A DNA stretch of 39,566 bases. It comes from Crenarchaeota archaeon 13_1_40CM_3_52_17 (GTDB taxonomy: Archaea; Thermoproteota; Bathyarchaeia; 40CM-2-53-6). Below are positions 1-39,566 of this stretch, one piece after another. The stretch spans positions 1-39,566 of the forward strand of contig MNGN01000055.1 in NCBI GenBank assembly GCA_001918745.1, read 5' to 3'. How positions within the stretch are numbered: the stretch's first letter is position 1; the number at the start of each line of letters is the position of its first letter. The notes beneath the pieces are model-generated. The model had not been told where the DNA came from. It saw nothing but the letters and a program-made list of their open reading frames with translations, and made no database searches. Position numbers and translations under genes: made by a program.

Positions 1-123
1 CTGTGGTGGCTGTAGTTCCACCGGTAATTCGATTTCTAACAGTGCCATCATATACCACTCTGAGTAGTGAATAACCGTTGAGCACCGGTATTAATGCTTT
101 TGACACCAGTCACAAGGTGAAAT

Positions 124-148
124 AGGGTACTACCCTAAGGGGTATCCT
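124..148 (+). promoter_or_regulatory. Inverted repeats just before the TrmB-like gene; candidate operator
   Basis: AGGGTA-C-TACCCT (124-136) is a perfect 6-bp inverted repeat. It is followed at once by AGGGGTATCCT (138-148), which carries matching outer AGG/CCT arms. Both lie in the 25 bp before the ATG at 149. A regulator gene carrying palindromes at its own start suggests autoregulation; that is inference. The 123 bp before this hold no gene that I can see. Confidence 0.4.
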
Positions 149-550
149 ATGCCCGTTCCGGGCTCCCTTAAGCGCCAGCCGATTGACAAGAACGAGATCG
201 CTCAGCTTCTCGAACGCCAATTCAATCTCCCTCCATTAGAAACACTTGCCTACGTTCAAATGCTTGAACGACGCAGCGTTGGGGTAGATGAGCTCGCCGA
301 AACCCTCGCACTCTCAAAAGACAAGACAAAGGACCTCCTTCAAACAATGATTGCCAGAGGCCTCATCATTGAGGCGCCGGGATCGAAGAACGCATTTAGC
401 GCCCTCCATCCAAGGATGACGATGACCAACATCTTCAAGATCTACGAGAAAGATCTGGTACAGTCTCTCAGGGACCGCAGGGCTACCGTTGATAGAGTGG
501 TCAACCTCTTAACCCCCATCTACGAGGAAAAGAAACCGGATTCGAACTAG
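149..550 (+). CDS. TrmB-like winged-helix transcriptional regulator
   Basis: A 133-residue protein. Residues about 15-75 form a winged helix of the TrmB type: a conserved N-terminal stretch resembling LPPLETLAYVQMLERRSVGVDELAE, then a recognition helix (LSKDKTKDLLQTMIARGLI) and a wing. The rest is helical (IFKIYEKDLVQSLRDRRATVDRVVNLL), probably a dimerisation helix. There is no sugar-binding C-terminal domain, so it is a short stand-alone TrmB HTH protein of the kind multiplied in TACK archaea. Palindromes at 124-148 may be its own operator. It converges on the Elf1 gene, and the two stop codons overlap within the tetranucleotide ctag at 547-550. The specific target is unknown. Confidence 0.8.
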   Translation: MPVPGSLKRQPIDKNEIAQLLERQFNLPPLETLAYVQMLERRSVGVDELAETLALSKDKTKDLLQTMIARGLIIEAPGSKNAFSALHPRMTMTNIFKIYEKDLVQSLRDRRATVDRVVNLLTPIYEEKKPDSN

Positions 551-1167
551 GCTTCTTCAGAGGCTTGAGGGGGCAACGGATTAGGACTGTACCGTTTCTT
601 ATCCTTGTTCTCCTGCAGAATATCCGCAAACGGCTCACCCTCTTCTTCAGACTCAGCCTTCTCTTCAGCATCTTGAGATTGCGTTCTCTCCTCAGCCGAA
701 TCGGTATCTGCGGGTAGACTCGTTTCCTCCATGGATTCGGCTACAGACGGGCTTGCTTCGACTGGTTCAGAAGGAGATGTGTCCGGAACGGTGTTCGTCG
801 AGATCTCAGCCAATGGGGTCTCGCGAACCACTTCGATCGCCGTGGAATCCTCACTTGAGGTCTCAAGGGACGGCTCCTCCGGCTCGGACGGAGCTACCAT
901 ATGCTCTCTTTCCCGAGGGATTATCGCTCTAGGATCCTTGACGCCGTAGAACCGGTCTGTGAAGTAGGAATAGACGTCTATCATCTGGGCGGCAGGATGC
1001 GCTGGAAAATCGTCCTTAAGCTGGCATAGAGCGCAGAGAACCGTGGCATGCCCAGTCTGCTTGTCAATCGTTACCCTGACGGCTTCTTCACCACATCGCG
1101 GGCAGGTGAAGACTGTGGGGAGTTTCTTCTTGACGATTCTAACTACTCGGCGTCTTCGTCTCCCCAA
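547..1167 (-). CDS. Elf1-like transcription elongation factor with long acidic tail
   Basis: A 206-residue protein read from a TTG start. The N-terminus MGRRRRR followed by a basic run is the hallmark of eukaryotic and archaeal Elf1, which supports this start. A zinc ribbon follows with C22-x2-C25 and C45-x2-C48. The segment AAQMIDVYSYFTDRF corresponds to the conserved DVYSDWIDxCE helix of Elf1. Elf1 binds elongating RNA polymerase and helps it through obstacles. After residue about 85 the protein is unlike the compact family: some 110 residues rich in Glu, Asp, Ser and Thr, probably disordered. The regulator gene on the other strand overlaps its stop. A TATA-like AAATATT at about 1202-1210 would give a short leader. 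Confidence 0.8.
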   Translation of the reverse strand: MGRRRRRVVRIVKKKLPTVFTCPRCGEEAVRVTIDKQTGHATVLCALCQLKDDFPAHPAAQMIDVYSYFTDRFYGVKDPRAIIPREREHMVAPSEPEEPSLETSSEDSTAIEVVRETPLAEISTNTVPDTSPSEPVEASPSVAESMEETSLPADTDSAEERTQSQDAEEKAESEEEGEPFADILQENKDKKRYSPNPLPPQASEEA

Positions 1168-1305
1168 CCCTAGCGACTCCAGCCTTCAGACGGGCAGGAG
1201 TCAATATTTACCTTTGGTCGACAGTTCTGACACCGTGTCTTGCTGAGCGTTATCGGATATGCTTCTCAGTGAACATGTGGGGACTATTCTTGAGAACCCG
1301 TTACA

Positions 1306-2370
1306 TTATGCGGGTCTGCTTTCGATAATTGAAGGGCCCGGTGTGGGAATCACTCGCGTCAGGGAAAAGCCGGCATGCTCCAGGAGAGCGCGGTATTCTT
1401 CCTCGGTTCGTTCTTGACCAGGCGAAAGCACAAGCATCATCATGTCCATGAGACCACCATTAGAATCTGGCTTGCTAGATTGTCTTAGAACATCTCCCAC
1501 TATGAGAAGCGTTCCATCATTCCTGATTGCGCGTCGGCAGTTTTTCAGAATCCTGGAGGCGTCCTCGTCGTTCCAGCTGTGAATGATCTGTTTGAGAACA
1601 TAAGCGTCCGCCCCTTCAGGAACTCTCTTGAAGAAATCTCCGCCTACAACTTCACACCGGGAGGCAACTGGTCCAGTTCTCGCAGCCGCAACCCCTGGGA
1701 CAACAGTTGGCAGGTCGTAGAGAACCCCTTGCAGCTTGGGGTACGCTGAGAGAATTCCCAGCAGCAGCTCGCCCCGGCCTCCACCCACATCTACGATACG
1801 GTCGAATCGCGAGAAATCATACGCTGCTAGAATTGTGGATATCATAGTAGAGTGAGAACTCATCGCGGCGTCGAAGATAGAGCTATCATCTGGGTGCGCG
1901 GCAAGATGGTCGAATAGATTGGAGCCAAATATGCGCTCGAACGCGGGTCGGCCTGTAACGACAGCTTCGTACAACTCTCCCCAAGGCCTCCAGATAAATG
2001 GGGCTCCCAGCATCACTGCCCAGGCCCTTACTGGTCCACTTCGTAGAGTCTCACTTAGCGGTGTGTGATGGAATCTCCCCTTTTCGTCCTCGGTGAATAT
2101 TCCAAGGCCGACCAGGGCGCGAAGGAAACGACCAAGCGAAGGGCCGTGGGTTTTTGTTGCTTGCGCCAGCTCACGTGCGGTCTTCGGCTCTTGAGTAATC
2201 AGATCAGCTAGTCCTAGTTTCGCCGCAACATAGACGACCTGCGCAGCCATCGCGCCTGGCCAAATGAGCTGGAACATTTGATTCGTTGGTGAAAGGTTGG
2301 CTGGCCCTGAATTCTGGTCGCCAGTGGTTTTCTGTTTCTCGGCTACGACCTGCTGTTTTTGGTTAGACAA
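1306..2370 (-). CDS. SAM-dependent O-methyltransferase (dimerisation + methyltransferase domains)
   Basis: A 354-residue protein with the two-domain layout of plant-type/hydroxyneurosporene O-methyltransferases. Residues about 35-110 are the winged-helix dimerisation domain (MAAQVVYVAAKLGLADLI, then KTARELAQATKTHGPSLGRFLRALVGLGIF). The catalytic Rossmann domain shows the SAM motif I VDVGGGRGELL near residue 190 and the later GDFFKRVPEGAD and LKQIIHSWNDEDASRIL motifs, ending in the family's EEYRALLEHAGFSLTRV. It methylates a hydroxyl group of a small molecule that cannot be named from sequence. The annotated start is TTG; an internal Met at residue 32 is an alternative. It stands alone, with an unusual repeat-bearing spacer upstream. 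Confidence 0.85.
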   Translation of the reverse strand: MSNQKQQVVAEKQKTTGDQNSGPANLSPTNQMFQLIWPGAMAAQVVYVAAKLGLADLITQEPKTARELAQATKTHGPSLGRFLRALVGLGIFTEDEKGRFHHTPLSETLRSGPVRAWAVMLGAPFIWRPWGELYEAVVTGRPAFERIFGSNLFDHLAAHPDDSSIFDAAMSSHSTMISTILAAYDFSRFDRIVDVGGGRGELLLGILSAYPKLQGVLYDLPTVVPGVAAARTGPVASRCEVVGGDFFKRVPEGADAYVLKQIIHSWNDEDASRILKNCRRAIRNDGTLLIVGDVLRQSSKPDSNGGLMDMMMLVLSPGQERTEEEYRALLEHAGFSLTRVIPTPGPSIIESRPA

Positions 2371-2768
2371 GGGTCACGTAGGAGACAATCTCTCTAGGCC
2401 CCATTTGGCTTTTTGGATGGCACAGAATCCATTCATTACGGTCTCGGGCGGAAGCTTACTGTTTTACCAGCAAGACGAATCCTTGAAACGGAAGATCGGG
2501 CTTTGAGAATCACTCTTTTGAAAACAGCTTTCCGAGACAACCCTTTGATACCCGTTTCTCAAAAACCGCCTTTCGAAAACAGGCTTCCTGAAACCTATCT
2601 TTCGGAAAGGGGGGTACCTGAAAACCACCTATTGAAAAAGCAAAGCCGTGAATTTTCCCGCCCCCCGGGCCTACTCGATTCTCGCGCCGACCCGGAGGCC
2701 TGCACTAGGGAAAGAAAGTATAGCGAGCGCTTATTACGGGCGGATTTTCGCCGATCGAGCGGGTACAT
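2371..2768. other. 398-bp spacer without a convincing gene
   Basis: Between the methyltransferase start and the glyoxalase-fold gene. It contains a degenerate periodic array (about 2481-2640, listed separately) and then a GC-rich stretch. Open frames cross it on both strands, but their translations look like repeat products and have no recognisable domain. A TATA-like CTTATTAC at about 2730 may serve the gene at 2769. Confidence 0.5.
2481..2640. repeat. Degenerate tandem array, about 15-bp step, TTTC/GAAA core
   Basis: Successive copies of a pyrimidine-then-purine core (consensus close to CTTTCNGAAAACC) occur with the G of GAAA near 2485, 2505, 2520, 2534, 2547, 2560, 2575, 2590, 2605, 2620 and 2634. 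The last five steps are 15, 15, 15, 15 and 14 bp, the earlier ones 13-20. Each core is nearly self-complementary (TTTC/GAAA). The best units are TTTTGAAAAC (2516-2525), TTTCGAAAAC (2571-2580) and TTTCGGAAAG (2600-2609). Confidence 0.6.
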
Positions 2769-3155
2769 ATGCCCGGTAAAGTAGTACATTTCGAGCTACC
2801 GGCCGACAACGTCGAACGCGCAAAGACCTTCTACGTGAAAGCCTTCGGATGGGAGATCAACCAGTACCCAGGAATGCAGTACCAAATGGTAGGCACCACA
2901 CCATCAAACCGGCAGGGAATGCCCACAGAGCCCGGTGCCATCAACGGCGGAATGACAAAACGCCAAGACCCGGTAAAGAACACGGTCATCACCATCGATG
3001 TCCCCGACATCGAAGCCTCCCTCAAGAACATCGAGAAGCTAGGTGGTAAGACAGTCAAGAAGAAAGAAGCAGTCGCTGACATGGGCTTCACAGCCTACTT
3101 CAAGGACCCCGAGGGAAACATCGTCGGACTCTGGCAAAGCGCCCGCCGTATGTAG
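2769..3155 (+). CDS. VOC-superfamily (glyoxalase/bleomycin-resistance fold) protein
   Basis: A 128-residue protein. The N-terminus VVHFELPADNVERAKTFYVKAFGWEIN is the typical first beta-alpha-beta unit of vicinal-oxygen-chelate proteins. The C-terminal half repeats it (VITIDVPDIEASLKNIEKLGGKTV, then MGFTAYFKDPEGNIVGLWQ), giving the two-module fold that forms one metal site across the barrel. H8 and E115 (in DPEGN) are the likely metal ligands. It is a single-domain member of normal length. The substrate is unknown; many relatives are annotated only as lyases or dioxygenase-like. It is monocistronic with a T-rich terminator downstream. Confidence 0.85.
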   Translation: MPGKVVHFELPADNVERAKTFYVKAFGWEINQYPGMQYQMVGTTPSNRQGMPTEPGAINGGMTKRQDPVKNTVITIDVPDIEASLKNIEKLGGKTVKKKEAVADMGFTAYFKDPEGNIVGLWQSARRM

Positions 3156-3175
3156 AAACAGTTCCAGTTTGTCGG

Positions 3176-3190
3176 CCCCCTCTCTTTTTT
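3176..3190 (+). terminator. Poly-T terminator after the VOC gene
   Basis: A pyrimidine-rich run ending in six T residues (3185-3190) lies 30 bp past the stop at 3155. Archaeal RNA polymerase terminates at such T tracts without needing a hairpin. Confidence 0.5.
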
Positions 3191-3244
3191 CGCCTAGCTC
3201 AACGAGCCAACACTTGAACGGTCCGAGAGACTACTCAGCTCTCG

Positions 3245-3745
3245 TTAACTCTTGAATCGCCACCGTGTAGGATTTGCCTCGGCGTTTTCTGTTATTCCGA
3301 AAATCACTCGGGGTTGCACCCCGTAAATTGGCTCTTTGCTATCGGTCATATCCCAATCGTACTTTCTCTTGTAAGCGGCCGCGAATCGAGTTCGCAGCGA
3401 TTTTTCCCGAATCTCTCTAGCTGCACCCTCCAAGATAATAACCTCCGACGCGTTTTCAGGACAAACCACGCAGTGGGAATTCAGAGACAGATTCTTAGAT
3501 TTCCGTGATCGTCGACCAGTGCTGAAGTAGAACGCGCGATCAAGCCAGACTCCCCAAACGGGCATGACGTGTGGTCTGCCATCAGAACAGGTTGTAGATA
3601 GGAAATAGTTGCGGGCCTTCGAGAGATGATCAACTGCCCATGTCCAGGAGAGAGGTCCATTTTCTTTCCGAAACATCATGTCATAGCCGGGCATGTATGG
3701 TCGGCTCGCAGCTGGCACGCGATCTGAAGAGTTCTTGCTCGTCAA
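3245..3745 (-). CDS. PPOX-fold flavin/F420-dependent protein
   Basis: A 166-residue split-barrel protein of the pyridoxamine-5'-phosphate-oxidase superfamily. The core shows AVDHLSKARNYFLSTTCSDGRPHVMPVWGVWLD, the strand-turn-strand that binds FMN or F420 phosphate, then FYFSTGRRSRKSKNLSLNSHCVVCPE and IILEGAAREI. The C-terminal PRVIFGIT and TRWRF close the barrel. Such proteins reduce or oxidise small molecules using FMN or F420; the substrate is not predictable. The TTG start sits 6 bp after the stop of the GNAT gene, so the two are probably cotranscribed; a later Met (3694) is an alternative start. It is the first of four PPOX genes here. Confidence 0.8.
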   Translation of the reverse strand: MTSKNSSDRVPAASRPYMPGYDMMFRKENGPLSWTWAVDHLSKARNYFLSTTCSDGRPHVMPVWGVWLDRAFYFSTGRRSRKSKNLSLNSHCVVCPENASEVIILEGAAREIREKSLRTRFAAAYKRKYDWDMTDSKEPIYGVQPRVIFGITENAEANPTRWRFKS

Positions 3746-3751
3746 TCCTGC

Positions 3752-4348
3752 TTAGCCTGGCAATATTGTCCTTCGCATAAGCAGACCGCTTGTTCCGAGC
3801 GGAGCAACAGGTTTGAAGCGTTCTCTTCTGAACATGTTCGGTGTGCCGAACCAACGCCACTCTGGTACAGCAGCCATCTTCTTGGAAACGACAGGGTAGG
3901 CCTCGACGATTCCTCCTCCCTGTTTCCGGATAGATTCGAGGGCCGCGTGAAGCGCGATCTTGGAGACACCATGACCTCTGTAGTCTTTGTCGACGAAGAA
4001 ACACGTTAGTCTCCAAATCTTTTCAGCGCCAACCGGAGGTCTAGCCTTACGATAGCCGCGCCCGGCGTCTATTCTGGGGAGCTCATCTCTCGTGCCGTAC
4101 TGGCACCATCCAACCGGAGTCTTTCCATCGTACACTAGTATCGCGTGCGAGCGACCTTGTCGTACGAGGGTTTCTTTGTCTTTCCGGTTGATCTTCTTCC
4201 ATTCATTCGTCGATAATCCTTTTCCAACAGGCCTCGGTCGCGCGTAGTACATGCACCAACAACCACCTTGCTTGACAGCAAGCTTCTCAAAAGCCGACCA
4301 AGTAGAAAGCGACAACTCTTTGACAGTGAAATGTCTCTTCGAACTCAT
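3752..4348 (-). CDS. GNAT-family N-acetyltransferase
   Basis: A 198-residue protein. Residues about 110-150 carry the acetyl-CoA-binding motif A of GNAT enzymes: a beta strand (IWRLTCFFVDKDY), the pyrophosphate loop R-G-H-G-V-S and the following helix (KIALHAALESIRKQGG). The C-terminal part (IVEAYPVV, then EWRWFGTPNMFRRERFKPV) matches the last strands and the GF/MFRRxGF-type segment. The N-terminal GGCWCMYY and RSHAILVYDGKTPVGWCQYG fit the acceptor side. The acceptor is unknown. It begins with ATG and heads a two-gene unit with the PPOX gene. Confidence 0.85.
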   Translation of the reverse strand: MSSKRHFTVKELSLSTWSAFEKLAVKQGGCWCMYYARPRPVGKGLSTNEWKKINRKDKETLVRQGRSHAILVYDGKTPVGWCQYGTRDELPRIDAGRGYRKARPPVGAEKIWRLTCFFVDKDYRGHGVSKIALHAALESIRKQGGGIVEAYPVVSKKMAAVPEWRWFGTPNMFRRERFKPVAPLGTSGLLMRRTILPG

Positions 4349-4459
4349 CTACGCACTCTCGGCTCTTTTCGATGAAGTGGTGGAGCAATTAACCTGTTGG
4401 AAAAGTGGTGAAGGGCGAGGGCTGAAATAACCCACCCAGCCTCCATCAACAACCTCCAC

Positions 4460-5191
4460 ATGAGCAGCGATCGACAGCTAGCCGGTTCGAAAACGCAGCC
4501 AGCCGAGAGACACAAGCACATCCGCGCCAGAGGCTACATTGGAAGCTCTGCGCTGGGGATATCGGACGGGCTTCTCACAAACCTTGTATTTCTGAGCGGG
4601 TTTGCCGGAGCGATCTCCGACATTCAAACGATCCGGTTAGCGGGAATCGCTTCGATGCTCGCCGGAGCAATCTCCATGTCCTTTGCGGGATTCCTAGCAC
4701 AGCGATCGGAGTACGACCTTTACCATGCAGACGCCAAACGAGAAGCCGGAGAGATAGAACAAGAGCCTGAAGAGGAAAAGAGCGAATTAAGAAAATTCTA
4801 CTTGGCCAAAGGACTCAGCCAAGACGAAGCCGAAAAAATAGTCGAGAAGATATCCACGAACAAGGAGAAGTTCCTCGAAGATATTCTAATGCATGAATTG
4901 CATGTGCACGAGACGAGACTGGAGAACCCGATTAAGATGGGCGGAGTGATTGGCCTATCATTCCTGGTAGGAGCGCTGATACCCCTAGCACCATTCATCC
5001 TTCTAGCCACGGAGAACAGTTCGATCCTCGCTGCAGCCCTCATCTCACCATTGTTTCTATTTGGAGTCGGGGTCTGGAGGGGACGGATCGTGGGAAGGAA
5101 AATCTGGAGAAGCGGACTCGAAACTCTGATCATCGGCGTGGCCGCGTCGGCCGTCCTCTACCTTATCGGTACCGCCCTTGTATTTGTTTGA
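4460..5191 (+). CDS. VIT1/CCC1-family metal (Fe/Mn) transporter
   Basis: A 243-residue membrane protein. It opens with the family signature IGSSALGISDGLLTNLVFLSGFAGA, followed by the second membrane helix with AGAISMSFAGFLAQRSEYDLYHAD. The central charged segment (E-rich, about 95-145, KILHEL-like helices) is the cytoplasmic metal-binding domain seen in plant VIT1. Three more helices follow. VIT1/CCC1 proteins move Fe2+ or Mn2+ out of the cytosol, in prokaryotes probably across the cell membrane. It is divergent from the GNAT gene and stands alone. A second VIT1 domain, fused to a ferritin-like domain, lies at 36.5 kb. Confidence 0.88.
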   Translation: MSSDRQLAGSKTQPAERHKHIRARGYIGSSALGISDGLLTNLVFLSGFAGAISDIQTIRLAGIASMLAGAISMSFAGFLAQRSEYDLYHADAKREAGEIEQEPEEEKSELRKFYLAKGLSQDEAEKIVEKISTNKEKFLEDILMHELHVHETRLENPIKMGGVIGLSFLVGALIPLAPFILLATENSSILAAALISPLFLFGVGVWRGRIVGRKIWRSGLETLIIGVAASAVLYLIGTALVFV

Positions 5192-5249
5192 CGCAAACTA
5201 GTCTTACAGATATGGCCCTGCGACGATGGACGGTCGCTCAAGAGGTCGG

Positions 5250-6536
5250 CTATCGGTGTTGGGGAATCTCTCGTTGCCCATTCATGTAACTTTGCATAAC
5301 ACGCGGTATTTCGATCATTCCATCACGCGTCTGGTTGTTTTCCATTATCGCCACGATAGCACGTTCAGTAGCAACGAGGGTGCTGTTCAGTGTGTGTGCA
5401 TATTTGGTGGGAAGGCTGGGCTTTTCCCTGAACCGGACTTTTGATCTCACCGCTTGGTAGGATGTACAATTGCTGCACGACGCCATCTCCCGATATTTTC
5501 CCTGGCCAGGCAGCCACGCCTCCAGATCGTACTTTTTCGCCGCAACCGTCCCGAGATCCCCGGTACATACGTTGACGATCCTATGCGGAATCTTCAAACT
5601 CTGAAAGAACTCTTCCACGTTCCGCAACAACTCCTCGTGAAGCTTCCAGGAATCCTCAGGCGTTGAGAAGAGGAACATCTCAACCTTCTCGAACTGGTGG
5701 ACCCGAAATATTCCTTTAGTATCCCTGCCATGCGCCCCAGCTTCCTTCCGAAAACACGGACTGACCCCGGCATAGCGCAAGGGTAGACTCGGTTGATCAA
5801 TAATATCGTCATTGTGAAGCGCTAATAGTGCGTGTTCAGCGGTCGGAATCAAATAGAGATCCTCACCTTCGATCTTATAGATCACGTCTTCAAAGTCTGT
5901 GAGAGCAACTGCGCCGGCAATGACGTCACGCCGGAGAAAGTATGGAGGCTGGTAGAGCTGGAAGCCCTTTTTCGCGACAAAATCCAGACCATACTGGATT
6001 AGTGCATGGTTCAACCGGACAAGATCCTCTCTCAGATAATAGAACCGTGCCCCGGCGACGCGACCCGCTTTCTCGATATCGATGAGCCCCCGTTTTAGTC
6101 CTAAGTCGATATGGTCAAGCGTCTTGAAGTCGAACTTCGGAATCGCACCCCACTTACTTACCTCAACATTGTCGTCTTCATCCTTTCCGAAAGGCACGCT
6201 ATCGTGAATAATGTTGGGAAGATTCATGAGAATATTCTCGATCTTCCCTCTTTCCTGATCGATTCTTGCCTCGAGATATTTGACCTTCTCCGGAACCGCT
6301 TGGGCCTCTTTCATCAGCACCGTCGCATCTTGTTTTTTCTTTCTCGCTTCGGCGATTGCCGCGGTAATCTCGTTCCTTCTCTTCCTCAGCTGATCAGCTT
6401 CTGCCTGAAGCTGTCTCCACTCAGCGTCGAGCTTCAACAGTAGCTCCACCTGGTCCAGCTTGTCAGGCAGCCCCCTCTTCCGCAGGCTCTCCCTGACTAC
6501 CTCGGGGCTCTCCCTTACGAGCTTGATGTCCAGCAA
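5250..6536 (-). CDS. serS: Seryl-tRNA synthetase, common (bacterial-type) class II
   Basis: A 428-residue class II aminoacyl-tRNA synthetase that charges tRNA-Ser. Residues 1-105 are the long coiled-coil arm that recognises the tRNA variable arm. The catalytic domain shows TAEH (232-235), motif 2 with FRKEAGAHGRDTKGIFRVHQF (262-282), and motif 3 with LNSTLVATERAIVAIMENNQ near 390. It is the ordinary SerRS, not the rare zinc-dependent methanogen type. It starts at TTG, with the first residues MLDIKLVRESPEVV exactly as in the family. A tRNA-Ser gene lies 15 kb away. The promoter must overlap the divergent gene at 6579. Confidence 0.95.
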   Translation of the reverse strand: MLDIKLVRESPEVVRESLRKRGLPDKLDQVELLLKLDAEWRQLQAEADQLRKRRNEITAAIAEARKKKQDATVLMKEAQAVPEKVKYLEARIDQERGKIENILMNLPNIIHDSVPFGKDEDDNVEVSKWGAIPKFDFKTLDHIDLGLKRGLIDIEKAGRVAGARFYYLREDLVRLNHALIQYGLDFVAKKGFQLYQPPYFLRRDVIAGAVALTDFEDVIYKIEGEDLYLIPTAEHALLALHNDDIIDQPSLPLRYAGVSPCFRKEAGAHGRDTKGIFRVHQFEKVEMFLFSTPEDSWKLHEELLRNVEEFFQSLKIPHRIVNVCTGDLGTVAAKKYDLEAWLPGQGKYREMASCSNCTSYQAVRSKVRFREKPSLPTKYAHTLNSTLVATERAIVAIMENNQTRDGMIEIPRVMQSYMNGQREIPQHR

Positions 6537-6578
6537 TCCGGGTTCGCGCTCAAGGTTCTCTTGTCGGTAAAAAAACCA

Positions 6579-7514
6579 ATGTCCCCTCTGGTTGTGCTAA
6601 GACTTTTCAAGGACCAAGACCACTCGCAAAGCTCAGTCTTGGAATTACACCAGCACGACGTAGTCTACTTTGGAGTCGTCAACCTCATCGACAAAGGCTA
6701 CGTCATGGGCGCGATAGACGTCTGGAAGTGCCGTTCCTGCCCGCAGACCTTCTGCGAAGACAAACGGTACGGCATTACAGACCTCGCACCTGAAGTCGGG
6801 CTCCCAAAGATAGAGCCCAGCTCAAAATGGGCCGCGCTAATCTGCACAAGAAACACAGGCTCCAACTGGACCCTCATCCAGGCCAAGCCCGGAAACACTA
6901 TCCAGCATTCCTGCACGCCTGATACAAAACTCGAACTCAAAGTCGGATCCGACTATTCCATACAAACGGGACCTGCCTCAGGCATAGGTCAGCACAGAAT
7001 CATCCTCGTGGAAAACTTCGTCAACGCACCAGTTGACGTGATCACCGGTAAGAAGCATCTTGGAACAACCAACGCTAACCAAGCGCTCGGAAAACCATTC
7101 TCGTTCACCCCACCGCTATCGGCGGCCGTGATCCAGCCGTCGAGATACAATGTTCTCAACCTGACGAGCGTCTTGTTCATCGTTTCAGGAATCTGGCTCG
7201 GCTTACTCGCCTCATTCAGCCTAGGAAATCCCGCAGTTCTCGGCGTTTTTGCAATTCTCGCCTTAGCCGCTGTAGTGTCTGGAATCTTCCTGCATAGACC
7301 CAAACTCTGGCCAGCTACCTTAGGATTGGCAGCAGTTGCAGTCGCATTTGCTGTTCAGCTATGGATCCAGTTCGGAACAGGCCTCACCGCAAGCGCAACA
7401 ACACTAGACATACTATTGGCCACATCCGTCATCACCGGATGGCTATCATGGTCACGAGTCAGAAGCCTCAGAGCAAAACAATGGCACCCACTAGACATGC
7501 CAGCGTACGGCTGA
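6579..7514 (+). CDS. Unknown protein with Cys-bearing N-terminus and four C-terminal membrane helices
   Basis: I do not recognise this family. From the ATG the protein has 311 residues; a TTG six codons upstream (6561) is also in frame. The N-terminal 180 residues are soluble, beta-rich, with a CRSCPQTFC cluster near residue 53 and two more cysteines (near 89 and 111) that could bind metal or form disulphides. Four hydrophobic helices follow (VLFIVSGIWLGLLASF, VFAILALAAVVSGIFL, LGLAAVAVAFAVQLW, ILLATSVITGWLSW). The gene is divergent from serS with a gap of only about 40 bp and is followed after 6 bp by another unknown gene, suggesting an operon. Confidence 0.65.
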   Translation: MSPLVVLRLFKDQDHSQSSVLELHQHDVVYFGVVNLIDKGYVMGAIDVWKCRSCPQTFCEDKRYGITDLAPEVGLPKIEPSSKWAALICTRNTGSNWTLIQAKPGNTIQHSCTPDTKLELKVGSDYSIQTGPASGIGQHRIILVENFVNAPVDVITGKKHLGTTNANQALGKPFSFTPPLSAAVIQPSRYNVLNLTSVLFIVSGIWLGLLASFSLGNPAVLGVFAILALAAVVSGIFLHRPKLWPATLGLAAVAVAFAVQLWIQFGTGLTASATTLDILLATSVITGWLSWSRVRSLRAKQWHPLDMPAYG

Positions 7515-7520
7515 TCATCG

Positions 7521-7862
7521 ATGAATTCTCAGAACCCTTTTCGAAAAGCTGAGGACACTCAGCTGCAATACGACATGGAAATTTTCATCAACGAGATGGG
7601 CGAATCGAGCGGTGTCGGCGGCGGCGTCGCCAATTTCCTAACAGGATACGTAATCTACAAGGGAGAAAAGTTCCCGTTTGAAGCAGTTGCATATGGACGA
7701 ATAGGCGGCCAGAATGTCAGCCCGATACTACAACCTGAAGCGATAAGGAGACTTGAAGAGCTCAAGGTTGACTTGGAGCTTTTCACGGCCCGGTTGCAGA
7801 GAAAGATGGTTGAGGGAGAGATGACTTTGAACATTCCCGAGGGAGCCACTCCTCCAGAATAA
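7521..7862 (+). CDS. Unknown 113-residue protein
   Basis: No family recognised. The translation is soluble and looks like a real alpha/beta protein: a beta region (YDMEIFINEMGESSGVGGGVANFLTGYVIYKGEKFPFEAVAYGR) and then a helical C-terminus (ILQPEAIRRLEELKVDLELFTARLQRKMVEGE). It starts 6 bp after the stop of the membrane protein, so the two are likely cotranscribed. No membrane helix or cysteine motif. Confidence 0.65.
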   Translation: MNSQNPFRKAEDTQLQYDMEIFINEMGESSGVGGGVANFLTGYVIYKGEKFPFEAVAYGRIGGQNVSPILQPEAIRRLEELKVDLELFTARLQRKMVEGEMTLNIPEGATPPE

Positions 7863-7919
7863 ACCCTTGCAGAAACAGTCAGGCTAGAAATCTCGACCGC
7901 TTATCCTTGTCTGGAAAGG

Positions 7920-8078
7920 CTAGGAGTTGATCGGGACAAGTGTTTCGCCGAAATAGTACGCTTTGAGATTGCAGAATTCGCACCAAGCACCCACGCGATT
8001 GTCAGTCTGGTCCGAGAAGTAGACGTTCAGCTGCGTCCGCCCGCATCGCGGACACTCGTGGTTTGTGACCTTCTCCAA
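7920..8078 (-). CDS. Small zinc-ribbon protein, start uncertain
   Basis: A short minus-strand frame encodes a C-terminal zinc ribbon: NHECPRCGRTQLNVYF, then VGAWCEFCNLKAYYFGE and a stop at 7920. CxxC...CxxC with about 22 residues between the knuckles is a typical ribbon. The coordinates given use a TTG (8076-8078), giving 52 residues. The frame stays open up to 8162, and the extra part (VSFTFSAIYWIIVFGRGRF) looks like a membrane helix, but no ATG, GTG or TTG begins it: an ATG is found one base out of frame (8164-8166). So either the start is internal, a rare codon such as ATT is used, or the 5' end is broken by a one-base shift. Confidence 0.5.
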   Translation of the reverse strand: MEKVTNHECPRCGRTQLNVYFSDQTDNRVGAWCEFCNLKAYYFGETLVPINS

Positions 8079-8247
8079 CAGTCTTACCGTGAATCTACCA
8101 CGTCCAAAGACTATTATCCAGTAGATCGCACTAAAAGTGAAACTGACAATCGTCCCGACGCTTCATTTTCTTGGACGCGAGCCAAGCCTTCTGCTCGGCA
8201 AAACCAGCCTCTGTTGAGAGTGGTTTTTCGCGGAACTTTTCGCTCCC

Positions 8248-8280
8248 TATTTAAAGCAGGTGTTACCCGAGAGTTTCGGG
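8248..8280 (+). promoter_or_regulatory. TATA box and adjoining inverted repeat
   Basis: TATTTAAA (8248-8255) is a good archaeal TATA element. A perfect inverted repeat CCCGA-gagtt-TCGGG (8266-8280) sits where transcription should begin. It would serve the zinc-ribbon gene at 8339 with a leader of about 60 bases. Confidence 0.5.
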
Positions 8281-8338
8281 ATTGGTTACAACCGGGGAAT
8301 TACCTCTGCCCGCAGTCTTCTTGTTGACGGTTGGGCAC

Positions 8339-8476
8339 ATGAGCCAGTGCGTGGTAATCTGTCCCTCTTGCGGGGGAGAAATATTGAGCGATAACGAAAT
8401 GCGGAGAACCCCGAGGGGGAAGATAGTCTGCGACGAGTGTGCCCAGGACACCTATCTGGACGTTCCATTGACCTAG
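8339..8476 (+). CDS. Small zinc-ribbon protein
   Basis: From ATG 8339 the product is 45 residues: a ribbon with CPSC and CDEC knuckles spaced about 21 residues (VICPSCGGEIL, then KIVCDECAQD). An upstream in-frame TTG (8282) would add a segment that does not look like protein, so the ATG is preferred. Such mini-ribbons in archaea usually bind nucleic acid or protein partners; no specific role can be given. The next gene follows after 13 bp, so the two are probably one unit. Confidence 0.6.
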   Translation: MSQCVVICPSCGGEILSDNEMRRTPRGKIVCDECAQDTYLDVPLT

Positions 8477-8489
8477 GAGAAGAACAACT

Positions 8490-9092
8490 ATGGACCCAGT
8501 TATCCTCGAGTTCGTCGGCGGGATATTAGCCGGAACTCTAGTCGTGCTAACAGTGATGTTTAGAACTGGACACCTGACTATGGTCTTAAGAACTAGCTCC
8601 GCTTCGCCAAAGAAAATGCCAATGCTCGCAATTCGGAAAACTAGATCTGTTTCGTCCCGTCATCGAAAAATCTCTGCTCCCAGCCGAAAGGGTCAGAGTA
8701 CTGTCAGCGTCGCCAGAACGAGGAGGAAAGCTCGAACGAAAACACCAGAAGCAACAATCGCACCAAGTCAGACGCCCAATATTGCCTCCGCAACAGTGTC
8801 TTTCGATACTTGTCCTTCTTGCGGACTTCAGGCGCCGGGATCACTATTGGCCGAGCATTTCTTAGGTAGCCCGTCTCACAGGAATGCCCCGCCGAGAATA
8901 GCCAAGGTCGATGCTGCAGAGGTTGAGCGAGCCGAGGAAATCAAGGAAGAGGATTCGAAGCAGTCAGTCAGAAATCTGTTACAGATGCTTGTTCCCCCAA
9001 GAGCGTTTGGCCGTCGCCATGCTCACAGATTGATGAGTCCAATTTCCTCGATCGTAAAAGAATTAGGCCCGTCGCCCCGGCGCTTTCCGTAA
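8490..9092 (+). CDS. Unknown membrane-anchored protein with zinc-finger-like motif
   Basis: 200 residues, family not recognised. An N-terminal membrane helix (VILEFVGGILAGTLVVLTVMF) is followed by a long Arg/Lys/Ser/Thr-rich linker (about 35-105, strongly basic, likely disordered), then TCPSCGLQAPGSLLAEHFLGSPSH, a Cys2-His2-like finger near residues 107-130, and an acidic helix (AAEVERAEEIKEED). The C-terminus is basic again. A basic tail next to a membrane helix could bind nucleic acid or acidic lipids at the inner membrane face. It follows a small zinc-ribbon gene closely. Confidence 0.6.
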   Translation: MDPVILEFVGGILAGTLVVLTVMFRTGHLTMVLRTSSASPKKMPMLAIRKTRSVSSRHRKISAPSRKGQSTVSVARTRRKARTKTPEATIAPSQTPNIASATVSFDTCPSCGLQAPGSLLAEHFLGSPSHRNAPPRIAKVDAAEVERAEEIKEEDSKQSVRNLLQMLVPPRAFGRRHAHRLMSPISSIVKELGPSPRRFP

Positions 9093-9129
9093 GGACAACG
9101 CCATTATCTTTCTTAGCGAACACTTCGGG

Positions 9130-9345
9130 TTGCGAAATCGCCCGTTTTCAGCCCTGACCTTGAAAAAGAGAGGGGGGTATCTAGATCTCCCTCTAATCGT
9201 TCGGGGATGACCCGTTAAAACCCCTAGATTCGCCTCCCCATCGAAGCCAGGATTGTGCCCTGAATCGGCCATCTCGCCCGGAAACCCTGCCAGACAGGAA
9301 ATCGTTCCCGGGGGAGGGGGGATCTTGCACAGCACACCTCGCGAC
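9130..9345 (-). repeat. Intergenic repeat, copy A (inverted, diverged)
   Basis: Read on the minus strand, this segment follows the same order as copies B (23.24 kb) and C (28.10 kb). Landmarks on the plus strand are the block with TTTTCAGCCCTGA near 9145, CTAATCGTTCGG near 9192, AGATTCGCC near 9227, GTGCCCTGAA at 9255-9264, CCAGACAGGAA near 9290 and GCACAGCACAC near 9327. It lies in the convergent gap between the genes ending at 9092 and 9469, and accounts for most of this 376-bp space. No gene seen in the rest. Confidence 0.6.
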
Positions 9346-9468
9346 GCAAGAGAGCCCTCCTCAGACCCCTTGTGAAAGCAATCTTCAGAACTCGTTCATA
9401 TCATTGGATCCAGAAAGTCGTTCAAGCTAGATCAGATTCCCCCACGACAGTTGAGGATTGTCGAGTTT

Positions 9469-10713
9469 CTAGTGAGGGATCTCGAGCGGAACCAAAGTAG
9501 GCTCCGGCTTCGGGAACGCAGTCTCATGCCGCAGATAGGCTGAAGGATCCCGCAACCGTTTCTTCTCGCAGAGCTTCTCAAGGAACTTCATCGCCTTCCC
9601 AACCGGGTCCAACGGCTTTGCATCCAAGTAGCCCGATTCAACCGCGCCTCTAAGAATCTCATCTCCCCGCGGGCTCCTGGTAATCACCGTACTCCAGCCA
9701 GGAGACGATCCAATCGCACCAACAGCGATGTCCGCCAATTCGGCAGAATAGTCGACACAAGCATTGCATTCTTCCCGTGCCGCAGCCGCCACAGCCTCCA
9801 CAGGCTCATCAATAGCCAGCTTATCGCCTGTGTAGACTAGCAACCTGTTTCTCTTGATATTGACCTTCGAAACATTGTTGAGGTCTATTCCTCTCTTGCC
9901 CTGGACATAGTCAACCATCATCTTCTGATAATCAAACACCTTAGAACAGAACAGACCGATCGTAAATACGAGATTTCTCGCAAGCTTCGGCGCCGCGATC
10001 CAGTGAGTGCTCATACGCCAGTTTCCCTGAAGCTCACAAGGCAAACCGACAAGCGCAATACGCTCTTCCTGGAAGCTAACAAGTGACCGGTTGGGAATCG
10101 CTACCTCAGCCAATCCCCCGACCTGGCCTCCAGGCGTGTATCGGGACCCGGCGTGACTCAACAAGTCCTCTTTAGTCCGCGCGATCTGCGGCTCAGGCCG
10201 CCAAGGCTTGCCTGACGTGAGACCGGAATTGACGGCGTAATCGATGATCTTTCGATCGAGCGCATAGAGAAGGAGAGAAGTTACCGCCCCACCATCCTGA
10301 GCACGCTTGACCACGTCAGGGTCCTTCGACCTGACCGAGTAGGATCCGACATGAATCCCGAGAATCGCCTCTTCAGCAGTTCTCGACCTTCCGAAAACCT
10401 GTTGTTCGATCTCTGCGAGCGGTAGCTCGATCCTCGGGCAGCTGTAGTAGCAAACCTGGCAGGCAGCACAAGTACCCCTCATGACCGGTTCTTCTTTTTC
10501 GCTGTGAAAGAGAATGTCGATCGGACAGGAGGCAATGCAGGCGCCGCAGTACATACAGAGGTTCTTGTTCACAACCTCCTGGATGAGATTACCGAAGATC
10601 TTGAGCTTGATCGGCCGCGCCTTCCAGCCCTCACCCTCAACAGTCGACTTCAGCGGCGTAGGCTGGGGAAGCGCTGGCGACGTTGCGGGTTTCGGAGCTG
10701 ATTGAGCCGACAT
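9469..10713 (-). CDS. F420-binding FrhB/FpoF-like iron-sulfur subunit
   Basis: A 414-residue protein. After a Pro-rich N-terminus, two 4Fe-4S motifs occur: CMYCGACIASCP near residue 53 and CAACQVCYYSCP near residue 82. The remainder is the FrhB/FdhB-type domain (AQDGGAVTSLLLYALDRKIIDYAV, then YTPGGQVGGLAEVA, ERIALVGLPCELQGNWRM, IGLFCSKVFDYQKM), which holds FAD and F420 in F420-reducing hydrogenase and in FpoF of the F420H2 dehydrogenase. It is 3 bp after nuoI in the same operon, so it most likely feeds electrons from F420H2 into the complex I-like peripheral arm. It could instead accept reduced ferredoxin. It is the last gene of the operon. Confidence 0.85.
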   Translation of the reverse strand: MSAQSAPKPATSPALPQPTPLKSTVEGEGWKARPIKLKIFGNLIQEVVNKNLCMYCGACIASCPIDILFHSEKEEPVMRGTCAACQVCYYSCPRIELPLAEIEQQVFGRSRTAEEAILGIHVGSYSVRSKDPDVVKRAQDGGAVTSLLLYALDRKIIDYAVNSGLTSGKPWRPEPQIARTKEDLLSHAGSRYTPGGQVGGLAEVAIPNRSLVSFQEERIALVGLPCELQGNWRMSTHWIAAPKLARNLVFTIGLFCSKVFDYQKMMVDYVQGKRGIDLNNVSKVNIKRNRLLVYTGDKLAIDEPVEAVAAAAREECNACVDYSAELADIAVGAIGSSPGWSTVITRSPRGDEILRGAVESGYLDAKPLDPVGKAMKFLEKLCEKKRLRDPSAYLRHETAFPKPEPTLVPLEIPH

Positions 10714-10716
10714 TGT

Positions 10717-12306
10717 CTATTCCTCTTTCTGAGGCACCTGCGACGCGCCCCCAATCGTATCGACGCTGAACACGTACTTGTCGTCCTTCTTCACAGGCGG
10801 CTTCGAAAGCCTCTCCGGACTCCACACAAGACGATCACGCGTATACTCGGCAATATCATACTCGACCGTCTCCTCCAACGCAAACTCCGGACAATAATCT
10901 GTACAATTGTGTGCTGTCACGTTTCCCGCCACGTACGACTCGTCTCCTTCGACCGAAAGATTCACAACAGGCTGATCACGAACTTCAACTGAGGATATTT
11001 TCTCGACCGGCGCGTAGACATAGTCTGAGTCCATTTCAAAGCGAGAAAACGTCTTGACCCTCTTGTCCTCAAATCTGACCTGCATCAGATCTGCCATTGC
11101 CGAAACGAAACGGCCTCTAACCGTCACCACGTAGGTAGGTCTCTTTTCTGCATGGATGGCAAGTGCAACTTGGCCAACAATTCCTGTCCGGAAGAGGAGT
11201 TGTTGCAGCTGGAAGGCGAGTGTCTTGGAAACCGTTGTGTACTCGAAGAACGTTGAACGATTGCCCTTGGTTGGTCTGTGAAGGTGACTGTCGCCTCTCC
11301 ATGTTCCGCGTATGAGTTGTCGCTGCTTTTCGACCGGCGCAAACATAGCCCAATCCGGAAGTTTCTTGCTTTCCGCGCCCAGTCCAAAGGTTTCGAAGAA
11401 TTGAAGGGCAACTACGGAGTGGAGAAGGACATGGGTCGAATTGTGTATCGTAGACCTCTTGGTTTCGCGGCCGAAATATTTCTCGAGGAGTCGGGATGAG
11501 TCGGCAATGTACTCTTTTTCATGTTCTCCGAATGAAAAGCAGACAGTTCTCCTCACAGCATAACCTTCTGCAAGATAATACCCGATCAGCCTAAACAAAT
11601 CAGGCTCTGTTCTCACGCTCAGCTTGCTGCTGAGACGTTTTCCGGTGCTGGGCTGACCAACTACGACTTCCTGTTCGTAAACGTCGATGTCCCGAACCTC
11701 CTTGGGGATAGGCATCGTCATGTAGTCGCCCCGTTTCAGTTCAAGGGGTGTCTTCCACATGGGGGCCCTTGGTTTCTTCTCAAGTCTCCCCTTTTTGATG
11801 ATGTTTCTGGAAGAAACTAGGAGGGGATGATCCTGCGTCACCCTAAGCGGGAAAGGCGTTCCCAATGGTTTGATACTGTAGAGTCTTCCCGAGTAGTTTC
11901 GGGTAAGGACCTCGCGCACTCGACGGTAGCGCCCCGTGTGTGTCAAGACCCGGTCGCCAGGCTGTACCTGGATTATAGGTGACACAGATGGGTTCGTCGA
12001 TACAAGCGTATCAGGAGTTACGCAGAAATGGCAGAAACAACAACGGCCATAGAAGTACTGCGGGTACCATCGCTGTCCCCGTGGCACGATCGTTATGCAC
12101 TTCTCAGGACAGATCCACGCGCATATCCCGCAACCAGTACAACGATCGAGATGGAGTAAATGTCGTCCCCTGTATCCCTTCTCAACCGCATATCTCTGCT
12201 GGGGAAACCTCAACGTGTAAGGTCTATGGAAGAGATGACGAATACCAGTAAGATACGCGATCGAAATATCGAACGCAGCCTTTGCCTTACCAATAATCGG
12301 AGCCAT
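10717..12306 (-). CDS. nuoI: Complex I/Fpo 4Fe-4S subunit I, interrupted by an intein
   Basis: From ATG 12306 the precursor has 529 residues; after splicing out 373 residues the product is 156, the normal size of NuoI/FpoI. The subunit carries the two 4Fe-4S clusters that link the input module to NuoB. The first motif, CTGCGICAWICPEKC, is intact. The second is split: the host reads GRCCFCHF, then the intein, then CTDYCPEF. Joined, it gives C-CF-C-HF-C-TDY-CP, a complete CxxCxxCxxxCP. The start at 12306 lies 7 bp after the nuoD stop with a GAAAGG before it; a TTG at 12330 overlapping nuoD is less likely. FrhB-like gene follows after 3 bp. Confidence 0.93.
   Translation of the reverse strand: MAPIIGKAKAAFDISIAYLTGIRHLFHRPYTLRFPQQRYAVEKGYRGRHLLHLDRCTGCGICAWICPEKCITIVPRGQRWYPQYFYGRCCFCHFCVTPDTLVSTNPSVSPIIQVQPGDRVLTHTGRYRRVREVLTRNYSGRLYSIKPLGTPFPLRVTQDHPLLVSSRNIIKKGRLEKKPRAPMWKTPLELKRGDYMTMPIPKEVRDIDVYEQEVVVGQPSTGKRLSSKLSVRTEPDLFRLIGYYLAEGYAVRRTVCFSFGEHEKEYIADSSRLLEKYFGRETKRSTIHNSTHVLLHSVVALQFFETFGLGAESKKLPDWAMFAPVEKQRQLIRGTWRGDSHLHRPTKGNRSTFFEYTTVSKTLAFQLQQLLFRTGIVGQVALAIHAEKRPTYVVTVRGRFVSAMADLMQVRFEDKRVKTFSRFEMDSDYVYAPVEKISSVEVRDQPVVNLSVEGDESYVAGNVTAHNCTDYCPEFALEETVEYDIAEYTRDRLVWSPERLSKPPVKKDDKYVFSVDTIGGASQVPQKEE
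10906..12024 (-). mobile_element. Intein (373 aa) with LAGLIDADG homing endonuclease, in nuoI
   Basis: Begins at Cys (codon 12022-12024, CVTPDTLV: block A) and ends at His-Asn (codons 10906-10911, VTAHN) before Cys+1 (10903-10905). The block B histidine is in VTQDHPLLVSS. Block F is QPVVNLSVEGDESYVAGNVTAHN-like, spread over 10906-10976. The two dodecapeptides of a DOD/LAGLIDADG endonuclease are LIGYYLAEGYA (about residue 145 of the intein) and LIRGTWRGDSH (about residue 237), each retaining an acidic residue (E, D). All catalytic splicing residues (C1, block B H, penultimate H, N, C+1) are present, so splicing and perhaps homing should be active. Confidence 0.93.
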
Positions 12307-12313
12307 CGCCTTT

Positions 12314-13459
12314 CTACCTGTCCGCCTCAACCGGCCAGTAATCTATACTCCACCAAGCAGTAGGCATATCGGCTAAACGGCTCCCAAGCAGAACCGCAGG
12401 AATAGCGGCCATATTCCGATAGGAACCGGTAATGTATCGCGCCCGGTAGGGCTTGTCGCCCCCCTCCCCAATAAGATAAAAGCTACACTCGCCCCGGGCC
12501 GACTCGACCCTTCCATACGCAACACCACGAGGCAGCACTATCGGGGCCTTTCTCCTGATCGGTCCGGAAGGAATCTTCTTGACTATCTGGCGTATTATCT
12601 TGCAGCTCTCCCGCATCTCATCCATGTGGACCATCGCCCGACTGAAGGAATCACCGTCAGGCCGGGTCGAGACCTCGAAGTCAAGTTCAGGATACGCGGC
12701 ATAAGGCTCGTCCTTGCGAAGGTCCGCATCAACACCTGAACCCCGGAGAGTTGGCCCCGTGCAGCCTAGCTCGATCGCTTTTTGTTTCGGGAGGACTCCG
12801 ATTCCCTTCGCGCGAGATGTGAATAGGGGGTTGTTGAAGAATATCCTGTCATATTCTTTCAAACGTTTCTCGAAGTATTCTGTTCGTTTGACAGCTTCCT
12901 CAGCAAATCCAGGCGGCAGATCCCGTCGAACACCACCGGGTACGAGATAGGAGTACGTTATCCTGGCTCCAGTGAGCTTCTCCGCAAGATCGATGAATAG
13001 CTCTCTGTCACCGAGAGGCCACATGAACATGGTGGTATGCCCGAGAAATACCCCATAGATGGAGAGCCAGTAGAGATGGCTCATGATCCTGTTCATCTCG
13101 TTCAGAAGAGTCCTGAGGTATTGTCCCCTTCGAGGAACCTCGACCCCTTGAATCTCCTCGATCGACCTCACCCACGCATGATTGAGATTGGAAGCATCTA
13201 TGATCGAGGGTCTTTCGATAACTGGAATGCTTTTGATGATATTTCTGAGCTCGATTATCTTCTCGATTCCTCGGTGTACGTAGCCGGGGTCTGGTGAAAC
13301 GTTGACAATGATATCTCCATCCACTTCCACGATCAACCGCATGTGACCTGAGCCGGAGTGCTGAGGACCAACGCTCAGCGTGAGCGTTTGAGCTCCGGAG
13401 TCAGATGTCTCGGTGGACTCGACAGTTGTCAGGGGAACGGGTTTAGGAGGAGCCGACAT
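12314..13459 (-). CDS. nuoD: Complex I/Fpo subunit D (49-kDa-like)
   Basis: 381 residues. Family features: GPQHSGSGHMRLIVEVDGDIIVNVSPDPGYVHRGIEK at 31-67, then PVIERPSIIDASNLNHAWVRSIE, the long helical core with VPGGVRRDLPPGF, RSGSGVDADLRKDEPYAAY-like TLRGSGVDADLRKDEPYAAYP, and the C-terminus WWSIDYWPVEADR. The four hydrogenase cysteines of [NiFe] enzymes are absent, and the C-terminal aspartate fits the quinone-reactive NuoD/FpoD branch. With NuoB it forms the quinone (or methanophenazine-like carrier) site. Lies 7 bp after nuoC and is followed by nuoI. Confidence 0.93.
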   Translation of the reverse strand: MSAPPKPVPLTTVESTETSDSGAQTLTLSVGPQHSGSGHMRLIVEVDGDIIVNVSPDPGYVHRGIEKIIELRNIIKSIPVIERPSIIDASNLNHAWVRSIEEIQGVEVPRRGQYLRTLLNEMNRIMSHLYWLSIYGVFLGHTTMFMWPLGDRELFIDLAEKLTGARITYSYLVPGGVRRDLPPGFAEEAVKRTEYFEKRLKEYDRIFFNNPLFTSRAKGIGVLPKQKAIELGCTGPTLRGSGVDADLRKDEPYAAYPELDFEVSTRPDGDSFSRAMVHMDEMRESCKIIRQIVKKIPSGPIRRKAPIVLPRGVAYGRVESARGECSFYLIGEGGDKPYRARYITGSYRNMAAIPAVLLGSRLADMPTAWWSIDYWPVEADR

Positions 13460-13466
13460 TGCTGTC

Positions 13467-13949
13467 TCAGTCTGTAGGAAATCGTATGTCTTTCCGGAGA
13501 GGAGGAGGCCCGTCCCAGTTGTCGGTAAGAAACAGCTTCTCCAACCTCGGATGGCCCTCGAATGTTATTCCGAACATCTCGAAGCTTTCTCTCTCATAGT
13601 TCTCAACGCCCGACCAGACAGAAACCAGAGACCCCACCCTCGGCGCGTTTCTTGGAACTGACTCTTTCAAGTCAAGGACGAGATCTCGCATTCCCTTAAT
13701 GCTTATCGATGAAACATGGTAGACTATCTCGAACCTGTTTTCTCGGTTGTAGTCAACAGCAGAGACCCCGTTCGGATGGTCAAACCCGAGTTTGTCTCGG
13801 AGAAAAACTGCGACGTCCTTGATCTTTTCGGGAGCGACCGTCACTTCAAGCCTAGCACGACGGATAATGTTCGTTTCCTTGATGTCGGCGGGAAAGCTCT
13901 CTTTGAGCTTCTGTACGAGAGCATCTTCTCTTTCGTGCGAAAGGCTCAT
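13467..13949 (-). CDS. nuoC: Complex I/Fpo subunit C (30-kDa-like)
   Basis: 160 residues. The typical NuoC core is clear: DVAVFLRDKLGFDHPNGVSAVDYNRENRFEIVYHV, then LKESVPRNAPRVGSLVSVWSGVENYERESFEMFGITFEGHPRLEKLFLTDNWDGPPPLRKD. The signature ERESFEMFGI-x-FEGHP-x-L-x-x-LFL-x-D-W is complete. It is a structural scaffold subunit of the peripheral arm. Its ATG overlaps the nuoB stop by 4 bases (ATGA type), implying coupled translation. Confidence 0.93.
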   Translation of the reverse strand: MSLSHEREDALVQKLKESFPADIKETNIIRRARLEVTVAPEKIKDVAVFLRDKLGFDHPNGVSAVDYNRENRFEIVYHVSSISIKGMRDLVLDLKESVPRNAPRVGSLVSVWSGVENYERESFEMFGITFEGHPRLEKLFLTDNWDGPPPLRKDIRFPTD

Positions 13950-14497
13950 CCCTGCTCGTACACCTTTGATCTTCGAATCTTCTCTTGGAGCATGATGATC
14001 GCCTGCTCCAAAGCCTCCGGTCTCGGAGGGCAGCCAGGAACGTAGACGTCTACTGGTACAAACTCGTGCGCGCCGTTGACTATACTATAGGAATCATGGA
14101 ATAGGCCGCCGGACATGGCGCAGTCTCCCATCGCAATAACATACCTAGGCAATGCCATCTGATCGTATATCACTCGGAGCCGTTTCGCCATCTTCTTCGT
14201 GATAGTCCCCTCGATCACAATCAGGTCCGACTGCCGGAGAGAACCTATCGGCAGAACACCGAACCGTTCAAGATCGTGTCGCGCACCACTTGCCGCGCCG
14301 AACTCAGCACTACAACATGCTGTTGTGATATTGACCGGCCATAGCGAGTACATTCGCGCCCAGTTAATCACGTTTCGAATCGGCCCAGTGTCAACGACCT
14401 TCTTGACAAGATCGCTTAGTTTTCCAACCCAGATGCTCAACCCCTCTGCAAGCGTCGCTACAGGGTCTTCTTCCTGGGCAGTTCTCTGAGCGGACAA
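13946..14497 (-). CDS. nuoB: Complex I/Fpo subunit B (PSST-like, cluster N2)
   Basis: 183 residues with the four ligands of cluster N2: C61-C62 in TACCSAEF, C126 in MGDCAMSGG and C156 in PGCPPRPEAL. The cluster passes electrons to the quinone bound between NuoB and NuoD. The TTG start is followed by a short extension (MSAQRTAQEE) similar in style to the N-termini of NuoD and the FrhB-like protein of this operon (MSAP, MSAQ). It is the first gene of the B-C-D-I-F operon; no nuoA, H or J-N genes are in the window. Confidence 0.93.
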   Translation of the reverse strand: MSAQRTAQEEDPVATLAEGLSIWVGKLSDLVKKVVDTGPIRNVINWARMYSLWPVNITTACCSAEFGAASGARHDLERFGVLPIGSLRQSDLIVIEGTITKKMAKRLRVIYDQMALPRYVIAMGDCAMSGGLFHDSYSIVNGAHEFVPVDVYVPGCPPRPEALEQAIIMLQEKIRRSKVYEQG

Positions 14498-14530
14498 CTA
14501 TCTCAGCTACTAGTTTCTAGGTTGTTTTGC

Positions 14531-14540
14531 CTATTTATCC
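14531..14540 (-). promoter_or_regulatory. TATA box for the nuo operon
   Basis: On the minus strand GGATAAATAG lies 34-43 bp before the nuoB start, which would place transcription about 10 bases upstream of the TTG. A second, stronger-looking minus-strand TATA (CTATAAAAG, 14662-14670) lies further up. The rest of the 184-bp gap (14498-14681) holds no gene. Confidence 0.45.
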
Positions 14541-14681
14541 GCATCTTCACGAGTATAACGAGACTTACGTTAGCTTCTCGTGATTCCTCGTGATAAGACT
14601 CTTGACTAGACTCTATTAGAGCGACCGCTTCAACTGTTAGAATCGGGTTGTCTCTACCCCTCTTTTATAGGGTCGCAGACT

Positions 14682-15080
14682 TCATTTTTCCGGAGGCTTC
14701 TTCCTATATGCAGCCGGGTTGAACAATCCTCCCTTTTCCTTCTCAGTTGGCTTGAAGCTCTCAGAGATCAACAACTGGAACCCTTCGAGAGCGTTATCGA
14801 TTACTCCTTTCAGCTCGACCTCGGCAGAGATGTCGTGGGTCACCGCTCCTCGCTGGTTGACGATCTTCGACTTTCTCAGGACATTAGCCATGTCTGCCTC
14901 TGCAAAACCACAGAGCTTCATCAGGCTGATCAAGTACAGTGATGTTTTGCCGTCGAGCGATTCCTTGGAAGCACCGATCAACTTGGCAAGTTCCGCGCGA
15001 TAGATGTTTCCCTGTTTCGAGACGGCAGCCTCGACAAGGTCCTCTAGAATCGGCACTGGGACCCTGACGAGAATAGCCAT
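14682..15080 (-). CDS. Unknown 132-residue helical protein
   Basis: Family not recognised. All-helical, with an HTH-like start: IYRAELAKLIGASKESLDGKTSLYLISLMKLCGFAEADMANVLRKSKI. A polar C-terminus ending in KKPPEK follows. No cysteines beyond one, no membrane segment. The ATG has a TATA-like AACTTATC about 45 bp upstream. It ends just upstream of the nuo promoter region on the same strand, and readthrough is possible. A DNA-binding or adaptor role is only a guess. Confidence 0.6.
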   Translation of the reverse strand: MAILVRVPVPILEDLVEAAVSKQGNIYRAELAKLIGASKESLDGKTSLYLISLMKLCGFAEADMANVLRKSKIVNQRGAVTHDISAEVELKGVIDNALEGFQLLISESFKPTEKEKGGLFNPAAYRKKPPEK

Positions 15081-15272
15081 CTACAACGCCTTACTCGGAT
15101 GAAATCTACGTATCCGGGAAGATAAGTTAGCGGGTAGAAAAGAGGTCTGGTAAGTTGTCACTCCGCCCTCCTCGAATCTTTTTGCAGAGTCAGTGGATGT
15201 GTGTGTTGAGGAGTGAAGTTAATAGCCTCAACTAGCCCTTTCTATTCTGAGTCGCAGAGCTCGGGGATTAGA

Positions 15273-15659
15273 ATGGCTAAGCTGGAAACGACGTGCATGC
15301 TGGAGAGCTTTCGAAGATTCATGATAACAAGCACGTGTCGATCCTTCATTCCAAACGAGTACATGGCGGATCTTTCCGTGTTCCCCGAACGAGCCCGCGA
15401 ACTAGGAACAATGTACGTTGAGGCTGAAGACAAGGTGACTTTGAGCCGGGTGAACGACATCAGCTTCGTCCGCGTCAGCTATGTTTTAGGAATAATCTAC
15501 AACTCCAAGAGTGGGCACACTCAGCTAAAATGGAGACATGTTAGAGGCGACCAGGGAAGACTGAGCGGCGAGGCTAGCACTAACACCATGGTGAACCTCT
15601 ACGAAGCCGGCGCGCTTGACAAATCCTTCATTAGAGCAATCGCTGCCCAGATACACTGA
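15273..15659 (+). CDS. Unknown 128-residue protein
   Basis: Family not recognised. From ATG 15273 it reads MAKLETTCMLESFRRFMITSTCRSF, then a plausible alpha/beta domain (VSYVLGIIYNSKSGHTQLKWRHVRGDQGRLSGEAS). A GTG at 15213 would add 20 residues that look less protein-like. No motifs identified. It points the same way as the KaiC-like gene, 171 bp downstream. Confidence 0.5.
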   Translation: MAKLETTCMLESFRRFMITSTCRSFIPNEYMADLSVFPERARELGTMYVEAEDKVTLSRVNDISFVRVSYVLGIIYNSKSGHTQLKWRHVRGDQGRLSGEASTNTMVNLYEAGALDKSFIRAIAAQIH

Positions 15660-15830
15660 AAGAAAAGCTGCCATCCCTATTCTCTTCGCCGAAAGACTTC
15701 AGTGAATATTGACCCAACACAACTCGCGGGTTCTTGACCAAGCTAATTCTTCGCTAGCGGATGACGCAGGCTCAGCCTATGGCTAACCTTCAAGACAGTT
15801 ACAATATCCTTTATCTCGACAGCTGAATCC

Positions 15831-16658
15831 GTGGAAACCGGAAGGGTGGTTGGACTGCCGAAGTCGTTCGAGACTGGAATTGACGCTTTGGACAAAGTCC
15901 TTCCAAAGGGGATTCCCAGAAACAGCCTTACTATTCTGGCGGGAGACCTTGGGACGGGAAAGTCTGTGCTGATGGAACAACTCCTCTACAGTATGCTGAA
16001 GGTGGAGAAGGAGCCGTGCATCTACATGAATTTTGAAGGACCCCCTATAGCACTTCAACAGGATATGGAGTCGTTCGGCTGGGACATCGACCGGTATTTG
16101 GATTCTGGACAGCTCAAGTTTCTAGACTGCTTCTCTTTCCGAATGGAACCAACTGAGACTCCGAAATATTCTCACTTCGTCAAGGATCCGAAAGATCTTC
16201 ACTCTGTCACGAGTGCGCTATTCACGATGATGGAAGAGATGAAGATGATGGGAAGAGGGGCCGTCTTTGTCGATTCCTTGACAGAGATGTTTACGCTAGT
16301 TCAGGAAGAGAGGCCGTTGGTCTTCCACATGCTTGACGGTGTCAAGTCTTGGCGGGCCAAGGGTCCCAAGGAACGTCTAGTTCCGTTCTTCTGCTCTCAC
16401 CACACGCCGCTGCGAGCGTATGCTGATCTTGACGATTTGCTATTCTATGTGGTTGATGGAATAGTTGATGTTAGATTCAACCCGGGGTTCGCCGATAGAG
16501 GCCTACTGGTCAAACAGTTCCGGGTACGAAAGATGAAGGGCGCGCCTCATGAAACCTATTGGGTGACATTCCAAGTTACCGCTTCCGGAATCGTAGAGGT
16601 TCCGCTCCCAGTCCCTGTACTGACGTCGGACAAGCCTCGTACAAGCAGAAAGAAGTAG
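15831..16658 (+). CDS. KaiC-like RecA-superfamily ATPase
   Basis: 275 residues, a single RecA-fold domain of the archaeal KaiC-like group. It begins with the family opening SFETGIDALDKVLPKGIPRNSLTILAGD, Walker A GDLGTGKS (38-45), a signalling loop CIYMNFEGPP, Walker B AVFVDS near 143 and a C-terminal strand-rich part (LLVKQFRVRKMKGAPHETYWVTFQV) that closes the family core. Archaeal members act as ATP-dependent switches in signal networks, often with regulators encoded nearby. Start is GTG; upstream frame closes at a TGA with no other start. The next gene begins 3 bp after its stop. Confidence 0.85.
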   Translation: METGRVVGLPKSFETGIDALDKVLPKGIPRNSLTILAGDLGTGKSVLMEQLLYSMLKVEKEPCIYMNFEGPPIALQQDMESFGWDIDRYLDSGQLKFLDCFSFRMEPTETPKYSHFVKDPKDLHSVTSALFTMMEEMKMMGRGAVFVDSLTEMFTLVQEERPLVFHMLDGVKSWRAKGPKERLVPFFCSHHTPLRAYADLDDLLFYVVDGIVDVRFNPGFADRGLLVKQFRVRKMKGAPHETYWVTFQVTASGIVEVPLPVPVLTSDKPRTSRKK

Positions 16659-16661
16659 CTC

Positions 16662-17147
16662 TTGCCAAAGGTTACGCTGGAAGGGCTAACAGTGCCCACT
16701 ACCCATCATCCTCCCGTTCATCATGACAATAACCATTCGATTCCCACGAGCCACGCTGCTCCTCACAGCGGGGCTCCACGAATCAAGGTGCCATACTCCA
16801 AGAATCCCGTTTACGTTGCTGAGGGCTACAGCCCGCCTGTAGTCTCCGGCCGCAATTTCGAGTACGAGACGACACCGCAAAACGCTGCTTACTGGCAAGC
16901 GCTTACGCTCACCTATAGACAGGCTATGAAGAAAGAAGCTGATACCAGGGGCATCGATCTCCGTCTTCTCCTCGACGAGCGACGGTCAGGAGCTTTCCAT
17001 TGTGTCGGATGCGGCAAGCCCATGGTCATGCGGGAGTTGTTCGCTAATGGCGACAGGGTCTACCAGTGCTGGAACGGGGACTGCGTGAAGAGAATCATAC
17101 GATACCAGTATCAGGCCCAAACTGGCCGCGTCATAGAAGTCACATAA
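16662..17147 (+). CDS. Unknown zinc-binding protein coupled to the KaiC-like gene
   Basis: 161 residues from a TTG 3 bp after the KaiC-like stop, so translation is probably coupled. Residues 1-50 are low-complexity with many His and Pro (TTHHPPVHHDNNH), a possible metal-binding or flexible tail. The C-terminal half has helices (AAYWQALTLTYRQAMKKEAD) then a ribbon-like HCVGCGKPM...YQCWNGDC motif. No known family recognised. Tight linkage suggests it is a partner or output of the ATPase. Confidence 0.6.
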   Translation: MPKVTLEGLTVPTTHHPPVHHDNNHSIPTSHAAPHSGAPRIKVPYSKNPVYVAEGYSPPVVSGRNFEYETTPQNAAYWQALTLTYRQAMKKEADTRGIDLRLLLDERRSGAFHCVGCGKPMVMRELFANGDRVYQCWNGDCVKRIIRYQYQAQTGRVIEVT

Positions 17148-17235
17148 CCGTCTTGTTCGTTGACGCTTCAGCCGAGAGGAATATCTACCTAGAGATAGCC
17201 ATTAACTCGTACCGATTACGGCTATAGCTAGGTGT

Positions 17236-17634
17236 CTATCGCATCCGGGAAACGTGATGGGGCTCAATCTTCAATAGAACCCTTTTCTCGCCAGGTCTTC
17301 TATTCTGATATTTCTCAGCACCAGTGTATTTCTTCGCCATCTTATCGATGTGCCCTTCGGCTTCCGGTCCAGTTATCTGTTCGATGACGCGACCGCGAAT
17401 CATTACGAGCTTGTACGGGTTCCCTTGCTCCGTAATCGCGAGAGCAACCTGCGGATTCTTCTTGATGTTTCTGTGTTTCACGCGACCGACTGCTGTGTTG
17501 ATGAGCACATGGTGTCCGTCCGTATCGACCCATGTGGGAGTGACTTGAGGCGAGCCGTCGGGATTTACGGTGGCTAAGAAGATGAAGTTCTTACCCTCGA
17601 GAATTTTCCGTGCATCATCATCGAGTTTCGTCAT
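17236..17634 (-). CDS. PPOX-class F420/FMN-dependent protein
   Basis: 132 residues from ATG 17634 (a longer frame to 17775 adds a non-conserved tail and overlaps the next gene). The typical small F420-dependent form: KNFIFLATVNPDGSPQVTPTWVDTDGHHVLINTAVGRVKHRNIKKNPQVALAI, then PYKLVMIRGRVIEQITGPEAEGHIDKMAKKYTG and RVLLKIEPHHV. Members bind F420 or a flavin in a dimer groove and reduce small organics or biliverdin-like compounds; the substrate here is unknown. An AATAAAGG TATA-like element about 40 bp upstream fits a short leader. Confidence 0.85.
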   Translation of the reverse strand: MTKLDDDARKILEGKNFIFLATVNPDGSPQVTPTWVDTDGHHVLINTAVGRVKHRNIKKNPQVALAITEQGNPYKLVMIRGRVIEQITGPEAEGHIDKMAKKYTGAEKYQNRRPGEKRVLLKIEPHHVSRMR

Positions 17635-17847
17635 AGTTGAACAATCAAGAACCTCACTGGGATTGCCCCCTTTATTGGTTTCTTCTGAGGAGTAGCCGGT
17701 TCGTTCGACGGAACGTATCTGCTCAGCTGGCCTATGCCTCGACTGACGATCCCTCTCGATACCTTCGGCTCTCATTCAAAGTTACGTGAGACTTTAGTCC
17801 CGTGTTGGTTCTCGTTCGACAGGTTCTGTTTCGCGGGGAGCAGTCAG

Positions 17848-20247
17848 GTGCCACAAGCCAAAACGACTAGATACGCTGTCCTCTTTGCGGTATCGATTAT
17901 CTCCCTGACCTATGCAGGCCTTCCTCCTGCCGCGCGTGCCGTTCCTCAATATTCGTTGACACCACTACCATTCATAACGCAAGAGGGATACTCGGTTCTT
18001 CTGATTCTGAATGTAGTTGGAGCTTCTCCTAGTACACTGTACCAGTTCAACTTCCACGTTAGGGATCCCTCGACGAAGGTATGGAATTCGGTTCTCGAAA
18101 ACTATACGACATTCTCAGGTCAAACACAGTTCAGCCTACTCCCATCATATCCGAGCGCTGCGTTCATAGGGGCTGGCGGCGGCACAAGCTCCCTCGTAGG
18201 GCAGTATGTCGGATGGGTTAACCAGACAAGGCCGGCATTGGCAACGAACACTGCCGTGGCAGTTACTACCAACGGTTTCTTTTTCATTCTCACGGATAAT
18301 ACCGAGTATCAAAGGACTGACACGGTGGGAATAAGAGCTACAGGATACAATAGCTTAGAACCTGCGACTGTAATCATAAGAACCCAAACGAGTTCGACAG
18401 TCGTTCTCAACGCGACGACCGCGGCCTCATCAGTGGGAATAATCACCGTCTCCTGGAAGATTCCTAGAAACGCAATTATCGACAACTACCTAGTCACCAT
18501 AACAGGCAAAGTTACGGCGAAGACCCCGCCAGACGCACAGGGCTTCATTGTGCGAGCTGCAACAATGTCTATCTCAACATTCACTTCTAGCAAGACCTCG
18601 TATCAGAGAACGGAGACAATGAAATTCTCGTTCAAGTCAACCTACCCAGATGGACAATACGCTAACAGTGGAACAGCGCTGTTGATTTTGGCGAGCCCTG
18701 TCGGAAGCAGTGTACCGCTGACAGCTGTGTATGACAGCATTGCTCAGACCTTCAACGCGACCTACAAGATATTTCCTAATAATCAGACAGGCATTTGGAC
18801 TGCGTCGCTAGGGGTCAATGGTTTTGATGATGGATTCGGGAACAATGGCCCAAACACGGCGGTGACAACATCACCTCAGCTTCAACCCGCGGTGCTCGCA
18901 ATCACTATTACTTCCAAGTCTTATTTTGCCATAGGCGAACAGATTAGGTTCAATGCCACGATCGAGTACCCTGACTTGACAAACCTCCAGTCGGGTCAAG
19001 TGGCTGCCTTCCTCTTATTCTCAGGAGGCGGACATAATGACACGATACCGCTGGTCTACGATTCAACGATTAACTTCTGGGTTGGAACCTATACGCCCGG
19101 TAACGAGCCTGGAGGCCTATGGTCGCTAACCGTGGCAGGGGCCGATTCAGCTTCCCCAGCAAATTCTGGAAAAGCGACGAAAACCATACAGTTGCAGGAT
19201 AGGGTTCCTACAGCTAGTTTCACTTTTACTAGCGGAACCATTCTCACATCTGCGTCGGTCAGTTTTGATGGAAGCGCTAGCTTCGATCCTGATGGGACGA
19301 TTGTGGGTTACGCGTGGGATTTCGGTGACGGATCGACAGGATCGGGAGTGACCCCCTCTCACAGCTACTCCATAGCCGGCACATACACTGCCAAGCTAAA
19401 TGCCACTGACAACAGCGGCTCGACCGCAGTTTCCGCCCAGTCAATAACAATCACTGACCGACCCCCTGTCGTCACAACAGCACTATCCTCGACAAATCCC
19501 TCACCTGGACAAGCGGTTATCATAACGATCACAGCCTCTGACCCTGACGGCACACTTGTAACCACCACTGTGAACTGGGGTGATGGGACCACCGACACCA
19601 TATCTGGTCCTCCCTCCACAGATAGCCACACATACTCTTTGACGAACGGACCCCCTTCGGCAACCTTCACTATCACTGTAACCGTACACGACAATAGTGG
19701 TTCGACATCAAGCGCAACACCCAGCATCACAGTCACCGACCAACAGCCACTCATAACGTGGACCCCGCCCGCGGCGACCAGTTTGTCTGGCCAGGCAGTC
19801 ACAGCGGCGATCTCAACCTCTGACCCAGATGGAACCGTTACGAGTGTCACCGTCAACTGGGGTGATGGAAAGGTCGACACACTGACATCTGGGACAACGA
19901 CGGGCAGTCACACCTACTCGTTAGCGAACTCCGCTACGTCTGCAACCTACACTATTACGGTCACCGTAGTCGATAACAATGGATCCACGAAGACCGCAAC
20001 ATCGAGCATTACCGTTCAATCGAATCAGCCAAACAATAGCGTCTCTTTTCCACTCTACTATTTTGGAATTCTTGCAGCGCTAATCGCAGTGCTGCTGACA
20101 GGGGCATTCCTAGCTTTCAGGAGACACAAGGTGACGCATGCGAGGTTGAAGATTGATCTCGAGGCTGTCAAGGCAGAAGCAGGACGGATCGAGAACCAGG
20201 AATTCTTCCAGTCTGTAAAAGACCAATTGAAGAAGGATAAGGAATGA
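17848..20247 (+). CDS. Membrane-anchored surface protein with three PKD domains
   Basis: 799 residues from GTG 17848, which has a GGGGAG ribosome site 8-10 bp before it; a longer frame begins at 17734. A signal peptide follows at once (TTRYAVLFAVSIISLTYAG, cleavage near the AARA). The N-terminal 450 residues are beta-rich with many Ser/Thr/Asn and repeated YPD/YPSL-type strands. Then come three PKD modules: WDFGDGSTGSG with SHSYSIAGTYT, VNWGDGTTDT, and VNWGDGKVDT. The C-terminus has one membrane helix (FPLYYFGILAALIAVLLTGAFLAF) and a charged cytoplasmic tail of about 50 residues that looks helical. Its stop overlaps the ATG of the MinD gene by 4 bases. Confidence 0.85.
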   Translation: MPQAKTTRYAVLFAVSIISLTYAGLPPAARAVPQYSLTPLPFITQEGYSVLLILNVVGASPSTLYQFNFHVRDPSTKVWNSVLENYTTFSGQTQFSLLPSYPSAAFIGAGGGTSSLVGQYVGWVNQTRPALATNTAVAVTTNGFFFILTDNTEYQRTDTVGIRATGYNSLEPATVIIRTQTSSTVVLNATTAASSVGIITVSWKIPRNAIIDNYLVTITGKVTAKTPPDAQGFIVRAATMSISTFTSSKTSYQRTETMKFSFKSTYPDGQYANSGTALLILASPVGSSVPLTAVYDSIAQTFNATYKIFPNNQTGIWTASLGVNGFDDGFGNNGPNTAVTTSPQLQPAVLAITITSKSYFAIGEQIRFNATIEYPDLTNLQSGQVAAFLLFSGGGHNDTIPLVYDSTINFWVGTYTPGNEPGGLWSLTVAGADSASPANSGKATKTIQLQDRVPTASFTFTSGTILTSASVSFDGSASFDPDGTIVGYAWDFGDGSTGSGVTPSHSYSIAGTYTAKLNATDNSGSTAVSAQSITITDRPPVVTTALSSTNPSPGQAVIITITASDPDGTLVTTTVNWGDGTTDTISGPPSTDSHTYSLTNGPPSATFTITVTVHDNSGSTSSATPSITVTDQQPLITWTPPAATSLSGQAVTAAISTSDPDGTVTSVTVNWGDGKVDTLTSGTTTGSHTYSLANSATSATYTITVTVVDNNGSTKTATSSITVQSNQPNNSVSFPLYYFGILAALIAVLLTGAFLAFRRHKVTHARLKIDLEAVKAEAGRIENQEFFQSVKDQLKKDKE

Positions 20248-21029
20248 CAAAAGTAATCGCCGTCCACTCTTTCAAGGGCGGAACTGGAAAAACAACACTA
20301 ACCGCCAACATAGCAGCAATACTCGCCAAGAACCGAAGAGTAGGAGTCATGGACCTCGACCTGTCCGGACCGGGCTTACACGTGCTCTTCGGTTTGAAGA
20401 AGAGCGAGATCAAGGCAACCCTCACCGATATATTTCTTGGAGACGCAACGCCAGCGGATGTGGTGATAGATCTGACACAGAGGTTCAACCTCAAGAAAGG
20501 AGGACTGTTCTTCTGTCCGGCAAGCAACAAAGTGGAGGATATGCTACGATTGCTTAAGTCCGGGTTGGAAGTCGAAATATTCCAAGACACAATACAGAAA
20601 GTTGGAGAACAAAACAAGCTCGACTATATCATCGTCGATACTCATCCTGGAGTCGAGAACGATACTGTTCTCGCGATGGGTTGCTGCGATGCTCTTGTAC
20701 TTGTGTCAAGGGTTGATCAGCAAGACTTGTTCGGAACGGCTGTAATGGTGTTGTTAGCGGAAACATTCGAGAAACCCACCTTCCTCACGCTTAACATGGT
20801 TCCGCCCGGTGTCCGGATCAAGGACGCCATAAAGGTCGGCCAGGAACTGTCCCAGTTGTTCAGGTCGCGCTTCTTGCAAGCATTCGAGTTTCAGCTGGAC
20901 GTAATCAACAACCTGAGCAGATCCGTATTCGTCGTGGACAATCCCGACTCGTCTTTCGCCAAGAAGGTAACCGAAGCCGTAGATACCCTAGAGAGAGAAT
21001 TATCAGGAGCGACAAAGATTGCAAACTAA
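20244..21029 (+). CDS. MinD/ParA-family ATPase
   Basis: 261 residues with the deviant Walker A KGGTGKTT (11-18), the switch region MDLDLSGPGLH (in which the signature Asp is present), and Walker B YIIVDTHPG. These P-loop ATPases dimerise on ATP and position cargo or complexes at membranes or on DNA. A short C-terminus without the MinD amphipathic helix (ERELSGATKIAN) hints that it is held by a partner rather than by lipid. It begins with ATGA overlap from the PKD gene and ends 11 bp inside the V4R gene, so the three are translated together. Confidence 0.88.
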   Translation: MTKVIAVHSFKGGTGKTTLTANIAAILAKNRRVGVMDLDLSGPGLHVLFGLKKSEIKATLTDIFLGDATPADVVIDLTQRFNLKKGGLFFCPASNKVEDMLRLLKSGLEVEIFQDTIQKVGEQNKLDYIIVDTHPGVENDTVLAMGCCDALVLVSRVDQQDLFGTAVMVLLAETFEKPTFLTLNMVPPGVRIKDAIKVGQELSQLFRSRFLQAFEFQLDVINNLSRSVFVVDNPDSSFAKKVTEAVDTLERELSGATKIAN

Positions 21030-21843
21030 CCCCAAACGCTCAACAGGCTACGACCTCCGAAGACTCGTAGGATCGGTGAACCAGCTCCGCTTCAACGACA
21101 ACAAAGGAGAAGTGTCATTTTTCGGACAGAAAATGATCATCCTCCGGAGAGATGTTATTCGGATTATGCGGGAAGCTCTCGAAAGACTGGTCGGAGATCA
21201 GTCAGCACCGTTCCTCTCTTACTTGGCGAGTGGCATAGGCGTGCACGAAGGAAGTATTTTCAGGGAGAGCATCGGGTCCACAGGCGAGCAGAGCAGACAG
21301 AGCCTAGAGAACTTGGTTCACTCGGCACTGGAAGACACGAACCTCGGACTGGGCAAGATCCGAATCGACGGGCTCGACTTCGACAAGAGCAGCGCAAACA
21401 TAGTTGTAGCCAACTGCTTTGAAGCCACGGAGAACGGGTCATCGGAAGAACCAAACTGCATATTCACCAGCGGATTCCTAGCTGGAATATTCGCCGAGGT
21501 GCTCGACAAAACGGTTCAGGCAAAAGAGGTCCGCTGTATATCGCAGGGCGCGCCAGAGTGCGAGTTCCAAATCTCCCTCGTCGAAACAGGTGATGGACAA
21601 GAAGCTGAAAGGCCAAAAGTAGACCTGAAAGACGTTGACGGTGGAGCCCCGCTGAAGGGAGAAGTGAAACCAGGCACCGGTGGAGGCTCAACCAACTCGA
21701 AATCGGCCATAGGCACGTCAGAAGGCACTTCGGAAGATCAAACCGAAAGGTCGGACAGCGCCGATATGGATGCTGGAGTCGAGAAAGCGGCCAGAATCGC
21801 CAAACACAAACAGCACTTCTGGAACAAGTTCAAGAAAGAATAG
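21019..21843 (+). CDS. V4R-domain protein
   Basis: 274 residues from TTG 21019, overlapping the MinD gene. Residues about 30-190 form a V4R (4-vinyl-reductase-like) domain: a helical dimer segment with IMREALERLVGDQSAPFLSYLASGIGVHEG, strands with IRIDGLDFDKSSANIVVANCFEA, and the terminal CxxxGxxxCEFQI motif (CISQGAPECEFQI). V4R domains bind small hydrophobic ligands or act as sensory modules. After it is a disordered Gly/Ser/Glu linker (GGGSTNSKSAIGTSEGTSED) and a basic C-terminal helix (RIAKHKQHFWNKFKKE), which could touch membrane or nucleic acid. Likely sensor partner of the MinD ATPase and PKD protein. Confidence 0.8.
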   Translation: MQTNPKRSTGYDLRRLVGSVNQLRFNDNKGEVSFFGQKMIILRRDVIRIMREALERLVGDQSAPFLSYLASGIGVHEGSIFRESIGSTGEQSRQSLENLVHSALEDTNLGLGKIRIDGLDFDKSSANIVVANCFEATENGSSEEPNCIFTSGFLAGIFAEVLDKTVQAKEVRCISQGAPECEFQISLVETGDGQEAERPKVDLKDVDGGAPLKGEVKPGTGGGSTNSKSAIGTSEGTSEDQTERSDSADMDAGVEKAARIAKHKQHFWNKFKKE

Positions 21844-21898
21844 ACCACTCCGGACAGATAGATCGTCGGAAAGTCTTTGTTTCTAGCGTAGCCAGAGG

Positions 21899-22011
21899 CG
21901 CCGGGAGTGGGATTCGAACCCACGAGGGCGTGACGCCCAACGGCTGTCGTGTCCTGGCCCTCATCTCTTGAGATCTCGAGGCCGTCGCTTTAACCACTCA
22001 GCCATCCCGGC
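21899..22011 (-). tRNA. tRNA-Ser(CGA) with intron
   Basis: Minus strand, 5' end at 22011. Acceptor stem GCCGGGA pairs with TCCCGGC; D arm GCT...AGC; anticodon stem ACGGC/GCCGT; long variable arm GGGCG-TCA-CGCCC; T arm GTGGG-TTCGAAT-CCCAC. Position 73 is G, the serine identity base, and the anticodon is CGA. Between C34GA and the 3' stem are 29 extra bases (21946-21974), placed here at the canonical 37/38 site; the exact splice points are ambiguous because CGA is repeated at both ends. CCA is not encoded. A TTTAAGA TATA-like element lies about 30 bp upstream. Confidence 0.88.
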
Positions 22012-22077
22012 GTGAACTGCCACTGGGATGTCGGTCTTAAACCACTTTCGAAATGGACCGAGTGCGTCAGGTTCTTT

Positions 22078-22500
22078 CTATTTTCCACTTGAAAGCGTCG
22101 TGCCAGGATTTTGCGCGAACTGGGCAGTGTTAGGAGTTGAGAATACCGGATCGTTTCGTTGCACACGTTTCGGATAGAGATGGTCCGCGACCACTCGATC
22201 TCGAAGCAAGACCATCCTGTCTCTCAGAGAGTCTTGATAGGAGAAGTCCGCCCTCACCTGGTATTCCTGGCAGAGCAACGTCATTGTTCGATAGATGAGC
22301 ACACGTGCGCTTGCTCCGAGAGAATCCATCAGGACTGCGACAACATCGTCAAATCGCGAGGATATTTCCGGGCGTTCAATTCCTTTCTTTGCAAGTAGGT
22401 CGTAGATGACATCGCGTACCGTCGAGCCCATGCCGTCGAGCGCGTTTCTGAAACACTCGTTGACTGTTTCATGGAACAGTGTCGAGATCTGAGTGCGCAA
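22078..22500 (-). CDS. Unknown 140-residue helical protein
   Basis: Family not recognised. All-helical with HETVNECFRNALDGMGSTVRDVIYDLLAKKGIERPEISSRFDDVVAVLMDSLGASARVLIYRTMTLLCQEY, which resembles the short helical proteins found widely in Nitrososphaerota without function. The TTG start precedes a Glu-poor polar N-terminus. The C-terminus (NTAQFAQNPGTTLSSGK) looks disordered. It lies downstream of tRNA-Ser on the same strand but is 67 bp apart with its own upstream region. Confidence 0.55.
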   Translation of the reverse strand: MRTQISTLFHETVNECFRNALDGMGSTVRDVIYDLLAKKGIERPEISSRFDDVVAVLMDSLGASARVLIYRTMTLLCQEYQVRADFSYQDSLRDRMVLLRDRVVADHLYPKRVQRNDPVFSTPNTAQFAQNPGTTLSSGK

Positions 22501-22745
22501 TAGTCAGTGGCCTGGAAGAGAGCATGTCCTCGGTCGAGCGGATACGTGTGTTGTAACAGTCAATTACCTTCTTCGGGACTGCGAAAGCCTCTTGTCTATC
22601 TTAGTTTTTCACTATTTCTGGTCGATGGGGAATGGGGTGGGGGAGAAAGGACGGTTTCAGCGACAGTGAGGCCAATTATCTCGCGAACGCGAGCCCTTTC
22701 TAGGCTGCGTGGAACAATGGCTGTGTCACCGTACAATTTACATTC

Positions 22746-22786
22746 AACGGTTTTATATGCCGTTAACAACGGGTTCATGAGGAAGG
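22746..22786 (+). promoter_or_regulatory. TATA box within an inverted repeat, plus ribosome site, of the ferredoxin gene
   Basis: TTTTATAT (22751-22758) is flanked by AACGG (22746-22750) and CCGTT (22760-22764), a perfect inverted repeat centred on the TATA box. A third AACGG follows near 22768. GAGGAAGG (22779-22786) lies 7 bp before the TTG at 22794. A protein bound to the repeat would block TBP. The rest of the 293-bp gap 22501-22793 holds no gene. Confidence 0.5.
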
Positions 22787-22793
22787 ATTAGCC

Positions 22794-23177
22794 TTGGCGG
22801 AAGGTAACGTTCGAAAACTCATCGAGGACGCTAGTTTTCCAAACCAGTGGCCTACAAAAGAGACGCATATTCAGCACAAGGTCCTCTACAAGAACGGTGT
22901 GAGCAAGGAGTACGGGGTCCATGGGAGCAATGTGGGTGTGGACTTTGACATCTGCATCGCCGACGGCATCTGCATCACCGTCTGCCCTGTGAACGTGTTC
23001 GACCGGCTCGAACTTCCCGGTGAACAGGAGAAGATGGACAAGGGTGTTACCAATGATAGTGGGAAGGCGCCTTTGGCGAACTGGAAAGCGGATCCGGCCA
23101 GGGAGCAGGACTGTATCTTCTGTCGGGCCTGCGAGATCCAGTGCCCCGTCCAAGCGATCAAGATCACCGAGCCCTAG
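22794..23177 (+). CDS. Zinc-containing 7Fe ferredoxin
   Basis: 127 residues. Closely follows the Sulfolobus zinc ferredoxin pattern. H25 and H28, H43 in GVHGSNVGVDFD and D100 in KADP are at the positions of the isolated zinc site. Cluster I has C54-x2-D57-x2-C60-x3-C64, with Asp in place of the second Cys as in the 3Fe-4S/4Fe forms; cluster II has C107-x2-C110-x2-C113-x3-C117. It is a low-potential electron carrier, likely for 2-oxoacid oxidoreductases. Starts at TTG with a good GAGGAAGG before it. Monocistronic with its own promoter. Confidence 0.92.
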   Translation: MAEGNVRKLIEDASFPNQWPTKETHIQHKVLYKNGVSKEYGVHGSNVGVDFDICIADGICITVCPVNVFDRLELPGEQEKMDKGVTNDSGKAPLANWKADPAREQDCIFCRACEIQCPVQAIKITEP

Positions 23178-23239
23178 ATCATCTCGCATAGTTCGTAGCT
23201 CGAAGGTTATTTTCACAAGGGTCCGGAGAGACGACTCTT

Positions 23240-23462
23240 TGTGTCCCGAGATGCTCTGTGCTATACCCCCCTCCCATGTTTTATAGAGAAAATTTTCTGT
23301 CAGGCACGGATAATCGGCGAGTCTCGCGGTTCAGGGCACAATCCGGGCTTGGATGAAAAAGCAAAATCATGGGAAATCTAGAACGATCTCCGAACGAATT
23401 AGGGCGAGAATCGAGCCATGTTCCAGATCCGAGATCAGGGCTGAAAATGGGCGAGTTCTCAC
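23240..23462 (+). repeat. Intergenic repeat, copy B
   Basis: Shares with copy C an exact 32-base block (23308-23339 matching 28161-28192) that contains the palindrome GCGAG-T-CTCGC. Outside it, blocks such as GATGCTCTGTGCTATACCCCC, TCTAGAAC and GGCGAGAATCGAG are shared with small indels. The 3' part (GATCAGGGCTGAAAATGGGCGAG near 23433) is also shared with copy A. Also contains AGAAAATTTTCT, a perfect palindrome near 23288-23299. It sits between two convergent genes (ending 23177 and 23485) and fills most of that 307-bp gap. Confidence 0.75.
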
Positions 23463-23484
23463 TGCAAGAGCTAGGTGCTAGGAG

Positions 23485-23892
23485 TCAAGTCCCGATTCGA
23501 ATGGCTAACCCAATAGGGTGGGCTTTGCTGCGGCTGAACATTTGGACAAACCTGATCATCCTGTAGGATATCCCATACTTCTTCTTAAGAAGTGAGAAGA
23601 GGTGTTCGGAGGATTCTGGTTCGATCATCCGTGCCTCTCCATCAACCCATGTGCCCTTGATGGTGCCTCGCGCGCTGCATGTGGCGACCCGGACTCGTGG
23701 GTTGTTTCGGATGCGCTTTATCTTTCCGGTGCTAGAATCAGTTCGAATGAACAGCTCCCCGTTCTCTTCGATGAACCATACAGGGGTGCGAACGGGGTCT
23801 CCAGTTTTCCGGTATGTTTCGATGCTGATGTGTTTCTGGCCCGCGAATTGAGACAATTTGTCTCCTGCCACGGTCAATTGAGATTGCTCCAC
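23485..23892 (-). CDS. PPOX-class F420-dependent oxidoreductase
   Basis: 135 residues, the compact class like mycobacterial Rv2061: FAGQKHISIETYRKTGDPVRTPVWFIEENGELFIRTDSSTGKIKRIRNNPRVRVATCSARGTIKGTWVDGEARMIEPESSEHLFSLLKKKYGI. The PVRTPVWF and GKIKRIRNNPRVRVATC segments are the F420/phosphate-binding part. It ends a leftward four-gene operon (PPOX 26331 - HtrA - DUF1512 - this). It begins 13 bp after the DUF1512 stop. Substrate unknown. Confidence 0.85.
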   Translation of the reverse strand: MEQSQLTVAGDKLSQFAGQKHISIETYRKTGDPVRTPVWFIEENGELFIRTDSSTGKIKRIRNNPRVRVATCSARGTIKGTWVDGEARMIEPESSEHLFSLLKKKYGISYRMIRFVQMFSRSKAHPIGLAIRIGT

Positions 23893-23905
23893 GGTCGAGG
23901 TTCCT

Positions 23906-24991
23906 CTAGGGGACGCCGATGGTGTTGCCTACACCAACTAGGATAACGCTGTCGCCCGGCTTGGACTTTGATCTGATCTCGTTCTGGACCCTGTTGACCG
24001 CGGCGTCAACTCCAGTCTTGATCAAAGGTGTGATTGAGGATATGGCTTCCTTTGAAGACATTTTCACGACCACAGCCAGGAGGGGAATCTGGTTCTTCGA
24101 AGCGCTAGCTTCGATGTGGTATCGTTCTGTTCCGGGCCCGCCGATCGCGGCACCAATACCCTCTGCAACATCACCGCTGGGTTCTCCTTCGAACTTCAAC
24201 GCCGCATCGACCGTCACTACGAGTCCTATTGGTCCTGATTCCTGGATTAGCTTCTCAACTGCAAGACCTGGTTTTCCGACGTTTCCTCCTGGACCCTTTG
24301 CTCGGACGACCCAGACTCGTCGGCCTTCAAAGTCGACGTCGTAGACCATTGTGTCTTTGACAAGTTCGTTGCCTTGTCGTCCAGCAGTGATCTGACTCAC
24401 GACCAGGGGTCCTACTCCATCACCGATGGGCTGGGCCTTTGCGAACGCATCTATGGCCGCCCCGTACGCTTCTGCCTCTTCCATTATCATCGGTAGGGCC
24501 ATCTGAAGCTGTGCGAGCATCATAATTCCCCCAGTCTTCTTGGCGAGAAGATAGAAGTGGCGGACCAGACGGAACATGCCGTCCAAGCCTATTGAGATCT
24601 CGAGCTGGTTACTGAGAGTGTTCACATCGGACTCTGTGGCGTTAGGAGCGATGGCCTTGACTTCCATCTTCAAATGATCATCGTACGTGTCTAGAACATG
24701 TTCCAGTTTCCCGACTATCCCAGACGGATCGAGGCTCACCGGGGTTATAGTGAATGAGTTATTGAGTCGGTCAATCTTGGTCTCGACCGTTTTCTTATCC
24801 ATCTGGAATCGGGATATTGAGTCGACGAATTTTTGGCGAGCAGCGGTCTTACTCCTCTCCAGTTTTCCGAGGCTCCGCTTGACGCTGACAAGCTGCCATT
24901 GGACTTGGAGGCGTTGCCCGTAGAAGAAGATGAGAAAGAATGACGCGAAGTAGATCAGGTTGACTATCTGGCTGAGATCGATTAGGGCCAT
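23906..24991 (-). CDS. DUF1512 family membrane protein
   Basis: 361 residues. One N-terminal membrane helix (IVNLIYFASFFLIFFYG) is followed by a coiled-coil-like charged region (VSVKRSLGKLERSKTAARQKFVD...), then the DUF1512 core: IGLDGMFRLVRHFYLLAKKTGGIMMLAQLQMALPMIMEEAEAYGAAIDAFAKAQPIGDGVGPLVVSQI and the glycine-rich IGAAIGGPGTERYHIEASASKNQIPLLAVVVKMS. DUF1512 is an archaeal family of unknown function. The soluble part resembles Rossmann-like folds with conserved GDGVGP and GGPGTERYHIE motifs. It sits 9 bp after htrA in an operon with two PPOX genes, suggesting a membrane quality-control or redox task. Function is not known. Confidence 0.8.
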   Translation of the reverse strand: MALIDLSQIVNLIYFASFFLIFFYGQRLQVQWQLVSVKRSLGKLERSKTAARQKFVDSISRFQMDKKTVETKIDRLNNSFTITPVSLDPSGIVGKLEHVLDTYDDHLKMEVKAIAPNATESDVNTLSNQLEISIGLDGMFRLVRHFYLLAKKTGGIMMLAQLQMALPMIMEEAEAYGAAIDAFAKAQPIGDGVGPLVVSQITAGRQGNELVKDTMVYDVDFEGRRVWVVRAKGPGGNVGKPGLAVEKLIQESGPIGLVVTVDAALKFEGEPSGDVAEGIGAAIGGPGTERYHIEASASKNQIPLLAVVVKMSSKEAISSITPLIKTGVDAAVNRVQNEIRSKSKPGDSVILVGVGNTIGVP

Positions 24992-25000
24992 GCTACTATT

Positions 25001-25972
25001 CTACCCTTCCCTGGAAGCGGACACTGCTATAGGTGATTCCTTCAATCTCAGTAAAGCCTTTCGTTTTGCGTTGAGCCGTATGAAGCCCACCTCAACCTCT
25101 TCCTTTATGGCAAGCTTTGACAGCGCCATCAGGATGTCCTTCATCTGTTTGACCGCGTGGGAGCCGATTTGGATGATCACGTCACCGACTCGCATGCCCG
25201 CCTCGTAGGCCGGTCCTCGCGAGTCTACTTCGACCACTAAGACCCCTGAGTCCGCTGGTAGGTCGTATCTTCTTGCGATTGCCTGATTCATGTTGGCCCC
25301 TGATATTCCAAGCCACGGCCGAATGACTCGTCCTTTTTCGAGGATCTGCTGTACCACCCATTTCATGGTGTTGACGGGGATGGCGAAGCCTACTCCCTGA
25401 GCGAAAGGAATCATTGCCGTGTTCATTCCTATCACGTTTCCGCCGATGTCTGCAAGGGGTCCCCCGCTGTTTCCAGGATTGATCGCCGTGTCCGTCTGGA
25501 TGAGTCCTTCGAAGATGAAATCTGTACCGGGCAAGGGCCGTCCGAGGGCGCTTACGACTCCCATGGAAACTGTTGGTCCTCCCTGGAGCCCGAGGGTGTT
25601 GCCGATCGCGAGGGCGATTTGTCCAACTTTCAGTTTCTCCGAGTCGCCTAGGCTAGCAGCTGGGAGGCCATCCGCGTCTACTTTGATTACAGCGATGTCA
25701 GTTGAGGCGTCTGAGCCGACGACTTCGCCGAGGAATGTTCTACCATCTTTCAAGTGAACTTGCACTCGTGTCGCTCCATCGATGACGTGGTTGTTAGTGA
25801 TGACGTATCCGTTGCGATCGATTATTAGTCCGGAGCCCTTCCCTTCGATTGGAACGAGACCGTAGCGGAAGTCTCGGGTAACTCGGACACTATCAATGCT
25901 GACTACGCTTTCGCTTAGCCGTTCGACTGCCTCGGTAACCTGGGTCTCTAGTGCGGATAGTGCTGTTGTCAT
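25001..25972 (-). CDS. HtrA/DegP-type serine protease with PDZ domain, no signal peptide
   Basis: 323 residues. Trypsin-like domain with the complete triad H62 (ITNNHVIDG), D92 (STDIAVIKV) and S169 (NPGNSGGPL), followed by one PDZ domain (RPWLGISGANMNQAI..., DSRGPAYEAGMRVGDVIIQIGSHAV). Family members degrade or refold damaged proteins. Unusual: the protein starts MTTALSALETQVTEAVERLSESVVSI with no signal peptide or membrane helix, so it should work in the cytoplasm. The operon position beside a DUF1512 membrane protein might tether it. 2 bp after the first PPOX gene. Confidence 0.92.
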   Translation of the reverse strand: MTTALSALETQVTEAVERLSESVVSIDSVRVTRDFRYGLVPIEGKGSGLIIDRNGYVITNNHVIDGATRVQVHLKDGRTFLGEVVGSDASTDIAVIKVDADGLPAASLGDSEKLKVGQIALAIGNTLGLQGGPTVSMGVVSALGRPLPGTDFIFEGLIQTDTAINPGNSGGPLADIGGNVIGMNTAMIPFAQGVGFAIPVNTMKWVVQQILEKGRVIRPWLGISGANMNQAIARRYDLPADSGVLVVEVDSRGPAYEAGMRVGDVIIQIGSHAVKQMKDILMALSKLAIKEEVEVGFIRLNAKRKALLRLKESPIAVSASREG

Positions 25973-25974
25973 GT

Positions 25975-26331
25975 TTAGAGTCCCCAGCTTGTTTTTCCTA
26001 CGGGTGTGATTCTCAGGTATATCTTGTCGTCTTTCGCTTTAGTCTCAACGAGCCCAGTCACCTCAATCCCACGTGGGATTAGTCGGTTGGCTGATTCCAA
26101 GTCGTCAACAAGGAGAGTGATCTTTTCCTCATCCAAGTCTTGGAATCGTGGGCTATACTGTAGGTTCCAGCCACTCAGATAGAGGTAGCGTCCATCGAAC
26201 TCGTAGATTACAGGGACAATATGAGGTTGGGAGTCTTCACAGACGAAGGCAATTCTGGCGAGGCTCCTCTCCATCAGGTATCGGTATTCTCTCTCGGTGA
26301 AGCCTCTGACACCGTCTTTGTGTCGCATCAT
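25975..26331 (-). CDS. PPOX-fold flavin/F420-binding protein
   Basis: 118 residues, a short pyridoxamine-5'-phosphate-oxidase-like barrel: YRYLMERSLARIAFVCEDSQPHIVPVIYEFDGRYLYLSGWNLQYSPRFQDLDEEKITLLVDD, then IEVTGLVETKAKDDKIYLRITP. The SQPHIVPV strand is the cofactor phosphate contact. It is the first gene of the PPOX-HtrA-DUF1512-PPOX operon, divergent from an HxlR regulator, with the shared TATA region at 26358-26367. Confidence 0.82.
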   Translation of the reverse strand: MMRHKDGVRGFTEREYRYLMERSLARIAFVCEDSQPHIVPVIYEFDGRYLYLSGWNLQYSPRFQDLDEEKITLLVDDLESANRLIPRGIEVTGLVETKAKDDKIYLRITPVGKTSWGL

Positions 26332-26357
26332 GTCTGGCCACCCTAGGGGTTAGTCAC

Positions 26358-26390
26358 GCTTATATACTTGGTAGTCCAGGGAAACTAAGT
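26358..26390. promoter_or_regulatory. Divergent promoter with HxlR-type inverted repeat
   Basis: CTTATATACT (26358-26367) is a near-palindromic TATA that could serve both directions: leftward it gives a start just before ATG 26331, rightward one about 15 bases before TTG 26404. Half-sites ACTTGGT (26366-26372) and ACTAAGT (26384-26390) form an inverted repeat matching at 6 of 7 positions, 18 bp centre to centre, suited to a winged-helix dimer. Another repeat, GTTGA-gtaag-TCAAC, covers the start codon of the regulator. Confidence 0.5.
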
Positions 26391-26403
26391 GGGTATTAAT
26401 TAG

Positions 26404-26817
26404 TTGAGTAAGTCAACCCAGGTTAACCAAGACATTACAAAAGAGCAGTCCGAAGAATGCTTACTGCTGCATTCCGCCTGGAACGACCTTGCCAAAGTCT
26501 GGACCCTACCCGTCATCCACGCGCTCGGGCTCAAGGAGCCCGCAAGATTCAACGAGCTGAAGAGGAGGATACAGGGGATAAGCGCTACGAGCCTCGCGGA
26601 GAGATTGAACGAGCTGGACCAGAGAAAGATCATCGAGCGTAAAGTCTACCCAGAGACTCCCCCAAGAGTGGAATACTCTCTTACCAAGAAAGGGATCGAA
26701 CTGCATGCGCTTCTCGGCGACCTCGCCGAATGGGTGAAAAAGTGGGACAAACCAGACATTGCTGGTGCGGAAAGGGTTCGAGAAGAGAAGATTCGGCCGC
26801 TCGCTCGTGCTAAGTAA
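26404..26817 (+). CDS. HxlR-family winged-helix regulator
   Basis: 137 residues from TTG. Typical HxlR core: SAWNDLAKVWTLPVIHALGLKEPARFNELKRRIQGISATSLAERLNELDQRKIIERKVYPETPPRVEYSLTKKGIELHALLGDLAEWVKKW. The conserved K-W-T-L-P-V-I and F-N-E-L-K-R motifs are clear. One N-terminal Cys (ECLLL, residue 19) is near the place used for thiol sensing in some HxlR/YodB proteins. It probably controls its own divergent promoter and the PPOX-HtrA-DUF1512-PPOX operon. The inducer is unknown. Confidence 0.88.
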   Translation: MSKSTQVNQDITKEQSEECLLLHSAWNDLAKVWTLPVIHALGLKEPARFNELKRRIQGISATSLAERLNELDQRKIIERKVYPETPPRVEYSLTKKGIELHALLGDLAEWVKKWDKPDIAGAERVREEKIRPLARAK

Positions 26818-26905
26818 TCAGAGCCCTATCTGATAACTGAAAGGCACTGCTTGTCGTTCGTCCCGTTTCTCTCCATTAAGTCTAGTCACGCAGGGACTGG
26901 GACCC

Positions 26906-28024
26906 TTATGCACCAAGTTCTTGCCTTGCCTTCATGGTCTTCATTAGATCGCCGCGGGTGACCATTCCAGCAATTTTGTCTCCATCCATAACGACCAGTC
27001 TCCCGACTCCGTTCTTGGCCATCAGTTGCAAGGCGTCGGTGGCTGATGTTGCCGGACTCACTGTGATCGTTCGTTCGTAGGGAACCATTGCTTGGCTGAC
27101 CCTCTCGACCTCTCTCTTCTCGCGAGGAATCGACCGGACGGACGACATAGTGACAACCCCGAGCAATTTCCCGTTTGAGACGACCGGATAGCCTCCGTGG
27201 GGATGGACAAGGAAGTAGTCAGAGACGAGCTGCTGGACGGACGCATCGGGCGAGACGGAGAGTAGATCTCTGGTCATGATGTCGCCAACCCTGACACCGG
27301 AAAGAGACTCTGTCAATCTGGTCTGTCTCAAGCTTGTCTCTGCGCCGGATCGGATGAACCAGCCGAGAAAGATGATCCATAATCCATTGACGAAATCGCC
27401 GAAGACAACGAAGAACAGCCCGACAGCCATCATGAGTAAGGAGATGACTTCGCTAACTCGGGTTGCGTTAGCTGTGGCACTGAGGAGATTTTTCGATCGG
27501 TTCCAGAGGCTTCCGCGGAGGACTCTGCCTCCATCCAAGGGGAATGCTGGGATTAGGTTGAACGCGCCGAGTACTCCGTTGAGGAGTGCCGCGTAATAGA
27601 GCGTTGCGATAACGGGTACTGGTCCGTTTACCAACATTGTCAGAACCCAGAAGGCACCGAGAACAATTGCAATCAGAAAGCTTGTGAGTGGGCCTGCTGC
27701 GGCCATGCGAACTTCGAGCGCAGGATCCTTCGGCTCCTCGCTCATCTCTGAGACTCCGCCGAAGAAGAAGAGTGTGATCCTCTTGATTGGTAGGCCGTTT
27801 TTCTTTGCGATGTAGGAGTGGGAGAGTTCGTGGAGGAAGACTGAGACGAAGAGGATGATAGCGGACACGATTCCTATTGCCCAGTAGGTGGTCGCACCAA
27901 GGCCAGGATAATGCTGGGGCATGTAGCCTTCAGCGAGCGACCAGGCGATTAGGAGAAGGACGAGCCAGAGGGTGTAGTGGATTCTGACGGGAATCCCAAT
28001 TATTCTCCCGATGTTAAGCGACAT
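26906..28024 (-). CDS. Site-2 (M50) metalloprotease with CBS pair
   Basis: 372 residues from ATG 28024 (a GTG eight codons earlier is also possible). Membrane protease of the S2P/rhomboid-unrelated M50B class: H65-E66-L-S-H69 gives HExxH and NLIPAFPLDGGR (D164) gives the NxDG-type third ligand. Four to six membrane helices span residues 15-240. Residues about 250-370 are two CBS domains (TRDLLSVSPDASVQQLVSDYFLVHPHGGYPVV and ERTITVSPATSATDALQLMAKNGVGRLVVMD), which sense adenine nucleotides. Such proteins cut regulators within the membrane. Stands alone. Confidence 0.9.
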   Translation of the reverse strand: MSLNIGRIIGIPVRIHYTLWLVLLLIAWSLAEGYMPQHYPGLGATTYWAIGIVSAIILFVSVFLHELSHSYIAKKNGLPIKRITLFFFGGVSEMSEEPKDPALEVRMAAAGPLTSFLIAIVLGAFWVLTMLVNGPVPVIATLYYAALLNGVLGAFNLIPAFPLDGGRVLRGSLWNRSKNLLSATANATRVSEVISLLMMAVGLFFVVFGDFVNGLWIIFLGWFIRSGAETSLRQTRLTESLSGVRVGDIMTRDLLSVSPDASVQQLVSDYFLVHPHGGYPVVSNGKLLGVVTMSSVRSIPREKREVERVSQAMVPYERTITVSPATSATDALQLMAKNGVGRLVVMDGDKIAGMVTRGDLMKTMKARQELGA

Positions 28025-28094
28025 TAGCCTGCCCTGCTTGTCGATCACGTTCCTTTCTTAGCCTTGTCCTAGGTTCTCGTCTCTCCCACTCTTG

Positions 28095-28313
28095 CGTCGC
28101 CTGATGCTCTGTGCTATACCCCCATACCCTGTTTTCTAGAGAAAATCTTCTGTCTGGCATGGATAATCGGCGAGTCTCGCGGTTCAGGGCACGGTCCCGG
28201 CTTGGATGAAAAAGGCAAAAAGACGGTAAATCTAGAACATTCCCGAACGATTTTAGGGCGAGAATCGAGGCATGTTCCCGACTGCCGAACAGGGTTCATT
28301 TCAAGCGATTCTG
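28095..28313 (+). repeat. Intergenic repeat, copy C
   Basis: Same order as copy B: GATGCTCTGTGCTATACCCCC near 28103, a TCTAGAGAAAAT block, the exact 32-base block 28161-28192 with the palindrome GCGAG-T-CTCGC, GGCTTGGATGAAAAA near 28198, TCTAGAAC near 28232, CCCGAACGA and GGCGAGAATCGAGG to 28270. Beyond 28280 the likeness to copy B weakens to scattered short words. It lies between the M50 protease start and the hydratase stop, both minus strand. Confidence 0.75.
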
Positions 28314-28321
28314 CCCTTCCC

Positions 28322-29155
28322 TCAACGCGAAGAGATCACTGAAGAGAAGAACTGCAGAACATCGCTAGCCAAAGTGCTCTCGCCAAACTTGGCTGAGGCA
28401 AGCTCTCCGGCGCGACCAACTATGAAGGCTGCGACTCTTGCAGCGTCAAAAGGAGTTCTACCTCTTGCAAGATGTGCACCTGCGACCCCCGCGAGGAGAT
28501 CGCCATACCCTCCTTTCGTCATGTAGGGAGAACCTCTAGGATCAACATAGGTTCGTTCTCCATCAGAAACGATGTCTGGAGCGCCCTTAACAATCACGGT
28601 TGCATCATATTGCTTGGCTAGAGTTTTGACGGCCGTTCTTCTCGCGTCGGCGGCTGGTGGCCATGATGTTCCAGATAGAACCCGGTATTCTCCCGCATTC
28701 GGTGTCAACAGTACTTGCTTTCCTTTAATCGACCCCGCTTTAGCAGCGAGGGCATGGAGTGCTTCGGCATCCAGAACCATCGGTGTCTTACACCTTTGGA
28801 TAATATCTAGCAATGCTCCGTGCGATTCCGGGGTCCGAATGACCCCACAGCCTACGACCAGTGCGTCAGCGTTTTCGAGCAACTCAATCACAATGTTCGG
28901 GTCCGGGAAGGACGAATCGCAAGGCACCGTTATCAGATCAGGGGAATATGCTGCGACAATGTCCGCGGCTCGCTTCGGTGCAACCACTGAGCCGGCATAA
29001 CGGTCGCTACCTCCGCAAACGACGACCCTGCCAAAGTCGCCCTTGCGAGCGTTGTTAGATCGAGACGGATAGAACTCCTTGAGACTAAGCCCTCTCTTGG
29101 CGCCTCGAGGGTCCAAGGTTCGAATGCGTTGCTGAGCACTTTCACTGGAGGGCAT
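28322..29155 (-). CDS. nnrD: ADP/ATP-dependent NAD(P)H-hydrate dehydratase
   Basis: 277 residues, the ribokinase-like C-terminal half of bifunctional YjeF/Nnr proteins without the epimerase half. Marks: KGDFGRVVVCGGSDRYAGSVVAPKRAADIVAAYSPDLITV, LLENADALVVGCGV, MVLDAEALHAL, LLTPNAGEYRVLSG, ATVIVKGAPDIVSDG, and the catalytic Asp in GGYGDLLAGVAGAHLARG. It repairs hydrated NADH/NADPH. The loop usually reads GGTGDVLAG; here a Tyr replaces the Thr while the Asp and the flanking Gly are kept. Starts at ATG and is monocistronic. Confidence 0.9.
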   Translation of the reverse strand: MPSSESAQQRIRTLDPRGAKRGLSLKEFYPSRSNNARKGDFGRVVVCGGSDRYAGSVVAPKRAADIVAAYSPDLITVPCDSSFPDPNIVIELLENADALVVGCGVIRTPESHGALLDIIQRCKTPMVLDAEALHALAAKAGSIKGKQVLLTPNAGEYRVLSGTSWPPAADARRTAVKTLAKQYDATVIVKGAPDIVSDGERTYVDPRGSPYMTKGGYGDLLAGVAGAHLARGRTPFDAARVAAFIVGRAGELASAKFGESTLASDVLQFFSSVISSR

Positions 29156-29230
29156 TTGGAAAGAATCGGATGTGATAGTAGGTAGGAAGATAGGGTTTCG
29201 CTAGTGGTTCTAGGTGACGTACTTGACCGT

Positions 29231-29608
29231 CTAGAACCGAGCGATTGCTCTCTCTGCCCTTGCTGGAAGGCGACGTCGGGACGCGCTGCCCCGGGGTTTT
29301 GTCATGAGCCTCTTGATCTTCAATCCTATGTTTTCGAAGACCTCTTCGATGGACCAGCCTTCTTCTCTGAACTCGACCTGGTGTTTGGGCATTCTTATCA
29401 ATACGTGAACCTCGAAATGCTTCCTCTCCTTCCCTTTAGAGAAGGCCCTGACGGTGGCTCGGGCCTCCCCGAGCTCAGGATAGACGTGGCTGAGAGATTC
29501 TATTGATCTTTGGAATTTTATCTTAGCTAGGGATGACTCGATATCATTGTCGTCGAGGCCGACAATGTACACGGGCAATGGGGTTGAGACTTCCGGCGTT
29601 TGATGCAA
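29231..29608 (-). CDS. Possible ribosome hibernation (HPF/RaiA)-like protein
   Basis: 125 residues. The layout looks like the HPF/YfiA fold: a first strand LPVYIVGLDDNDIESSLAKIKFQRSIESLSHVYPELGEARATVRAF (strand-helix-strand), then RKHFEVHVLIRMPKHQVEFREEGWSIEEVFENIGLKIKRLMTK, strand-strand-helix, with a basic tail (RGSASRRRLPARAERA). That family binds the ribosome between the subunits to silence it. Sequence likeness is weak, so this is a fold-level guess. It follows the universal stress protein by 9 bp, a sensible partner. An unknown ribosome- or RNA-binding protein is the alternative. Confidence 0.45.
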   Translation of the reverse strand: MHQTPEVSTPLPVYIVGLDDNDIESSLAKIKFQRSIESLSHVYPELGEARATVRAFSKGKERKHFEVHVLIRMPKHQVEFREEGWSIEEVFENIGLKIKRLMTKPRGSASRRRLPARAERAIARF

Positions 29609-29617
29609 TTTCAGATC

Positions 29618-30115
29618 TCACCTCACCACCAGAACGGCGCAATTAGCATGAGTGACAACACCGCTTGATACGCTTCCAAGGAGCATTTTCTTGAAACCTC
29701 CCATTCCACGTGTCCCCATGACGATTAGGTCAATCTTCTCGTTGGCCGCGTAGTCAGTTATTGCTTGAACAACAGAGCCAACAGTTTCGCTGGTTTGAGG
29801 CTTAGACTTCACGCCTTTTTTCTCAGCCATCGACAAAGTTCGCCCCACCACTTCCAAAGCAGCTTTTCTTGCGTACGATTCGTAAGCCTGGATGGCCTCC
29901 CCAGATGGAGATGGAGCAGAAGGAAACAAGGTCATGTACTCGGGGTAGCCCCGGAACACGTTCAATACGAAGAGTTGGGCGCTGAATCTCTCCGCTAAAT
30001 CCACCGCGACCTCCGAGGCTCTAGCCGAGCCTTCGGAACCGTCCACAGCTACTAATATTCTCTGGAATCGCAAGCCAGACTCGTGTTTGGGACTCTGCTT
30101 TCCGACGGTGCTCAT
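29618..30115 (-). CDS. Universal stress protein (UspA family)
   Basis: 165 residues from ATG 30115 (a longer frame goes to 30169 but its extra part is not conserved). Typical UspA: RILVAVDGSEGSARASEVAVDLAERFSAQLFVLNVF, then EKIDLIVMGTRGMGGFKKMLLGSVSSGVVTHANCAVLVVR with the ATP-binding G-x2-G-x9-G-S/T loop complete. Binds ATP and is induced under stress in most organisms. First gene of a two-gene unit with the HPF-like protein. Confidence 0.92.
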   Translation of the reverse strand: MSTVGKQSPKHESGLRFQRILVAVDGSEGSARASEVAVDLAERFSAQLFVLNVFRGYPEYMTLFPSAPSPSGEAIQAYESYARKAALEVVGRTLSMAEKKGVKSKPQTSETVGSVVQAITDYAANEKIDLIVMGTRGMGGFKKMLLGSVSSGVVTHANCAVLVVR

Positions 30116-30222
30116 TGCCAACGTTTTCTTCCAAAGAAGGTAGTTCCATTTCACGCTATTTAGATGCAATGGTTCAGATTCGGCGTCCCGACCACTGAAG
30201 GCTCAGAGTTCAACTCAACCAG

Positions 30223-30269
30223 CTTGACAAGAATCGAGAGTCTCGGCTTGGCCGCTCATCTTTGTCAAG
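30223..30269. other. Possible stem-loop upstream of the DUF2795 gene
   Basis: CTTGACAA (30223-30230) and TTGTCAAG (30262-30269) are perfect complements separated by 31 bases. Inside, GAGA-g-TCTC (30236-30244) forms a second small stem. The 250-bp space 30170-30419 otherwise has no convincing gene, although an 87-codon frame crosses it. Confidence 0.35.
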
Positions 30270-30419
30270 TCGGAGTGTTCATACTCGAGACGCTATCAAG
30301 TAACACTCTGGAGTCTACAAACTTCCCAACTGGTTCTGCTAATCATATGAACTGGAAAATTCAGGAGAAGGAGGTCTATCGAAGAAGGTTCTTATCCCTC
30401 ATGTGGGACGGCGAGTTTC

Positions 30420-30617
30420 ATGAGTAACCTGAAAACAGAACTAGAACACATCAAGCACCACATCAAGTACCCGGCGAACAAGACACAGGTCATTGCAGCC
30501 TGCAATAACATGTCGGACGTCCCGTCAATCGACAAGGATTTCGTCGCCAAGTCCCTCCCTGAGAGTAACTACAAGGGCCCAGAAGACGTCGTAAAGGCCC
30601 TCCTCAACAAAGTCTAA
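30420..30617 (+). CDS. Small DUF2795-like protein
   Basis: 65 residues. Reads LKTELEHIKHHIKYPANKTQVIAACNNMSDVPSIDKDFVAKSLPESNYKGPEDVVKALLNKV, which fits the DUF2795 pattern (YP-A-x-K-x-x-V, then a LP-x-x-x-Y-x-x-x-x-D-V end). Function unknown; a helical bundle is likely. TTCTTATCC (about 30390-30398) placed 22-30 bp before the ATG suggests a leaderless transcript. A T6 terminator follows. Confidence 0.8.
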   Translation: MSNLKTELEHIKHHIKYPANKTQVIAACNNMSDVPSIDKDFVAKSLPESNYKGPEDVVKALLNKV

Positions 30618-30627
30618 GCTTACTCAA

Positions 30628-30642
30628 ACCTCTCCCTTTTTT
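30628..30642 (+). terminator. Poly-T terminator after the DUF2795 gene
   Basis: Pyrimidine run ending in six T residues (30637-30642), 20 bp past the stop at 30617, the usual archaeal form. Confidence 0.5.
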
Positions 30643-30702
30643 CTTGCATCCCAGTGTATCCTACGCCTGGGCTCGGGACTAACACGACTGTCCGCTTTCG
30701 CT

Positions 30703-31257
30703 CTAACCGAATTCGGCAAGCAGTTTCCAAAGGGGATATTTCCGTTCGATTAGGGAGTCCAAGGAGTATTTGCTGGGACCGGAGATGGTGTTCATAATGA
30801 CGAGAGATAGGAATACGAAACTGTAGATGACTCCTGTTCCGATGTCTGTGGATCCTGGACCATATGGTCCTCCGAAGCCTTCGGGAATAGCCCATATGAA
30901 TAGGCTGAAAATTATTCCCCCAACGTAAGCAATCTTGCGCATGAAACCCAAGACTAGGGCTACGCCAAGAGCGACCTCCAACACACCGGTCGTGTAGACG
31001 AACAGAGGCGCATTCGATGCTGTGACAGTGGACCAAAAGTTGAACCAAGGTTGAAGCCAAGTCGGTTGGCCATCTCCGGCTCTCCTAACAAGGTCGGGAA
31101 ATGAGTCAACTAGTCCTGGCGAGAACTTGAGGTAGCCATCGATCAACCACACGACTCCCAGAAATATTCTGATGAACGACTTTAGCCAAGTAACATTTCT
31201 AACCACCCATTTCTGGCTCTCCTTCCCTGCGAGCAACCTATCACCCCGCTCTGACAT
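30703..31257 (-). CDS. DoxX-like membrane protein
   Basis: 184 residues from ATG 31257 (the longer frame to 31551 overlaps the regulator gene and has no recognisable content). Four membrane helices in the DoxX/TQO small-subunit fold: LKSFIRIFLGVVWLIDGYLKFSPG, NAPLFVYTTGVLEVALGVALVLG, IAYVGGIIFSLFIWAIPEGFGGPYGPGSTDIGTGVIYSFVFLSLV. The GxxKF and PEGFGGPYGPGSTDIGTG loops are typical. Relatives include the DoxD subunit of thiosulfate:quinone oxidoreductase and stress-linked DoxX proteins; which applies is unclear. A TATA-like AAAAATAA at about 31276 fits a leaderless start. Divergent from the DtxR gene with a 268-bp gap that holds no other gene. Confidence 0.8.
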   Translation of the reverse strand: MSERGDRLLAGKESQKWVVRNVTWLKSFIRIFLGVVWLIDGYLKFSPGLVDSFPDLVRRAGDGQPTWLQPWFNFWSTVTASNAPLFVYTTGVLEVALGVALVLGFMRKIAYVGGIIFSLFIWAIPEGFGGPYGPGSTDIGTGVIYSFVFLSLVIMNTISGPSKYSLDSLIERKYPLWKLLAEFG

Positions 31258-31525
31258 GAGGAGGGACTCGATCGTTATTTTTGCCTGTCGTATGGGAAGT
31301 CCGTTGTTTACAATGTGACAAGTCAGGCCTTCCGACCGGGACTCTGGTGAGGCATTGCAGCTTGGAGAGGGCAAGCAAATCTTATAGGTCGTAAACGGAT
31401 GATCGCGTGCATCACGGACAATGGATCTGGTCATCATCAGCCCTAGATGAGGCGGTAGACTAGGGACGACTCCAAGGACAACTTCTATCCGTAGTTCGGA
31501 CAAAGAGACGACTGCCCGAAGGGTA

Positions 31526-31909
31526 ATGCCTCGAAAGGCGGAGGAAGCCACGGAGGACTACTTGGAAATGATCAATCTGCTTGTTGCAGAGAAGGGTTTC
31601 GCTTCAACGTCGGACATAGCCGAGCGAATGGGTGTCTCACAACCAACGGTGACAAACATTCTGAAAAAGCTCGACAAGCAGAGATACATCACGTACGAAC
31701 GATATCGCGGAATGGCTCTGACCGAGGCGGGAAAGAACGTAGCGCGGAAGATGAAGGACCGGCATCAGACGTTGGTAAGACTACTCGTGCTTATCGGTGT
31801 TCCCGAGCGAATCGCTGTGGAGGACGCGGAGAAGATTGAGCATGGGCTTCACGAGCAGACAGTTCGCAAATTACAAGAGTTAATTGAACAACTCAAGAAG
31901 GCTAGCTGA
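31526..31909 (+). CDS. DtxR/MntR-family metal-dependent regulator
   Basis: 127 residues. Short DtxR type without the SH3-like third domain. The N-terminal winged helix reads EEATEDYLEMINLLVAEKGFASTSDIAERMGVSQPTVTNILKKLDKQRYITYERYRGMALTEAGKNVARKMKDRHQTLVRLL, the MntR signature. The dimerisation/metal domain follows (IGVPERIAVEDAEKIEHGLHEQTVRKL), with Glu and His in the usual places (EDAEKIEHGLH). It represses uptake when Mn2+ or Fe2+ is bound. A near-perfect DtxR box upstream of the NRAMP gene 1.5 kb away is the likely target. Confidence 0.9.
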   Translation: MPRKAEEATEDYLEMINLLVAEKGFASTSDIAERMGVSQPTVTNILKKLDKQRYITYERYRGMALTEAGKNVARKMKDRHQTLVRLLVLIGVPERIAVEDAEKIEHGLHEQTVRKLQELIEQLKKAS

Positions 31910-31989
31910 AGCAACGGCCAATTTCGGAGCGTCTTCCTACAGGCCGTGAAAGCAATCCTCACGTTGGATGAAGAGAACTTTGGTAACAC

Positions 31990-33363
31990 CTAAGGAACAA
32001 ATATGGTGTAGAGTAGGAAGCTATTGAAAGCTATGATTAACGCGACTGTAACTATGGCCAGGACGAGGGTGATCCTTCTATTGACAAAGCCTGCCATGAA
32101 CTTCCTCTTTGAGGTATAGTAGACGATAGGAATCATCGGGAGAGGAATCATGAGACTCAGAATTACCTGACTGTAAACGAGTAGACTGAGCGGATCCAGT
32201 CCAAGCAGTATTGCGAACGTGGTTGGAAACACATTGATGAATCTCGTAACTATTCGTCTCGCCCATACATTCCAGTGCTTACCGATCAAACCCTCCATTA
32301 TGACCTGGCCTGCTATTGTTCCAAGCGCCGACGAGGAGAGCCCCGATGCAAGCAAAGTCAGAATGAAAATAACGGCGATCGCCGGTCCGAATAAAAGGCC
32401 GATCCCATGGACGAAATCGCTGACCGTAACGCTTGGATTCGGATAGAGTGGGACTGCGACCAGCAGTATTCCCGCATTGACTACAGACGCAATAGTCAGA
32501 GCCAGTACGGTTTCCTTGAGATGGAATTTCCTCGTTCTCTCTATCTCTCCGGTTGAAAATGCGTGATGATTGGCCGTCGGTTTCATTGATTCGGTGACTG
32601 AATCACTCAGGTTTCCCCCGTTGACCCTTCGCCCTATGAGGTCCATCTTGTTTTTTGAAAGCCAGGAGTGAACAAACAGCGCGTGCGGCATCACGGTCGC
32701 GCCGATTATTCCGACTACTATTAGGATAGCGGCGTTGCTTGACGCGATGGGCACGACGGAGTGGTACGCGACCTGTGTCAAGTCGGGTCTGACCACCACG
32801 AGGTTGTAAAGGATGCCAAAGACGAGAACGCTGATCAATATCGCGAAATATTGCTCAATAATACGGAATCTCTTGCCCATCATCGTTAGTAAGATGATGA
32901 CATCCAGAGCGCCAAATATTGCTGCGTAGAGAAGTGGGACCCCAAAGAGCAGATTGAGACCCAATACCGTCCCCAAGTATTCTGCCAAGTCTGTGGCTGC
33001 GACTGCAGCTTCTGCCGCGAGCCAGTAAGGAACAACATATCTGCGCTTTACAAGCGACATCCTGACCAGTTCAGGCAGCGAATAGCCGGACGCAATTCCG
33101 AGTTTACCAGAGAGGTACTGAAGAAGCATGGCCATGCCTCCAGCAAACCAGGCGGCCCAAAGGAGATCGTACTTGAAGCCGGCACCAGCAGCAATGTCCG
33201 TCCCATAATTGCCTGGATCCATGTATGCAATGGATACCATCAGTGCGGGTCCAAGCCAAAGGACGAAGCTACGCAGAGAAACGCCCTTCCCGGTTTGCTG
33301 AACTGGTGCATCGACCAGAACTTGCTGTTGGGCCTTTGCACTAGTTTTCCACGGGAAACGCAA
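31990..33363 (-). CDS. mntH: NRAMP-family Mn2+/Fe2+ transporter
   Basis: 457 residues with about 11 membrane helices. DPGN in the first helix (residues 49-52, AYMDPGNYGTDIAAG) and MPH in the sixth (VMPHALFVHSW) are the metal-binding pair of NRAMP transporters, which import Mn2+ or Fe2+ with protons. The length is usual. TTG start. The promoter carries a DtxR-type operator overlapping the TATA box, and a DtxR-type regulator is the adjacent gene on the other strand. Confidence 0.92.
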   Translation of the reverse strand: MRFPWKTSAKAQQQVLVDAPVQQTGKGVSLRSFVLWLGPALMVSIAYMDPGNYGTDIAAGAGFKYDLLWAAWFAGGMAMLLQYLSGKLGIASGYSLPELVRMSLVKRRYVVPYWLAAEAAVAATDLAEYLGTVLGLNLLFGVPLLYAAIFGALDVIILLTMMGKRFRIIEQYFAILISVLVFGILYNLVVVRPDLTQVAYHSVVPIASSNAAILIVVGIIGATVMPHALFVHSWLSKNKMDLIGRRVNGGNLSDSVTESMKPTANHHAFSTGEIERTRKFHLKETVLALTIASVVNAGILLVAVPLYPNPSVTVSDFVHGIGLLFGPAIAVIFILTLLASGLSSSALGTIAGQVIMEGLIGKHWNVWARRIVTRFINVFPTTFAILLGLDPLSLLVYSQVILSLMIPLPMIPIVYYTSKRKFMAGFVNRRITLVLAIVTVALIIAFNSFLLYTIFVP

Positions 33364-33414
33364 GGTACGATTTACCGATCGAGTGGGATACTCGTTTTCA
33401 GGGACTGAGTTGAT

Positions 33415-33438
33415 GCTAATAAAGCTAGGCTAACCTAA
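33415..33438 (-). promoter_or_regulatory. DtxR/MntR-type operator overlapping the NRAMP TATA box
   Basis: The plus-strand sequence TAAAGCTAGGCTAACCTAA (33420-33438) matches the DtxR/IdeR consensus TTAGGTTAGSCTAACCTAA at 16 of 19 positions. On the minus strand a TATA-like TTTATTAG (33415-33422) begins inside it, and the NRAMP start at 33363 lies about 50 bp downstream. A bound repressor would cover TBP and block the transporter gene. Confidence 0.75.
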
Positions 33439-33520
33439 GATTTCCCACACATGGAACGGGGAAGCACCGCCGGCGCTCCAACCTATAGAGGTGTCCCAGT
33501 TTCTAGATTCGATCCCCTCT

Positions 33521-33528
33521 ACATATTA
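33521..33528 (+). promoter_or_regulatory. TATA box of the cyclase gene
   Basis: ACATATTA 30-37 bp before ATG 33558, consistent with an almost leaderless transcript. Confidence 0.4.
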
Positions 33529-33557
33529 GGGGTTCCATACAGCAACAGGAAATTGAT

Positions 33558-34229
33558 ATGCGATATCTTTTCGAGAAGGCAATTGATCTGACACATGAGC
33601 TTTACAATGGCATGCCGATCTATCCGGGTGATCCGTCTCCCAGCTTCGTCAGCTACGCTACATTGGGGAAAAATGGAGTGAACCTGACCAAGCTCACACT
33701 TGGCTCACACACAGGCACCCATATCGACGCTCCCCGACACTTCATTCTAGACGGAATCGGTGTAGACAAGATTCCCCCGAGCAAACTGGTCGGAGAAGCA
33801 TACGTTTGTGATATGTCGGGCAAACCAATCGGCAGCGGCATCACGGATCTAGACCTTCAGAAGAAGCTCGAAGGAAAAGTGGCTGAAGACGACATCGTGA
33901 TCTGTTATACGGGGTGTAGCGAGCATTGGGGCGATGAATCAGTTAGCTCGAACTACACTTATCTTACTGGGAACGCGGCCGAGTATTTGTTCTTGAAAAA
34001 GGTCCGGGCTGTGGGTATCGATTTTCTCAGCGTGGAAAAATTCCGCGCACCGAACCCTGTAGCCCACAAGACCCTTCTAAGAAACGGGATCTTCATCATA
34101 GAATCTCTCAGCAGAGCGACCAAACAGTTTGTCGGGAAAAGAATCCTGATGATATGCATGCCCATCAAGCTTCAGAATGGGGACGGAGCACCCTCGAGGA
34201 TCGTCGGGGTGCCGATTCGGGAAGACTAG
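33558..34229 (+). CDS. Cyclase/kynurenine-formamidase-like metallohydrolase
   Basis: 223 residues of the cyclase family (PF04199 type). The metal signature HTGTHIDAPRHF (H51, H55, D57, H61) is complete, in the setting AIDLTHELYNGMPIYPGDPSP... and AVGIDFLSVEKF. Members bind Zn2+ or Mn2+ and hydrolyse amide or lactone bonds; kynurenine formamidase and isatin hydrolase are the best known. The natural substrate here is not predictable. Single gene flanked by metal-transport genes, which fits its metal need only loosely. Confidence 0.88.
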   Translation: MRYLFEKAIDLTHELYNGMPIYPGDPSPSFVSYATLGKNGVNLTKLTLGSHTGTHIDAPRHFILDGIGVDKIPPSKLVGEAYVCDMSGKPIGSGITDLDLQKKLEGKVAEDDIVICYTGCSEHWGDESVSSNYTYLTGNAAEYLFLKKVRAVGIDFLSVEKFRAPNPVAHKTLLRNGIFIIESLSRATKQFVGKRILMICMPIKLQNGDGAPSRIVGVPIRED

Positions 34230-34306
34230 CACAGGGAGCTGATGAAAGTGGCTGTGTGTTCGCAGGTCATTTGGCAATGGATTAAGCCATCTACGGCCTA
34301 TTTTCC

Positions 34307-35179
34307 CTAGGCTCCTCCCAGCGTTACTATCAAGTCCGTGAGAAAGCCCGCGCATAAGCCTACGAAAATGCCTATCATGAGGATCTGATTTGTTGTCTGT
34401 TTTCTTCCCGAGTTGTACATCAGCATTGAGACGTAGAGAATCGCGCCACCTGCTAGGCTGAGAAAGAGTACGTATGTGAAGACGGAGGTCCACAGGCTCC
34501 CTACAACGGTTCCGATGAAAGTAGGACCACCACCTACCAGTCCGGCTACGGCCAGAAAACGTGCCGTTGGCCTCTTGATGAGCCCCGCTAGCGGACCGGC
34601 TATGCCGAATCCTTCAGTGGTGTTGTGCGCGCCAAAACCAATTACCAACAACAGTGCCAGCCCGACAGATCCGGAAGCGTAGGATTGGCCGACTGCGAGA
34701 CCTTCGCTAAAGTTGTGGGCGCCTATACCAATGGCGATCATCATTGCAAGCCTGTAGGGGTGATGCTCTTGGAGAATCTGGATCTGCTTGGCTTGTTCAG
34801 CCGCGCTTAGCTGAGCGGTCACTGGCCCGTTCTCCAGACGCGCCTTGACAATCGGTGGTGCCTTTGCCATGTACTTCGCCTCGTAAGCCACCAGTCCCAG
34901 GAGCCCTAGTGCAAGTCCGCCGAAGACGGCGATAAGGTCCATCGCAGCGTCGACACTGGAGCTTTTTCCGGCGAAAGCTGTTGATGCAACGCTTGTTGCG
35001 GTATTCCATGCGTGGCTGAACACATCGATAACGAGGAACAAGAGGATGCCGATCGACAGAGCGTTGAGGAAACCCTTTTTGCGCGAACTCACATTTTGGA
35101 GAATGGCCAAGGGTAGACCGAGAAAGATTGTGAAGCCCGCTATGGCACCTAACAATAGAAGCTGTGCATAGTCAATCAA
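34307..35179 (-). CDS. ZIP-family metal transporter
   Basis: 290 residues with about eight membrane helices. The double HNxxEG signature of the pore is present in TM4 and TM5: IGAHNFSEGLAVGQSYASGSVGLALLLVIGFGAHNTTEGFGIAGPLAG. A long charged loop with KMAKAPPIVKARLENGPVTAQLSAAEQAKQIQILQEHHPYRLA sits before it. ZIP proteins import Zn2+, Fe2+ or Mn2+ or, in some archaea, work in reverse. TTG start. Upstream is a GTTATAAC TATA element next to a TTATG-t-CATAA palindrome. Confidence 0.9.
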   Translation of the reverse strand: MIDYAQLLLLGAIAGFTIFLGLPLAILQNVSSRKKGFLNALSIGILLFLVIDVFSHAWNTATSVASTAFAGKSSSVDAAMDLIAVFGGLALGLLGLVAYEAKYMAKAPPIVKARLENGPVTAQLSAAEQAKQIQILQEHHPYRLAMMIAIGIGAHNFSEGLAVGQSYASGSVGLALLLVIGFGAHNTTEGFGIAGPLAGLIKRPTARFLAVAGLVGGGPTFIGTVVGSLWTSVFTYVLFLSLAGGAILYVSMLMYNSGRKQTTNQILMIGIFVGLCAGFLTDLIVTLGGA

Positions 35180-35214
35180 CCGGGCACACGAAATACCGGA
35201 CGTTTGGCCCCCAT

Positions 35215-35233
35215 GTTATAACTTATGTCATAA
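35215..35233 (-). promoter_or_regulatory. TATA element and palindrome upstream of the ZIP gene
   Basis: Minus-strand GTTATAAC is followed upstream by the perfect inverted repeat TTATG-T-CATAA (35223-35233). The spacing to the ZIP start at 35179 is about 40 bp, correct for an archaeal core promoter. The palindrome would be where a repressor blocks the TATA box; it does not match the DtxR consensus. Confidence 0.45.
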
Positions 35234-35237
35234 ATGG

Positions 35238-36540
35238 TTCTGTTGATTTATCGTCGGTCGCCTCTCTGACTTATACCTAGGATTCTTGCTCTTGTCGTTT
35301 ATTGTGTTGGCTGTCAAGTCTGCCTGGCAGTACTATGCTCCAACAGGCGATGTTCTCCGATTGCTGGACGTGTTCAGACGGATGGTTAACGATTCCATTC
35401 GAATCGGTCTGTTGAACGATGCGTCTTCGCTGAGAAAGCTTTCACTCCTCTCCTATAACCAACTCGCCCGCTATGATTCTCCTAGCTACTACAAGCTCTG
35501 CGCGATAAGCAAAGCAGCAGGAATACTAGCGGCTAGGAACAAGTCTGCCAGGAGAGGGTTTCCTACTAGGACCCCGTATGCTGTCAGACAGCAGCTCGTC
35601 TCCTGTTACGGTTTCAAGATAGAGAATGGAGGACTGGAGATTCCGATATCGAGAGGTAGACGTTTCAGCATACCCTTGACCAAGCACGTGTTAGAGATCA
35701 TATCTCAACCAGGAGTCAAGGTTCGCTCTTTCACCCTCAGCCGGACCAGGCTCTGCCTCTGCATCGCTCGAGACCCTCCCGTGGTAGAATGCGTCTCCAC
35801 CGTAGGCGTGGACCGTAATCTTCGAAATCTCACAGTTGGAAACGATGATCAGACCCGTCAGTATGACCTCTCGAAGTGTGTAAGAATAGCAACCACCACT
35901 GTACGTATCGTCGCCTCTTTCACACGGGACGATGATAGGATAAGAACAGCGATAGCGTCCAGGTATGGACAGCGGAGAACCTCTAGAACCGGTCATCTAC
36001 TCCATAGTGCCACAAAAGCAATCGTCACCCTAGCAGTCCAACGGAAAACAGCAATAGTTCTCGAGAACATTGAGGGCATACGATCCCTCTACCGGAAGGG
36101 TAACGGTCAGGGTAGAAAGTATCGCGGTAGAATGAACGGATGGAGTTTCGGCGAGGCTCAACGACAGATCGAGTACAAGGCCAGATGGGTAGGACTACCG
36201 GTTATCCGTTTGTCTAGGCGTGAGACCAAAGGTTCCAGCTTGTCTTGTCCGAGATGCGGGGAGAGACTCCAATCAGACAAACGACTAGAACGTAAGCTCT
36301 GGTGCGGTAAATGCCGCGCAGTAATGGACCGAGACATGGTTGCAGCGATCAACCTGGCTCGGCGGGGACGGGTGAGGTTCGCACGTTCTCGGCCTCCCAT
36401 ACTTCTAGAGGCGCAAGGCGGAGCAGGTGAAGCAATGAAGGGGAACCCGACGCCTACGGTAATCCCCGGAGTCGATGCCCCGAAGCTAACTCAACCAACA
36501 AAGAGTTAACAGAACCGGGCTAACTAAATACCGGAGACAA
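35238..36540 (+). mobile_element. IS1341-like (IS200/605-type) element with tnpB, copy 1
   Basis: Left-end sequence conserved with copy 2: TTCTG...TTATCGTCGG...CTCTCTGAC...TAT from about 35238. No TnpA-like gene lies beside it, so it is a tnpB-only element. The right end must lie between the tnpB stop (36509) and the ferritin-VIT1 gene (36563); a TAACTC/GAGTTA hairpin spans the stop codon (36487-36508) and a CCGG...CCGG pair follows. The exact end cannot be fixed without the end of copy 2. As in other TnpB systems, the 3' part of tnpB and the right end may encode the guide RNA. Confidence 0.6.
35304..36509 (+). CDS. tnpB: TnpB RNA-guided nuclease/transposon protein
   Basis: 401 residues from GTG 35304, a start conserved with copy 2 (a TTG 18 bp earlier is also in frame). 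Complete RuvC nuclease: D170 in VGVDRN, E254 in VLENIEGI, and DRD (342-344) in MDRDMVAAINLA, with the zinc ribbon CPRCGERL...CGKCR between the last two. TnpB uses the element's own RNA as guide to cut DNA. All catalytic residues are present, so the enzyme may be active. N-terminal part is the usual helical recognition segment. Confidence 0.9.
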   Translation: MLAVKSAWQYYAPTGDVLRLLDVFRRMVNDSIRIGLLNDASSLRKLSLLSYNQLARYDSPSYYKLCAISKAAGILAARNKSARRGFPTRTPYAVRQQLVSCYGFKIENGGLEIPISRGRRFSIPLTKHVLEIISQPGVKVRSFTLSRTRLCLCIARDPPVVECVSTVGVDRNLRNLTVGNDDQTRQYDLSKCVRIATTTVRIVASFTRDDDRIRTAIASRYGQRRTSRTGHLLHSATKAIVTLAVQRKTAIVLENIEGIRSLYRKGNGQGRKYRGRMNGWSFGEAQRQIEYKARWVGLPVIRLSRRETKGSSLSCPRCGERLQSDKRLERKLWCGKCRAVMDRDMVAAINLARRGRVRFARSRPPILLEAQGGAGEAMKGNPTPTVIPGVDAPKLTQPTKS

Positions 36541-36562
36541 CGTCAGAAAGAAGCACTCGGCT

Positions 36563-37459
36563 TTGCAAGAAACCCTTAGTCCTGACCTAGTGAGGCTCGC
36601 CGCCAAGTCCGCAAGGGACGAGTACACAGACGGTGCAGTCTATCAGATGCTAAGCCGGCATGAGAAGAACCAGTCGTTCAAGAAAGCCCTCGAAGATCTC
36701 GCACGCGGCGAGCAATCGCACTATGAGTTCTGGAAAGCATACACCCCCGCTGCCCCTGTTAAGGTGAACAGGCTCAAGGTCTACTTCACCCTCCTCCTCC
36801 GCCTCACCCTCGGTCTAACCTTTACAATGAAATTCCTGGAGAGACACGAGGACGCTCTCCACGAACGCTATCGGCAGATGGTGAAGAACATCCCACCAGC
36901 TAACAAGGCACGGTTCGAAGCCATGATGGAGGAAGAAGAACATCAGGAGAGCTACTTGATGGGCGAGATCCATGAAGGACGAGTCAAGTACATGAGCTTC
37001 ATCGTCCTCGGTCTAGCAGACGCAGTCGTCGAAATATCTGGAATCCATGCGGGCTCCCTCGGAATATACGCGAAGACAGAACTAGCCGGACTAGCGGGCG
37101 TTGTCGCGGGAATGGCCGCCTCCATAGCTATGGCATCAGCCGCTTACGCCCAAGCCAAGCAAGGCTTCGAAGGATCGGCCAAATGGAGCGCGATCTACAC
37201 GGGCGTTTCGTACATGTTCACGGCGATATTCCTTGCCCTGCCATACTTTCTCACCGGCTCAATGGTCACTGCGCTCGGAATATCACTAGTCGTCGGAGTA
37301 GCCCTGGTCGCCGCGATGACCTACTATGATACTGTCATTTCAGCGAGAAAATTCAAGAGACAATTTGGAGAGATCGCTGGAATCATACTCGCCGCCTCAT
37401 TCGCACTGTACATAGCTGGAACCCTAATCAGACAACTACTTGGAATCGTAATCGGATAA
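36563..37459 (+). CDS. Ferritin-like domain fused to VIT1 (MbfA-type) membrane iron exporter
   Basis: 298 residues from TTG 36563. Residues 1-140 are an erythrin/ferritin-like bundle with the E-x-x-H iron ligands: RDEYTDGAVYQMLSRHEKNQ, EDLARGEQSHYEFWK, ERHEDALHERYR, MMEEEEHQESYL. Then the VIT1 domain: FIVLGLADAVVEISGIHAGSLGI, membrane helices through the end. In bacteria the same fusion (MbfA, Er-VIT1) exports iron and gives resistance to peroxide. It stands between two tnpB copies and beside ApgM; the second VIT1 gene (4460) lacks the ferritin part. Confidence 0.9.
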   Translation: MQETLSPDLVRLAAKSARDEYTDGAVYQMLSRHEKNQSFKKALEDLARGEQSHYEFWKAYTPAAPVKVNRLKVYFTLLLRLTLGLTFTMKFLERHEDALHERYRQMVKNIPPANKARFEAMMEEEEHQESYLMGEIHEGRVKYMSFIVLGLADAVVEISGIHAGSLGIYAKTELAGLAGVVAGMAASIAMASAAYAQAKQGFEGSAKWSAIYTGVSYMFTAIFLALPYFLTGSMVTALGISLVVGVALVAAMTYYDTVISARKFKRQFGEIAGIILAASFALYIAGTLIRQLLGIVIG

Positions 37460-37465
37460 CGATTG

Positions 37466-38725
37466 CTACGAGGCGACCTGCTTCAGACGCTCAAGAAGCA
37501 TCATGCCTCGCCTCAAAGTCCCTAGCGATCCCTTCGCCGCATTCTTTTCTGTGAACCTTGCAGACCCGTCCGGCCTTGACTTCCCGCCGAGCACAAGAAC
37601 GGGAACCGGATCATCGCTATGCCCCTTATCCTCCACGGGAGTGGAGTGATCGCACGTAATTGCCACAACGAGATCTTTCAACAGGGGCGATTTTGCCAAC
37701 ACAGCGAAGAAACCCTTGTCAATCTCCTCGATTCTCTCCTTCTTCAGATGGAACAATCCATCATGCCCCGGCTCATCGGGACCCTTCAAGTGAACATATA
37801 CGAAACCATACTTTCCGACAGAATCTAGGACTAGCTCCGCGCGCTTACGATATTCGTCCTGGCGAGTCCCAGGCTCCAATTCCCGAACATCCATCCCAAG
37901 TAATCGCCCAATACCTAGCTCAGCTGGAAGGTCCGCGATCATCAAAGGGTCAAGACGCCACTTGGCATGGAAATCGTCGATGTGCGGCTTGGAGGTTCCC
38001 GCGTCCCGCATCAAAACAAAATTCGCCGGAACCATACCCTTTCTCCTCCTCGCCTCGTTCACCGGATGATCATCCAGAATAGCCCTAGCCTTGAAGCCGA
38101 ACTCGTTAACCAAGGCTGCGATCACAACTGCCTCGTCAGATCCGTCCAGCGGCTCGCACCTTGGAATATCATATTCCTTCATGCCGGGCTGAGCTAGACT
38201 GATGTTGCCTTTCCTAACGTAGGCGGGATCAAAGTTGGATATGTTCGAAGAGAACCGACGCCCGTCTGGACGGAAGACAACCACCGCCCTATGACCCACA
38301 GTTGGCTTGAAAACAAACCGGACGCCCGACTTGAGATGCAGTTCCTTGTTCAGTGCGGCGCCGAGCTCTTGAGCCTCGGGAGTCGAGAGGTTCCTTCCTG
38401 CTCTCCGGTCCACAAGCTTGTCACCCTTGACGGTCGCAAAGCCGGCCCTGAGTGCCAGATCACCATTATGAAATTCGACACTAGCACCAAGAGCCTCAAC
38501 CACGCCCCGCGACAGATGGGTCTCGAGCGGATCATATCCTAGCAGAGAGAAAACACCCGCGTCACTCTCAGGAGCAATGCCTTCTCCAACAGTATACATT
38601 CGTCCCATACTACCTCGCCCCGCCAGGGCGTCAAGGTTGGGTGTGGAAGCATCCTCTAGAGGCGACTTCGCAGTGCCAACCCTACCGCTTGCGCCGTCCA
38701 GCACAACCATAATGATTGGGAGCAT
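37466..38725 (-). CDS. apgM: Archaeal 2,3-bisphosphoglycerate-independent phosphoglycerate mutase
   Basis: 419 residues from ATG 38725 (alternative Met five codons later; the open frame to 38860 runs into IS-like sequence and is not the true start). Alkaline-phosphatase-fold: the first strand IIMVVLDGASGR with the metal Asp, TPNLDALAGRGSMGRMYTVGEGIAPESDAGVFSLLGYDP with the catalytic Ser (ESDAGVFSLLGY), RAGFATVKGDKLVDRRAGR, and the C-terminal metal site TCDHSTPVEDKGHSDDPVPVLV. It interconverts 3- and 2-phosphoglycerate in glycolysis and gluconeogenesis. Converges with the ferritin-VIT1 gene 6 bp away. Confidence 0.92.
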   Translation of the reverse strand: MLPIIMVVLDGASGRVGTAKSPLEDASTPNLDALAGRGSMGRMYTVGEGIAPESDAGVFSLLGYDPLETHLSRGVVEALGASVEFHNGDLALRAGFATVKGDKLVDRRAGRNLSTPEAQELGAALNKELHLKSGVRFVFKPTVGHRAVVVFRPDGRRFSSNISNFDPAYVRKGNISLAQPGMKEYDIPRCEPLDGSDEAVVIAALVNEFGFKARAILDDHPVNEARRRKGMVPANFVLMRDAGTSKPHIDDFHAKWRLDPLMIADLPAELGIGRLLGMDVRELEPGTRQDEYRKRAELVLDSVGKYGFVYVHLKGPDEPGHDGLFHLKKERIEEIDKGFFAVLAKSPLLKDLVVAITCDHSTPVEDKGHSDDPVPVLVLGGKSRPDGSARFTEKNAAKGSLGTLRRGMMLLERLKQVAS

Positions 38726-38769
38726 CAGGAAGATCCTTGGTCTCGATATTGGGAATTGGTAGAAAAGAT

Positions 38770-39566
38770 TCTGGTAACTTATCGTCGGATGTCTCTCTGA
38801 CGTATTAGGTAGGCTCAGTCTTTTGTCTCCTTCGTGTTGGCTTTCAAGTCTGTCTGGCAATACTACGTTCCATCAAGCGATGTTTTGCGTTTGCTAGAGT
38901 TGTTCAGGAAGATGGTTAACGAGTCCCTGCGGATAGGCATGGCCAACGATGCGTCGTCGCTGAGAAGACTCTCACTCCTCTCCTACAATCAGCTCGCCCA
39001 GTACGATTCTCCCAGCTACTACAAGCTCTGCGCGATATCTAGGGCCGCAGGAATACTGGCGGCCCGGAAGAAGTCTACTCGTAGAGGCTACGCCACTAGG
39101 ACACCGTACGCTGTCAGACCAGTGCTCGTTTCCTGCTACGGGTTCAAGATAAGAAACGGAAGGTTAGAGATCCCTGTCTCGAGAGGAAAACGTCTCAGCC
39201 TGCTCTTAACAAATCATACCCTCGAGGTGATCACTCAGCTAGGAGTCAAGGTTCGCTCCTTCACCCTCACCCGAACGAGACTAAGCCTCTGCATTGCACG
39301 AGACCCTCCAATGATAGAATGCGCATCCACGGTGGGCGTGGACCGTAACCTCCGGAATCTAACGATTGGAAACGATGATCAGACCAGCTGCTATGACCTC
39401 TCGAAGATTGTGAGAATAGCCAGTACTACAACCAGTATTGTGGCCTCTTTCAGACGAGACGATGATAGAGTAAAGACGAGGATAGCGTCGAAGTACGGGC
39501 GACGAAGAACCGCTAGAAAAGGTCATCTACTCCATAACGCCACAAAAACAATCGTTGCCCTAGCAG
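38770..39566 (+). mobile_element. Second tnpB element, copy 2, cut by the window end
   Basis: The left-end sequence TTCTG...TTATCGTCGG...CTCTCTGAC...TAT from about 38770 resembles that of copy 1 at 35238, and the coding part is close to it throughout. It begins about 45 bp upstream of the apgM start and points away from it. Confidence 0.75.
38834..39566 (+). CDS. tnpB: TnpB, partial (runs off the window)
   Basis: From GTG 38834 the frame stays open for 244 codons to the window edge. It reads VLAFKSVWQYYVPSSDVLRLLELFRKMVNESLRIGMANDASSLRRLSLLSYNQLAQYDSP-like residues, matching copy 1 nearly position for position. The RuvC first motif is reached (GVDRNLRN near codon 170), and both continue through the AR..TKTIVALA region. 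Stop codons are absent throughout, so this copy too looks intact as far as seen. An in-frame TAG 8 codons upstream excludes earlier starts. Confidence 0.85.
   Translation, partial: MLAFKSVWQYYVPSSDVLRLLELFRKMVNESLRIGMANDASSLRRLSLLSYNQLAQYDSPSYYKLCAISRAAGILAARKKSTRRGYATRTPYAVRPVLVSCYGFKIRNGRLEIPVSRGKRLSLLLTNHTLEVITQLGVKVRSFTLTRTRLSLCIARDPPMIECASTVGVDRNLRNLTIGNDDQTSCYDLSKIVRIASTTTSIVASFRRDDDRVKTRIASKYGRRRTARKGHLLHNATKTIVALA

Follow-up and report, generated by a model that had tools for sequence, protein, structure and literature searches.

The nuoI gene of Crenarchaeota archaeon 13_1_40CM_3_52_17, encoded in a contig of 39,566 nucleotides (MNGN01000055.1, the whole stretch analysed and referred to here as the window), is interrupted by what is in all probability a mobile intein of the class 1 type that carries a LAGLIDADG endonuclease, inserted at a conserved position (the NuoI-a site) where it splits the second ferredoxin motif of this complex I-type subunit. 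Both its splicing and its DNA cleavage are predicted from sequence and structural models. The mechanism is a known one, and the novelty lies in the host sites within NuoI. The distribution of the intein and its divergence among relatives point to a homing parasite in the first place. The first-pass annotation of this DNA knew of no intein in NuoI, and none was found in the titles and abstract openings of the open-access papers searched, a source in which no report of an intein in Bathyarchaeota was found either.

The precursor is encoded on the reverse strand, like the rest of its gene cluster, by a frame (10717-12330) that is open throughout and joins host and insert in one ORF of 537 amino acids when read from a TTG. 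An ATG at 12306, located 7 nt downstream of the nuoD stop codon, is the likelier start, since G014, G005, G016 and other relatives have an in-frame stop just before this Met; the nuoI of G002 lacks the Met itself. The N-extein (12025-12306) contains the whole of the first 4Fe-4S motif and the second one up to RCCFCHF, and the C-extein with its stop codon (10717-10905) starts with CTDYCP, at the third Cys that the insertion has displaced from the second motif. The gene is preceded by nuoB (13946-14497) and nuoC (13467-13949), both identified by family profile scans, and by its direct upstream neighbour nuoD (12314-13459). Directly 3' of it lies a gene for an FrhB/FpoF-like subunit with N-terminal 4Fe-4S motifs (9469-10713), which completes a nuoBCDI-frhB cluster; nuoH is found on a separate contig of the same genome. 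This genome, 80% complete, holds one nuoI N-half (E<=1e-5). The identity of the host as NuoI/FpoI is given by its two 4Fe-4S motifs and the nuo neighbourhood. The exteins match NF004541 (3.3e-22) and TIGR01971 (1.7e-21) below the curated cut-offs, as expected because the host protein is interrupted, and Fer4 above its cut-off.

The insert (10906-12024) comprises 373 residues from Cys1 to His-Asn, begins with CVTPDT and ends with TAHN, with the junctions YGRCCFCHF/CTDYCPEF (the slash marks the insertion point). The coordinates and length reported by the first-pass annotation are exact, and so is its placement of the insertion immediately ahead of the third Cys in the second CxxCxxCxxxCP motif (RCCFCHF/CTDYCP); only the CCFC stretch, credited there with four other nearby cysteines, has to be corrected to three. 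The complete splice residues and the endonuclease motifs that it noted were also found, giving an active-looking intein: Cys1, T63xxH66 in block B, H372, N373 and Cys+1 are all present, and the acidic residues E153 and D245 are kept in LIGYYLAEGY, which starts at residue 146, and LIRGTWRGDSH, which starts at 237. Converted from residue numbers, the two LAGLIDADG motifs correspond to 11563-11589 (residues 146-154, LIGYYLAEG) and 11284-11316 (residues 237-247), both on the reverse strand. The second motif of the window copy has GDS in place of GDG, and the intein of G014 carries an Asn instead of D245, so that some of these endonucleases may be dead.

Among Pfam profiles, the insert matches LAGLIDADG_3 above the cut-off (1.8e-8), and Hint_2 and Intein_splicing below theirs. 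An AF2 model of the intein alone, built from 27 aligned rows, reached a pLDDT of 90.6 and a pTM of 0.90, and its top Foldseek match was 7qsu (E 3.2e-21, TM 0.71/0.73), followed by 7qss, 2cw7 (PI-PkoII), 7qst (PhoVMA) and entries of PI-SceI and PI-PfuI. The TliVMA intein of 7qss and 7qsu is thus the best fold match and shares the splicing domain and the LAGLIDADG endonuclease, but shows 16-17% identity and resides in a V-ATPase. A PDB sequence search returned three distinct sequences at E<=0.01, with PI-PkoII as the best. The model of the whole precursor, made from 9 close rows, was set aside (pLDDT 35.9). The assignment to class 1 relies on an in-frame insert at whose ends uninterrupted homologues join exactly, and on a modelled Hint-type fold that best matches intein crystal structures.

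With these residues and this fold in place, self-excision with extein ligation is to be expected, and it is very likely, judging from the sequence, that the intein still splices. Cys1 would take over the bond of Phe-1 as a thioester, Cys+1 would attack this thioester, Asn373 would cyclise, and the exteins would be joined, restoring CCFCHFCTDYCP. The third cluster Cys of the precursor stands 373 residues off, and normal formation of the second 4Fe-4S cluster is therefore not expected; the proposed reliance of this motif on splicing is supported by the insertion site, from which it was deduced. The endonuclease, in turn, would cut uninterrupted nuoI alleles, into which the intein would be copied.

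A comparison with the nuoI genes of relatives, as the first-pass annotation had suggested, revealed a mixture of occupied and empty alleles. NuoI is present in all 21 genomes of the family, and 14 of them carry the intein at the identical point. Ten copies are complete (G000, G001, G003, G008, G012, G013, G014, G015, G017 and G019) and four are incomplete: those of G002 and G011 run to a contig end, that of G006 is spread over two contigs, and that of G005 (L038, L059) lacks about 55 nt and has its frame broken, which means that this nuoI is either dead or wrongly assembled. The gene is uninterrupted in the remaining seven (G004, G007, G009, G010, G016, G018 and G020). Neither chance nor a single assembly slip accounts for this pattern, given the shared point in 14/21 genomes and the seven empty alleles. 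The complete copies go down to 70% identity to that of the window. Cys1, the Thr and His of block B, the C-terminal His-Asn and Cys+1 are kept in 10/10 of them. The same carrier/empty mixture is seen in 19 named loci, which by sequence represent largely the same genomes, and an order-level search (E<=1e-10) found relatives of the intein in 16 of 38 genomes, all 16 within the family.

Independent movement of the intein is suggested by the comparison of its dS with those of the nuoI exteins and nuoD in 10 listed pairs of complete carriers with a nuoD dS <1.6. The intein value was lower than both others in 9/10 pairs, from clearly so in G000-G014 (0.149, against 0.68 for nuoD and 0.92 for the exteins) to only slightly in G003-G013 (0.66 vs 0.85 and 0.70). 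The opposite holds for G015-G012, with 0.914 for the intein and 0.19 and 0.26 for nuoD and the exteins. For G008-G001, the nuoD value is weak, with a broken frame in G008 and 105 sites compared. As the discord runs in both directions, a plain rate difference is inadequate to explain it, and intein and host gene have separate histories, the intein DNA moving or being replaced independently of the gene. Between G013, with the intein, and G009, without it, a mismatch island reaches from ~710 nt ahead of the site to 614 nt beyond it, flanked by nearly identical DNA. This island was first taken as clear co-conversion, a reading weakened by a wider profile, in which other mismatch islands without inteins occur in the same stretch; co-conversion is for this reason suggestive only.

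The redox- or metal-controlled switch proposed by the first-pass annotation is chemically plausible by analogy with known inteins. The redox trap of the MoaA intein was reportedly described by Callahan et al. in 2011. Excerpts of PMC10663303 and PMC3922620 describe a disulfide that, under oxidising conditions, ties an extein Cys to Cys1 of the Pyrococcus abyssi MoaA intein and controls or prevents its splicing, and according to an excerpt of PMC6195587 the mycobacterial DnaB intein forms another splicing-inhibiting disulfide. Applied to NuoI, a bond formed under oxidation between Cys-3 (CHF/C) and Cys1 would block splicing, production of NuoI and its complex would be confined to reducing cells, and the host would keep the intein for this purpose, which we regard as possible though rather improbable. 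Cys-3 and Cys1 are the pair given for the MoaA trap in the excerpt of PMC3922620, and that host is also an oxygen-sensitive enzyme, but the gene is a different one, and the NuoI intein is likened to it by its Cys positions. CHF/C is seen in the 14 family copies, and in an alignment of 9 precursors C97, C100 and the +1 Cys do not vary; the same spacing appears in Por/KorB (CPG/C), ABCE1 (CGI/C), a B12 radical SAM protein (CDF/C) and Tes-like radical SAM proteins (CWY/C). Cys1 is the sole Cys in seven of the ten complete family inteins and no other intein Cys is conserved, so that a general disulfide partner would have to be an extein Cys. However, Cys-3 follows automatically from the CxxC ligand spacing: it is a cluster ligand, and an intein that precedes the second Cys of any CxxC will have it. 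Moreover, inteins at a second NuoI site (site b, YGR/C) and in IscU (NPV/C or NPI/C) lack Cys-3, and 7/21 family genomes live without the intein, which means that regulation by it is not required. That close relatives differ in carrying it speaks against a dependence of the host on the intein.

In a phylum-wide sample, 21 of 398 genomes contain relatives of the window intein at E<=1e-22; outside the phylum, 14 control genomes were covered, for one family. The closest relatives outside the family are again in NuoI, at the same point, in G133 (40%) and G369 (38%), the latter a one-contig genome listed as 100% complete. The NuoI-a site is thus filled in two other families, f61 (that of G369) and f40, in which 1/12 genomes gave a match. 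In G186, NuoI is interrupted six residues upstream, before the first Cys (YGR/CVFCGFC). Further relatives reside in Por/KorB at WCPG/CGDF, including the genome of the window itself (loci with CPG/CGDF: L002 on its contig C62, L065, L079, L080, L082, L085 and L094), in ABCE1 at CIGCGI/CVKKCP, in IscU/NifU at GNPV/CGD (L084 and L086, with V or I before the junction), in a B12 radical SAM protein at CDF/CW, in endonuclease IV at CLDT/CHAY, and in MetK, Hel308 and a helicase-like protein, the last one from the order search. Pfam backs these hosts with the exception of the helicase-like protein. In the class of G369, 24/300 genomes match at E<=1e-55, and the matches outside f61 are frames of Por/KorB size. 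Long open frames beside the NuoI N-halves of G553, G531 and G530 proved on inspection to be without intein. The first-pass annotation had held that the same insertion at another gene would speak against its reading; what was encountered are relatives of the intein in other genes, which fits mobility. Plasmid records (10/130 listed) and phage records (10/94 listed) yielded distant relatives only, the best with 26.6% and 31.2%, respectively, as did viral loci (45 matches; best 30%, and 41% over one short segment). In a general intein census, a second complex I-type Fe-S subunit, NuoB, is by its sequence also invaded, before the Cys of MGA/CAISGG (L104, backed by Pfam, and L108; genomes G092 and G151).

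NuoI behaves as a two-site hotspot in f61, where its N-half was found in 37/46 genomes. Eight genomes carry an intein at site a only, 14 at site b only and six at both, and seven inspected ones are uninterrupted, in a tally that leaves out G607; G593 ends at a contig end. NCBIfam assigns NuoI to three of these precursors, and some of the full-length inteins deviate from the usual LAGLIDADG motif. The double-intein genomes are G583, G584, G617, G605, G590 and G592 (loci L221/L293, L227, L228, L274, L275 and L277); the a-intein of G592 runs off its contig, and a second nuoI copy in G605, a genome with a listed contamination of 8%, is b-only. A distance of 18 nt separates the two inteins of a double and leaves a middle extein of six residues (CVFCGL or CVFCAL) with two cluster Cys. 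Site-b inteins of 172-182 aa, without room for an endonuclease at this length, occur in 4/6 doubles and 0/15 b-only genes (p = 0.0025, from non-independent rows that represent at least two lineages in the tree). How a pair around a six-residue extein splices, and how its overlapping homing targets compete, give these alleles an interest of their own, and the empty, single and double alleles of nuoI in nature offer a comparison for telling a parasite from a gate of cofactor assembly.

From the literature examined, the closest printed precedent is that of the haloarchaeal MCM-a and MCM-d inteins, for which excerpts of PMC10643990 describe neighbouring sites, alleles with one, both or no intein, interspecies transfer and some mini-inteins. 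Unlike MCM, NuoI is a respiratory Fe-S subunit, and its sites are 18 nt apart within one cluster motif. Table 1 of PMC10643990 shows no multi-intein genes in Crenarchaeota (56 genomes) or Thaumarchaeota (18); several inteins were found in single MCM frames in the present census, so this table reflects its sample.

In a tree of 54 inteins, with some near-identical rows left out, the NuoI-a, NuoI-b and ABCE1 inteins fall together on one side of a branch supported by 98/98 (99/97 in an earlier tree of 44). NuoI-b and ABCE1 are each supported by 100/100 and NuoI-a by 91/86, the joining of ABCE1 to NuoI-a is weak (82/74), and G133 nests among the f61 NuoI-a copies (95/82). Each site thus has its own lineage, and within this sample those at ferredoxin motifs group on a common branch. 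The ABCE1 inteins, at the matching ferredoxin position, suggest that a shared motif has allowed passage between dissimilar genes; in the alignment, the two LAGLIDADG motifs of all four ABCE1 inteins are without their acidic residues, which have been lost.

Nucleotide-binding, DNA replication and repair proteins are the usual hosts of inteins, as stated in an excerpt of PMC10643990. When the relatives at E<=1e-22 were grouped by hand, leaving one row (G014:C16) unclassified, 6 of 10 host sites fell at an Fe-S ligand or scaffold Cys. The background consisted of 110 intein C-termini from 200 genomes, drawn from listed matches: 30 rows with loci plus 80 others (6 from the window's genome and 74 random ones of 108), after excluding, before sampling, 6 rows already counted as relatives. 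Approximately 43 sites were distinguished in it, 5 of them at an Fe-S Cys (7/110 rows). The enrichment, exploratory and judged by hand, has a Fisher p of 0.003, or 0.016 if the ferredoxin group is counted once. Host names in the census are mostly those we presume from C-extein motifs, and L063 and L110 are presumably a helicase and a radical SAM protein. A Pfam check of ten representative hosts bore out nine, the exception being L169, a radical SAM protein by motif.

Two further known systems bear comparison. According to an excerpt of PMC8891592, the SufB intein of Mycobacterium tuberculosis also has its host in Fe-S biology, but SufB is an assembly factor, whereas the NuoI intein interrupts an electron carrier within its cluster-ligand motif. 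The intein-containing tetraether synthase model NF045703 (Tes) weakly matches the endonuclease and C-terminal part of the insert (2e-13), and in Tes-like radical SAM hosts the intein likewise precedes a cluster Cys; the host is another one, and the score of 49 bits compares with a cut-off of 1700.

These data could be extended to the view that such inteins are specialised on ferredoxin-type 4Fe-4S motifs (the two sites of NuoI, and ABCE1), spread between archaeal families by homing, and act through splicing as a redox or iron checkpoint, with doubles needing two excisions around a six-residue extein. We consider this quite unlikely as a whole. It is motivated by the fact that the +1 nucleophile is a cluster ligand, with a second ligand at -3 in NuoI-a and ABCE1. 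Three non-Fe-S hosts, and four of the ten host sites, argue against the wider group being strict in a preference for Fe-S proteins.

Where defined, dN/dS of the intein ranges from 0.07 to 0.16 in the splicing part and from 0.08 to 0.36 in the endonuclease part, omitting G008-G001 (0.90, with almost no changes) and with many pairs saturated, and by these ratios the intein is under purifying selection in both domains. That the insert has degenerated, no longer splices and leaves carriers with a dead NuoI is very improbable: the broken frame of G005 and the endonuclease Asp missing from G014 would agree with it, but the fully conserved splice residues of the complete copies, the low dN/dS of the splicing part, an extein dN of up to 0.087 among these ten copies and the intact nuo genes next to nuoI in the window do not. 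An assembly or binning artefact can practically be discarded, for although most genomes are drafts in many contigs and contigs end within the intein in G002, G006 and G011, ten complete in-frame copies diverging down to 70% identity share one exact site, which is also occupied in the single-contig genome G369.

Some other features of the window and its genome deserve mention. The genome, of 1.8 Mb, contains many inteins, including those of KorB, endonuclease IV, PurL, CDC48 and MCM (two sites), and presumably also of uS12 and Hel308, hosts recognised by motif. Elsewhere in the census, loci L101 and L161 of G169 have what we take to be SufB-like C-exteins, with two different intein sites in one genome. 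An ORF at 35286-36509 of the window, on the forward strand, resembles a TnpB-family RNA-guided nuclease, with PF07282 above its cut-off and NF040570 just under. Finally, the 40 kb of the window hold, besides the nuo cluster, metal transporter genes of the Nramp (31990-33363) and VIT1 (4460-5191) types, together with a ZupT-like gene (34307-35179) whose match is far below the cut-off.
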